From Corynespora cassiicola (taxonomy: Eukaryota; Ascomycota; Dothideomycetes; Pleosporales; Corynesporascaceae): 64,000 nt of DNA. Below are positions 1 through 64,000 of the stretch, piece by piece. The DNA is taken from positions 1-64,000 of the forward strand of contig JAEUWY010000007.1 of NCBI GenBank assembly GCA_022059125.1. Direction: 5' to 3'. A program made the position numbers and the translations under genes. The stretch's first letter is position 1. Each line of letters starts with the position of its first letter. The notes beneath the pieces are model-generated. The model saw only the letters and a list, made by a program, of their open reading frames with translations, made no database searches and was not told where the DNA came from.

Positions 1-1
1 G

Positions 2-364
2 GCCCTTGTCCGCTGGCACAACTATATGCACGACGGCGCGGCAAAAGTAGGCCTCCCACTCGACGCCATTGCACACATCCCCGAAATGATGAAGGAAGCC
101 GGCTTTGTTGATATTGTGGCTACACCTGTCAAATGGCCCGTCAACACGTGGCCCAAGGACAAAAAATACAAAGAGCTCGGCAAATGGGTTTCGGAGAATT
201 TCTACTGGGGTGCCGAGTCAATGTGCCTTGCCCTGTTCACCCGCTGCCTGGGATGGTCCATCGAAGAGGTCCAGGTATTCGCTGCCGCCTTTCGGAACGA
301 TTTGCGCAACAAAAAACTACATGCCTACTGGAATTTCTGGATCATCTATGGACGGAAACCGTGA
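2..364 (+). CDS. SAM-dependent methyltransferase, C-terminal part (5' end outside the window)
   Basis: The frame is open from base 2 to the TGA at 362-364, giving about 120 residues; the first ATG at 26 is internal. The tail reads ...EAGFVDI..., then WPKDKKYKELG, then ALFTRCLGWSIEEVQVF, and ends HAYWNFWIIYGRKP. This is the usual C-terminal region of fungal class I methyltransferases of the LaeA-like/TAM type, which transfer methyl from S-adenosylmethionine. The Rossmann core with the SAM-binding glycine motif lies upstream of the window, so substrate and full length cannot be judged. It is on the same strand as the lactonase gene about 900 bp downstream, with no sign of a shared transcript. 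Confidence 0.8.
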   Translation, partial: ALVRWHNYMHDGAAKVGLPLDAIAHIPEMMKEAGFVDIVATPVKWPVNTWPKDKKYKELGKWVSENFYWGAESMCLALFTRCLGWSIEEVQVFAAAFRNDLRNKKLHAYWNFWIIYGRKP

Positions 365-1263
365 TATGGTACTCGAACACGGGCATGCATGAGTGGGCGT
401 TGGATAACAAAGATTTTTGCATATTGGGAGCTTGACCAAAGGGCAATGCTCAGCATCATTCGTTAATTTGTCTGCCCTTGCCTTCACATCCTAGCGCGGC
501 GTACCTGGGCAGACCCTTCTTGCACATAGGGATACTTTTTACGACCATGGCGAGCTAATTCTTGACGTTCGTGCGTCACGAGCATACTAGCATGTTAGCA
601 TGTTTCAAATGAATTTCCGCACACTGATATTCAACATGGAATCACAGTTCAATGCTCGCCTTCCTCTTGTCCAGATTAGCAAGCGCTCCTAGCCGGCGTC
701 GCATCACGTGATTCATCCAAGTCAAGGACCCTCTGTTGCCAGGCACTCATCACATCACCTACAGAACACGATTCGATCAATCCAATTCTTAGCTGCTCAT
801 GCCTAATAAGTGTTGCATAGCTGGGGAACATGTCGACAAATTTAGCCTGATCGAGTATATTAGCACCCACAACCAGGGCTGCGCCGCTCCCTCGCCTGAC
901 CTCGAGTAAAGTATGCGCATGCAGGCCAGCCTTACAAGAGCCAAGCTTTGCTGATCTCAGAGAAGCTACACATCAAACTTTCCGCAGGCGCCAGCATGCG
1001 GCCGGATGTTGCGGTCCGGGGACAAGTCGATCTTGGGCGATTTTAGGCAGATGACATGGATCTGCACTCGGACACGAGTTCCTGCGTAATTTCCCCGAAA
1101 TCACCCACTATATCTAAAGGAAAACGGGAGGAAAAAACACATATATACGAGATGGGGACAGCAAAATGCTTTGGTGGATTGATTCTACTTTCTTTTCTTT
1201 CCGGCAGCTTTGGTCAGGAGGCGCTCGTTTTCGGGACTGTTCACTTAGATCTACCATATCATC
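365..1263. other. intergenic region, no gene recognised
   Basis: About 900 bp between the methyltransferase and the lactonase. A 64-codon frame on the minus strand (676-870) resembles nothing I know. The stretch just before 1264 should hold the lactonase promoter and leader; I see no clear TATA box. Confidence 0.5.
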
Positions 1264-2514
1264 ATGGCACCCATCGGTTCATTCTTGATAGGTCTGTCCT
1301 CCCTCTCCGGCATCAATGCAGTCAAGCTCTTTGCAGCACACTTCTCTGGCCAAGTTTACACTCTTGACCTTGCATTGTCGAATACGACGAGTGCGGGCCT
1401 GAGTATTGCCTCGCGGTCCGGCGGCTGCGGTGTTACTCCGGCATGGCTCCATCTCGACAAAATCACGCAAACGCTGTACTGCATCGATGAAAGCTGGCAA
1501 GGGCGCGGCATCTTGTCTCAGTATTCGATCAATCCTAATTCGGGCGCCCTCACCTCAACTGGATCCGCATCCACCGCCGGAAACAGCGTCTTTGGATCCA
1601 CCTATGGAGGGCCTGATGGGAGAAGCTTCATCATAACAGTGGAATAGTGCGTACACACACTCCTCAGAAACCTCTCAAGGCAGCATGTTGACAAAAAGGA
1701 CAGCACTCCCTCTACAATCACAACCTACAGGCTTCCCCTCACCCCGGGCACCAAGCCCCTCCAAAAGCTCCAGTTCACCATGAACGCCCCCGGCCCCCGT
1801 CCAGACCGCCAAGACAAACCGCACCCCCACGCCGCCTTCACCGACCCCACGGGCTCCTTCATGCTCGTCCCGGACCTCGGCGCGGATCTGACCCGCATCT
1901 TCCGCATCGACCGCTCGACCGGCCAACTCACCCCCTGCCCCGCCATTCCCTCTCTCCCCGGCGACGGCCCGCGCCACGGCGCCTTCCACCGCGTGGCTCA
2001 AGATGCGTGGAAGTACTACAGCCTCAACGAAGTCAGCTCCTCGGTCGGCGTCTACGACGTGAGCTACCCCCAAGCTGCCGGCAGCGATGACGCGTGCCTC
2101 GACCTCACCCTCGGCGATACTCTGTCTACGTACGGCCCCTCCGTTCCCCTAGGCAACGTCTCCGTCAAGGCCGCCGAGCTACGCATCGCGGGATCCTTCC
2201 TCTACGCGTCGAACCGCAACGACTCGACCTTTGGCTTCGAGCAAGATTCGATCGCGACGTACGCCATCGGGGCCGGGGGCAGCTTGACATTCGTCGGTTT
2301 GGAGAATGCGCACGGGTACTATCCGCGGAGCTTTGAAGTTAGTGAGGATGGGGGATTGGTGGCGATTGCGGGACAGACGACGGCGGGGGTGGTGGTTGTG
2401 GAGAGGGATGCAGGGACGGGGAGGTTTGGGGATGTGGTGGCGAAGGTGAGCATTCCGCCTAGGGGTACGTATGGGGGGGAAGATGGGTTGAGTGCGGTGG
2501 TTTGGGGGGAGTAG
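1264..2514 (+). CDS. secreted lactonase-type seven-bladed beta-propeller protein (6-phosphogluconolactonase-like)
   Basis: Two exons, 1264-1646 and 1704-2514, give about 397 aa, the usual size of fungal members of the lactonase family (PF10282). The 57-nt intron starts GTGCGT and ends ACAG; the split codon joins as TA|C (Tyr) and leads into TPSTITTYRL, in phase with the long second frame. The start is the ATG at 1264: it opens with a hydrophobic signal-peptide-like stretch (MAPIGSFLIGLSSLSGINA) followed by the first propeller strand (LFAAHFSGQVYTLDL). Later blades carry typical pieces such as KPHPHAAFTDPTGSFMLVPD, PRHGAFH and YASNRND, with YPRSFEVSEDGGLVAIAGQ near the end. Relatives hydrolyse sugar lactones or are extracellular muconate-cycloisomerase-like propellers, so the substrate here is unknown. 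GC rises sharply in exon 2. Confidence 0.88.
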
Positions 2515-3003
2515 GGGGTGGTGGTTGAAACCAAAAATAGGCTCATCGCATACCAACGTCGAAGCCCTTGGTTGAGTTCGAGTGATGGGATAGTTGTTTA
2601 ACGCATGACGTCCGATTTGGCTCGGCTGAGCCGTATGCCGTACCCCAATCCGGCGTTGCCGAGCAGCAGGGGATCTGGACAACTTTCGAAGCGAATTCCG
2701 AATACCACCATTAAGGCGCCACAAACAGTCTACGATTGTCGAATCCGAGAAGAAGAAAGTGGCAGTGTTTACGTCGTATACAGAATGAGTCACTCCAAGC
2801 TATCGAAACAAGGTGATCCGTCACCCTTACTAACCACCCTTGACCCAATCCGGACTAGACGTCGCCCTCTATCAAAAACCCCCCCCCCAGACCAACATCC
2901 AGCATACAAATACTCCGACCCCCCAAACAAACATGATTCCAAAGAAACATCCAATCCTCTAATCCCAATCTTACCCACTTCCCACATTTCCCATCTCCCA
3001 GCC
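2515..3003. other. intergenic region, pyrimidine-rich toward the 3' end
   Basis: About 490 bp between two co-oriented genes. From 2880 it becomes very C-rich on the plus strand, as is common in leaders of filamentous fungal genes; it probably holds the promoter and 5' UTR of the alpha/beta hydrolase. No other feature seen. Confidence 0.5.
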
Positions 3004-3923
3004 ATGATCATCCTCGACCCCCCCTCCCCCTCCCACCCCCCGAAACCAACCCTCATCTTGATCCCCGGCGCCTTCATGCCGCCCACCTCCTACACCTCAC
3101 TCCTCGAATCCCTCCCCCCTTCGACCGGCTCCCGCGTCCTCTTCCCCGAACTCGCCTCCTCGTGGTCCTTCCACCCTTCCGGCGAGACCGTCAGCACCGA
3201 CGCGGCCGCGCTCCGCCGCACGCTCGAGCAGCAGCTCGATGCGGGAAACGAAGTCGTGCTGCTTATGCACTCGTACGGGTGCATAGTCGGGTGTGCAGCG
3301 GCGGCGGGGCTGAGCGTGGCGCAGCGCAGGGCGGAGGGGAAGCGGGGGGGCGTGAGGGGCTTGGTTGCCGTGGCCGGGTATATCGTGCGGAAGGGGGTGT
3401 CGGTGCGGGACACGCTGCCGGGCGGTGTGGTGGTGGATGGCGAGCAGGTACGTGCGCAACCCTCCCCCCCCCCCCCTACGAAACGTGTCTTGAGCGCGCT
3501 GGTGACGTGTGGCTGGGGGTGTAGACTCCAATAGGCGAGCCGGTGGATACGGGGTATACGGCCAACCTGCACGACTTGCGTCGGCAGATGTATTCCACGG
3601 TGCCCGTCCCCGAGGCTTCGTTCAGGGCGAATCTTGCCAAGATGGTGGGGGAGGGGAAGAGGTGTCTTACGTCGAAGAGTCCGGCGCAGGGATGGGCGGA
3701 TGAGGGGTTTGAGGGGAGGAGGGCGTATGTGAGAGCGGTCCGGGATACTTGTTTGACGGCGGAGCAGCAGGAGCAGATGATTGAGGCGAGTGGGGTGGAT
3801 TGGATGGTGGAGGATTTGGATGCGGGGCACGAGGTTTGCAAGACGCATGTGGAGCCGCTTGTTGAGTTGATATCGCAGCTCATGTTTGGGTTTGAGGCTG
3901 CCGAGTTTAGGCAACCTGACTGA
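3004..3923 (+). CDS. alpha/beta hydrolase fold protein (AB hydrolase-1 / esterase-like)
   Basis: Two exons, 3004-3447 and 3525-3923, encode 280 aa. The 77-nt intron (GTACGT...GTAG) sits between codons; joining gives ...VDGEQ|TPIGEPVDTGYTANLHDL, a typical stretch in this family. The oxyanion-hole region is LILIPGAF near residue 20. The nucleophile is Ser90 in HSYG (the strict GxSxG has His and Tyr around Ser). The catalytic His is His250 in LDAGHEV, preceded by an acidic loop that would supply Asp/Glu. Length and motif order fit cytosolic fungal hydrolases close to plant methylesterase-like salicylate/nitrile-binding proteins. There is no signal peptide, so it is probably cytosolic; substrate unknown. 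The start at 3004 is the only ATG placed correctly before the beta-strand 1 sequence; the frame is open further upstream but reads proline-rich leader. Confidence 0.85.
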
Positions 3924-4925
3924 CGGAGAAACAGTGATGTGATTCCTTTGGTTCATTATTGGGACTCACGTGGTTTTAGACAGAGTGTTCGATTTTCCAA
4001 TTTCGTAGCTGGTCGTGATAGTGCCATTGAAAGTCGAGAATTGGTTGTTTTGAAAATGATGTGTGTAGCTAGATTCAAAAAAGTATACAAAAAGAAAATC
4101 AAGATCCAAAAACCTATCCAACTGTCGGATTTGTTCAAGTATTAAATAATCCCTATAGAAAGTAGAGAATCTATACATAGAGAGCGTATTGCGTCTATCA
4201 ACTATTTGTCCTGAATGGTCAACGTCTCAAAAAATCATGGGCAAGAAAGCCAGACAGACCATCTACACCGAGTACCTGGCAGCGCCTAGAAGAGAAAGCC
4301 ACCATGTCAGAACCTTAGGATCTTATGGCGTGGATCTCCATGCACAGAAACCTCCCTCTTTGGAGATAAGGTTTCGATCTGGCTACCCCAACGGAGGAAT
4401 TTGTCCGGTACCCCACAATACGGGTGGCTGCCTTTGTCATTGGTGGTACAAAGACGATGATCTACAGCTGTTCTCTTCGTTGTTTCGCGTTACCGAACTT
4501 CTGTATACGCTTGTTCCGCGTTTGTCTCGCCATGTTTCGGCCTAGACACAAAGGCCGCATTGGAGCCGACGCTTTCCCGTGATTGATATCTCCAATGCAG
4601 GCAAAAACTCTTTTAATCAAGGATTACTGATGATCCATTGGCCCCAATTGGCGTATTGGTCGATTTAATGCAGGGTACAGTGTGCATGCTGTCTAAACTT
4701 TGCGAAGCAGACATGGCAGTCAAGCGGTCTTACCGTACATTAACTCCACGTCGAGCCGGATCCGCAAGGGTTGATCTGTGACGACAGCCTAGAGCTATGG
4801 TGGAAAGATCTTTCATATCTAGCTTGATACAGATCTCCTCTATGGCCACTTCTGGTGGACCGTCATTCACACCCCCATAGCCGAGTTCACGTTGACATCC
4901 ACGAACGTAGAAGACTTGCGCAGAT
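3924..4925. other. intergenic region, no gene recognised
   Basis: About 1 kb. AT content increases around 4000-4200 (3' UTR of the hydrolase). A frame at 4189-4545 has no ATG start and no recognisable motif. The last few hundred bases should include the promoter of the membrane-protein gene. Confidence 0.5.
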
Positions 4926-6347
4926 ATGGCGATCGAAAACAGAGGCCCCGAATTCCAAAATATTGTAATCGGTTTTTATGTGGTCGCGTTCGTTACAATG
5001 GCCTTGAGATGCTACACGCGTCACATAATAATGAGAGGGTTTGGTCTTGATGATTGGCTTATGCTTCTTTCAATGGTAGGGATTCCGATGTTCAAACTTC
5101 AACCTCGGGACTTTTAACATATACAATGACAGACATGCTTCACCGTACATAGTACCTGGGCGCTGCTGGGTGTTCATTACGGGACAGGCCGGCACTTCGA
5201 CGATCTATCGCCAGAGGGCATAAAGAAAGCCATGATGGTATGGGAATATCAACAAAATTACGGCAGTAAAGTCTCTGACACTTCCGCAGTACTGGTGGTT
5301 TTCCTACTCGGGGTATACGACGACCATGACGAGTTCCAAATTTTCGATCGGAATCTTTCTCCTGCGTATAACGGATCACAACAAAAAGGCTATACATAAC
5401 AAGATCATATACGCTAATCTCCTACTCGCCGGGTTGGCTGGATTTGTGTTCTTCTTTGCCTGCATATTCCAATGTTGGCCCGTATCGTACTTTTGGAATC
5501 GCGACCAGCCCGGTCGTTGCATCAGTTTGGAAGTCATGTAGGTGCTACCAGATCGAAAGATGGAAAAAAGCTAAAATGAATCAGTATCAAGTTGACGTAC
5601 GCGTACAGCACATGCAGTGTCATCACTGATGGAACGTTTGCAATCCTGCCAATCTTCATAGTTTGGCGCCTTAACATGAGAAAGAGGACAAAATGGCTGT
5701 TGACTCCAGTCTTTGCCATGGCTTTCAGGTAATTCACTGAAAGGATAGGAGGATTAGTACTAACATTAAGAATAGTGCCAGTACTGCTGTCGTGGTTCGA
5801 CTTGCCTACGTCCCAGATTTTGTGGACCCGGACTATCTATGTAAGCAGAGGTTTGACAGACATTTCCATGGAATATCCTAACACATTGGCAGGGGCCACG
5901 TTGGATATTGCCAACTGGTCAACGGTAGAAATGGGTTTGGCCATTACGGCAGGCAGTCTCGTCACCCTTCGGCCACTAATCAAACAAGTCTCGGTCGCAT
6001 TGAATCTCACCGCAAAATCATCGAGCTCGCCCTCGTACCCAGAAGAAAATCCCAAGCCCCGTATCGCTATTCATCGCAATGGCACTAGCCTATTGTCTAG
6101 CCGAAATGAGACGTACCAGATGCTCACTCTGGATCACTTACACATTCCACTTGCGCAGCTTAGGCAAGATATCGAAGCGGTAGCTGGGACCCAATATGGT
6201 CTTGCGATTAACAAGGACCCTACAGAGGTAGATGCCAGCGAAGTTAGTCCTCTCAGAGATGTCATAATTCCTGCCAGGGGGAGGGTGTCTCGACGACAAG
6301 AGTTGCTGGGCGATGAGGAACTAAGAACAAAACACATGACAGTGTAA
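4926..6347 (+). CDS. rhodopsin-domain integral membrane protein (PTH11/SAT4-like, seven-TM)
   Basis: I resolve six exons: 4926-5075, 5133-5237, 5290-5537, 5585-5728, 5776-5840 and 5893-6347, total 1167 nt, 388 aa. All five introns (47-57 nt) are GT-AG and the phases join without a stop. Family hallmarks appear in order: GFGLDDWLMLLSM after TM1-2, GVHYGTGRHFDDLSPEGI, YWWFSYSGYTTTMTSSKFSIGIFLLRI, a TM with CWPVSYFWN..., TYAYSTCSVITDGTFAILPIFIVW, SASTAVVVRLAYVPDF, and DIANWSTVEMGLAITAGSL followed by LRPL. The C-terminal 130 residues are hydrophilic and probably cytosolic. Related proteins are fungal plasma-membrane receptors, often involved in host or surface sensing; no N-terminal CFEM domain is present here. 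The third intron acceptor (5583-5584) was chosen because it keeps the YAYS motif and the phase. Confidence 0.85.
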
Positions 6348-6767
6348 TGTAATTAGATTCAGGAGCTCATACATGCGATATAGATTACTAGATCATTAGA
6401 TTGTATACAGCACAGTCCGTTGGAGAAGTCTTCAAGTGGCCGGGTATTATATCAATGACCAATCCTGAAGGACAGTGCAGCTGCACCGAGTAGACTGATG
6501 GATTCTTGATCATTCCAAATCTGTATTTAGCAATAGATTAACCCCAAATGCGCTTAAATTGAACCAAAAGTACCTTTGTTGCTAATTTCTGGCACAGTGG
6601 TGATTCAAATAGCCTTTCACCAAAGATCAGCGGCCTCTCACTCATCGGCACCTTTCGCTTCCAGTCGCAATCCTGCAATCGCCCGCTTATCGAATTCTAC
6701 ATAAATTGACCCAGCCTGCCAAAACAAAGACAAAAACTCCACAACCTACAATTCATCCTCCAACAAC
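6348..6767. other. intergenic region / promoter of the 351-aa gene
   Basis: About 420 bp, AT-leaning; the final 100 bases before 6768 are A/C-rich (CAAAACAAAGACAAAAAC), typical of a fungal 5' leader. No distinct motif otherwise. Confidence 0.45.
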
Positions 6768-7823
6768 ATGGTCTTCTTGCCCACCACGCCGAGTGCGACC
6801 CCATCAGGAGCGAAGCCGCCTGCCAGAGGCCGAGAACTAATCTCAAGCGTCTCTAATCACTCAGGCACCATCACTGCAGGTGATTGCTACACCAACTTGT
6901 CTTTCGCATTGCCAACCTCCCTGGCCTTCGCCAAGTGCCTCACTTGGCAACAGACGCCATGGGCAGACCTTGTGGTCGACGACAAAGTCGTGAGCCGCAT
7001 CAGCGAGTCCGATGCCGAAGTAATTTCCTACCAGCTTTCCGGCCGCCTGGGCAAGACCATATCCACAGAAGCAATCGAGAACGCGCTGTACCTGGGCACG
7101 ACGTACAAGAAAGGCCGCGCCGATGGATCCTCCCTCATCTGCGCCCCGCAGGTGTTCGTCGTGTTTCCTCACCTTCAGCGAGACTGCTCCCGCGACACGA
7201 AATTCCTCCGAATATGGAACGAAGATGTCGTCAAGCCTGCATTCGACGCTGCTTTGGCGGAACACTGGAGCACCTTCATAGTCAACCGCCACAAAGGTGT
7301 GAACCGCCTGATCAACGCGGGAGGAGTTCACCGAGAGCGAGAGGCATGGGACGCAAAGGAGATCCTCAAGGTCCTGGCTCGCGGTGGAAACGTCCCCCTC
7401 ACAAACGAATGGCCAGAGTTCGACGACGTGTGGATAGAGGGCAAGAACTATGCCGGAGTCGAGACGAACAGGTGGCGAAGGATCTTCGATGATGCGTGGA
7501 GGTCGATTCGCGGAATGATGGACGGCCACCGCGATCTAGCCGAGTTTCAGGACCCGTTCCTGCTGGCTGTCTCGCGCTGCGAGATCGACTTCGATCTCTA
7601 CTCCGGCTGGGACAGGATATACGATGGAGCGACCATCATGTGGGATCCGTACGTGGACGGGGGATACATGAATTGGGACAGCTTCTTTATGGAGCTCAAG
7701 ACTGTCTTGGGTCCTAGGGCTGATGCAGAGGAGAAGGCGAAAGAATGGGCGGAGAAGGAAAAGGACGCATGGAAAGATAATTTGGCGCACACCCGATTCG
7801 ACTGTAACTTCAATACCGGGTAA
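6768..7823 (+). CDS. uncharacterised intronless protein, 351 aa
   Basis: A single open frame with normal fungal coding character. The ATG at 6768 follows an A-rich leader (CAACAACATGG). I do not recognise the family. What can be seen: a Ser/Pro-rich N-terminus of about 35 residues, a globular middle rich in Trp and acidic residues (for example WPEFDDVWIEG, SRCEIDFDLYSGWDRIYDG, WDPYVDGGYMNWDSFFMELK), and a short charged helix (DAEEKAKEWAEKEKDAWKD) before the end. There is no signal peptide or membrane segment, so it is probably cytosolic or nuclear. It could be a lineage-specific protein. It is convergent with the HET gene. Confidence 0.7.
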   Translation: MVFLPTTPSATPSGAKPPARGRELISSVSNHSGTITAGDCYTNLSFALPTSLAFAKCLTWQQTPWADLVVDDKVVSRISESDAEVISYQLSGRLGKTISTEAIENALYLGTTYKKGRADGSSLICAPQVFVVFPHLQRDCSRDTKFLRIWNEDVVKPAFDAALAEHWSTFIVNRHKGVNRLINAGGVHREREAWDAKEILKVLARGGNVPLTNEWPEFDDVWIEGKNYAGVETNRWRRIFDDAWRSIRGMMDGHRDLAEFQDPFLLAVSRCEIDFDLYSGWDRIYDGATIMWDPYVDGGYMNWDSFFMELKTVLGPRADAEEKAKEWAEKEKDAWKDNLAHTRFDCNFNTG

Positions 7824-8473
7824 AAGCGTTGTGCTGAGGATGAAGAGTGCAATTCCACTACAGGGGGAGGAAGGAAGAAACGATCGTGGGTTATCTAAGT
7901 GGTAGAACATTCCGTGCTAAGAATGGCAAAGCGTCTACTAACTCGACCACTCTTCCCAATTAACATCCTGAGTGTCCTAACATTTTAGCAAGCCGCTTCG
8001 TTGCCATACTATCATTAAAACGACTATAGTCACTCTGTTCTTCGCCCATACTACAAATCGTGTTAAGGGCTTATTAACCATGCGATACCCGCAAGTTCCA
8101 TAGCCTAACGTTAAAGCAGCGGCTAAAAAGATAAGGCGGTACGTCGCGTCGCCACCACTAGCAGAAACAATGGCCGACCCGCACCGGCCACACCCTTGTG
8201 ATGGAGGCACCAGATTTCTGAAATGAAGGAAAGCCGTTACAAAAGTCGCGCATCCTCCACCCCTGGACGCGCTCCTAGATACTATCCTCTGCAATTCTAG
8301 ATGCATTAGGACCAGATTCAATCTGCAGCCCTCTCTACAGATATCATCCAAATTTTTCATTCAAGATAATTCTTGCATAATGAGATTTTCAATTCATGAC
8401 TATTCGTGACAATTTGATAGTGAATCTGAGTAAAGATACGTTCCTCTACCTGATATCCAAACGTGAGATTATT
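7824..8473. other. convergent intergenic region
   Basis: About 650 bp between the 3' ends of the 351-aa gene and the HET gene. A 127-codon minus-strand frame (7977-8360) has no recognisable motif and no clear gene structure. Both 3' UTRs and terminators probably lie here. Confidence 0.45.
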
Positions 8474-11400
8474 CTACACGACTAGTATATCAAAACTCTG
8501 TTTCACGACACAGTCGCTCTGTACTAGCCCAGCTCCGACCCTCTCATACTCTCCATCCACACTAGTGGGCTTGACAACTAGTATGTAATACTCCTGAATA
8601 TTCGAAGTGTTCCCACTTGAAGGAAACTTTCTCCCAATGACAATGCATCGTTTTCCATAAAGAGCTGCGTCATCGCGAATATCGTACTGTATCCATCCTC
8701 TTCCTTTCCCATTTGAATCCAGAACAGTATGCTGATTCCCATCTGGTTCCGTCCGACAGTCTCGGAATTTTCCTAGGCCTGCAACCAGGGCAATATCGCG
8801 TTCTTTGTCAAATCTGAGGTTACCAACCCAATCAACCTCGCCGAAAGGGACATTTATGAACTTGATACCTCCACTATTTGACATCCAGGACCATGAAGGC
8901 ACCTGCCGGTCATTATATGCGATTCGCTCAACACGTGTATCAGAAGTGTGCCAGAGAAGATTCCTATGAAGGTATTTTTCGAAAGTTCCGTATCTACTCT
9001 CGTGCCCTATTGCGTTTGAAATGCGGGCTTCTAACCCGGATATAGCAACGCACCTGTCGGTCTTCTCTGTTAGACCGCGCTTTGAATAATCTTCAAACAG
9101 GAATTGAATAAATTCTGTAGTACGCCGCGTGCCAGATTCAAGAAGCCGGGTCGGGAAGTTTGGATCAAGATTGAAGTATTTCTTGCGGTGTGAACTGGGC
9201 AGAAAGTTATCAGGCTAGTGATATGTTGGCCTGGGTACTATGGAACTCATACCTTGTCAATCTAGTCAAATTTTCGCAGTAAACTCCTTCTCCACATTCC
9301 CAGTATGTCTGATTAGCGCTAAAGTGAATAGTTCGCCGTGCCAGAACTCTCTCTTGCACCACCCACGCTCGGCTATTGAGCTGAGCCTCATCCAAGTCAT
9401 TATCGAAATCATCTATGTCGCTACTGATATAGAAACGCTTGCCTGAGGAGTCTTGAGCATGAACATATTCGTAGTTTAGGTCGCGTTTGAGGAACCCTGC
9501 GTTGGAGTCGGCAGCGGAAGTAGCGGCTAGTACGCAATAGGCCTGAGAAAAGACACTTTCCATTCGGCCAGATTCGCTCTTCCAATCTTTTCCATTGTCG
9601 CCATACTGGATGATACAAAGCGAGTCAATCCAGAGATATGGGACGCCAAATTCTCGAGTGACTCGAACAGCATCTTGGAATGTTTTTGGTAACCGAGAAA
9701 TACTGAATCCTCTGAGTCGTTCGTCGACGTTGTCCTGTGACGTACAAAATGTCTTCTTCTCTGTGGTAGATAGATTTCCCCAGCAGTGAGATAAGGCGAT
9801 ATAGTCTTTTACAGTTGTTTCTGAGGAATGAATCAGACGGATGGAATCTGGATTATAATTCGATTGTTTTGAATTACCAACGAAGAGGAATCTTCTTGGT
9901 AAGGTCATGTCAGATGTGTTTCGGCGCTTACTGCAATCGTGTGACTCATCGCACCAATGGAGCCATGCGCGAAGCAAATGGAATCGAACTGTGTTATCTG
10001 GTCCAGATCGAATCGGAAAGCCGATCGGAACACCTAGATCGTCATGGCCCGCGTATTCTGTATCACAAGCCTCAGCAAATACTGTTCCTATTCAGGGTGT
10101 TAGAAGGGTTGAGAACACCGACCTGGATCAGTACAAAACCGCAGAAGACGCTGGCCCCGCCATCCATTTCTTATATATGCACCTTGTCTCACTAGACAGA
10201 TGTTTATGTTGTCATCTTTTTCACAGTGTCTTATCGATTTGTGAAGGAGTCTGCAGACCAAGCAGCTTTTCGCGGAAGCTCTGATGTTGGAAACGCTAGT
10301 CTTTCCAATAACGGCTGTGACAAAGTCCACGATAAATATGCAGAAAGGGCAGAAGTTGACAGTATCTGCATCTTCCTTAAATGGGAGATTGACGTAGAAT
10401 TTCTGTGCAAAATTTTGGTCGAGGCCGATACCCCAATCGTTGTACTAGATCCAATGAAAGTTAGATCAAGCAACTAAATGCCCGATATAGGCTAGTTACC
10501 TTCTATAGCACCAGGTACATTAGGATTAGCAGAAGCCTCGCGTATCAAACTTCACAGCTCCACTCACCGCCTATATCACCAGTCACACCAAGTGAGCAGA
10601 ACTCTCGCGCATTGAAGCTAGTAGTTTCGCTTACATCCTACACCAGCTTCATCAGAAGTCTTGTATATTAAGGCTCGCAGTTATACTCACGTCCTAAGCC
10701 ATAGGACACACTAGGGTTAGCAAAAAGCCTCACACATCAAATTTCGCAGCTCTACCTACATCCTACACCATTAAGCACACCAAAATTAGCAGAAGCCTTG
10801 CGCATCAAAGTTTAAAGCTCTACTTACGCGCTAAATTGCCAGACATATCAGGGTTAGCAAAAGCCTTACACATTAGACTTCGTAGCTCCACTTACCCACT
10901 TCACCACCAGACATACTAAAATCAGCACACACTTTTCGCATGAAATCTTATAGCGTCACTAACCTCCTACATGACCAGAAATTTCGAGGTTAGCAGAAGC
11001 CTCATACATCAAGCTTCGTGGCTCCACTTACACGCTACACCGCCAGGCACGCCAGAGTTAGCAGAAGCCCATGCATTAAAATTTGCAGCTTTACTTACAT
11101 CCTATACCGTATGAAAAATATCAGGATCAGCAAAAGTTATGTGTATCAACACCTGCAGATCTACTTACTCGCTGCACCACCAAAACCCCAAGATTAGCAG
11201 AAATCTTACGTATCACATTTCACAGATCTACTTACCCACTATATTAACAAGCATGCCAAGTTTAGTGGAAATCTCGCGCATTATTGTTTGGGGTTCGATT
11301 TACCAACTAAATCATATTAGCGAAAGCCTTGCACATCAGAGGTAGCAACTCTGCTTACCGCCTACATCTCCCGATGCTGGGGTTAGCAACAGTCTCACTT

Positions 11401-12347
11401 ATTAAAACACCAAATCTACTTACATCCTATACCACCAGAAATACCAAGGTCAGCGAAAGCCTCATGCATCAAAAGTGGCAGCTCTACTTACACGCTTCAC
11501 CACCAAGGGCCTCAATTTTAGCAGAAGCCTTACACATTGAATTTGACAACTCTACTTACCCACTACACCACAAAACACACCATGGTTAGTAGAAACTTCG
11601 TGCATCAAAAATTGAGGCTCTACCCACCAACTAAACGGCCAGGTACCAAGATTAGCAGGAGTCTTGCACATCAGACGTCACAGCTTTACTTACTTCCTAT
11701 ACCGCCAGACACGAAATTTAGCGTAAGCCTCAAGCATCAAAGCCCACAGTTTCACTCACCCACTATAACACCAGACATACCAAAGTAAGTAAAAATATCG
11801 CGCATCAAAGCTCGCATGTCTACTTACAACCTACAACACCAGGCATGCCAAAGTTAGCAAAAATATTATGCATCAAAGCTCGGGGCTCTACTTACTGCCT
11901 ACATCATCAGACATACTAATATTAGCGTGAACCTTGTGTATCAAAGATCGAAACTCAACGCACATTCTACACGACCAGACACCAGGATTAGTAGAACTCT
12001 TGCATCAAATCTCGCAGCTCTACTCACCAACTGCACCACCAAACACACCAAGGTCAGCTGGAACTTTGTATGTCGAATTCTGTAGGCCTACACACTTCCT
12101 GCTTGTGACTTAGTTATCTAATCACAGCAAGAGTTAACAGACCACCTACTCTCTGTTCTTTCTGTCAGCCAGATTTATGGCACGGTAAGTTATCTTGGCG
12201 ACGTACCACAAAAATCCAGTCCTCTCCCATGTCTTCACTCCTAAAGTCGAGAACCGGTAGAGCTATATGAAAGATAGGGTTTATCATAGTGGCGGGACTT
12301 TTTCCGGCTGCTTTTATGAATGTGGGGTGACCGCTCCCTACATGCAT
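8474..12347 (-). CDS. HET-domain (heterokaryon incompatibility) protein with 25 single-codon microexons
   Basis: Minus-strand model: exon 1 12347-12207, 25 exons of 3 nt (12098 down to 10500), then 10444-10123, 10087-9253 and 9194-8474; about 697 aa, all phases compatible. HET hallmarks: YIALSHCWG near 9800, LPKTFQDAVRVTREFG with PYLWIDSLCIIQ, then SRAWVVQERVLARR, and the late PSWSW motif near 8900. An N-terminal part has CxxC-type pairs (CLVCRLL). HET proteins trigger cell death after fusion of unlike hyphae. The 58-nt intron 9252-9195 is well supported. Intron 10122-10088 is short (35 nt); an in-phase alternative acceptor gives 41 nt (to 10082). The exon at 10444 has no in-frame ATG, so the start must lie upstream of the microexons. 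Exon 1 ends before GTACGT at a codon boundary. A 26th microexon (GTG, 12145-12143) is possible but needs a weak GTCTGT donor. Exon 1 is the least certain part. Confidence 0.8.
10445..12098 (-). repeat. tandem array of introner-like introns separated by 3-nt exons (unit about 68 bp)
   Basis: Twenty-five three-base exons in transcription order, codon and lowest coordinate: GAA 12096, TTG 12028, AAT 11964, GCA 11896, GTT 11828, TGG 11760, GAA 11694, TTG 11628, TGG 11560, CGT 11492, GAT 11424, GCG 11359, TTG 11304, TGG 11236, CGA 11169, GAT 11099, CGT 11032, GAG 10964, TGG 10896, CGC 10828, GAT 10760, GAC 10691, GAT 10635, GCG 10568, AAG 10500. The 24 introns between them are 52-67 nt (13 are exactly 65) and a 55-nt intron follows (10499-10445). 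Every one starts GT (mostly GTAAGT/GTGAGT) and ends AG; nearly all have a GCTAAC/GCTGAC/GCTAAT-type branch point about 25 nt before the end. Similarity extends beyond splice signals (GAGCTG after the donor, then TTTGATGCGTGAGGCTT), as in fungal introner-like elements. The repeat period of 68 is not a multiple of 3, so the array is not a coding tandem repeat when unspliced. Confidence 0.8.
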
Positions 12348-13907
12348 CGGTCCTTTGATTTTTCCGGTTAAGCGATTAATACTCGAAAGAATCCCTTCGG
12401 ATAGGTTTATTTATTACAACCGCTCATGATGGCATTTTGAGTGGTTGCTATAAGCGAACGATCAACGCATCAGGTATTTCAATTGGCCATCAGAACAGGA
12501 AACTGCTGACATATCGCAGAAGGTCGTATGATATTACAAGAGCGAGTGTCACTCGCTAGAATTATCACAATTACTAAGCTTGCCGTGCGGTTCCTCTGGA
12601 TAGCCTGGCTAGAGTATCACCGAGAACAATATACCAACTTTCCACAACATGAGACCACACACCCAAGCACCTGAAAGTGCGACAGCAGGAATAATTCGAC
12701 ACACTGGAAGCCTACCAGAAAAGTTGACCTGGAACTCTTTCATCCAGCTAAAGGTGAATCATACAACGTTTTTAAGTAAACGAACATTCAACGTAGATCT
12801 TGAAAAGGGTTGTGATGTTGATGTCCAGTGCTTGACATTACTGCTAAATTTGTATTGCAAAAGGCTTTCGACACTATGTGGAAGAAAATGATCCATAGCG
12901 ATCTTCCGCAAATGTAGATGGCTAACCCAAAGAAAATAATTTCACTAGCATCAGAGAATTGGACAACTCAACCATTTCCATTCAACTTAATCGAGCATTC
13001 CCTTCATCATATTCACTTCAAGTACAATAACAATATACTGGGCCAGTCAATCATGGACACCTTGAGCGTAAATAGCTCTACAATACTGCCCACGTCTCTG
13101 ATCCCAAACCACCCCCCACTTGCTCTTGTACTGCCAATTGCCCTCCTTGCAACCAGCTAAATGAAATATCAAACCACGCTTTCCGCCAAAGATGACTAGA
13201 CCAAAGTCACTGACCGCACTGAGCGCCGCAGGATACAGAATCGTATTGCCCAGCGCGCACACCGTAAGCACACGTGAGCTTTTTTTTAGACATGCTTGCT
13301 CAACTTGCCCTAGGAAAAAGGCTCAGACAGAGACTGAAAGACATGGAGGATAGTACTGCATTGAACTATTATGTTTGGGTTGAGCCATCTTCCCTCGTAG
13401 AGTCGCATCTTCATCCCGTATCACCCTATCGAGAGTCCCTTTCGTCGAGCCCACACGTCTTTCTGCAAGACTGCGACATTACTCCTCAGCATTTATTTTT
13501 TCTGTTACCTGCTCTATCTTCGTACCTAGTGCCAGCGGTTCCAACCTCTAGACTTACAATGCTATCATGAATAACGTTGCCTAATGGGTCGGTCTATGCG
13601 TGCTTCCAGCCATCCGCATCGTCAAACTGCCTGGCCCAAACCCCTCTGGACCACCACTCCTACACCTTCGAGAGCGCCAGCCCTTTCGCGCAAGGCTATG
13701 CAGCCGTGGCCGGTAGATAGCGCAGATGGTCAGATAGTCATAGTCATTACAGTTCTCTCATCGCATAAAGCAATGCACTTGTTGCATATGTGAAGTAGCC
13801 TCTAGCGACCACCGCTCGACCCTCAGCGACCATCTGCTTTCCCTGTCACTCTCTCGTTGGAACAACGCGGGTAGACGGCATGTACTGGAGATGAGCCTCA
13901 CGCATAG
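12348..13907. other. intergenic region, upstream of the HET gene
   Basis: About 1.56 kb. It should contain the HET promoter next to 12347. A minus-strand frame at 13047-13271 (74 codons; contains VSDFGLVIFGGKRGLIFHLAGC) looks somewhat protein-like but I cannot assign it and it lacks a clear ATG context. Short plus-strand frames at 12649, 12918 and 13274 have no recognisable motif. Confidence 0.4.
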
Positions 13908-14960
13908 CTACATTCGTCGCCTTTCTGTCGTCGGCCTCCCATCACCACCTAGCCTCTTGCGTTTGCGGTGGTCCGGTCGGCCAGAAGGCGCATCCAGCCC
14001 TTGCGCGGCCACCAGCCTTGGCACGCTGAACGGCGACCCGCTGATGCTGCACGCTTCGCCATCGTCCAGCTCCAGCGAGATTTCGAGTCGGTCGCCAGTC
14101 ACGGTGCTGACCTGTATTCGCACGTTGCCGTCCTTTCCCAACAAGGGGGAGTCGGCCCTCGCATCGAGAATGGGGCAGTCATTGACAAGAAACCTACCGC
14201 GGCAGCGCGCCAGCTTGCCCACGAGCGCTCGCAAGGCAGGATCGCTGCGCCGCACCGAGCACAATACATGGCCTGTGATCGCGTACCTACCGTCGCGCCT
14301 CTGCGGCAGCGAGTCCAGCTCAAAGTAGAACAGCGAGGCCACCATGCAGCGCGCCACGGCATCAATCTGGCCGGACAGAGACGCATCCGCCTCGACCTTG
14401 GACACCAGCTCCGGTATGCTGGCCGCGTCGTCGAGCCTGGGCTCGGTGCCGCAGAAATCGACATTGAGTCGGTAGATGCGATGCAGGGTTCTGCCCGCCA
14501 GCACCGCCGTCTGGCACGCGCGTCTTACCGTCTTGTCTCGCGTCTTCTCCAGCAGGAGATCGCCCAGCCTGCGCAGCATCCCGTTCTTTCAGATGCTGCG
14601 ACAGTCGTCCGTCGACACGTCGTAGTTGCTCGGTCCCGGTTCGCCGGTGCCTAGAGAAACGACAAAGTCAGGTTCTTCCGAGCGCGGGAACAGGGCTGAT
14701 ACTTTGGAGAGCGCCCAGAGCAGCGGATCGTTTTCGAGCAGGCCAGGGTCTTGGAAGGTGCCGACCCCGTCGATGTGCTTGGGCGGGAAGAAACTGCGAG
14801 CCAGTCAATCTTACGTGGGAGGAAGAAAAAGAAAAGAAAGACGTACCCAGGCGCCGCAGACACAGCGCGTGCTCTGGTGTTTTGGTCAGTCGTAGAGGGG
14901 GAACGGCGGGGCAGGATCCTCTGACATCTCCTACAGCGGCACTCTTCCAGCCCCATCTTT
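13908..14960 (-). pseudogene. patatin-like phospholipase, truncated and with a nonsense codon
   Basis: Minus strand. Upstream part: ...AVSAAPG, a 51-nt GT-AG intron around 14852-14802, then FFPPKHIDGVGTFQDPGL (patatin D-G-G/A region, here DPG) and FVVSLGTGEP. A TGA at about 14589 follows CRSI, where I would expect a tryptophan (CRSIxKNG). After it the frame continues intact for 223 residues with the conserved family tail: IDAVARCMVASLFYFELDSLP, then CSISGSPFS and a terminal DHRKRK. The N-terminal half, with GGGxRG and the GxSxG nucleophile, is absent, and the sequence before AVSAAPG is out of frame. I therefore call it a broken remnant of a patatin/ankyrin-type fungal phospholipase. Only the 3' third has kept coding character, which suggests recent loss. 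Confidence 0.7.
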
Positions 14961-15694
14961 CGGCTTAATGATGCTGCGCTCTTTACACTGGTTAGACCTT
15001 TGTCCGTGCGGACTCGAGATACAATTCACCTTGGCCGGCACCCCGTGCATAGAGCAGGCCAGGGGTTTGAGAATGCGGCGTGCAAGGCAGGTGAGAACCA
15101 GGGCCCAAAAAGCAGTACCAAGGTGCAGAGGTTCACCACGGGAACCAAAAGCGCGCCCGCGGGACCTAAACCAGACCCCACAAGCTCTCGCAAACGCGGT
15201 GACAAATGTTTAGATTAATATTTGACAGTTACAACGTCTGTCTTAGCAGTCATAGGGCGTTGCTGACTTAATCTATGCGCGTTGGCATCTGAACTGCAAT
15301 ACCTTTTTGCGACAACTCTCGTACAACTTTACTATATAGTATAATGTGCAGTTGCATCTGCATCATACGCTTCTGTTACACAGAAACAACATATCACACC
15401 GCTCTCGAGCTTCGCGAAGCTCCTTTTGACACGCCAAAGATTGGGCCAGAAGGCGACAAGGCGACCACACTAGAATTGCCAAATTACCTAATCAGAAAAG
15501 TTTTCGAAACCCGTGAAACCTAGCAAAGTCCTTCATGCAGGAATACATGTTTAGAGCGACAATCGTGGGCTTGTGCCCGCCAAGAATCCTCTCATCTAGC
15601 CTTGTTAGAGATGGGCCATCTGGTGAAGGATACAAGAAAACGGTAGCGTGAAGCTATAGAGCTGGTAAAGACTTTTAGTAACTAGTTTTTCCAT
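14961..15694. other. intergenic region with a dispersed-repeat fragment (15139-15206)
   Basis: No gene recognised. The stretch 15139-15206 (+) encodes a peptide ending in PTSSRKRGDK. It aligns with the reverse complement of 17189-17256, whose peptide ends PPSSRKRGDN, so both are relics of one repeated sequence. The rest shows nothing specific. Confidence 0.45.
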
Positions 15695-16253
15695 CTACAC
15701 ATTGTCGTCCTTCCGTTTCTTCTTCGCTGGCTCCGACACTACCGACGTAGGTGTTGATGGTTGGAACTGGATACAGGACTGCGAATCCAACGAGGTCACC
15801 GAGCGTGCTGTTGTATTCTCTAATATAAGCAGAAAATGACGCTTGTTCTTTGCAAATGCCGGAATTGCCGCTTTTAAAGACTTCAAACGTTCTCTAACAG
15901 CATGGTCTGCGATGTTCTAAAGTATCTGTCGTGCTGACTCCACCTCTGTCTCTTTCCGTAACTAGAACTCGTATACCAACTCCATATGATGTGTATTCTG
16001 CTCCCTCCAGTGAACAAATATGTTCCCGTTGAGCAAATCGCAGGTAAGAGAGAAATGGCAGGTCTCAACCACGTTCGGCTCGTGTTTGCGTTCGCGTGAT
16101 ATGCTGTAGATTTCGTGAAGATGATTCACTATGACAGCCTCCACGAAACAGGAGATAAGGCTCGACCTGCTTGATGCCACCCCGTTCATTCTGCTGCGCT
16201 GCGATCCGTCTCTTTTCCACAACTTTCCTGGCATTCGGCGACAGTGGTATCAT
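15695..16253 (-). pseudogene. degraded gene fragment, DUF7924-like C-terminal region
   Basis: One minus-strand frame runs from 16253 to 15695, interrupted by two in-frame TAG codons: after HHMELVYEF, and after SARQIL. Both are explained by C-to-T change of Gln or Arg codons, as RIP would cause. The readable pieces are CHFSLTCDLL, VHWREQNTHHMELVYEF, LRKETEVESARQIL, and ADHAVRERLKSLKAAIPAF. The tail holds KKKRKD, a basic nuclear-localisation-like stretch. The HWREQ...HHMELVYE...ARQILxNIxDHAxxxRL pattern resembles the end of fungal DUF7924-type proteins, often found next to transposons. The family assignment is from memory and tentative; the pseudogene status is clear. Confidence 0.5.
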
Positions 16254-18451
16254 TCAAGACTTTTAGATTACACTTCAAAGGTATTTCTCTAATTCCTTAG
16301 AGAAAACGCAACCCTTGTCGATTAAGATATTGTAGGCTTTGAGCTTAGTACAGTTATCAAGATTTGATTAACTAGGGGAGGACGTTTAAGACGAAGACAT
16401 AGTAGAAGAAGACCTATGACTTTCAAAGAGTCGGATATTCTCTTCTGTAAGCAGTAAAACTTAATTTAACTCTGACAAAGGCGGGGTAGAAAGAGAAACT
16501 GTAAGTCGTTTTGCGGGCGGGAGCTGAGATGCGCTAAGCGCACAGCTTTTAGAGCGAGCGTGTTTTTTCTGTATAGAACAGTACTGCCTACGCAATGTCG
16601 TACAATCGCAGTTGTAGTAAAAGAATAGTATTATAGAAAAAAGATTAGAGGGAATATACTACGCCGCGTTGTATAAGGTAGTATAAATATAATAGCAATA
16701 CAGACCAGATTTTAGAAGCTAGGCGTGTTAGTTAACTTAGCAACTGTTAACGCCGATCATGTTAGCAGGCGACCAGCTAAATACTTTTTTTACCTACTTA
16801 AAAATTATAGTTAGCCTAGTTTAGCTTCTACAAAAATTTTCTGCTATAGAGCTATTTTGCTGCACTGCACAGATATAGAAGTTAGCTTAGTTTCTGCTGT
16901 AGTGTTTATTTCTAAATTTATATACAGTTAAAACGATGCAACAGCTACTATACTACAGTAACAATAACGCCTACATCCTTTTTATTCACTCTTTAAAAGT
17001 ATTTATCTCTTTTTATTACTTTCGGTTTTTCTGCAAACTCTTTCCTGAAGCAACTTCAGTCAGTTCCATGATATTTGAGATCTTCACTAAATTAATTGAG
17101 CAACGTAAGAAGCCCAGGATGGCTGCCTTTTTTGCTCCACGGCCAACTTTTAATATGGACCAAACGTAACCTTAGAGTTGGCCCAAGGATTGTCACCGCG
17201 CTTACGAGAGCTTGGTGGGACTGATTGTGGTTCTGTGGGCCCTTTTTTGGTTCCCGCTGTAGGATACTGCTGCTCTTCATACCTCTGCATAATGAAAAGC
17301 GCACAGCTTCGTACCGCAATTGTGAATGCGTTTTTTCTTCGATGTACAATCTGCAAATCAGGTTTTGTGTTCACTTCAAGAATGGTGTTATGATCAAAGT
17401 TGTAGCGCGACGCCGTCCTGAACATTCGGCCGCGATGAATTAGCGCCTGGACGAGGCCAATAGACGGTAAGTTCATCTTCGATCGCGGCCTGGATGCGTG
17501 CCCTAAAAGGTTTCGCCAAGGGAAGCTAGGATCCACGCAGAAGTTCCGACTTGGCGTTGGCGCCTGTCTTGGGCCTCAAAGAACTTCAATTCGCTGTCAC
17601 TACGACAGCATTTTGCTTTGAGTCGTCCGAGTCACTGAGCTACACAGCTACGCGTCTGCACGTTGTCAGCATCAGCAGACTTCTCCCACAATATCTTTTC
17701 TTGATCACTTGACGACCCCTGGTCGTATCTACACTCTGAGTGCGTTACCTGTTGCGCGCGGTCGCGACGCTGAATACATCTTAACTAGCGCTAACAGAAG
17801 GCGCACGGGTAGCGGAATCCTCCACCCATAAGCTTGCCTGCCCAAGGGAAGAAGCACTTGGTACTTTTATGCAGATTCATAGGTGAGTTCAGTGCATATC
17901 ATATATATGCTAGACACGACGAGGTTCCGTTTGTTGTATGCGCGTCTATCCCGCTATCTATATCGAATGCCGCACGATAGGTAATAGTTCTTGGGTCTTC
18001 TAGCAGAATGCCTTACCAGATCCTTTCCGTTGGATTCTCTCGGGCGGACATCCTACGTACAAGTGGGCCAACGTCGGAGATCCGCTTGATGAGGTGGCTC
18101 AATGCACAGCGCGGTAGGACCAGCTCTCGCCTAAAGGCCCTCACTAGCCTATTCCGAGTTACGAAAGCTCTGCTTCTGACGCACTTCCCACTTGCATTCT
18201 CGATCAATACTGTGCTTTGCAGCTCTCCCGTAATTCGGCGCTTCGAAATAAAGCTCGAGTGAGAATTGGCTACCTCGAGCTCTTCGCCAGGAAGAGGTCA
18301 TTTTTGTTTCTGGCGGCAGGCATCTTCACGGATGCGACGAGCGCATGGGCCGCGGAGATGATTTTCGTTTCATCGGTCCGATCAGGATGAGGGCAACTGG
18401 TGTTTACACCCATACCCGGCACTTCTATGGACTCCGATGCTCGACTCTCTC
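16254..18451. other. long gene-poor region with repeat relics
   Basis: About 2.2 kb. AT-rich between 16300 and 17050. The segment 17150-17536 (minus) is an open 128-codon frame that shares the SSRKRGD-type peptide with the relic at 15139-15206. An 84-codon plus-strand frame at 18008-18262 has no recognisable motif. The last few hundred bases serve as the upstream region of the LPMO gene. Confidence 0.45.
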
Positions 18452-18459
18452 TATATAAA
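18452..18459 (+). promoter_or_regulatory. probable TATA box of the LPMO gene
   Basis: TATATAAA-like sequence (CTATATAAAC) preceded by a pyrimidine run, 168 bp before the ATG at 18627. A start site about 30 bp downstream would give a leader of roughly 140 nt rich in T and C. Position and context fit, but no transcript evidence is available. Confidence 0.5.
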
Positions 18460-18626
18460 CATTGAGAAACTCTCCTCATGCTCATCATTGCATCCAAGGA
18501 CACTCTTTTCTACAGCACATTCTTTTACTTGCCTTCTCAAGTTCCCAGCTACTGGTTAGCTCGATCTTTTATATTAGCAACACTTATATTGACAATCTTT
18601 TGCTATTTTCATCCACCTTATCAATC

Positions 18627-19649
18627 ATGTACACCAACGTCCAGCTTGCTGCTCTAAGCGGCGCTCTTCTCGCCCTCCCTTCCACCTACGCTCACATGAT
18701 TATGAGTAGCCCTGTTCCTTATGGGGCTCCCAACAACTCTCCTTTGGATGCCTCTGGCTCAGACTTCCCTTGCAAGATTGGTGGCTCTGGCTCTTATGAT
18801 GTCACTACCATGAACGAGTGGGCTGTGGGTTCCCAGCAGACTCTTTCCTTCACCGGCAGTGCTACCCATGGTGGTGGTTCTTGCCAAGTCTCCGTCACTA
18901 CCGACAAGCAGCCTACCAAGGGCTCGAAGTTCAAGGTGATTCACAGCATTGAAGGCGGTTGCCCTACCTCCGACGGAGGTAATGGCGGTGCCCTTAACAC
19001 TTTCAACTTCGAGGTGCCCAAGGAGCTCCCTAATGGTGAACTCACAATGGCTTGGACCTGGTTCAACAAGGTTGGCAACCGGGAGATGTACATGAACTGT
19101 GCTCCTATCACGGTCAGCGGTGGATCTGACGATACTTCTGGTTTCGACTCTCTGCCAGACATGGCCACGGCCAACATTGGAGGCAGCAGCTGTTCTACTT
19201 CTGCAGGCTCTGACTACACGTTCGCCAACCCCGGAAAATCTGTTGAGCGTGCCGGAACTGGACCTTTCATGGAGGTGTGCGGTGGTGCTGCCTCTGATGA
19301 TAGCAGCACCGGTGGCAGCGGCGGCAGCGGCGGCGGCGAATCCGCACCTCCCTCTGAACCGGCTCCCGAAGCCCCCAAGGAAAAAGTAACTTTTACCATC
19401 CAGCATGGTGTGACCATTTGGGCCTCAGCTAACATGGCTTCTCAGACTCCTCCCTCTGGTGGTAGCAGTGCTAGTGGTTGCACAGATGGCCAAATTGTGT
19501 GCAATGGCTCTAGTGAGTTCGGCATTTGCAATAGTGGATCAGCTGTTTTCCAGCCTGTTGCCGCCGGAACAACTTGCTCCAATGGTCAGATCATGCGCAA
19601 GCGTGATATTTCCTACACACACCGCGCGCAGCGCACCGCTATCCCTTAG
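18627..19649 (+). CDS. lytic polysaccharide monooxygenase, AA11-like with C-terminal X278 module
   Basis: Intronless, 340 aa. Signal peptide 1-22 (ends PSTYA) is cleaved before His23, giving the N-terminal His of the copper histidine brace. The second brace histidine is His81 in GSATHGGGSC; Tyr155 (REMYMNC) is a good candidate for the axial Tyr. The catalytic domain runs to about residue 220 with the expected cysteines. A Gly/Ser/Pro-rich linker follows (about 222-285). The C-terminal module CTDGQIVCNGSSEFGICN...FQPVAAGTTCSNGQI is the X278 domain common in fungal AA11 proteins and thought to bind chitin. AA11 enzymes oxidatively cleave chitin outside the cell. The upstream in-frame ATG at 18462 lies at the TATA box and is rejected; 18627 starts the signal peptide. 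The last residues (MRKRDISYTHRAQRTAIP) are unusually basic. Confidence 0.92.
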   Translation: MYTNVQLAALSGALLALPSTYAHMIMSSPVPYGAPNNSPLDASGSDFPCKIGGSGSYDVTTMNEWAVGSQQTLSFTGSATHGGGSCQVSVTTDKQPTKGSKFKVIHSIEGGCPTSDGGNGGALNTFNFEVPKELPNGELTMAWTWFNKVGNREMYMNCAPITVSGGSDDTSGFDSLPDMATANIGGSSCSTSAGSDYTFANPGKSVERAGTGPFMEVCGGAASDDSSTGGSGGSGGGESAPPSEPAPEAPKEKVTFTIQHGVTIWASANMASQTPPSGGSSASGCTDGQIVCNGSSEFGICNSGSAVFQPVAAGTTCSNGQIMRKRDISYTHRAQRTAIP

Positions 19650-20094
19650 CTTTTTGTTGCCGACAAATGAAAGTTTAGAATAAGATACAAGTCAGTGGAT
19701 GCAGATACAATTTACAGTTCGTAAAACAGGCATAGTAATTTAGCTCCAAAGAAATGGAATTATCTGTTCTATAAACTAGATGGTCATAGCGTTTAGCTGT
19801 GGCTTGCTCGAAATAGCTCGGAGCCCGTGTCGTTCTGGGTGGTGGCCAAACATCCGGTTCTGGGGGGCCTTATATACCCTAGCCATAGCACTGACTTACT
19901 AAGCCTTTCTGGTTCTGGTACTGCTAATTTGGTACAAGTTTGGTGACCAGGTCCTTAGTATGAATGTCTACAGATCAAAATGCACGTCATAGATAATAGC
20001 TTATTCTTTTTATTTTTAAACGGACAACATATCAATCATAGGTCATATTTAGCAACCTCCAGGTTGCATCCTTAGGACCCATTATGGTTTTACC
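19650..20094. other. intergenic region
   Basis: About 445 bp, 3' flank of the LPMO gene running into the remains of a HET gene. Nothing distinct seen. Confidence 0.4.
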
Positions 20095-21174
20095 CTATAC
20101 AAAGTTAAATGCCATAGTCGCCTCCTCACCGCTTGCATATCGGCTTATAGCCTCTCCGTGCATGATTCCGTGAACATACGCTTCTCCAATGAGCTCGAAC
20201 TTCCTCATCGACCTGCTGGAATTGGCAACCCTCCTTACTATAAATGGTACAGTACCGCCAGCAAGAATATATATCCTGTCGCCACACTGCAATAAAGCAG
20301 GGCCAATACCCGTGTAGCCAGTAGCAGTGTAAAAAAGCTTTCAGCCACCAGATGCAAATCCAGCTGCTATAAGAAATGAATTAGCGTCGCTACTAAAAGT
20401 ACCGTCTTTATAAGACGATAGAGTCCGATTCTGTTTTGTGTCGTATCTATACTTAGCCTAAAAGGCAGTAAAATTGGCTAGATGTTGTGATTCATCCCCA
20501 ACTCTTATTCTATACATATTTTTGCCTGCCGTTAAGGTGAAACAGCCTACCCGATCAAGAGGCTCGCCGGTTGGGTAAGCAGACGTTTTTTGGACTATAG
20601 AGTTAAAACATTAATGATTGTCGCCGTCATTTTGCAACAATTCTGTAAACCGGTCATTTCCTGCTTAGCCTCAATAATGGTATCAAACTCTAGGCCTAAT
20701 GTGCGCAGGATTCTGCCGTGGTCTCCCGTCCACTTGATCGATGGGGAGTGGAAGCTGTTGACTGGCAGTGTATTTACTGATTGTTGACCCTAGTGAAGCT
20801 AAGGTGTTAATGAGGCGAATATCTCATCTGGGGACCCACGTTAGTCTCGAGATAGTAGAAGACCTATGCTAAACGACCGAAAGTAGATCGAGTGTCTGCA
20901 TACGTCGGAGTATCTTTCTAGCCAATCTTCGGTACAACGATAATTTACTTTCTTTAGCCCTGGTGAAGAAGTCGTCTGCTTTGAAATCCACGGTCGCGAA
21001 AGCCGAGAGTGCGTATATAGAGTCCTTCTGAAAACTACATTGAAGCTTCCGGGAGACTTGCAGCATATAGAAAAAGTTCTCCGAGGAGTCGATAATAGAC
21101 GTCTTATAGAACAAGTATGCGTTGTACACATTAAACATCAAATGGTACATGATTGATTTTAGTTGCAGCAACAT
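20095..21174 (-). pseudogene. HET-domain gene remnant (second HET locus)
   Basis: Two recognisable pieces on the minus strand. At 21174-20869: a middle HET region with DSIYALSAFATVDF and RRLARKILRRMQTLDLLS, equivalent to the usual 'D-KVYALLG...YRxVAxxIIxxSxSLDILS'. At about 20420-20095: the C-terminal HET signature, KLFYTATGYTGIGPALLQCGD, then IYILAGGTVPFIVRRV and IGEAYVHGIMHGEA, ending in a stop at 20095. Between and upstream the frame is broken; one TGA just before KLFYTATGY replaces an expected Arg (CGA to TGA). No N-terminal HET core (ALSHCWG) is visible. It is not a copy of the intact HET gene at 8.5-12.3 kb but an independent family member. Confidence 0.7.
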
Positions 21175-22745
21175 CTATCCCTGTCGCGCGCCCAGACTCT
21201 GCGCACTTTTCCTCAGAGAGGCCATTTCTCAACGAAAAATTTAATCTTATTTTCTGTGGTGAGGCTGTCTAGCGCGCACACCCTCGCGTAGAGTATTACG
21301 AGTCCTAAAAGCGGCTCTGTCTAAAAATTAGTTAATTTATTTTTATACTCCAGCGTATCTGCGAGAATAGATCTCTAGTAGTATTAGTGTACAAGCTAGA
21401 GGTATAAAATAATATAGAGTTTATAAATATATATATGCATTTTTCTAAAGTGCGTTTTTTTAAACTAGGAAGAAAGTATATAATTTACTTTTTTTTTTAT
21501 ATAGTAGCGACTAAAATCTATTTATAAATAGAAGACTTAGTAAAAAATTACCACATTCTAGACGGACAGTACTTTATTAGCTTTTGTTAATGTTTCGGAA
21601 GACTATATTTACGATATATTACCAGATTTTAGACTTTAGTTTGTTAGTTTTATAACTCTAATCTGGAAGATTTAAGCCTCTAAGCTAAAATATTTCTGAT
21701 AAAGGGTAAGATTATATAATAAGAATCTACTGTTACGATAAGCTGTGTAAAGTAGAAAAAACATCTAAATATCTCCGTTCTTTATTTGATCCTATTGCCA
21801 ATTTAATGGAATGCTATAAAATTATTAATTTATTATTTTAAACTAGAATCTGCATATGTACAAGCGTCTCTAGACTCATATGCTTGCTCTTTGGTGTATG
21901 TATGGATTCTAACCTCTTCTGAACATTCAATATTAAAATAATCATAATGAATTGGGGAGTATAGAACTTCATTCTTTCTCTCGTATTGTGCTTAGTTCTC
22001 TGCATCAATCAATTCCATCTTGTTCAAGGCCTTTTCATGATATTCTAGGTTCTCCTCTCTGACGTCGAGAACTGCTTGTATAAACTCCATTTTCCCATGC
22101 CGATATGCAGTGCCAATTGCATGACCGCATCCTCTGAGTCTTTGTTGTGCTCTTTCCCTTAAGGAGGCTCTTTTCCGCTTGGGTGCTCGTTTTCAGACTC
22201 TTCCTTTTTTTTTTACCACTAGTCTGCATTCTTCAACTGGTTTATTCAGTGCATTAGAGCGAGGCATTAGAAAGGTGTTATAATGTTCCGAGGTGCGTAA
22301 AGAGTAGAGAAGGTCGTATAATTATAGTTAAATTGCTTTTAAATATATCTAGAAAAATAAATTTTATTGTAAGAAGGCTTATAGGAAGGTAAAGAAATAT
22401 ACTTAAGAAGACTTGGACTGAGCTGATAGAGGCTGATTTTGTATTCAGGCGGGAAATAGAAATAACACTTTAGGTATGCTGGACGCTTTTCGCCGCTTTT
22501 ATTTTTAGTCTTTATTTTTTAATTTTAGTTTTTGACTTTAGTCTTTAGTTCTATTTTCCATCCTCTGTAATGCGGCACGGTGGCCAATAACGATCTTCCA
22601 ATGTGGAGCATTTTAGATTATTTAGTTTTAGCTAAGCAAAGCTGATTAAAAAAGATTTTACAGCTTTTTGAATAAACAGTACACAGTATTTTTTTTGGTA
22701 TTGTAAGATAAATCTGGCTGAGTTGTGTTACTTTAATATTAGTGG
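21175..22745. other. AT-rich gene-free region
   Basis: About 1.6 kb, strongly AT-rich with many TA steps, as expected for old RIP-affected repeat DNA. A 64-codon Lys-rich frame (22035-22229, minus) and other short frames are not convincing. I see no identifiable transposon domain. Confidence 0.5.
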
Positions 22746-24377
22746 CTAGTAAACATTCTTTCTTTGATTGGCCTGCCAGGGCAAGGGTGCCTGAGCTGGC
22801 TTCACAGGTTCTAGATCCTCTGCACGACGTCTGGCGAATTCCTCGATCTCTTCGAGCCTCACAAAATCGCCGTGGAATGCAATTCTAGGCCTTAGAGGAA
22901 GCCTGCTTAGGCCAATGGGTCCGTGTGTGATGTTCTGTGCGTCGAAGAACGCTAACTCGATATACTTGAGATCCAGGCGGTTCAGGACAGCTATAACGTA
23001 TCCATCTCCTTCTGGGGCTTCTTCACCCTTGGGCACAAAACAGGGCTCTTGCAAAGTTGTGCGCGGCCCTGCCCACCACGTCTGCTCTTTTTTAGTCTTC
23101 CAGTTCCAATGCACAAGTAAATTGAAGAGGCCACTGGCTGGTGGTCCGCATGCTTCCACATCATAAGGCCGAGTTAGGTCCATACCGAGAGCCCAGAAGT
23201 GATTGTATCTCTTGCCCTGGAAGCGATCATCGATCCGCGCAAATTCCGTGCTGGTTTGACATTGAAAAATTGGCTCAACCCAATTCTGCTTGGAAAGCAA
23301 GGCTGGATCAAAAACGAATCTGGTCATTGGTGATCGAATGGCGCGACCTCGTTTCCCAGGGTGCAGTGGCTCCTTCCCTTCTTCAGGAAACCACCAAAAG
23401 ATATTGTCATCTGCCATGCTAAGGTCATAATGCAGCTTGCCATCTTCGTCCTCGAAGGCGTTCGCTACGTGACCCTGAAATGCATTATCAGACCTCACCC
23501 ACCTCACATCTTGGCTTCGCGGATTTCTTCTCGGAATAATTGCGAACAAATGATCTTCTTTTGGATCCCAGGCCCAGTGATTCCCACCTTGCTTCAGCCT
23601 TTCCAAGCTTGACTTCAGTGGAGAGACTGGTAGGATGGCATAGTTTTCGGTGAATCCAAAATCATGGGAATAACCGCAGAAAGGCGCCTCGAACCATACC
23701 TCTGTGGTCTTCTTTCCATCTCGACCAATTTCGTAGAATACCATCTCTTTCGAAGCGTCATTCCCGTTGCCTCCCGCTTCGTAAGAAAAGCACAGCATAG
23801 ATCCAGTGGCGGGGTCCACCTTCGGGTGCGCCGTAAAGGTGGGAGCCAGGACCTGTCCCTCAAAGTCGTACCGGCCGAAAGTCTGCAGTGTTTCCGGGTC
23901 GAGGGCGAAGGGAGGACCGTCTTCCTTCATAGTCAAGAGTGCACCCCGCCAGAACGCAATGTTGGTGTTTGCTGCCGTGCGAATTGTTCCTTTTACTTCT
24001 TCATCGTCGGTGAATGGGTTGCGATATTTGCCAAATAGTGCTCTACGAGCCTTAGACTCGGCTTTGTAGCGGTCCGTGTGTACGTATCGCCTTTTCCAAT
24101 CTATCTGGCCATCTTCAATTCGGAAAGAACTGACAATGCCATCGCCGTTGAATAGGATATCCGATTCGTACTTAGGAGGAAATCGGTGGTCCACGCCCAT
24201 ACTGTAATATATTCCGCGGATAGACGCGGGAATGGTCCCCTTGACTTCAAGAAGCTGAATTTCGCCTTCAAGACGTGAAGGTGAGACCCAATTGCTGAAG
24301 ATAGGTGTGTCAGGAAATTCTGTCCTGGTTGTAGCTCGTACACCGTTGATATAGGCAGCAGCGTGATCGGCCATCAT
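22746..24377 (-). CDS. carotenoid/stilbene cleavage oxygenase (RPE65 family, lignostilbene dioxygenase-like)
   Basis: Intronless, 543 aa, the usual size for fungal members of PF03055. The four iron-binding histidines are visible in order: His184 (FTAHPKVDP), His238 (GYSHDFGFTENY), His303 (GHVANAFEDEDG) and His502 (FHGDF). Second-shell glutamates fit at Glu152, Glu378 (STEFARID) and Glu444 (EPCFVP). These Fe(II) enzymes cleave a conjugated double bond with O2 to give two carbonyl products. The absence of an N-terminal transit or signal sequence and the resemblance to the NOV/lignostilbene branch suggest a cytosolic enzyme acting on stilbenes or apocarotenoids rather than an opsin-linked carotenoid oxygenase. 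Met1 and Met2 are adjacent; either could start. The next gene upstream on the same strand is the S15 hydrolase, 600 bp away. Confidence 0.9.
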   Translation of the reverse strand: MMADHAAAYINGVRATTRTEFPDTPIFSNWVSPSRLEGEIQLLEVKGTIPASIRGIYYSMGVDHRFPPKYESDILFNGDGIVSSFRIEDGQIDWKRRYVHTDRYKAESKARRALFGKYRNPFTDDEEVKGTIRTAANTNIAFWRGALLTMKEDGPPFALDPETLQTFGRYDFEGQVLAPTFTAHPKVDPATGSMLCFSYEAGGNGNDASKEMVFYEIGRDGKKTTEVWFEAPFCGYSHDFGFTENYAILPVSPLKSSLERLKQGGNHWAWDPKEDHLFAIIPRRNPRSQDVRWVRSDNAFQGHVANAFEDEDGKLHYDLSMADDNIFWWFPEEGKEPLHPGKRGRAIRSPMTRFVFDPALLSKQNWVEPIFQCQTSTEFARIDDRFQGKRYNHFWALGMDLTRPYDVEACGPPASGLFNLLVHWNWKTKKEQTWWAGPRTTLQEPCFVPKGEEAPEGDGYVIAVLNRLDLKYIELAFFDAQNITHGPIGLSRLPLRPRIAFHGDFVRLEEIEEFARRRAEDLEPVKPAQAPLPWQANQRKNVY

Positions 24378-24985
24378 TGGTATTGCTTTTTGTTTGAGCT
24401 GGTCGTTGCTCGAGGAATATGTTCAGATAATTGAAATGAATGAATGCCTTGATTGCCACAAAGAGGTGTTCTGGCCAATGGTACACAAAAACGGCGTTTT
24501 CCTAGAGTCAGCTATGCGTCTTTATTGTCGTTAGCCTGCAGCGTTGCTGATGGCCTACATCTCAATCACGGCACTATAATGCTGTAGGAAAAGGAAGTCT
24601 ATGAACCACATCGGGTCCCGAAAACCCATGCCAAGTACTTGTCTCGTTCTATCCGCGGAACACGCAAATATTGATTTACGTATCTCAGCTTGGCTCATTC
24701 GGCATGTCTCTGATTGGGCTGCGCAATCCGCGCCACTCCGGTTGCCAAGCCTTAACAACGTCCACAACTTGACTTAGCCGCTCTGCAACACTGACCACAG
24801 TATGCTGACCCTTGCTTTTATTCAAGTGCATTATCATTCTTAATAAGCGAAATTCTAGACGGGCACAATTGCTCCTCAAAATTACACTTAGTAACATTAC
24901 TCTCCTATTTATGGACTCGCATTTTAGCACTTGGTAGGTAGCTGAAAAGTAGTTGATTGCTCATTCTACAACTCCCTCCCATTTA
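24378..24985. other. intergenic region between the oxygenase and the S15 hydrolase
   Basis: About 600 bp; contains the promoter of the oxygenase and the 3' UTR of the S15 gene. Short frames here have no motif. Confidence 0.45.
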
Positions 24986-26831
24986 CTATTTACTTCCCGT
25001 AGGAATAATAGGTAGAAGCAGATGCGACACGTGCTCTGCACCAGTCCAGATCTTGTGATATCCTCGGTTGACCTGTTCCGTTTCATGACGAGTGAGGATT
25101 TCTGGATAGGTTTCGCGCTATATTGATGTAACTTAAGTATCCCTTCTATTCGATAAGAGTAAGGTGAGCTTACAGCAATGTCACAACCTTGAACGATCAA
25201 CCGAAGTGACTCGCCAGCCAGATAGCTTGTCGAGCTCGCCCACATCTCCACGTTGAGCTCATATACCTTTTGCAGCTCTAGAGGAAGATCTCGATTGTGT
25301 AAATGCACAGGTTGGTCCGGTGTTGACTTGTGAGGGTCAAGTTCGCGACGAGAGGCCCGCAACCAGCCTAGAGCGACGGGACCGTCCTCGAATCTACAAT
25401 CGTTAATCACCCCATCTGGCTATCCTACTGACATCTCTGACACAAACTCACTGTGCGAAGAAAACTTGACCGACAGATTTGCCCAACCGGTCTAATTTGT
25501 AGATGGCAGTGAATATATCCATATCCTTGCCGGCATTCGTGCTCATGAACAGGTTTGCCGATATCTGTCCTGTGACCTCTGTGTCTAGTTCAAATGTGAA
25601 ATCAAAGACTGCTCGTACTGATTCAGGCCCTCCTCCAAGGCTATGATATTCTTTGAAAGCTAGTTCACGCGTGGGCTCTCTGGCTAACCGCCCGTTGTGG
25701 GCATCTAAATAGAACGGTGTTAGTGTCTGACGAGCCAAAGGCCACTCATTCTCTGCCCGGATCACGCTGTGACTGATACTGTTCGAGATCTCGATGAGCA
25801 CTTTGGGCCATTGCTCAACCTGCGTGTCACTATGGCCTTTGAGGAATTTTTCATAGAAGGCCCGTTGCTTCTCGACCATTTCAGGCGTGTAGTAGTAGGC
25901 CCACTTCTTCTTTCGATGAACGATGAGCCATTTATCCTTACTGGCTATCTTCTTGAAACCCTCCAATGTACCTCTTGTATGTAAGCCGTGATCAGCGAAG
26001 CTTGCAATTACCAAGGCCGGGCAATTGATGTCTTCGAGGCGAGCACGTTTCGTGGCCCAGAAGTCATCAAAGAAAGGGCGAGCGCGGAATTCATCCATTA
26101 GATTCTCCGCCAGACCCTGACACGCCCCCCACCGTTGCGCTATGTACGGGAAGAAGCTGGTGTCAGGGATGCCGCCATGCCGCATGACTTCGCGATAAAA
26201 GTCGGACCAACCCTCGTCTGGAACGATGCAGCCCAGGCTTGGAGGACGCAGTGCCGCAACGTGCCATTGACTGACAGCCAGGTAGGAGACACCACTCAGA
26301 CCAACTTTGCCTGTACTCCACGGCCGGGCTGCAATCCATTCTATGCAGTCGTAGTGATACTCCGCTTCCTGAGTACCTGAAGAGAAGGTCGGGCTACCTT
26401 CACCCAGCCAAAGTCCCGCAACATCAATGATGACGACTGCGTAGCCGTGCCGGGTCCAGTAGAGCGGATCGGGAGCCTCGAAGGCAGTATATTCTGAGAG
26501 CCAAGAGGGGTCGGCACCGCAATTAGGGTAGATCTTGAACAGAGGCGCAGGGTTGTGTTTTCCGTACGGCTAGAAAGGTGTTACCAGTTGGGTTGGGGAT
26601 GGTCGTAGATCAGCTTACTGTCCAAGACACCAAAGGTGCGACTCTGACAGACTCATCTTCAGGTCGATACACATCGCCAAAAGCGTGCAGAGAGTTCCGC
26701 AAAGGGATTGCCACATGTCTCTCTATGATCATACCATCCTGCACTTGAACAGAATATTCTTGTTCCTTGGCTCCTCGAGCACGTGGGTCCGAGAGGCCTT
26801 TGGTAAAGATGAACTCTGAGAGATTGGCCAT
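24986..26831 (-). CDS. S15-family serine hydrolase (CocE/NonD, X-Pro dipeptidyl-peptidase-like)
   Basis: Four exons on the minus strand: 26831-26619, 26569-25452, 25393-25174, 25117-24986; introns 49, 58 and 56 nt, all GT-AG, phases consistent; 560 aa. Exon 1 starts MANLSEFIF and leads into the S15 beta-sandwich (DGMIIERHVAIPLR). Joining exons gives SWT|PYGKH, the conserved region before the oxyanion. Catalytic residues: Ser166 in SGVSYLA, Asp264 in ASFADHGLH, and His289 in VHRKKKWAYYYTPE. The C-terminal jelly-roll domain (PF08530) starts near residue 330 and includes QFEDGPVALGWLRASRRELDP; it ends VSHLLLPIIPTGSK. Fungal relatives hydrolyse esters or amides of small molecules; substrate unknown. 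No signal peptide. The start at 26831 is chosen because it is the first ATG in the conserved frame. The gene lies immediately beside the RIPed block. Confidence 0.9.
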
Positions 26832-27436
26832 GTTGGATTGTTGTATAGTCCCCAAATCAGTGCAAGTAAGGTAAAAAGATTGCCTTTTGCCCAAATAATG
26901 GAAGCTGTTTGACTACTTGTAGGAGAAGCTGAATGAGTTTTTTGCCAATCCCATTTCCCCTTTGAATGCATGATGGGCGAAAATAGAGCTTCTCTTCGTC
27001 CAAAGAACAGCCCAGACCGGATTTTCCTAGATGATGCCTGTACAGTTTAATTGACCGGTGGAGCCGTTCCAGGCTAACGAGCAAGATTCGGAACACGAGG
27101 AACAAATGGCGCCACAAAGCTGCATACTAGAATAGCGCACTCGGAACACAGTATTCCACTAATTTATTTGAAGTTAACTTAATACCTGTCGCGCTTGAAG
27201 ATAATACCGCTGTATTTAAGATAGTTTTTCTATTTATTAGAGATAAAATTTATATAAAAAAGTGAAAATCTAGTAGAATAGAAGGGTTTAGAATAAATAT
27301 AAATTACTTTATTAGCTAAAAGGCTCTTATTTATTTTAAACTTATTAATCTTTAATAAATACACAGTATTAGTAATATATTTTTATTACTTTTAGATTGA
27401 CTAACAGAAATAGTTTAGAAAAAGCTAATTATAATA
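26832..27436. other. promoter side of the S15 gene and boundary to the AT-rich block
   Basis: Sequence is of ordinary composition up to about 27150 and then turns abruptly to very high AT. An 86-codon minus-strand frame (26857-27117) has no recognised motif and is probably leader. From 27200 to 27436 only TA-rich DNA. Confidence 0.5.
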
Positions 27437-28846
27437 CAGAGAGGTGATATAAAAAAAGTATAATAAAAAAATTACACTTTTTAAACTTATATAACGTTGT
27501 AACTAAACTAGTTATTTAAAAAAAAATTAGTTTTAAAAGTATTTATTAGTACTATACTAAAATTAAAAAAAGTTATTTATATAATTTTTTTAGCGTTTAA
27601 AAAGAGTTTAAAATTATAATAAAAAAAAGTATAAATTTTAATATATTATACTTTTGTATTTAAAATTTTTTTTACTTTTTTATTTTACGTTAACTAAATT
27701 TAATTTAGTATATATTACGTAAGTAAAAAACTAGAGCGAAAAAAATAATTAAATATTATTAAAACACAATTTAAAAAAATAAAATCTTAATAATATAAGT
27801 AATTATTATATAATAATAAACTAGTTAAATTAGTATATAAATAAAGATTTTAAAAATATAAATCTAAATCTCTATTTTTTTAAATAAAAATAAGATAGAA
27901 TTTTAATTTTAAGATAATAAGAAAAAGGTAATTTTTATTAAAAGCTAATACATCTGTTATAACTTTTTCTAATATATTAAATAAAAATAAAATAAGTGTT
28001 AAAAATACTATATAAAGAATAGATAAATAAATTTTTTTTAATAGCTTAAAAAGATATAGAAATTAGAATAAATTAAGCTATTTAAAAAAAAAATTATTAA
28101 TAGAGATTTAATTAAAAGCTCTAAAAAAATAGATAAAAAAATATTATAAAAAACGTTTATAGAAATATTAAAAAAAAAATTAATACAAATATTAGTACTA
28201 AAAATCTTTATTTAAATAAAAAAAGATAAAATAAAATTAGAATATATAAAAATATAAATTAAAAAATATAAAAAATGTAAATTTAAATAAAATTATATCT
28301 TTAAATAAGATAGTAATAGAAAAAGCTGTAAGTTTTAAGCAGAAATATATAAAAAAAAAATTAAAACAATAAAAGCTAAATTAGTTTTTATAAATTAAAA
28401 TTATAAGTAAAAAAAAGAATTTAAAAAAATTAAAGTTGATTAAAAATTAGTTAAACTTTTTAATTTTAATTACCTTTTTAAAATAACAAATACTAATTAA
28501 ATTATAGCTTAAGAAATTATTATATTAGTATAAAAAGTTATTTAAATAAAAAGAAATTTAAAATTAGTTTTTGTTAGAACACTTAATTCTAAATATAACT
28601 TTAATAAAATAAATTATGTATAAAAAATATTAAAATTTATTATTAAAAAAAAAACCTTCTGGGAATTTTATATACTATTTTTTATTTTTTAAATTATAAG
28701 ATTAATATAAATACTAATTAGTTTATAAACTAAAAATTTTAATAAAATAATTTAAAAACTAATACAGCTAAACTAGTTTTAAACTAGTTTCGAAAAAAAA
28801 AATTAAATAATTTAGATATCTAGTTTATAGTCTAGATCTAGTACTT
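27437..28846 (+). mobile_element. RIP-degraded Tc1/mariner copy, 3' truncated
   Basis: Starts with a decayed form of the mariner terminus (CAGAGAGGTGATATAAAA; compare CAGAGGGGTGACATTAAA at 53239) and follows the intact element of 53239-55357 segment by segment, including the two AT-rich introns. Almost every C or G in the intact copy reads T or A here, so the frame is full of stops. It stops at 28846, in the region equivalent to PYSPDLAP near the third catalytic residue, where the LTR of Gypsy copy A begins; the missing end was not found. Confidence 0.7.
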
Positions 28847-30356
28847 TGTTATAATACAGTTTTAAAAAGACTTGAGCAGGCAACACTAAAAGCGCAGCTC
28901 TAATTATATATATAATTACGCGCCTAAGAAAGAACTGCTGTACTATATTATATAACTAAAAAATATATATATAATTTAGAGCTTACGCTTTAGTAAAGTA
29001 AGCGCTTATAAGTACTAATAATAAATATTTATAAAAGATACAGATAAGTATAGTTACTACATAAGTATATAGTTTATATAATTATATTTTATAATTATAT
29101 TTACTTTATTAGCAAATCTATTATTTAGAATTAACTATTAACTTATTATACTCTATTACTAATACGGAGATCTGTACAGTATATCGCATATTATTTTACT
29201 TACGTAACTTTACTAGTATTTATTTCTAAAAATTAACTTAAGCAGCTACTTATTTTTTAGCCTCGCTTATAGTCTGTAGTATAGCTTTAATATTATAAAT
29301 ACTTTTTAAAATAAATACTATTTTAAAATTACGTGTATTTTTAACTTTAACTAGTAGCACTATTAGTACTAAAAATATTACTAGTATAATTATATAACCT
29401 AACACAGCAGATAATAATTCTATTAAAGTAGTAATATCTAACTTTTATTATAAAAAATAAAATAAGTTTAAAAACTGGCTCTTACAGCTCAACTTATTTT
29501 TTAACTTTTAAAATAAAAATATTAAAAAAAAAAAACGCGTTATATTCGCAGCTACGTATATAAAAAACAAAATACTTTAATAGATTAAACTAGCTTTTAT
29601 TAAATATAAAAACAGCGAAGCTAACAACGACGTTAATAAATAAATAGAAAATTTTAATAAATTTAAAAAAAAGATTAAATAAGTTTTTAGAGTTTCTAAT
29701 AAGAATATAATTACTAAATAAACTATTTAATATTTTAAATAACAGACTTCAGCTGCTGACTATGCTAATAAATTTTAGTAACTATTAATTTTTACTAAAT
29801 AAAATAATAAAGTACTTATAACAATATACTGTTAAAAATTTAAATTTAATATTAAAAAAAAATTTATACGTTCTGGAGCTCAGCTTAACACGCTTAAATA
29901 ACTTATAAATAAATTTATTAAGATTAATTAGAAACTGTATAAATTATAAATAGAATTACACTAAAACAGAAATCTAAGATATAAATAACGTACTAAACTA
30001 AGCTATAGTAAAAAGTACTATAATACTAATACTGGTAAACGAGTCGAACGTAAAATAACGTATTTTACTTATAATATCTATAGTAATAAACTAATAGTTT
30101 TTAGTAATATCTAAAAATCAGAATAAAAAAGTAATAAAAAAAATAATAAGCTTAAAAGTAAAACTATAACTTATTATATATGTAGAAAAGCAGACTATAT
30201 TATAAAAAACTGTTAATTAAAAAATAAAATTATTTAACAGCTAAATATATTACAGACTACTTTAAATAATAAAACTAATGTAAATAATAAATAAAAAGTT
30301 GTTATAAATAGATTTTATAAAACAGAAAAATAGAAAATTTTTTTAATTATATTTAG
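28847..30356 (+). mobile_element. RIPed Ty3/Gypsy copy A: LTR and part of gag
   Basis: LTR 28847-29292 (446 bp, TGTTAT...TAATA, formerly TAACA), followed by gag that aligns with the intact gag at 40138. The CCHC knuckle region is at about 30170-30215. Stops are everywhere. The copy breaks off inside gag at 30356, where a GC-richer 358-bp block begins. It was inserted into the mariner copy to its left. Confidence 0.75.
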
Positions 30357-30714
30357 TGTAAGGACACAGGGCGACTTGTCTCCGATACGGCTCAGGTACC
30401 ACTTAGAATAAGGGTTCACAGAACTAGGGAACAATTACAAGTCGGAACCTATAGGTCTTGTACGAAAGGACATTTCTAGACTACAGAACTATCTAGAAAT
30501 GTTACGTTCTTTTATATTCTTTTCTGAAACCTTCTATCCCTGGTTCAACCTAGTGCCGACTTAGTTATAATGAATAAGAAACTTAGATAGCTGGATGTTC
30601 AGACTTGAGTCGGAGTTAGGTCGGAAGTTAAAGTTAGAGTCTGGTTGGAAGTCAAGATCACGTGCGCAATACTAGAAAGTGAAATCAGACTTTGTGCGGA
30701 CGAGGTTCGTCACA
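30357..30714. mobile_element. un-RIPed GC-richer island, candidate solo LTR
   Basis: A 358-bp block of normal base composition inside DNA that is almost all A+T. It begins TGTAAGGACAC and ends GTTCGTCACA, so it has the TG...CA ends of an LTR. It contains an inverted pair CATTTCTAGA/TCTAGAAATG around 30470-30505. I find no coding frame. No target duplication is visible: the left flank (TTTAG) and right flank (TAAGT) differ, and the two flanks are gag fragments in opposite orientation. It is unrelated to the 370- and 445-bp LTRs of the window. Confidence 0.45.
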
Positions 30715-31995
30715 TAAGTATTGCGAGTAAAATACGTTACTTTATATTTAATTTATTTACTAGTATTAGCGTTATAGTACTTTCTGCTATAGCTTAGTTT
30801 AGTACGCTATTAGTATTATAAGTTTTAATTTTAGCGTAATTCTATACGTAATTCGTATAGTTTTTAATTAATATTAATAAACTTATTAATAAGTTATTTA
30901 AGTATTTTAAGTTAAGCTCTAGAACGTATAAATTTTTTTTTTAATATTAGATTTAAGTCTCTAACAGTACATTGTTATAAGTGTTTTATTATTTTATTCT
31001 GTAAGAATTAACAGTTACTAAAATTTATTAGCATAGTTAATAGCTAAAACTTATTATTTAAAATATTAGATATTTTATTTAGTAATTGTATTTTTATTAG
31101 CGATTCTGAAAACTTATTTAATTTTTTTTTAAAATTTATTAAAATTTTTTATTTATTTATTAACGTTGTCGTTAGTTTTACTATTTTTATACTTAATAAA
31201 AACTAGTTTAATTTATTAAAGTATTTTGCTTTTTATGTACGTAGCTGCAAATATAACGCGTTTTTTTTTTAATATTTTTATTTTAGAAGTTAAAAAATAA
31301 GTTAAGCTGTAAGAGCCAGTTTTTAAACTTATTTTATTCTTTATAGTAAAAGTTAAATATTACTACTTTAATAGAATTATTATCTGCTGTGTTAGGTTAT
31401 ATAATTATACTAGTAATAGTTTTAGTACTAATAGTGCTACTAGTTAAAGTTAAAAATACACGTAATTTTAAAATAGTATTTATTTTAAAAAGTATTTATA
31501 ATATTAAAGCTGTACTACAGATTATAAGTAAAGCTAAAAAATAAGTAGCTGCTTGTTAAGGCTGTACTACAGACTATAAGCGAGGCTAAAAAACAAGTAG
31601 CTGCTTAGATTAATTCTCGGGGATAAATACTAGTAGAGTTACGTAAGTAAAACGATGTGCGATATACTGTATAGATTTTCGTATTAGCAATAGAGCATAA
31701 TAAGTTAATAGTTAATTCTAAATAATAGATTTGCTAACAAAGTAAATATAATTATAAAGTATAATTATATAGACTATATACATGTGCGGTAATTGCGCTC
31801 ACCCGCACTTATTATAAATACTTACTATTAGTACTTATAAACGCTTACGCTAAAAAGCTGTAAGCGCTTACTTTACTAAAACGTAAGCTTTAAATTATAT
31901 AGTTTTTCTAATTACGTAATGCGGTACAGCAGTCCCCTCTTAAACGCGTATTTATATATATAATTAGAGCCGCGTTTACGGTGTTGCCTGCCTGG
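30715..31995 (-). mobile_element. RIPed Ty3/Gypsy copy B (inverted): gag fragment and LTR
   Basis: Reverse complement of the same gag region as copy A, reading from about 31525 down to 30715, and an LTR at about 31554-31995 in inverted orientation. The inner LTR end is partly duplicated (about 50 bp at 31501-31553 repeated at 31554-31606). Copies A and B therefore form an inverted repeat around the island 30357-30714. At the outer end, the LTR meets the 5' LTR of copy C head to head at the palindrome GTATTATAATAC (31995-32006). Confidence 0.65.
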
Positions 31996-33715
31996 TATTA
32001 TAATACGGTTTTAGAAGAACTCGGGCAGGCAACACTAAAGGCGCGGCTTTAATTATATATGTAATTACGCGCCCGAGAAGGAACTGCTGTGCTATATTAC
32101 GTAACTAAAAAAAATATGTAATTTAGAGCTTACGCTTTAGCAAAGTAAGCGCTTATAAGCACTAATAATAAGTATTTATAAAAAGTACGAGTAAGCGCAG
32201 TTACTATTAAGTATATAGTTTATATAATTATACTTTATAATTATATTTACCTTGTTAGTAAATCTATCGTTTAGAATTAACTATTAATTTATTGTGCTCT
32301 ATCGCTAATACAGAGACCCGTACAGTATATCGCACATTATTTCTTTTACGTAACTTCTACACGTACTTATCTCTAAAAATCAACTTTAAGCAGCTACTTG
32401 CTTTCTAGCCTCGCTTATAGCTTATAGCACAGCCTTAATATTATAAACATTTTTTAAAATAAGTACTACTTCAGGATCACGCGTACTTTTAACTCTGACT
32501 AGTAGTACTATTAGTGCTAAAACTACTACTAGTGTAATTGTACAACCTAACTCGGCAGACAATAATTCTATTAAAGTAGCTATATCTAACTTCTACTATA
32601 GAGAATAAAGTAAGCTCGAAGACTGGCTCTTACAGCTTAACTTATTCTTTAACTTCTAAAATAGAAACGTTAAAAAAAAAAAACGCGTTATATTTGCAGC
32701 CACATATATAAGAGACAAAGTACTTTAATAGATTAAGCTAGCTTTTATTAAGTATAAGAACGGCGAAGCCAACGACGACGTTAATAAATAGATAGAAGAT
32801 TTTAACAAATTTAAGGAAAAAATTAAACAGGTTTTTAGAGTCTCTAACAAAAATATAATTACCGGACAAGTTATTTAATATTTTAAATAACAGGCTTTAG
32901 CTGCTAACTACGCTAATAAATTTTAGTAACTATTAATTCTTACTAAATAAAATAACAAAGTACTTATAATAATGTACTGTTAAGGACTTAAACCTAATGT
33001 TAAAGAGAAACTTATGTGTTCTGGAGCTTAGCTCGACACGCTTAAACAACTTATAAATAAGTTTATTAATATTAATTAGAAACTGTACGAACTGCGTATA
33101 GAATTACGCTAGAACCGGAATCTACGATATAAATAACGTGCTAAACTAAACTACGGTAAAAGGTATTACAACGCTAATACTAGTAAACAAGTTAAATGTA
33201 AGGTAACGTATTTTACTCGCAACACCTACAGTAATAAATCTATAGTTTTTAGTAATATTTAGAAATCGGGACGAGAAGGTAATAAAAAGAGAAATAATAA
33301 ACTTAAGAGTAAGAGTATAACTTACTACGTGTGTGGAAAGACAGGCTATATCGCAAAAGACTGTTAATTAAAAAATAAAGTTGTTTAACAGCTTAATGTA
33401 TTATAAACTACTTTATATAATAAATCCGACGTAGATAACGAATAGAAAGTCGTTACGGAAAAATTCTAAGAATTAGAATTAGTCTACGATAGTAAACTAC
33501 TGCGACGTAGAGAAACAGAGAGATTTTTTAACTGCGTTTAATATTAAAACAAAGATATTTAGATAGAGTCTAGAAGTATTTTTAAAGAAGTTAAGTTTAA
33601 AGAACTTAGCTTTAAGAAAGAGAAAGCCTTTCGCGACGTACACGATTATAAAAACTATCTAAGTAACGCTAGTTATAAGTTTAAAAAAAATAGTAACGGT
33701 AGCACGCCACCTAAA

Positions 33716-34085
33716 TGTTAAGGCTGTGCTACAGGCTATGAGCGAGGCTAGGGAGCAAGTAGCTGCTTGGGTTGATTCTCGGGGATAAGTACTGGTAGGG
33801 TCACGTGAGTGAAACGATGTGCGATATGCTGTACGGGTCTCCGTGTTGGCAGATAGAGCACGATAGGTTGATAGTCAATTCCAAACGATAGATTTGCTAA
33901 CAAGGTGAACACAATTGTAGAGTACAATTGTGTGGACTATATACATGTGCCTGAGGCTTCTGCTCAGTACTGCTCAGTTGCTCAGTACTGCTGAGCGGAC
34001 TGATCAACTGAGCACGTCACGTGACCAGCCATGGCGGTGCGACCCTGTCGGCCCCGTCATTGGCCCACGTTTGTGGCTCATAACA
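33716..34085 (-). repeat. 3' LTR of the intact chromovirus
   Basis: 370 bp; identical by eye to 40157-40526. On the minus strand it starts TGTTATGAGCC and ends GCCTTAACA. U3 contains a cluster of short TGAGCA/TACTGAGC repeats (33961-34012). Confidence 0.95.
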
Positions 34086-34100
34086 CTATCCCCCCTCTAG
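34086..34100 (-). promoter_or_regulatory. polypurine tract
   Basis: On the minus strand CTAGAGGGGGGATAG lies directly before the 3' LTR; it would prime plus-strand DNA synthesis of the retrotransposon. Confidence 0.8.
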
Positions 34101-34126
34101 CCTAGCTCGGTCCTCTGAGCTAACAT

Positions 34127-34738
34127 ATGACGCGCGGGTTTCCCTCGTTGCTGCCCACTTTCGCAACGATGCCTAAAACACCAACAGTCTCCAGTACCGT
34201 CCGCCGTCATCGCCTAGCTGATTTTGTCGAGGCCGTAGGAGAAGTCATGGTTCAAAAGTGTTCGACTTGCGTAAAGCATAAACGAGTGTGTAAGGTGCAT
34301 GTTCGTTCCGGAAAGTGCAGTGAGTGTCTGCATCGCGGGCAGCGGTGCAACATTCGCGTTACTCAGTCCGAGTTCCAGCGTCTTGCTAAGGAGAAAGAGA
34401 AATTGCGACAACAGATAAAGGAGTCGCGCGAAGCGCAGGATGCGGCTGTGAAAGCGCATGAAAAGGCCTTGGAGGACTTGCAGGTGGCGAGAGCCAAAGA
34501 AGAGCGGCTTCGTCAACAGATGGACTTGCTCGATCGTCGTGCGGAGGAGGCCATATCGGTGGAGGAACGAGACCTGGAGGAGCAAGAGCAGCGGGAACGC
34601 GAGGCGTTGTCCGAAGTTCTTACTTTCGACGGTCCTTCCGAGGGTCTTGCTCTTAACCTTTCTCCGAGCACTTGGAGCGCTATCGAGGGTTTTCCCGACA
34701 ACTTCTGGGAAGTACCCGTGTCGTCCGCTGGTCCCTAA
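34127..34738 (+). CDS. antisense accessory ORF of the chromovirus: Zn2Cys6-like cluster plus coiled coil
   Basis: 203 aa, transcribed opposite to gag-pol; its 3' end overlaps the end of pol by 59 bp tail to tail. Six cysteines at 45, 48, 55, 64, 67 and 74 follow C-x2-C-x6-C-x8-C-x2-C-x6-C, exactly the spacing of fungal Zn(II)2Cys6 binuclear clusters, and they lie among basic residues ([12 protein letters not shown]). Residues 82-162 form a long charged coiled coil ([19 protein letters not shown]...). That is the cluster-plus-coiled-coil layout of Gal4-type DNA-binding dimers, without the large regulatory domain. The start may be 34127 or the Met at 34169. It is only 41 bp from the LTR, whose palindromic TATATA could drive it. 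RIPed relatives keep a related antisense frame. DNA binding is inference. Confidence 0.6.
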
Positions 34739-37700
34739 GTGTTTGGTCGTGTACGATGTGTCGCCTTTCTTCGGGTATGTTTTCTTTGATTACCCCTGTG
34801 TAGTAGTGGAGGTGATTTCGTCTTCGGCTTTCCTTGAGTAGTCGCTGACAGTTCTTCAGGTTTCGTTCTGGTTCCCAAGTGTTTTCCGAATCTGGGTATC
34901 CTTTCCATTTGACCAACCATTCCTGTGCGAAGTGGTTGTCGCGGAATTCGTCTCGTCCTATCTCGCGGTAGCCTACTAGCGCTTCTACTTCGAATTCGAC
35001 TTCTTCTTCCGTCTCGTAATGGAAGTGTTCTTGGACTGGTGTTTCGGCGTCGGCAGGTTCCAATAGTGACACATGGAACACTGGGTGTATTCTAGCATTG
35101 GCAGGGAGTTGGAGTTTATAGTTGACTGGTCCCTTTCGTTCTAGAATCAAAAATGGTCCGACCTTGACGTGATCCAATTTCTTGCTTGGTCGTGTCGTTC
35201 GAAGATTTTTCGTGAGAAGATACACTTTATCCCCCCTCTTTAGCTGAGGTGCCATTTTTCGTTTCTGGTTGACATAAGAAATGGTCTTGCGTTGTGCTGT
35301 CTCGATATTCTTTCGTAATTGTTCGTGAAGTTCTCGTAATTCTCCCGATTTGTCCATTGCTTGACTTGCAACTGGCTTGATTCGTTCTTCCTTAATCCTT
35401 GGTAATAGGAGATTTGGGTGTGTCCCGTGTAATGCATAATAAGGAGATTGCTTCGTCGTTACTGATTCTCTGTTGTTGAATGCGAGTTGTGCCATGGGTA
35501 GTAGTGATACCCAATTATTTTGTTTTTGGTTGCTATACATCCGTAGGTATGTTTTCATGGTCTGGTTTGTTCTTTCTGTTTGACCGTCTGTCTGTGGATG
35601 GTATGCCGTTGATAATTTTCTTTTAATTCCGATGGCTGACATCAGTGTCGTCCAGTAGTTTGATGTGAAGAGTTTGTCTCTGTCGCTGATGATTGATTGA
35701 GGCAATCCGTGATACCTAACTACGCGATCCAGAATAACCTGTGCTAGTTCCGGCGCAGTGTAGTTGTCTCTAAATGGAATCATTTCTGCGTATTTCGTGA
35801 ATCTGTCCACAACCACTAGGATGGCATTGTAGGGTACTCTGGAAACCGGGTCGTGAGACGTTGGTAATCCGGTGACAAAGTCCATAGCAATGTCTGTCCA
35901 TGGTTTGTCTGGTATTTCTACAGCTTGTAGTTCTCCATATTGAGCGTGTGTACTGTGCTTGTTCTTTTGACATGTTGTGCATTTCTTGATGAACTTCGCT
36001 ACTTTGTCTTTCAATCCAGGGATGTCGTACGTTCGTTGTATCAGTTTGATCGTTTGTTCGACACCTGGGTGTCCGTGCAACGGATCTTCGTGATACTGCT
36101 GGATGATGGTTTGATGAAGTTCTTCTGGTACTTGTTGATGTACTGTCATGATAAGATTGATGCTGCGTGCTGGCCCTAAAGTGCCGTCTGGCGCTTGCTT
36201 GAGGATAGCAGCTTCGTTCGTTGACTTGGTTCCTGCGATGTCCGTCCTTCGACTCAGAGCATCTGCTCTTCCATTTTCTTTGCCTGGTGTGTAGACAATC
36301 TTGAATTTGTACTGTCCTAGTTCTTCACTCCATCTGGTATGTCGTCGGTCTAATGGTTTGGTTGTCGTGAATGTCATTAGATTCTTGTGGTCCGAGTATA
36401 CCGTGAGTTCTGAACAGCTTTCTGCGTAGATTCTCCAATGCTTGAGAGAGTCTATGATGGCAAGTAATTCCTTGTCGTGAACATCGTAGTTTTCTTCAGC
36501 TCCGCTGAACTTTCTCGAATAGTAGGCAATCGGGTGCCATTTGCCTTCTTTTTCTTGACTGATGCATGCTCCCATTGCTAGGTCTGATGCGTCTGTTTCC
36601 ATGCGTAAGGGTTTTCCACTGGTGAAAGATATGAGAACCGGTGGTGATATGCTTGCTTCTTTGAGTGTCTCAAAGGCTTGTTGTTGGTCTGTATCCCACT
36701 TAAATGGTACATCTTTTCTTGTTAATTTGGTGAGTGGTAGTGCCTTTTCTGAGTAGTGATCGATGAACTGCCTGTTGAAGTTGCAGAATCCTAAGAAGGA
36801 TTGTATGTCCTTGACGTTCTTTGGCGTAGGCCAGTTCTTGACTACTTCAATTTTCTTTGGACTGATCTTGACTCCGTGTCTTCCCACAATGTGTCCTAAG
36901 AATTCAACTTCTTCTTTGTGGAATTCACATTTCTCTGGTTTGAGTCGTAGTCCTGCTTTTCCCAAACATTCCAGTACTGTTCGTACGTGCTGGACGTGTT
37001 CCTTGAGGTCCTTGGAAAAGACTAGGATGTCATCTAGGTATGCGATGACGAATATGTCTAGGTGTGCTCTCAACACGTTGTTGATGAGTGCCTGACATGT
37101 CGCAGGTGCGTTGGTAAGACCGAATGGCATTACAAGATATTCATAGTGCCCATACCGCGTCCGGAATGCCGTCTTCCATTCTTCACCTTTCTTCATGCGT
37201 ATCAAGTTGTACGCGCCTCGGAGATCTAAGGCTGTAAATATCTGTGCTCCAGATAGCCTATCTCTGAGCTCTTGAATGTTCGGTAGTGGATATCTGTTCT
37301 TGATCGTGATGTTGTTGAGTTTCCTAAAATCCACACATAACCGTAGGGATCCATCTTTCTTGGGAACAAAGATGATCGGGTATCCCGCCTCTGACGTTGA
37401 TTCGCGTATGAATCCTTTCTTGAGGTTTTCATCGAGGTATGCTCGTAACGATACGAGTTCTTTTTCCGTTAGACTGTAGATGGGCTCGAAAGTCGGATGC
37501 TTTCCTTCCTGAAGGGCTATTTCGCAGTCCCAGGGCTGATGCTTAGGTAACGCTCTGTCGTCTACCTCTTCTCGAAAGAGTGGTTCCCATTTGCTGTACT
37601 CTTCGGGGATTACAGGAGTTGCGCGAGTTGTCTCCAAATCTCTCACTTCTTTGTCCGGTGGCTCCTTGTCGGATCTGGTGGAGTCGACCTTTCTTCTTGA

Positions 37701-38213
37701 AAGCGTCTTAGTCGATCCCTTGCTGCCTATGTTATTCAGCGTGATCTCATCTACCATCGAACGCTGCCGATGCGTAGGTCCCGATGCGATGGCGCACTCG
37801 CATCCTATGAACGAAAGCTTCTTTTTCGCCCAGTCGATATATGGGTTATGCTTTCTGAACCATGGAAGTCCTAAAATGACGTCGTGGATGGCCGTGCCCA
37901 TGATGTCGAAGGAGATCTCTTCCTGGTGTCCCTGGATGTCCATGATGGTCGTGGCTTCTTGATCCATCAATGCTTTTCCTGGCATCTTCCTTCCAGTTGC
38001 CGTGTGGAGGAAATAGGGTCGCTCGTGGGCATGCGTTCTTGCCTTACTACGCTTTACAGCCTGCTGTGAAAGGTAGTTGCGCTGAGCCCCTGTGTCTAAT
38101 AATGCCTTCATCCAGTATCCATTAAGCTTGACAGGTAGCTTGACTAAGTTCTCTGAGTTGGTAGCGCACAATGCCTTGGGTCGATCCCAGGCGCTAAGTG
38201 CTGTCCTAAAAAA
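34680..38213 (-). CDS. pol: Pol polyprotein of the chromovirus (PR-RT-RH-IN-chromodomain), reached by -1 frameshift
   Basis: The pol frame has no suitable ATG. It is open back through the TTTTTTA site at 38213-38207 inside gag and is presumably made as Gag-Pol. From the TTG codon at 38171 it has 1163 residues. Protease: LLDTGA (Asp at 26). [29 protein letters not shown] and YLDD (378-381). RNase [13 protein letters not shown] (about 524) and YSDHKNL. Integrase: zinc region with LHGHPG...CTTC (699-734), core D-D-35-E with Asp760 or 764, Asp830 (ISDRD) and Glu866 (QTERTN). C-terminal chromodomain: [21 protein letters not shown] (WKGYP...TWEP), followed by about 50 residues. The chromodomain classes it as a chromovirus and would steer integration to methylated-histone heterochromatin, which fits its position. 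Confidence 0.93.
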
Positions 38214-40138
38214 GACTCGTTGCTGAATCCATACAAGCGTTTCTCATTCCAGTGACGTTCGCAATCATCGTGTAAGCATGTTTGCCAGAGATCTTGCGTA
38301 CATCTCCTGTTGACTAGCATGTTCGTTGCGAGTTCTTCAGCTTCGTTCATCCCGGGGAAATGTTGTGATTGTCGTTTGTCCCATAGGTGAGTGTCGCATA
38401 CATGTGTCTCGCAGTCGAACCATTGATGTTTGCATTCGCGTGGTTTGGATGGAAACCAGTTTGCGGCCATCTTGTCCGAGTAGTGGATTTGACATTGGTC
38501 TTCTCGACAAGAGGTCCATGAGTAAGTTACGTGTTTTGGATTCCTTGGGTCTAGGTAGTATTGCAGTTCTTGCGTGTTTCGGCTTCGTAGAGGACTTGGA
38601 ACCGTGTTTGGTTCGCTGTCAGGGTCTGGTAAAACTCCCAGTTTGATTCCTGAATCTGGTTGATTGACTCGTTCCCATGCCTTGGAACTGCGTCGTTGTC
38701 GGCGTTCCTCTGGGTCTTGATTTTCTTTGTCTGAGTCATTGTGCCTCTTTGTCCGTTTGCGCGTTACAGGTGATTCTTCCCGCCATGCGGGCGTTCTTGT
38801 CGAATCTCTCCTGTGTTCCTTAAGAGCTTCGGCCAATTCTTGTATTTCTTCGAGGTCCTTGTTCATCCTGAATCGTGCGAGTTCGGGTGGCGTGCTGCCA
38901 TCGCTGTTTCTTTCGAACTCGTAACTGGCGTCGCTTAGATAGTCTTCGTGATCGTGTGCTTCGCGAAAGGCTTCTTCTTCCTCGGGGCTAGGTCCTTCAA
39001 ATTTGACTTCTTTAAGGATGCTCCTAGGCTCCGTTTGAGTGCCTTTGTCTTGATACTGAACACAATCGAAGAATCCCTCCGTTTCTCCATGTCGCAGTGG
39101 TTCGCTGTCGCAGATGAATCCCGTTTTCTGGAATCTGTCTACGACGACTTTCCATTCATCGTCTGCGTCGGATTCGTCATCCGGAGTGGTTTGCAATACA
39201 TTTAGCTGTCGAACGACCTTGTTCTTTGATCGACAGTCTCTTGCGATGTGGCCTGTCTTTCCACACGCGTAGCAAGTTATAGCCTTGCCTTTAGGCTTGT
39301 CGTTTCTCTTTTTGTTACCTCCTCGTCCCGCTTCCTGGATATTACCGAGGACCATTGGTTCGTCACCATAGGTGTCACGAGTGAGATGCGTTACCTTGCG
39401 TTCAACTCGTTTACCGGTGTTGGCGTTGTAGTACCCTTTGCCATAGCTTGGTTTGGTACGTTGTCGGTATCGTGGGTTTTGGTCCTGGCGTAATTCCATA
39501 CGCAGTTCGTACAGTTTCTGATCGATGTCGATGGACTCATTTATAAGTTGTTCAAGCGTGTCGAGCTGAGCTCCAGAACGCATGAGTTCTTCTTTGACGT
39601 TGGGTTTGAGTCCTTGGCGGTACATCGTCATAAGTGCCTTGTCATCCCATTCCGTGAGGATCGACAGTTGCTGAAATTCGTTGGCGTAGTCAGCAGCTGA
39701 AGCCCGTTGTTTGAGATGTTGGATGTCTCGTCCGGCAATTGTATCCTTGTTGGCGATTCCGAAGACTTGTTTGATCTTCTCCTTGAATTCATCGAAATCC
39801 TCCATCCATTCGTTGACGTCGTCGTTGGCTTCGCCGTCCTTGTACTTGATGAGAGCTGGTTTGATCCATTGAAGTGCTTTGCCTCTCATGTACGTGGCTG
39901 CGAACATGACGCGTTTCTTTTCCTTAACGTTTCCACCTTGGAAGTCGAAGAACAAGTCGAGCTGCAAGAGCCAGTCTTCGAGCTTGCTTCGTTCTCCATG
40001 GTAGAGGTCAGGTGTTGCTACTTTGATAGAATTGTTGTCTGCCGTGTTAGGTTGTACGATTGCACCAGTAGTGGCCTTAGCACCAACAGTGCTACTGGTT
40101 GGGGTTGAGGGTGCGCGTGATCCTGAAGTGGTACTCAT
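38144..40138 (-). CDS. gag: Gag polyprotein of the chromovirus
   Basis: 664 aa. A Ser/Thr-rich N-terminus leads into the capsid-type gag domain (about 43-210: [49 protein letters not shown]). The CCHC zinc knuckle is [14 protein letters not shown] (Cys289, Cys292, His297, Cys302). The C-terminal 350 residues are long for a gag and rich in acidic and Arg residues, with several Cys/His pairs ([32 protein letters not shown] near 555-645) that may form another metal site. The ATG is 18 nt after the 5' LTR, so the leader is very short. Pol overlaps its end in the -1 frame. Confidence 0.92.
38207..38213 (-). promoter_or_regulatory. -1 ribosomal frameshift site (U UUU UUA)
   Basis: The heptamer is aligned with gag codons as T TTT TTA (codons TCT TTT TTA GGA) in the gag/pol overlap, the canonical X XXY YYZ form. 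About 14 nt downstream, GCCTGGG and CCCAAGGC can pair with a 5-nt loop and one bulged A. Slipping back one base enters the pol frame. Confidence 0.75.
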
Positions 40139-40156
40139 CTTGAAGGGTGTTCACAA
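40139..40156 (-). promoter_or_regulatory. primer-binding region, possible self-priming
   Basis: The 18 nt between the 5' LTR and the gag ATG do not start with TGG and do not suggest a tRNA 3' end. GTGAACAC (40154-40147) is complementary to GTGTTCAC in the LTR (40353-40346), which lies about 32 nt after the TATA box and so near the expected RNA 5' end. Confidence 0.45.
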
Positions 40157-40526
40157 TGTTAAGGCTGTGCTACAGGCTATGAGCGAGGCTAGGGAGCAAG
40201 TAGCTGCTTGGGTTGATTCTCGGGGATAAGTACTGGTAGGGTCACGTGAGTGAAACGATGTGCGATATGCTGTACGGGTCTCCGTGTTGGCAGATAGAGC
40301 ACGATAGGTTGATAGTCAATTCCAAACGATAGATTTGCTAACAAGGTGAACACAATTGTAGAGTACAATTGTGTGGACTATATACATGTGCCTGAGGCTT
40401 CTGCTCAGTACTGCTCAGTTGCTCAGTACTGCTGAGCGGACTGATCAACTGAGCACGTCACGTGACCAGCCATGGCGGTGCGACCCTGTCGGCCCCGTCA
40501 TTGGCCCACGTTTGTGGCTCATAACA
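40157..40526 (-). repeat. 5' LTR of the intact chromovirus
   Basis: 370 bp, matches the LTR at 33716-34085 base for base by eye. TATA box GTATATAG at 40385-40378 (minus). U3 lies at the high-coordinate side. Confidence 0.95.
40378..40385 (-). promoter_or_regulatory. TATA box in the chromovirus LTR
   Basis: GTATATAG on the minus strand. The core TATATA is a palindrome, so the corresponding site in the 3' LTR (about 33937-33944) could also act toward the antisense ORF. Confidence 0.6.
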
Positions 40527-43500
40527 CTAAACTCGCTAAATTTAAAGTTAATAAAAACTTTAAATAAATATAAGTAATAGCTAAAGTTTTTAAAAAACAC
40601 AGAAAAGATTTAACAAAAACGTCTGTATAGTAGAAAAAATCACCTGTAACGCGTAAACGTTTAAAAAAGTATAATAACTTAAACAAAAAAAACTAAAACT
40701 TAGAGGAACGTTAACGATAACGCAGTTTTAAAGCTTAGAAATAAGTTAGCTAACCAGATTTAGAAATTAAACTGGGAGTTCTACTAGACTCTAAAAATAA
40801 ACTAAACACGGTTTTAAGCTCTCTACGAAGCCGGAATACGTAAGAACTGTAATACTACTTAAACCTAAAGAATCTGAAGTATATAAGCTATTTATAGACT
40901 TTCTGCAGAGAAGACTAACACTAGATTTACTACTTAAATAAAGCAGTAGTAGAATAGTTTTCTAAAAAGCTACGTAAATGCAGACAGCAGTAGTATAACT
41001 GCAATGTACACGTATGCGATATATATCTGTAGAATAAATAATAAGTATAATACTTTTCTGAGATAGACGAAGTCCAGAAACTTATAATAACTATATTAGT
41101 TAATAAAAAATGCACGTAAGATCTCTGGTAAATATATCTATATAAAGAATACAAACGCTACTAGAATAAAAAACGTCTCTACAGATTTAGTAACGAGTTT
41201 TTTTTAGAGCAGTACTTAGCGCCTGGAATTGATTTAAGATATTATACGCTACTAACTTAGAAAACTTAGTTAAGCTATCTGTTAAGCTTAACAGATACTA
41301 GATAAAAATATTACTAGACACGGAAGTTTAGCGCAACTACTTTTTACAGCAGACTATAAAGCGTAGTAAAGCAAAAACGTATGCTTATAAGCGACTCTAT
41401 TTTCTCTACACAGTAACCAGAAGGAAAATACTAGAAAAAGTATTAATAAATTAAGAAGCTACGACTATTATAGACATTTAGAGACACTAGAAAAAAATTT
41501 TCTTTAATATTATAGACACGGCCATCTACAACATTATCTTAAAACTTCTATAGTTTAAAAAGCATAATCTATACATTAACTAGGTAGAGAAAAAGCTTTT
41601 ATTTATAGGATGTAATTGCGCTACTATATTAGAACCTACGTATTAGCAGCATTTAATAGTAGATAAAATTACGCTAAATAATATAGGCAGTAAAAAATCG
41701 ACTAAGACGCTTTTAAAAAAAAAAGTTAACTCTACTAAATCTAATAAAAAGCTACTAAATAAAAAAGTAAGAGATTTAGAGATAACTCGCGCAACTTCTA
41801 AAATCCCCGAAAAATATAGTAAATAGAAACTACTTTTTTAAGAAGAGGTAGATAACAGAGTGTTACTTAAATATCAGCTCTGGGACTGCGAAATAGCTCT
41901 ACAGAAAAAAAAGTATCCGACTTTCGAGCCTATCTACAGTTTAATAGAAAAAAAAACTTGTATTATTACGAGCATATCTTAATAAAAACTTTAAAAAAAA
42001 ATTTATACGCGAATTAACGTCAGAGGCAGAATACCTAATTATCTTTATTTCTAAGAAAGATAGATTTCTATAGTTATATGTAGATTTTAGAAAATTTAAC
42101 AATATTATAATTAAGAACAGATATCTACTACTAAATATTTAAGAGCTTAAAGATAGGTTATCTAAAGCACAGATATTTACAGCTTTAGATCTCCGAGGCG
42201 CGTACAACTTAATACGTATAAAAAAAGGTAAAAAATAGAAAACAGCATTCCGGACGCGGTATAGATACTATAAATACTTTATAATGCTATTTAGTCTTAC
42301 TAACGCACCTGCGATATATTAGGCACTTATTAACAACGTATTAAAAGTACACCTTAACATATTTATTATCGCATACCTAGATAATATCTTAGTCTTTTCT
42401 AAAGATTTTAAGGAACACATTTAGTATATACAGATAGTACTAAAATATTTAGAAAAAGCAGAACTACGACTTAAACCAGAGAAATATAAATTCTATAAAA
42501 AAGAAGTTGAATTCTTAGAACATATTATAGGAAGACACGGAGTTAAAATTAGTTTAAAAAAAATTAAAGTAGTTAAGAACTGGCTTACGCTAAAGAACGT
42601 TAAAGATATATAATTTTTTTTAGAATTCTATAACTTTAACAGACAGTTTATTAATTACTACTTAAAAAAGGCACTACTACTCACAAAGTTAACGAGAAAG
42701 AATGTACTATTTAAGTAGAATACGGACTAATAATAAGCTTTTAAAACACTTAAAGAAGCCAGCATATTACTACCAGTTTTTATATTTTTTATTAGTAGAA
42801 AACTTTTACGTATAAAAACAGACGTATTAAATCTAGTAATAGAAGCATGCATTAGTTAAAAGAAAAAAAGCAAATAGCACCTAATTATCTACTATTTAAA
42901 AAAGTTCAGCAGAGCTAAAGAGAACTATAATATTTATAATAAAGAACTACTTACTATTATAGACTTTTTTAAATACTAGAGAATCTACGCAGAAAGCTGT
43001 TCAGAACTCACAGTATATTTAGATTATAAAAATCTAATAATATTTATAATAACTAAACTATTAGACCGACGATATACCAGATAGAGCGAAGAACTTAGAC
43101 AATATAAGTTTAAAATTATCTATATACTAGGTAAAGAAAATAGATAAGCGGACGCTTTAAGCCGTAGAATAGATATTATAGAAATTAAATTAACAAACGA
43201 AGCTGCTATTTTTAAGCAAGCGCTAGACGGCACTTTAAAACCAGCACGCAGTATTAACCTTATAATAATAGTGCATTAATAAGTACTAAAAGAACTTTAT
43301 TAAACTATTATCCAGCAGTATCACGAAGATCTATTGTACGGATACCCAGGTGTTAAACAGATAATTAAACTGATACGACGAACGTACGACATCCCTAGAT
43401 TAAAAAATAAAGTAACAAAGTTTATTAAGAAATACATAATATATTAGAAAAATAAATATAGTACACACGCTTAGTACGGAGAGCTACAAGCTGTAGAAAT

Positions 43501-43781
43501 ACTAGATAAACTCTAAATAGATATTGCTATAGACTTTATTACTGGATTACTAACGTCTCATAACCTAGTTTCTAAAGTACTTTATAATACTATTCTAGTA
43601 GTTGTGGACAGATTTACGAAATATACAGAAATAATTCTATTTAGAGATAACTATACTGCACTAGAACTAGTATAGATTATTCTAGATCACGTAGTTAGGT
43701 ATTACGGATTACTTTAATTAATTATTAGTAACAGAGACAAGCTTTTCACGTTAAACTATTAAATAATATTAATATTAGCTA

Positions 43782-45659
43782 ACGTGTTTGGCAAGCGAGT
43801 GAGACAGACAAGCAAGTAAAACAGCTCTACCGCGCGTCGCGTATATAAACAGCTCTAATAAGTTATAAAATAAAAAATAAAAGCTAATAAAATTACTATT
43901 AAGATTTTACGCGTTTTGCGCACGTATAAGCAGTATATTTAAGCGACTAGCATATACTACATTTAGGTGGTGTACGCTTTTAAAGTTAAGTATACGCTAT
44001 ACAAACCTCGCTCTGCAGAGCCTTTTTCTAAATTTACTCTACTACCACACTGTTCTATACTGTCTTCTAGCTCTTCTAAATAGTTAATATACTTTTCTCT
44101 GCTATAGTTGTACGACGTGCTGTCCGCTTACGTTTTTAATATACGTTTTCAGCTTAAAGCGCAGTATTTTTAACTTTAAAAATTGTCTTTTTATACACAA
44201 CTTTTTTAAAGCTTTTTAATAACTGTTAAAATGCGCGATCTGTTAGTAACCGAGAAAAGTTCATATAAAGCTTTTATTACTTTTAAATATGCTTTACCTA
44301 ACGCTTTATCTTAATAAAAGTGTAAGATATTTTTAACTCCTACTTAGACTTTTCTGTATGTATAGAACTCGGCGTTTGTATAATAGAATCTAAGCGCTAA
44401 AGAATCTGTTCTAGGTTATACAGAACTAGCCTAGTAGCTTAAAAACCACTCTAAATATTTTTTATTATAATAGCTGCTGTATGCGCCGCATAGTATACCT
44501 TAAAAAACTCTTCTTTTGTAATGTAGTTTATGCTAAGCCTTATCTTCTTCTTAACTTCTTTGCTGTACAACGCTTTTAAAAAGCTAAAACAGCTTATATC
44601 TAGCGGCTGAAGCAGATAAGAAGAATAAAGAGGTAGATAAAGAGTAAAGATGCTGTTTTGTTTGCAGAACTTTTCAAACCAGCCAGAGTAGTAGCTTTTA
44701 TACCCGTCTATAACAAAAAGGCGCATTATCCCTTTTATACAAGCCTTTATATACCTATTAAAGTGTTGTATCTATTCGTATCTAATCTAATCGTCTGTCC
44801 AGCCGTTTTTACTAACTGTAATTGCCTAGTCGTACGGTAGATTACAGTTTATATACTAGATTACTTAGTAAAGCTTTGCTGCGAGGATAATAAAAAACGG
44901 AATTTTTTACTTTTAAGTATTAACTCTGTGTATAACAGTAATCTATTTGCAGTTCCCAGGCTGAATAGTCTTCGTACGACCTTTCTGTTCTACTTTTATA
45001 ATAATTTTTAAAGTTATAATAATATCTATCTGAAAGCCAGTTTTATTAAAGTTATATATATTATTTTTAAGTATTCTATACTTCGCGATTATATTTCGTA
45101 CGAGGTTGAACTACGCTTAAATAATAGTAGAATCTTCGCATACTGCTTGCTAGTAGTTGTACTTACGATTATAAATTATATAAAGTATTTTCTGGCGATT
45201 AATAAAGTTTCTAATCTACTTTTAGCTGATAACTTGGGGTTAAGAATCGTCGCGCGTTTAGAGAATAAAATTAGCAGTTTCTCGTACAACTAAGATTCGG
45301 AGAGGAAATCTTCGCGCGATAAAGTTAAAAATATACTAAAGAAAAACTTTTTTTTTAGTAGCTGTAAGTTTATACGTTGCTAAGCGAGAGTCGCGTTTTA
45401 GAAGAGTACTATAATAGCGGTGCGTAAGAGTTGCGTAAAATACGTTGTATAATTAAGCTGCTTAACAGAAGCTTTTAAATAAACCCGAATTATATACTTA
45501 AATAGCTAAAGTAAGTCTGCTTTTTTTTGTAGACTAAGAGAATAAAGATATATTGTGTTATTATAGTTAAAGGGTGCTCGTACGCGACGCGCGGTAGGGC
45601 TGTCTTACTCGCTTATCTATTTTACTTGCTTATCTGTCTTACTCGCTTGCCAAACACGT
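43782..45659 (-). mobile_element. Fot1/pogo-like DNA transposon, copy 1 (RIPed)
   Basis: 1878 bp with inverted ends (ACGTGTTTGGCAAGCGAGT...), TA duplicated on each side, inserted in pol of Gypsy copy C. The terminal region contains internal short repeats (AAGCGAGTAAGACAG-like) up to CTACCGCGCGTCGCG. A surviving 91-codon frame on the minus strand (44726-44451) reads RLFVIDGYKSYYSGWFEKFC, YLPLYSSYLLQPLDISCF, the C-terminal half of a DDE-1 (pogo) transposase core where VIDGYKSYYS replaces the usual LxDGHxSH. The remainder is closed by stops. Confidence 0.85.
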
Positions 45660-47459
45660 TATTAGAATTAAAAGAAAATTATTAACAGTATATTATTTAC
45701 AGACAGACAGTTAAACAGAAAGAATAAACTAGACTATAAAAACATACTTACGGATGTATAGCAACTAAAAACAGAATAATTAGATATTACTACTACTTAT
45801 AGCATAACTAGTATTTAACAACAGAGAATTAGTAACGATAAAGTAATTTTCTTATTACGTATTACACAGGACATATCTAAATCTTCTATTACTAAAAACT
45901 AAAAAAGAACGAATTAAGCTAGTTGTAAGTTAAGTAATAGACAAATTAAAAAAATTATAAGAACTTTATAAATAATTATAGAAGAATATCGAGAAAGCAC
46001 AACGCTAAACTATTTTTTATATTAACTAGAAACGAAAAACGGCACCTCAGCTAAAGAGGGGGGATAAAGTGTATCTTTTTACGAAAAATCTTTAAATAAC
46101 ACGACTAAGTAAGAAATTAGATTACGTTAAGGTCGGACTATTTTTAATTCTAGAGTAAAAGAGACCAGTTAACTATAAACTCTAACTTTCTACTAATACT
46201 AGAATATACTTAGTGTTCTACGTGTTACTATTAGAACCCGCTGACGCCGAAATACTAGTCTAAAAACACTTCTACTACGAAATAGAAGAAGAAGTTAAAT
46301 TTAAAGTTAAGAAGGTAAAAGTATATTAACAATCGCCTAAAGAACGAGAGTACCTAGTTAAATAGAAAAGTTACTCTAAGTCCGAGAATATATAGAAACT
46401 AGAAACTAACTTTAGAAATTGCTTAATACTGTTAAACTATTATTAAAAAAAGTAACAGCAGAATTAATAAAGTTTATTATAGACTATATTATAGGCGAAA
46501 ATCTAACTAGAGTATTAGCAGCGGGACAGTCTACAGATTAAGCAGCGTCTAACTTACTATTTTTTTCTATCTCTAATACTAGATAAAGCGCTTTTTTCTT
46601 CGCACGCTCTTCAGCCTGCTTTAATATCTTTTTATTCTGTATTAACTAAGATATTACCTGCGCTAACAACTTTTTATCTTTATTTATTTTTTTTTAATAC
46701 TTATTGTAAGTACAGTTAAGCGACTTCTACAACAAGCTTACGCAGAGACAACCCAGTTTAGTATACTTAGTATACTTTAGGCGAGAATTAGATATAATAA
46801 AGTAATCTTAACTAAGAGCAAAATACTTGTTATAAAAAAAAAAAAAATAACGTTTACGCGACGAATTTCAGACGTAAAATAAATATAACATGCTTAAGAG
46901 TTAGAAGATATAATACACTAGTTATACTTATAAAACGCGGGGCAACGGCGTTTATAAGCAAAATTACTAATTAGTTATATAATTAAAAAACAAATCCTAA
47001 AAAGAGAAAAATAGTGTTATAATACGGTTTTAGAAGGACTTAGGCAGGTAACACTAAAGGCGCGGCTCTAATTATATATATAATTACGCGCCTGAGGAGA
47101 AACTGCTGTACTACATTACGTAACTAAAAAAAATATATAATTTAGAGCTTATACTTTAGTAAAGTAAGCGCTTATAAACACTAATAGTAAGCGCTTATAA
47201 AGAGTACAAGTAAGCGCGGTTACTATTAAGTATATAGTTCGCACAATTATACTTTATAATTATGTTCACCTTATTAGCAAATCTATCGTTTAGAATTAAC
47301 TATTAACCTATCGTGCTCTATCGCTAATACAGAGACCCGTACAGTATATCGCACATTATTTCCCTTATATAACCTCTACACGTACTTATCTCTGAGAATC
47401 AACCCTAAGCAGCTATTTGCTCTCTAGCCTCGCTTATAGTCTGTAGCACAGCTTTAACA

Positions 47460-50400
47460 CCCGGGTCCTTCTAAAACTAAATTATAATACTATTTTTTTT
47501 TCTAGAGTTTATTTTTAAATTATATAACTTATTAGTAGTTTTGCTTATAAACGCTGTTGCCCCGTATTTTATAAGTATAACTAGTATATTATATTTTCTA
47601 ACTTTTAAACTTATTATATTTATTTTACAGCCGAAATTCGTCGTGTAAACGTTGTTTTTTTTTTTTATAATAAGTGTTTTGCTTTTAGTTAAGACTGCTT
47701 TATTATACCCGATTTTTATTTAAAGTGTGCTAAATGTACTAAGCTTAGTCGTTTCTATATAAGCTTGTTATAGAAGTTGCTCGACCGTACTCGCGAAAAG
47801 TATTAAAAAAAAATAGATAAAAATAAAAAGTTGTTAGTGCAGATAATATTACGATTAATACAGAATAAAAAGATATTAAAACAGGCGGAGAAGCGCGCGA
47901 AGAAGAAGGCGCTTTATATAGCTTTAGAAATAGAAAAAACTGGCGAATTAGACGCCGCGCAGTCTATAGATTATTCTACCGCTAATACTTTAGTTAGATT
48001 TTTATCTGCGATGTAGTTTATAATAAACTTTATTAACTCCGCTGTTGCTTTTGTTAGTAGCGAGCATATAGTAACAAATTTTTAAGTATTTAGTCGTCTA
48101 TAATATATCGTCTTTCTTTAAATATGTTTTAATTACCTCTATATAGTAGTAGAGGTGATTTCGTTTTCGGCTTTTTTTAAGTAGTTACTAACAGTTTTTC
48201 AGATTTTGTTCTAGTTCCTAAGTGTTTTCCGAATCTGGGTATTCTTTCTATTTAACTAACTATTTCTGTGCGAAGTAGGTATTATAGAATTTATCTCGTT
48301 CTATCTCGCAGTAGCCTACTAGCGCTTCTACTTCAAATTTAACTTCTTTTTCTATCTCGTAATAGAAGTGTTTTTAAACTAGTATTTCGGCGTCAGCAGA
48401 TTCCAGTAGTAACATATAAAATACTAAGTATATTCTAGCATTAGCAGGAAGTTATAGTTTATAGTTAACTAGTCTCTTTCGCTCTAGAATTAAAAATAGT
48501 CTAACTTTAACGTAGTTTAATTTTTTACTTAGTTGTTTTGTTTAAAGGTTTCTTATAAAAAAATATACTTTATTCTCTCTTTTTAGCTGAGGTGCTATTT
48601 TTCGTTTTTAGTTAATATAAAAAATAGTTTTACGTTGTGCTGTTTTAATATTCTTCTGTAATTATTTATAAAGTTTTTATAATTTTTTTAATTTATCTAT
48701 TACTTAACTTGTAACTAGCTTAATTCGTTTTTTCTTAATTTTTAGTAATAGAAAATTTAGATATGTTCTGTGTAATACGTAATAAAAAGATTATTTTATT
48801 ATTACTAATTCTCTGTTATTAAATGCGAGTTATGCTATAAATAGTAGTAATACTTAATTATTCTGTTTTTAGTTGCTATACATCTGTAGGTATATTTTTA
48901 TAGTCTAGTTTGTTCTCTCTATTTAACCGTCTATCTGTAAATAGTATACTATTAATAATTTTTTTTTAATTCTAATAGCTGATATTAGTGTTATCTAGTA
49001 GTTTAATATAAAAAGTTTGTCTCTGTTGCTGATAATTAATTAAGGTAATTCGTAATACCTGACTACGCGATTTAAAATAATCTGTGCTAGTTCTAACGCA
49101 GTATAGTTATTTTTAAATAGAATTATTTCTGCGTATTTTGTAAATCTGTTTATAACTACTAAAATAACATTATAAAGTATTTTAGAAACTAGGTTCTAAA
49201 ACATAAGTAGTTTAGTAATAAAGTCTATAGCAATATCTGTTTAGAGTTTATTTAGTATTTCTACAGCTTATAGTTTTTTATATTAAGCGTGTATACTGTA
49301 CTTATTCTTTTAATATGTTATATATTTTTTAATAAGCTTTATTACTTTGTTTTTTAATCCAGGGATATCGTACGTTCGTTGTATTAATTTAATTGTTTAT
49401 TTAATACCTAGGTGTCTGTGCAACAGATTTTCGTAATACTACTAAATAATAGTTAGATAAAGCTTCTTTAGTACTTATTAATATACTGTTATAATAAAAT
49501 TAATACTGCGTGCTAGTTCTAAAGTACTGTCTAGCGCTTACTTAAAAATAGCAGCTTTATTTATTAACTTAGTTTCTGTAATATCTGTTTTTCGGCTTAA
49601 AACGTCTGCTCGTCTATTTTCTTTATCTAGTATATAAATAATTTTAAATTTGTATTGTTCTAGTTTTTTACTCTATCTAGTATGTTGTTAGTTTAGTAGT
49701 TTAGTTATCGTAAATGTTATTAGATTTTTATAATCTAAATATACTGTAAGTTCTGAACAGCTTTCTGCGTAAATTCTCTAGTACTTAAAAAAGTTTATAA
49801 TAGTAAGTAATTTTTTATTATAAATATTATAGTTTTCTTCAGCTCTACTAAATTTTTTTAAATAGTAGGTAATTAGGTGCTATTTGCTTTTTTTTTTTTA
49901 ACTAATATATACTTCTATTACTAAGTCTAATGCGTCTGTTTCCATGCGTAAAAGTTTTCTACTAATAAAAGATATAAAAACCGGTAGTAATATGCTTGCT
50001 TCTTTAAGTGTCTTAAAAGCTTATTATTAGTCTGTATTCTACTTAAATAGTACGTCTTTTTTTATTAACTTTGTAAGTAGTAGTGCCTTTTCTAAATAGT
50101 AATTAATAAACTGCCTGTTAAAGTTACAGAATTCTAAAAAAAATTATATGTTTTTAACGTTTTTTAGTATTAGCCAGTTTTTAACTATTTTAATTTTTTT
50201 TAAACTAATTTTAACTCCGTGTCTTTCTATAATATATTCTAAAAATTCAACTTTTTTTTTGTAGAATTTACATTTCTCTGGTTTAAGTTGTAGCTTTACT
50301 TTTTCTAAATATTTTAGTACTGTTTGTACGTGCTGGATGTATTTTTTAAAATTTTTAGAAAAGACTAAAATATTATCTAAATATGTAATAACGAATATGT

Positions 50401-51532
50401 CTAAGTGTGCTTTTAATACGTTATTAATAAGTGCTTAATATATTGCAGGTACGTTAGTAAAACTAAATAGCATTACAAAATATTTATAATATCTATACCG
50501 CATCTAAAATACTGTTTTCTATTTTTTACTTTTTTTTATGCGTATTAGGTTGTACGCGTCTTAAAAATCTAAAACTGTAAATATCTATACTTTATATAGT
50601 TTATTTCTAAGCTTTTAAATATTTGGTAGTAGATATCTGTTCTTAATTATAATGTTATTAAGTTTTCTAAAATCTACACATAACTGTAGAAATCTATCTT
50701 TCTTAAAAATAAAAATAATTAGATATTCCGCTTTTAACGTTGATTCGCGTATAAATTCTTTTTTAAAATTTTTATTAAAATATATTTATAATGCTACGAG
50801 TTTTTTTTCTGTTAAACTGTAGATAGGTTTGAAAGTCAGATGCTTTTTTTTCTAAAAAGCTATTTTGTAGTCCTAGAGCTAATACTTAAATAACGCTCTG
50901 TCGTCTACTTCTTCTTAAAAAAATAGTTTCTATTTACTGTATTTTTTAGAGATTACAGAAGTTACGTAAGTTATTTCTAAAACTTTTATTTCTTTATTTA
51001 GTAGCTTCTTATTAGATTTAGTAGAGTTAACTTTTCTTTTTAAAAGCGTTTTAGTTAATTTCTTACTGCCTATATTATTTAGCGTAATTTTATCTACTAT
51101 TAAACGCTGTTAATATGTAGATTCTAATATAATAGCGCAGTCACATTCTCTAAATAAAAGCTTCTTTTATACCTAATCGACGTATAAGTTATGCTTTCTA
51201 AATTATAAAAGTTCTAAAATAATATTGTAGATGGCCGTGTCTATAATGTTAAAAAAAATCTCTTTCTAGTGTTTTTAAATGTCTATAATAGTTATAGCTT
51301 TTTAATTTATTAATGCTTTTTCTGGTATTTTTCTTTCTGTTACTGTGTAGAGGAAATAGAATCGCTTATAAGTATATATTTTTGCTTTACTACGCTTTAC
51401 AGTTTACTGTAATAAATAGTTACGCTAAGCCTCTATATCTAATAATATTTTTATCTAGTATCTATTAAGCTTAATAAGTAGCTTAATTAAGTTCTCTAGA
51501 TTAGTAGCGTATAATGCTTTAGGTTAATTTTA
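47460..51532 (-). mobile_element. RIPed Ty3/Gypsy copy D (inverted, gag missing)
   Basis: Begins with only about 30 bp of an inverted LTR (47460-47491) directly against the 3' LTR of copy C, followed by the antisense-ORF region (to about 48060), the chromodomain/integrase/RT end of pol (48130-51530, read on the minus strand), and is cut at the gag-pol junction by the pogo-like copy 2. All pol frames are closed. Confidence 0.75.
47700..48016 (+). pseudogene. relic of the antisense accessory ORF in copy D
   Basis: Plus-strand frame opposite to pol. A first part reads ...KCAKCTKLSRF (a CxxC pair) and is broken by stops; 47831-48016 remains open for 61 codons with a helix-rich, Lys/Glu-rich stretch (LKQAEKRAKKKALYIALEIEKTGELDAA). 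The layout of Cys pairs then charged coil and the position between pol and LTR match the intact antisense ORF, although the sequence is very different. Equivalent relics lie in copies C (about 46500-46950) and E (about 60950-61380). Confidence 0.5.
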
Positions 51533-53238
51533 ATATGTTCGGTAAGTAAATAAAACAGATAAGTAAGTAGAACAGCTCTACCGCGCGTCGCGCACATAAA
51601 CAGCTCTAATAAGTTATAAAATAAAAAATAAAAGCTAATAAATTTACTATTAAGATTTTACGCGTTTTACGTATGTACAAGCAGTATATTTAAGCGACTA
51701 GTATATACTACACTTAAGTAGTGCACGCTTTTAAGGTTAAGTATATGCTGTATAAACCTCGCTCTGCAGAGCTTCCTTCTAGATTTACTCTACTACTATA
51801 CTGTTCTGTACTGTTTTCTAGCCTTTTTAAATAGTTAATATATTTTTTTCTGCTATAGTTGTACGACGTGCTGTCTGCTTACATTTTTAATATACGTTTT
51901 TAGCTTAAAGCGCAGCATTTTTAACTTTAAAAATTACTTTTTTATACATAACTTTTTTAAAGCTTTTTAATAACTGTTAAAATACGCGATCTGTTAGTAA
52001 CTAAAAAAAGTTCGTATAAAGCTTTTATTACTTTTAAATATACTTTGCCTAACGCTTTATCTTAATAAAAGTATAAAGTGTTTTTAACTTCTACTTAGAC
52101 TCTTCTGTATATATAGAACTTAGCGTTTGTATAATAGAATCTAAGCGCTGAAAAATCTGTTCTAAGTTATATAGAACTAGCCCAGTAGCTTAAAAACTAC
52201 TCTAGATATTTTTTGTTATAATAGCTGCTGTATACGCCGCATAGTATACCTTAAAAAACTTCTTTTTTATAATATAGTTTATACTAAGTTTTATTTTCTT
52301 TTTAATTTCTTTACTGTATAACGCTTTTAAAAAGCTAAAACAGCTTATATCTAGCGGCTGAAACAGATAAGAAGAATAAAAAAGTAGATAAAGAGTAAAG
52401 ATGCTGTTCTGTTTGCAGAACTTTTTAAACCGGTTAAAATAATAGCTTCTATACCCGTTTATAATAAAAAAGCGTATTATCTTTTTTGTACAAGCTTTTG
52501 TGTGCCTATTAAAGTGTTGTATCTATTTGTATCTAATCTAATTATCTGTTCAGCTGTTCTTACTAACTGTAATTATCTAGTTATACAGTAGATTACAGTT
52601 TGTGTACTAAGTTACTTAGTAAAACTTTACTGCAAAAATAATAAAAGGCGGAATCTTCTACTTTTAAGCGTTAACTCTGTGTATAATAGTAACTTATTTA
52701 CAGTTTCCAGGCTGAATAGTCTTCGTATAACTTTTCTATTCTACTTTTATAACAACTTTTAAAGTCGCGATAACACCTATTTAGAAGCCAGTTTTATTAA
52801 AGTTATATATATTGTTTTTAAGTATTCTATACTTCGCGATTATATTTTATATAAGGTTAAACCACACTTAAATAATAGTAGGATCTTTATATACTGCTCG
52901 CTAGTAGTTATACTTGCGATTATAAAGTATTTTCTAGCAATTAATAAAGTTTCTAACCTACTTTTAGCTAATAATTTAGAGTTAAAAATTATTACGCGTT
53001 TAAAGGATAAGATTAGCAGTTTCTTATATAACTAAAATTTAGAGAGAAAATTTTCGCGCGATAAAATTAAAAATATACTAAAAAAAAACTTTTTTTTTAG
53101 TAGCTGTAAGTTTACACGTTGCTAGGCAAGAGTTACGTTTTAAAAAAGTACTATAATAGCGGCGGGTAAAAGTTACGTAAGATACGTCGTACGATTAAGC
53201 TGCTTAACAGAGGCTTTTAAATAAATCTAAATTATATA
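51533..53238 (-). mobile_element. Fot1/pogo-like transposon, copy 2 (RIPed, truncated)
   Basis: Same orientation and sequence as copy 1. The left end is present (ATATGTTCGGTAAG, decayed ACGTG...), inserted in copy D; the other terminal 150-200 bp are absent because the Tc1/mariner element starts at 53239. The DDE region at about 52200-52480 is fully closed by stops. Confidence 0.8.
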
Positions 53239-55357
53239 CAGAGGGGTGACATTAAAAAAAAGTGTATAAAAAAATCGTACTTTTTAAACTTGTATAGCTT
53301 TTTTTTTAAAACAGCTATTTAAAAAAAAAAAAATTAAAGTTAGAGGAATTTATAAATACAATAAGAAAATACTTTAAAAAAAAAGCTTATACAATCTTTT
53401 CAATGTTTTAAAAAGCTCTAAATATAGTGTAAAAAAAAGTTTAAATTTTTATACGCTGTAATTTTTTTTAAATTTTTTTTTTAAAACTTTTTATTTTATA
53501 CTAACTAAATTTAGCTTAGTTTATATTACGTAAGCAAAAAATTAGAGCTAAAGTTTTAATTTAATATAAAAAAAAATTAAAATTAAAAAAAAAGTTTTGC
53601 TTATATAAGCACTAATTACATAATAATAAACTAGTTAAATTAGTATATAAATAAATATTTTAGAAATGGAAATCTAAATCTCTATTTCCTCTGAACAAAG
53701 ATAAGATGAAATCTCAATTCTCAGACTACGAAGAAAAAGTTAATCTTTTATATAAAGCTAATACTTCTATTAAAAATATATCTTTTATTTTAAATAAATC
53801 TATTACTAGTATTTATAATACTATAAATCGAATTAATAAAAAAAATAAACTTTTTAATAGTTTAAAAAGAGATAGAAATCAGGATAAAATTAAACTATTA
53901 AAAAGAGAAAAAAGAATTATTAATAGGGATTTAATTAAAAGCCCTAAGAAAACAAATAAAAGAATTTTATTTGAAAATAATTTAAATATATCTAAAAGAA
54001 GTTTACAAAGATTTTTTAAAGAAGAAAAATATAGTACAAATATTGCTAGTAAAAAACCTTTTTTAAATAAAAAAAAGGCAAAAATAAGACTAGAATATGC
54101 AAAAAAAAATTTAAAAAATATAGAAAATATAAATTTAAATAAAATTATATTTTCTGATGAGTCAGCAATAGAAAGAGGTCTAGGTTCTAGACAGGAATAT
54201 ATTAGAAAAAAGAGAAATAAAGGTGTAGGAGCTGAATTAGCTTCTATAAAATCTAATTGTAAGTAAAAAAAAAAATCAAAAAAATTAAAATTAATTAAAA
54301 ATTAATTATAATTTTTTAATTTAATTACTTTTTAAAAATAATTAATACTAATTAAATTATAGCTCGAGATATTGTTATATCAGTATGGGGAGCTATTTGG
54401 ATAGGAGGAAGATCAGAATTAGTGTTTATTAAAACACCTAATTCTAAAAATAACTTTAATAATACAGATTATATACAAAAAGTATTAAAACCTATTATTA
54501 AAAAACAAATAAAACCCGGTTAGTTTATACACCTTTTTTTTACTTTTTAAATTAAATTCAATATTTAATTAAATATATTTAATTAAATATTAAATTATAA
54601 AATAAATAAAAATACTAATTAGTTTATAGACTGGAAATTTCAACAAGATAATTCAAAAATTCATACAGCTAAACCAGTTTTAAACTGGTTTAAAAGAAAT
54701 CGAATTAATCTTTTTGAACATCCTCCTTATAGCCCAGACTTAGCTCCTATTGAAAACATCTGGGCTATATTAAAAAATGCTTTAAATAAACAAAGAACTA
54801 ATTTATTAGGAAAAGGAAATAATATTAAAAGTATTAATTTATTTCAAAGCGCTATAATTAAAGAGTGGAATTTAATTCCACAGGAAATAATAGATAATTG
54901 TATATTATCTTTACCTAGGCGTTATAAAGCAGTTATAGACGCTAAAGGATATTATACTAAATATTAATAATTTATTTTCTATAAATTTATTTTAAAAAAA
55001 CAATTTTTTTAATTTTATTAATTTTTGTTTTTTTTAGATAATAAACTTATATAAATTTTTTTTTTATAATTACATGCTATTAATAGCTTTTTTTTAAAAA
55101 AAAAAAAACTAAAAATTACACGCTAGAAAAAAAATTAAAACGCATTAAAATTTAGATTTTTTTTAACTCTCTATTTAGAGTTTTTTAAAACATTGAAAAG
55201 ATTATATAAGCTTTTTTTTTAAAATATTTTCTTATCGTATTTATAAATCCCTCTAACTTTAATTTTTTTTTTTTTAAATAGCTATTTTAAACAAAAAGCT
55301 ATACAAGTTTAAAAAGTACGATTTTTTTATACACTTTTTTTTAATGTCACCCCTCTG
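53239..55357 (+). mobile_element. Tc1/mariner-type transposon with intact transposase
   Basis: 2119 bp, ends CAGAGGGGTGACATT, flanked by TA on each side. The terminal inverted repeats are long: at least about 185 bp are clearly matched (53239-53424 against 55357-55172). Encodes one transposase of three exons. Left flank is pogo-like copy 2; right flank is the middle of the LTR of Gypsy copy E. AT-rich but with open frames, unlike its neighbours. Confidence 0.9.
53706..54967 (+). CDS. Tc1-like DD34E transposase, three exons
   Basis: Exons 53706-54258, 54363-54518 and 54630-54967 total 1047 nt, 348 aa, with no stop. Intron 1 (104 nt, GTAAGT...TATAG) and intron 2 (111 nt, GTTAGT...TATAG) both contain ACTAAT branch points and restore phase: TC|T joins to give SNSRDIVISVWGAIW, and G|AC to give KPDWKFQQDN. 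N-terminal helix-turn-helix region (about 1-110: IKNISFILNKSITSIYNTINR). Catalytic triad: FSDES, FQQDN, and Glu in YSPDLAPIENIW; 34 residues lie between the second Asp and the Glu. Length fits the Tc1 group. Codon use is extremely A/T-rich (Lys, Asn, Ile), as in elements from AT-rich isochores. It may be functional; the other copy in the window (27437-28846) is destroyed. Confidence 0.85.
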
Positions 55358-58300
55358 TAGTTCGCATAATTGTACTGTACAATTATATTCATCTTATTAG
55401 CAAATCTATCGTTTAGAATTAACTATTAATCTATCGTGCTCTATCGCTAACACGGAAACCCGTATAGTATATCGCACATCGTTTTACCTACGTAACTCTA
55501 CTAGTACTTATTTTTAAGAATTAACCTAAGCAGCTACTTGCTCTCTAGCCTTGCTTATAGCTTATAGCACAGTTTTAATATTGTAAATACTTTTTAAAAT
55601 AAGTACTACTTCAGGATCACGCGCACTCTTAACTCTAACTAGTAGCACTGTTAGTACTAAAGCTACTACTAATGTAATTGTACAACCTAACACAGCAGAC
55701 AACAATTCTATTAAAGTAGTAATATCTGACTTCTACTATAGAGAACGAAGTAAGCTTAAAGACTGGCTCTTACAGTTTGACTTGTTCTTTAACTTTTAAA
55801 GTAGAAATGTTAAAAAAAAAAAACGCGTTATGTTCGCAGCCACGTATATAAAAAGCAAAGCACTTTAATAGATTAAATTAGCTTTTATTAAGTATAAGAA
55901 CAGTAAAGCTAACAACGACGTTAACGAATAGATAGAAAACTTTAACAAATTTAAGGAAAAAATTAAACAAGTTTTTAGAGTCTCTAATAAGAATATAATT
56001 ACTAGATAAGCTATCTAATATTTTAAGCAACGGGCTTTAGCTGCTGACTATACTAATAAATTTCAGCAACTGTTAATTCTTACCGAATAGAATAATAAAG
56101 CACTTATAATAATGTACTGTTAAGAACTTAAGTTTAACGTTAAAAAAGAATTTATGCGTTCTGGAGCTTAGCTCAACACACTTAAACAACTTATAAATAA
56201 GTCTATTAATATTGATTAGAAACTGTATGAATTACGAATAGAATTACGCTAGAACCGGAATCTAAAATATAAATAACGTACTAAACTAAGCTACGGCAAA
56301 GAGTACTATAACGCTAATACTAGTAAACAAGTTAAACGCAAGATAACGTATTTTACTTATAATACTTATAGTAACGAACTAATAGTTCTCAGTAATATCC
56401 AGAAAGCGGGAAAAAAAAGTAATAAAAAAAGAAATAATAAGTTTAAAAGTAAAGCTATAACTTACTACGCGTGTAGAAAGACAGGCTATATTATAAAAAA
56501 CTGTTAATTAAAAAATAAAGTTATTTAACAGCTAAATATATTATAAACTACTTTAAGTAACGAATCTAACGCAGATAATAAATAGGAAGTTGTTATAGAC
56601 AGATTTTATAAAATAGAACTTATCTGCAACAGCGAACTACTGCGAAACAAAAAAATAAAAAAATTTTTTAATTGTATTTAGTATTAAAATAAAGGCACTT
56701 AAACAGAGTCTAGAAGTATCTTTAAAGAAGTTAAATTTAAAAAATCTAGCTTTAAAAAAGAAGAAGTTTTTCGCGAAGTATATAATTACAAAAACTATCT
56801 AAGCAACGCTAGTTATAAGTTTAAAAAAAACAGCAATAGCAGCATACTACCTAAACTCGCATAATTTAGAATAAATAAAAACTTTAAAGAGATATAAGAA
56901 TTAGCTGAAGCTTTTAAGAAACACAGAAAAAATTCGATAAAAACGTTTGTATAGTAAGAAAAATTACCTGTAACGCGTAAACAGTTAAAAAGGTACTATA
57001 ACTTAGATAAAAAAAACTAAGATCTAGAGGAACGCTGATAACAACGTAGTTCTAAAATATAAAAACAAGTTAATTAACTAGATTTAGAGATTAGACTGGG
57101 AGTTCTACCAGACTCTAACAGCGAACTAAATACAGTTCTAAGCTCTTTATAAAGCTGAAACACACAAGAACTATAATACTATCTAAACCTAAAGAATTTA
57201 AAGTATGTAAGCTACTTATAGATATCCTGCAAAGAGAACTAATGCTAGATTTATTACTCGGATAAGATAGCAGTAGAATAGTTTCTGAAGAAACTACGTA
57301 AATATACGTAATAGTAGTTTAACTGTAAAATATATATATGCAATACTTACTTATAGAACAAATAATAAGTATAATACTTTTTTAGAATAAATAAAAACGA
57401 AGAACTCGTAATAAATATGCTAGTTAACAGAAAATATACGTAAGATTTCTAGTAAATATATCTACATAAAGATTGCGAACGTTACTGGAATAAAAAACGC
57501 TTATATAGATTTAGTAACGAGTTTTTTTTAGAACAGTACTTAGCGCTTAGAATTAATCTAAGATATTATACGCTACTAACTTAGAAAATTTAGTTAAGCT
57601 ACCTATTAAGCTTAATAGATACTGGATAAAAGTATTATTAGATATAGAGGTTTAGCGTAACTACTTTTTACAGCAGGTTGTAAGGCGTAGTAAAACAAAA
57701 ACGCATATCTATAAGCGACTCTATTTTCTCTACACAGTAACTAGAAGAAAGATGCTAGAAAAAGCATTAATAGATTAAAAAGCTACGACTATTATAAGCA
57801 TTTAAAAACACTAAAAAGAGATTTCTTTTAACATTATAGACACGGCTATCCACAACGCTATTTTAGAACTTCTATAGTTTAGAAAGTATAATTTATATAT
57901 TAACTGGGCAAGAAAGAAGCTTTTATTTATAGAATATGACTGCGCTATTATATTAGAACCTACGTATTAGCAGCGTTCGATAGTAGATAAAATTACGCTA
58001 AATAATATAAGCAGTAAAAAATTAAATAAAACGCTTTTAAAAAGAAAGGTTAACTCTACTAAATCTAATAAAAAGCTACTAGATAAAGAAGTAAGAGTTT
58101 TAGAAATAACTTGCGTAACTTCTGTAATCCCCGAAAAATACAGTAAACAGAAACTACTTTTTTAAAAAAAGGTAGACAACAGAGTATTATCTAAGTATTA
58201 GCTCTAGAACTGCGAAATAGCCTTTTAAAAAAAAAAGTATCCGACTTTTAAGCCTATCTACAGTTTATTAGAAAAAAAGCTCGTAGTATTACGAGTATAT

Positions 58301-61300
58301 TTTAATAAAAACTTTAAAAAAGAATTTATACGCGAATTAACGTCAGAGGCAGAATACTTAATTATTTTTATTTTTAAGAAAGATAGATTTCTACAGTTAT
58401 GTGTAGATTTTAGAAAACTTAATAATATTACAATTAAGAACAGATATCCACTACCGAATATTTAAGAGTTTAGAGATAAGCTATCTAGAGTATAGATATT
58501 TATAGTTTTAGATCTCTGAGGCGCGTATAACCTAATACGTATAAAAAAAAGTAAAAAATAGAAAACAGTATTCCGAACGCGGTATAAGTACTATAAATAT
58601 TTTATAATACTATTCGGTTTTACTAACGCACCTGCGATATATTAGACACTTATTAATAACGTGTTAAAAGTATATCTAGACATATTTGTTATCGCATATT
58701 TAGATAATATCTTAGTCTTTTTTAAAGATTTTAAGAAACACATCCAGCACGTACGAATAGTACTGGAATATTTAGAAAAAGCAGAGCTACGACTTAAACC
58801 AGAGAAATATAAATTCTATAAGAAAAAAGTTGAATTTTTAGAATATATTGTAGAAAGACACAGAGTTAAGATTAGTTTAAAAAAAATTAAAATAGTTAAA
58901 AACTGGCTAACGCTAAAGAACGTTAAGAACATATAATCTTTTTTAAAATTCTGTAACTTTAACAGGCAGTTTATTAATTACTACTTAGAGAAGATATTAC
59001 TACTCACAAAATTAATAAGAAAGAATGTACTATTTAAGTGGGATACAGACTAATAATAAGCCTTTGAGACACTTAAAGAAGCAAGCACATTACTACCTGT
59101 TCTTATATCTTTTACTAGTAGAAAACTTTTACGCATGGAAACAGATGTATTAAATCTAGTAATAAAAGCATATATTAACTAAAAAAAAAAAGGTAAATAG
59201 CACCTGATTGCCTACTATTTAAAAAAGTTTAGCAGAGCTAAAAAAAATTATAATATTTACGATAAAGAGCTACTTACTATTATAGACTTTTTTAAATATT
59301 AGAGAATCTATACAGAGAGCTGTTCGGAACTTACAGTATATTCGGATTACAAGAACCTAATAACATTTACGATAACCAAACTATTAGATCGACAACATAC
59401 TAGATAGAGTAAAAAACTAGAATAATATAAATTTAAAATTATTTATATACTAAGTAAAAAAAATAGAAAAGTAGATATTTTAAGCCGAAGAACAGACATC
59501 GCAGAAACTAAGTTAACGAATAAAGCTGCTATTTTTAAATAAGCGCCAGACGGCACTTTAAGACCAGCACGCAGTATTAATTTTATTATAACAGTATATT
59601 AATAAGTACTAGAAGAACTTTATTAAACTATTATCTAGCAGTATTACGAAAATCTGTTGCACGGACACCCAGGTGTTAAATAGACAATTAAACTAATACA
59701 ACGGACGTACGACATCTCTGGATTAAAAAACAAAATAGCGAAGTTCGTTAAAAAATGTATAATATATTAAAAAAATAAGTACAGCATACACGCTCAGTAC
59801 AGAGAACTATAAGCTATAGAAATACTAGATAAACTCTGGACAGATATTGCTATAGACTTTATTACTGGACTACTAACGTTTTAGAACCCAGTTTCTAAAG
59901 TGCTTTATAATACTATCCTAGTAGTTATAAACAGATTCACGAAATATACAGAGATAATTCTATTTAGAGATAACTATACTGCACCGGAACTAGTACAGGT
60001 TATTCTAGATCGCGTAATTAGGTATTATAGATTATTTTAATTAATTATCAGCGACAGAGACAAACTTTTTATATTAAACTATTAGACGACACTAATATCA
60101 GCTATTAGAATTAAAAAAAAATTATTAACAGCATACTATCTATAGACAAACAGTTAAACAGAAAGAACAAACTAGACTATGAAAATATACCTACGGATGT
60201 ATAGCAACTAAAAACAGAATAATTAGGTATTACTACTATTTATAGCACAACTCGTATTTAATAATAGAGAATTAGTAATAATAAAGCAATCTTTTTATTA
60301 CGTATTACACGGAATATATCTAAATTTTCTATTACTAAGGATTAAAGAAGAACGAATTAAGCTAGTTGCAAGTTAAGTAATAGATAAATTAGAAAAACTA
60401 TAAGAACTTTAAAAATAATTATAGAAGAATATTAAAACAGCACAACGTAAAACTATTTTTTATATTAACTAAAAACGAAAAATAGCACCTCAGCTAAAAA
60501 GAGAGAATAAAGTATATTTTTTTACGAAAAACCTTTAAATAATATAACTAAGTAAGAAATTAGATTACGTTAAGGTCGGACTATTTTTAATTTTAGAACG
60601 AAAGGGACTAGTTAACTATAAACTTCAACTTTCTACTAATGCTAGAATATATCCAGTATTCTACGTATTACTATTAGAACCTGCCGACGCCGAAATACTA
60701 GTCTAAAAACACTTCTACTACGAAACAGAAGAAAAAGTTGAATTTGAAATTAAGAAGGTAAAAGTATATTAATAATTATCTAGAGGACAAGAATACCTAG
60801 TTAAATAGAAAGGTTACTCTGAATTCGAGAATATATAGAAACCGGAAACTAACCTTAGAAATTGCTTAATACTGTTAAACTATTATTAAAAAAAGTAACA
60901 GCAGAATTAATAAAGTTTATTATAAACTACATCGCAGGCGAAAATCTAACTAAAGTATTAGTAGCAGAACAGTCTATAAATTAAGCAGCGTTTAACTCGC
61001 TATCCTCTTCTATTTCTGATACTAGATAAAGCGCTTTCTTCTTCGCACGCTCTTCAGCCTGTTTTAATATTTTTTTATTTTGTATTAACTAAAATATTAC
61101 CTGCGCTAATAATTTCTTATTTTTATTTACTTTTTTTTAGTACTTGTCGCGAGTACAGTTAAGTAACTTCTATAATAAGCTTACGCAGAGGCGACTAAGT
61201 TTAGTATACTTAGTATATTTTAAGCGAGAATTAGATATAATAAAGTAATTTTAACTAAGGGCAAAATACTTATTACAAAAGAAAAAAGAAATAATATTTA

Positions 61301-61581
61301 CGCGACGAATTTTAGACGCAAAACAAATATAATGTGCTTAAAAGTTAGAAAATATAATATACTAGTTATACTTATAAGACGCGGGGCAACAGCGTTTATA
61401 AACAAAACTACTAATTAGTTATATAATTTAAAAACGAATTCTAGGAAGAGGAGGATAGTATTATAATACAGTTTTAGAAGGATTCGGGTAAGCAACATTA
61501 AAAGCGCAGCTCTAATTATATATATAATTACGCGCCCGAGAAAGAACTGCTGTACTATATTACGTAACTAAAAAAAACTTA
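55358..61581 (+). mobile_element. RIPed Ty3/Gypsy copy E
   Basis: 5' LTR lacks most of U3 (55358-55580 remains, cut by the mariner element); gag about 55600-57590, pol about 57575-60870, antisense-ORF relic to about 61400; 3' LTR starts at 61459 and is interrupted at 61581 by pogo-like copy 3. Only one longer frame remains, 58661-58936: the RT palm with FVIAYLDN (YLDD mutated G to A to YLDN) and LKPEKYKFYKKKVEFLEYIV. Confidence 0.8.
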
Positions 61582-63442
61582 ACGTGTTCAGTAAGTAAGT
61601 AAAACAGATAAGCGAGTAGAACAGCTCTACCGCGCGTCGCGTACAAGCACCCTTTAACTACAATAATATAACATATCTTTATCTCTCTAATCTACAAAAA
61701 AAGGCAGACTTACTTTAGCTATCTAAGTATATAATTTAGGTTTATTTAAAAGCCTCTGTTAAGCAGTTTAATCGTACAACGTATTTTACGTAACTTTTAC
61801 CCGCCGCTATTATAGTACTTTTCTAAAACGCGACTCTCGCCCAGCAACGTGTAAACTTACAGCTACTAAAGAGAAAGTTTTTTTTTAGCGTATTTTTAAC
61901 TTTATCGCGCGAAAATTTTCTTCCCGAATTTTAGTTGTATAAGAAACTGCTAATCTTATTCTCTAGACGCACAATAATTTTTAACTCTAAGTTATTAGCT
62001 AAAAGTAGGTTAGAAACTTTATTAATCGCTAGAAAATGCTTTATATAATTTATAATCGCAAGTATAACTACTAGCAAGCAACATGCGAAGATTCTACTAT
62101 TATCTAAACGTGGTTTAACTTCGTACGAAACATAATCGCGAAGTATAAAATACTTAAAAACAATATATATAACTTTAATGAAACTGGCTTCTAGATAGAT
62201 GTTATTGCGACTTTAAAAGTTGTTATAAAGGCAGAACAGAAAGGTTGTACGAAGACTATTCAGCTTAGAAACCGCGAATAGGTTACTGTTATACACAGAG
62301 TTAACGCTTAAAAGTAGAAGATTCCGCCTTTTATTATTTTCGCAGCAAAGTTTTACTAAGCAATTTAGTATACAAACTGTAACTTACTGTACAACTAAGT
62401 AATTACAGTTAGTAAGAACGGCTGGACAGATAATTAGATTAGATACGAATAGATATAATACTTTAATAGATATATAAAGACTTGTACGAAAGGGACAATA
62501 CGCCTTTTTATTATAAACGGGCATAGAAGCTACTACTCTAGCCGGTTTGAAGAGTTCTGCAAACAGAACAGCATTCTTACTCTTTATCTACCTTCTTATT
62601 CTTTTTATCTGCTTCAGCCGCTAGATATAAGCTGTTTTAGCTTTTTAAAAGCGTTATACGGTAAAGAGGTTAAGAAGAAAATAAAGCTTAGCATAAACTA
62701 TATTATAAAAGAAGAGTTTTTTAAGGTATACTATGCGGCGTATACAGCAGCTATTACAACAAAAAATATTCAGAGTAGTTTTTAAGCTACTGGGCTAGTT
62801 CTGTACAACCTAGAACAGGTTTTTCAGCGCTTAGATTCTATCGTACGAACGCTGAGTTCTATATATATAGAAAAGTCTAAGTAGGAGTTAAAAACACCTT
62901 ACACTCTTATTAAGATAAAGCGTTAGATAAAGCATATTTAAGAGTAACGAAGGCTTTATATAAATCTTTCTTAGTTACTAACAGATCGCGTATTTCAACA
63001 GTTGTTAAAAGGCTTTAAAAAGATTATGCATAAAAAGGTAATTTTTAAAGTTAAGAATGCTGCGCTTTGAGCTAAAAATGTACGTTAAAAACGTAAACAG
63101 ACAGCACGTCGTACAACTATAGCAGAGAGAGGTATATTAACTATTTAGAAGGGCCAGAAGACAGTATAGAACAGTGTAGTAGTAGAGTAAATCTAGAAGA
63201 AGGCTCTGCAGGGCGAGATTTGTACAGCGTATACTCAACCTTAAAAGCGTGCACTACCTAAGTATAGTATATGCTAGTTGCTTAAATATACTGCTTGTAC
63301 GTACGCAAAGCGCGTAAAATCTTAATAGCAATTTTATTAGCTTTTATTTTTTATTTTATAACTTATTAGAGCTGTTTATGTGCGCGACGCGCGGTAGAGC
63401 TGTTCTACTTACTTGTCTGTTTTACTTGCTTACCGAACACGT
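61582..63442 (+). mobile_element. Fot1/pogo-like transposon, copy 3 (RIPed, inverted relative to copies 1 and 2)
   Basis: 1861 bp with both ends (ACGTGTTCAGTAAG ... CTTACCGAACACGT) and TA duplicates, inserted in the LTR of copy E. The transposase region reads on the plus strand around 62500-62860 (YYSSRFEEFCKQNSILTLYLP, SFYLLQPLDISCFSFLKALY). Less decayed than copy 2 but still closed by stops. Confidence 0.85.
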
Positions 63443-64000
63443 TATAGCTTTTAAACTTACTAAGCTGAGGCAGCTCGCCCTCGCATAAAATAGTATAGAC
63501 TAAAAAGCTATATTAAAGTAAGTAAGTAGTAACCGTAGATAATCTGGAATACTTATCTAAAAATGTATAGTATAGATAAAAAATTAAAAAACTCTTATGT
63601 AGGAGAGCGTAAGCTATAGAAAATAAACTATAGATTAACTTAGTAATAATCTTATTAAGTGAGATATTTGGTGCTTTGTTCTAAGAGCACAAATTTCGAA
63701 AATATACGGAATTATTCGCTTTAAATATCTCTTCTCTGTAAGGTAGGTTGCCAGTTATTTCGCTAATAACTATCTATAGCGGACTGCTGTAAAATAAAAA
63801 ATAATAACAGTTATATAAAAATATAAACAGTCTAATTCTGATGATTTCAGCTAATTACTTATATTAAAAATATTTAAAATTCACCTGATGTTAACTTTAT
63901 CCGCTATGTAATCCAGCCAGAGCTTTCTCTTTTCTAAATATTCTGTTTAAGCTAGATTCAGACTGCGTACTGCGCCTACTAATTTAAAAAATCTTTTTTA
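63443..64000. other. AT-rich sequence, unassigned
   Basis: After the third pogo-like copy the LTR of copy E does not resume in any form I can match. The last 550 bp are AT-rich with a few GC-richer patches (GCTGAGGCAGCTCGCCCTCG at about 63460) and carry no recognisable element or gene. Confidence 0.4.

Follow-up and report, generated by a model that had tools for sequence, protein, structure and literature searches.

Introduction

Exons the size of a single codon are known from the truffle Tuber melanosporum, where NACHT-ankyrin (NLR) genes contain tens of codon-sized (3-bp), alternatively spliced microexons, according to three papers (PMC4986451, PMC3689799, PMC10197012, citing Iotti et al. 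2012). In the micro-exon genes (MEGs) of schistosomes, many small symmetrical exons permit in-frame skipping and small protein differences; these exons account for most of the coding region (PMC4350168). Exons of 1–3 nt have also been reported in plants (a 1-nt exon in Arabidopsis APC11, PMC4674806), man (a 3-bp exon in RPS24, PMC11162997) and a fungus (two 3-nt exons in Dactylellina lipS, PMC5639578), but these are one or two exons, and not 26 consecutive ones. Families of alike introns (introner-like elements) are known in Dothideomycetes (PMC4457414), and fungal stwintrons are removed by consecutive splicing reactions (PMC9024468); such introns lie in unrelated genes or are nested, whereas the locus described below is one tandem series, at one locus, with a codon between its members.

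The stretch of DNA analysed here (the window) covers the initial 64 kb of contig C7 (290,767 bases) of Corynespora cassiicola; the genome comprises 44.35 Mb in 23 contigs. The window contains an array of putative one-codon exons in a HET-domain gene. This kind of array is already known from Tuber, and the present one is a variant of it in another gene family; the statement in the first-pass annotation that no gene split codon by codon was known is contradicted by the reviews on T. melanosporum NACHT-ankyrin microexons. Common to both are a filamentous ascomycete host, a gene type tied to non-self recognition and tens of 3-bp exons in one gene (26 triplets and 27 introns as read from the sequence here). 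The truffle genes are of the NACHT-ankyrin type, while here a HET-domain gene is involved, which showed neither NACHT nor ankyrin; furthermore, the exons lie near the N-terminus, the host belongs to the Pleosporales, and alternative splicing is so far a prediction. Since the gene class differs, the array is treated here as a putative functional parallel to the Tuber arrays and is not counted among them. It is also distinct from the MEGs, since the one-codon exons would form a short N-terminal stretch, i.e., 26 of the 659 residues of the model. In the print literature searched, no codon-exon array with a HET gene, N-terminal site, Pleosporales host or apparent conservation was found.

Layout of the Array

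A mechanical scan resolved the minus strand from 12206 to 10445 into introns and three-nt gaps, all in phase 0 (Table 1). The first-pass annotation had placed the array correctly and had counted 24 introns and 25 triplets, instead of 27 and 26; its lower limit for intron size, 52 nt, becomes 51 nt.

Table 1. Features of the array and of its host gene (positions in the window).
Feature	Position	Strand	Remarks
Proposed first coding exon, MGEDWIFV	12207..12230	-	ends at codon boundary before GTACGT; read directly
Intron array	10445..12206	-	27 introns of 51–67 nt alternating with 26 three-nt exons, phase 0
Introns 1–3, upstream edge	12031..12206	-	1 and 2 missed by the intron family model; 3 weak (27.5 bits, from model position 5)
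Core introns 4–26	10503..12027	-	single sequence family; mean pairwise identity 0.67; GT, AG, branch-point T and A invariant
Intron 27	10445..10499	-	GT..CTAAC..TAG; missed by the intron family model
26 triplet exons, introns interspersed	10500..12152	-	together spell RELNAVWELWRDALWRDREWRDDDAK
Exon opening YNDWGIGLDQNFA	10123..10444	-	Cys-rich N-terminal part of HET protein; no in-frame Met; no Pfam match
Main HET exon	9253..10087	-	PF06985, E 2.3e-30; boundaries by eye against relatives
Last HET exon, to stop	8474..9194	-	intron 9252-9195 upstream; C-terminus like that of relatives by eye

Chains of introns were searched for with a GT-type donor, a length of 45–80 nt, a branch-like motif, a [CTA]AG acceptor and a fixed gap k. 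With k = 3 exactly 27 members were obtained, from 12206 to 10445. All other values of k from 0 to 15 gave chains of at most 3 on either strand of the window, and after masking of the array the window still held k = 3 chains of 3 members at most. Simulated sequence yielded chains of no more than 2 (20 simulations of 27 kb) or 3 (200 simulations, array composition). When strict signals were applied (GTRNGY, CTRAY, YAG), 12 of the 26 array gaps passed; thus, the signals of about half of the array introns are somewhat relaxed. The units follow one another with 3 nt from each AG to the next GT, and no internal intron interrupts the splice signal of an external one, as it would in a stwintron. A zero-nt recursive-splicing ratchet does not describe the arrangement either, the gap being 3 and gap-0 chains not exceeding 3 members. 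A structured RNA array was rejected: there were no consensus pairs in 23 introns, and window 10000-12700 matched no Rfam family at a cut-off of E 1.

The constant gap of 3 nt alone is weak evidence, since a 68-nt tandem repeat yields constant spacing automatically. A rival reading is a non-coding minisatellite, i.e., an intron-derived repeat of about 68 nt which expanded inside one 1.76-kb intron and is removed whole, the triplets being meaningless. In accordance with this, TRF calls part of the array (11763-11916) a plain tandem repeat. An intron of 1.76 kb would be very long for such fungi, which argues against the minisatellite.

Conservation of Splice Signals

In the alignment of the core introns, 8 of 65 columns are invariant, namely GT, AG, the branch T and A, and an AT pair; in the 53 columns outside the splice signals (invariant AT included) 28% of the cells differ from the consensus of the 23 introns. 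The hypergeometric probability that all 6 signal columns are among the 8 invariant ones of 65 is 3.4e-7. The branch T/A pair alone, with GT/AG set aside, gives P 0.003 and is the fairer test, because GT and AG had a part in delimiting the units. Since these positions are fixed while the other columns vary, each array intron looks to be under selection for splicing, as judged from the alignment. This counts against a dead repeat or one long intron, as neither has reason to keep every branch A, whereas 23 of 23 core copies retain GT, AG and the branch T/A despite decay elsewhere. The clear branch-point motifs described earlier were found again in the core introns as far as the T and A are concerned; in intron 24 the motif is weak by eye. 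The invariant AT, within TTTGAT (alignment columns 23-24; 23 of 23 core introns, window 10503-12027), has no obvious splicing role.

Host Gene

The HET domain scored 106.3 bits and is of full length (profile 1-146 of 146); PF06985 was the sole Pfam family in the three ORFs scanned. HET-domain relatives amounted to 4020 proteins at E up to 0.001, with many Pleosporales names among the 120 matches listed, three of the taxa having been checked. The predicted HET gene downstream of the array is intact. Reading of the exon beginning at 10444 confirmed the earlier remark that it is without an in-frame ATG; an in-frame TAG, with which the last intron ends, directly precedes it, so that this exon is reachable only via splicing. 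It carries a W....DN.FA-like motif, a pattern present in 25 of 120 relatives among the matches listed.

MGEDWIFV was the sole candidate first exon examined, and the codon boundary at its end, noted in the first pass, was found again by direct reading. Relatives start in a similar manner, although the similarity is weak and was judged by eye: MENKWSF in protein P0003, MDQETWKDSLF in P0009 and MGAEKWKDSSF in P0006. For the first 120 residues, none of 12 candidates proved to be a homologue, even with E values up to 10 allowed. With all triplets skipped, exon 1 still runs in frame to YNDW, and in Lepidopterella (P0006) the sequence reads MGAEKWKDSSF-QYDGW, with nothing between; both observations would be in line with a minisatellite removed as a whole.

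The Predicted Peptide

None of the 26 triplets is a stop codon, as had been stated for the array before; this is insignificant alone (P 0.06, 0.19 and 0.18 with three shuffles). Read as codons, the triplets give RELNAVWELWRDALWRDREWRDDDAK, with 0 G/P/S/T (shuffle mean 6) and 14 charged residues (mean 7). Among 20,000 shuffles within codon positions, 0.02% reached such a low number of G/P/S/T and 0.03% such a high number of charged residues, and the helix propensity was not equalled in any of them; for triplets drawn from intron interiors the respective values were 0.4%, 0 and 1%, and all these composition measures, like the WRD motif discussed below, were chosen post hoc, after the peptide had been inspected. 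An argument from an amphipathic helix was dropped, since the amphipathicity of the peptide was insignificant (P 0.17).

Pairwise identity was 0.29 between the 24 core triplets versus 0.67 between the 23 core introns, and the correlation of intron similarity with triplet similarity was -0.11 (231 pairs). Thus, the triplets did not merely follow the drift of the repeat. Their columns rank with the most variable positions, one intron column being equally low. WRD occurs at codons 10, 15 and 20, with the arginine codons CGT, CGA and CGC. Block duplication of W-R-D units was rejected as its source, because the introns at corresponding places do not resemble each other more closely than other core pairs do (identity 0.664 versus 0.669; inner ones 0.686).

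In 19 relatives, the segments upstream of the W motif had 0.30 charged residues, compared with 0.27 in the remainder of those proteins. This is only slightly more, and the HET family therefore appears to be without a clearly shared charged segment. Among 20,000 pieces from the remainder of the same 19 proteins, none matched the array peptide in charge and G/P/S/T poverty.

The restricted, charged set of residues does not fit meaningless triplets, and together with the retained splice signals it makes the minisatellite, in our view, unlikely. Alternatively, the array could act as a splicing ratchet, in which splicing takes out the introns one after another or in blocks of varying extent, the codons are mere passengers, and removal of the long insert is selected, not the peptide. 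Conserved splice signals would be compatible with this, and so would the variability of the triplet columns, which is expected without constraint. A residue composition far from that of shuffled triplets, and the recurrence of WRD with synonymous changes, are difficult to reconcile with passenger codons; we regard such a ratchet as quite improbable.

Relatives with the Same Intron Repeat

All relatives compared were gene models (predicted proteins), not DNA. In Phaeosphaeriaceae sp. PMI808 two HET gene models, P0003 and P0009, contain N-terminal repeats such as EAAANAGVLGGV, which look like read-through translations of this type of intron. A profile of the window introns matched them with E 3.4e-4 and 5.4e-4, the best of 600 shuffled proteins reaching 0.2. 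By tblastn, six N-termini gave 69 pieces on the array, the best with 32.3 bits; 99 dinucleotide shuffles gave 5.9 pieces on average and 13 at the most (up to 23.5 bits). The fairer control, since it retains the repetition, used 100 arrays in which the same permutation of intron columns was applied to every unit; here the mean was 10.4 and the maximum 19 pieces (up to 26.6 bits).

The piece VLGGIGGKLTCEYWDARLLLIL of P0003 aligned to VSGGIGSK*SCDV*CARLLLIL of the window, passing from an acceptor over the triplet into the following donor with no shift. Since this alignment crosses the three elements in register, the 3-base gap is probably common to both fungi, at least at that piece. A motif written after P0003 had been seen occurred 9 times in P0003, 4 times in P0009, once in P0024 (Macroventuria) and 0 times in the others among the 120 listed; 2,400 shuffled proteins contained 1 occurrence. 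P0051, P0035 and P0068 were suggestive by eye only. The repeat region of P0003, used as query, matched only itself among 7,999 candidates scored. No DNA of close relatives was found in the viral and prokaryotic collections, and in three distant HET loci with bacterial titles the chain scan gave nothing above 2.

Search of the Remaining Genome

In 10 other HET loci the intron model found 0 matches, and no chain was longer than 2. One paralogue, L020 on contig C5, has a protein kinase domain in front (Pkinase, E 4.3e-19); read by eye, the kinase and HET parts form one gene. At about 4519-4446 of this locus, on the minus strand, two putative exons, AAT (3 nt) and another of 15 nt, stand directly before the motif KWEYAAD at the start of the HET part, the junction that the array occupies in the window gene; both are in phase 0 between canonical introns. 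These exons were the sole strict pairs for gaps of 3, 6, 9, 12 and 15 in 10 HET loci (125,382 bases, both strands counted); their introns are outside the array intron family. In locus L023 two introns formed a k = 3 chain; it was set aside, as it lies, by eye, upstream of the apparent start codon.

A DNA search and a 28-base pattern (up to 3 mismatches) found no copies of the array introns in 44.35 Mb beyond the locus and an identical duplicate; both searches are blunt, the pattern recovering just 3 of 27 introns per array copy. Within this limited sensitivity, the many alike copies in unrelated genes which characterize introner-like elements were not found. Invasion by a mobile intron family inserted many times, for which the alike-intron families of Dothideomycetes offer a precedent (PMC4457414), is very improbable, since no such copy was detected and independent insertions are not expected to give strict 3-nt spacing 26 times.

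The duplicate is located on contig C6: window 1-27565 corresponds to C6:260000-287564 reversed, with 99.993% identity and an identical array, and it may extend past the compared stretch of C6. C6:217000-226999 did not match the window, and in C6:286500-296499 the match was limited to the first 1,065 bases. Either a recent segmental duplication or an assembly overlap would explain this. A lone intron-like match was seen at G000:C1:4080477-4080545, followed by GAT and GTAAGT, possibly an isolated 3-nt exon; chance matches are about as frequent. In window 27001-34000 and 41001-64000 the G+C content falls to 14-35%; in this they resemble the mutated repeat islands of some Dothideomycetes.

Proposed Splicing of the Array

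Conserved splice signals, a non-random peptide, an intact HET gene and relatives with the same repeat support, without proving, the gene model of the first-pass annotation, in which phase-0 codon exons join exon 1 to the HET exon. Probably, then, this HET-domain gene carries a codon-exon array whose 27 introns would be spliced stepwise, so that the mRNA would encode up to 26 extra residues. The ordinary spliceosome could remove each of the 27 short introns singly by intron definition. Stepwise intron definition from the 5' end appears most likely; in this simplest order, 5' to 3', each step would lengthen the upstream exon by one codon and leave a normal donor for the next. The mature mRNA would then read MGEDWIFV, followed by up to 26 residues (charged, helix-favouring) and YNDW... 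of the HET protein. We infer transcription, splicing order, codon inclusion or alternative use, and a role in recognition.

Since every exon is one codon in phase 0, any subset could be skipped in frame; therefore the gene could yield proteins whose N-termini differ by single residues, as has been reported for the truffle NACHT-ankyrin genes. As to the origin, the strict 3-nt gaps favour a tandem duplication of an intron + codon unit, which may have been followed by codon change under selection.

Conclusions

If the model is true, codon-sized exon arrays extend from truffle NLR-like genes to HET-domain genes in another fungal group, and conservation of the array between species is suggested by the Phaeosphaeriaceae gene models. 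Gene finders may turn such arrays into spurious protein repeats, apparently so in P0003 and P0009, and because of this, further arrays may be hidden in annotations. The locus would be a natural test bed of 27 introns for the handling of 3-nt exons by the spliceosome, i.e., removal order, skipping and recursive steps. A more tentative idea, which could perhaps hold although we would not count on it, is that fungal immune genes have repeatedly used codon-exon arrays as a means of diversification: the Pleosporales HET array would be kept between species and spliced combinatorially, with codons changing faster than introns, and splicing together with in-frame, intron-mediated recombination would tune the N-terminus residue by residue, in parallel to the truffle NACHT-ankyrin receptors. 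The array is thus a candidate route by which fungi may diversify a recognition protein in steps of single residues.
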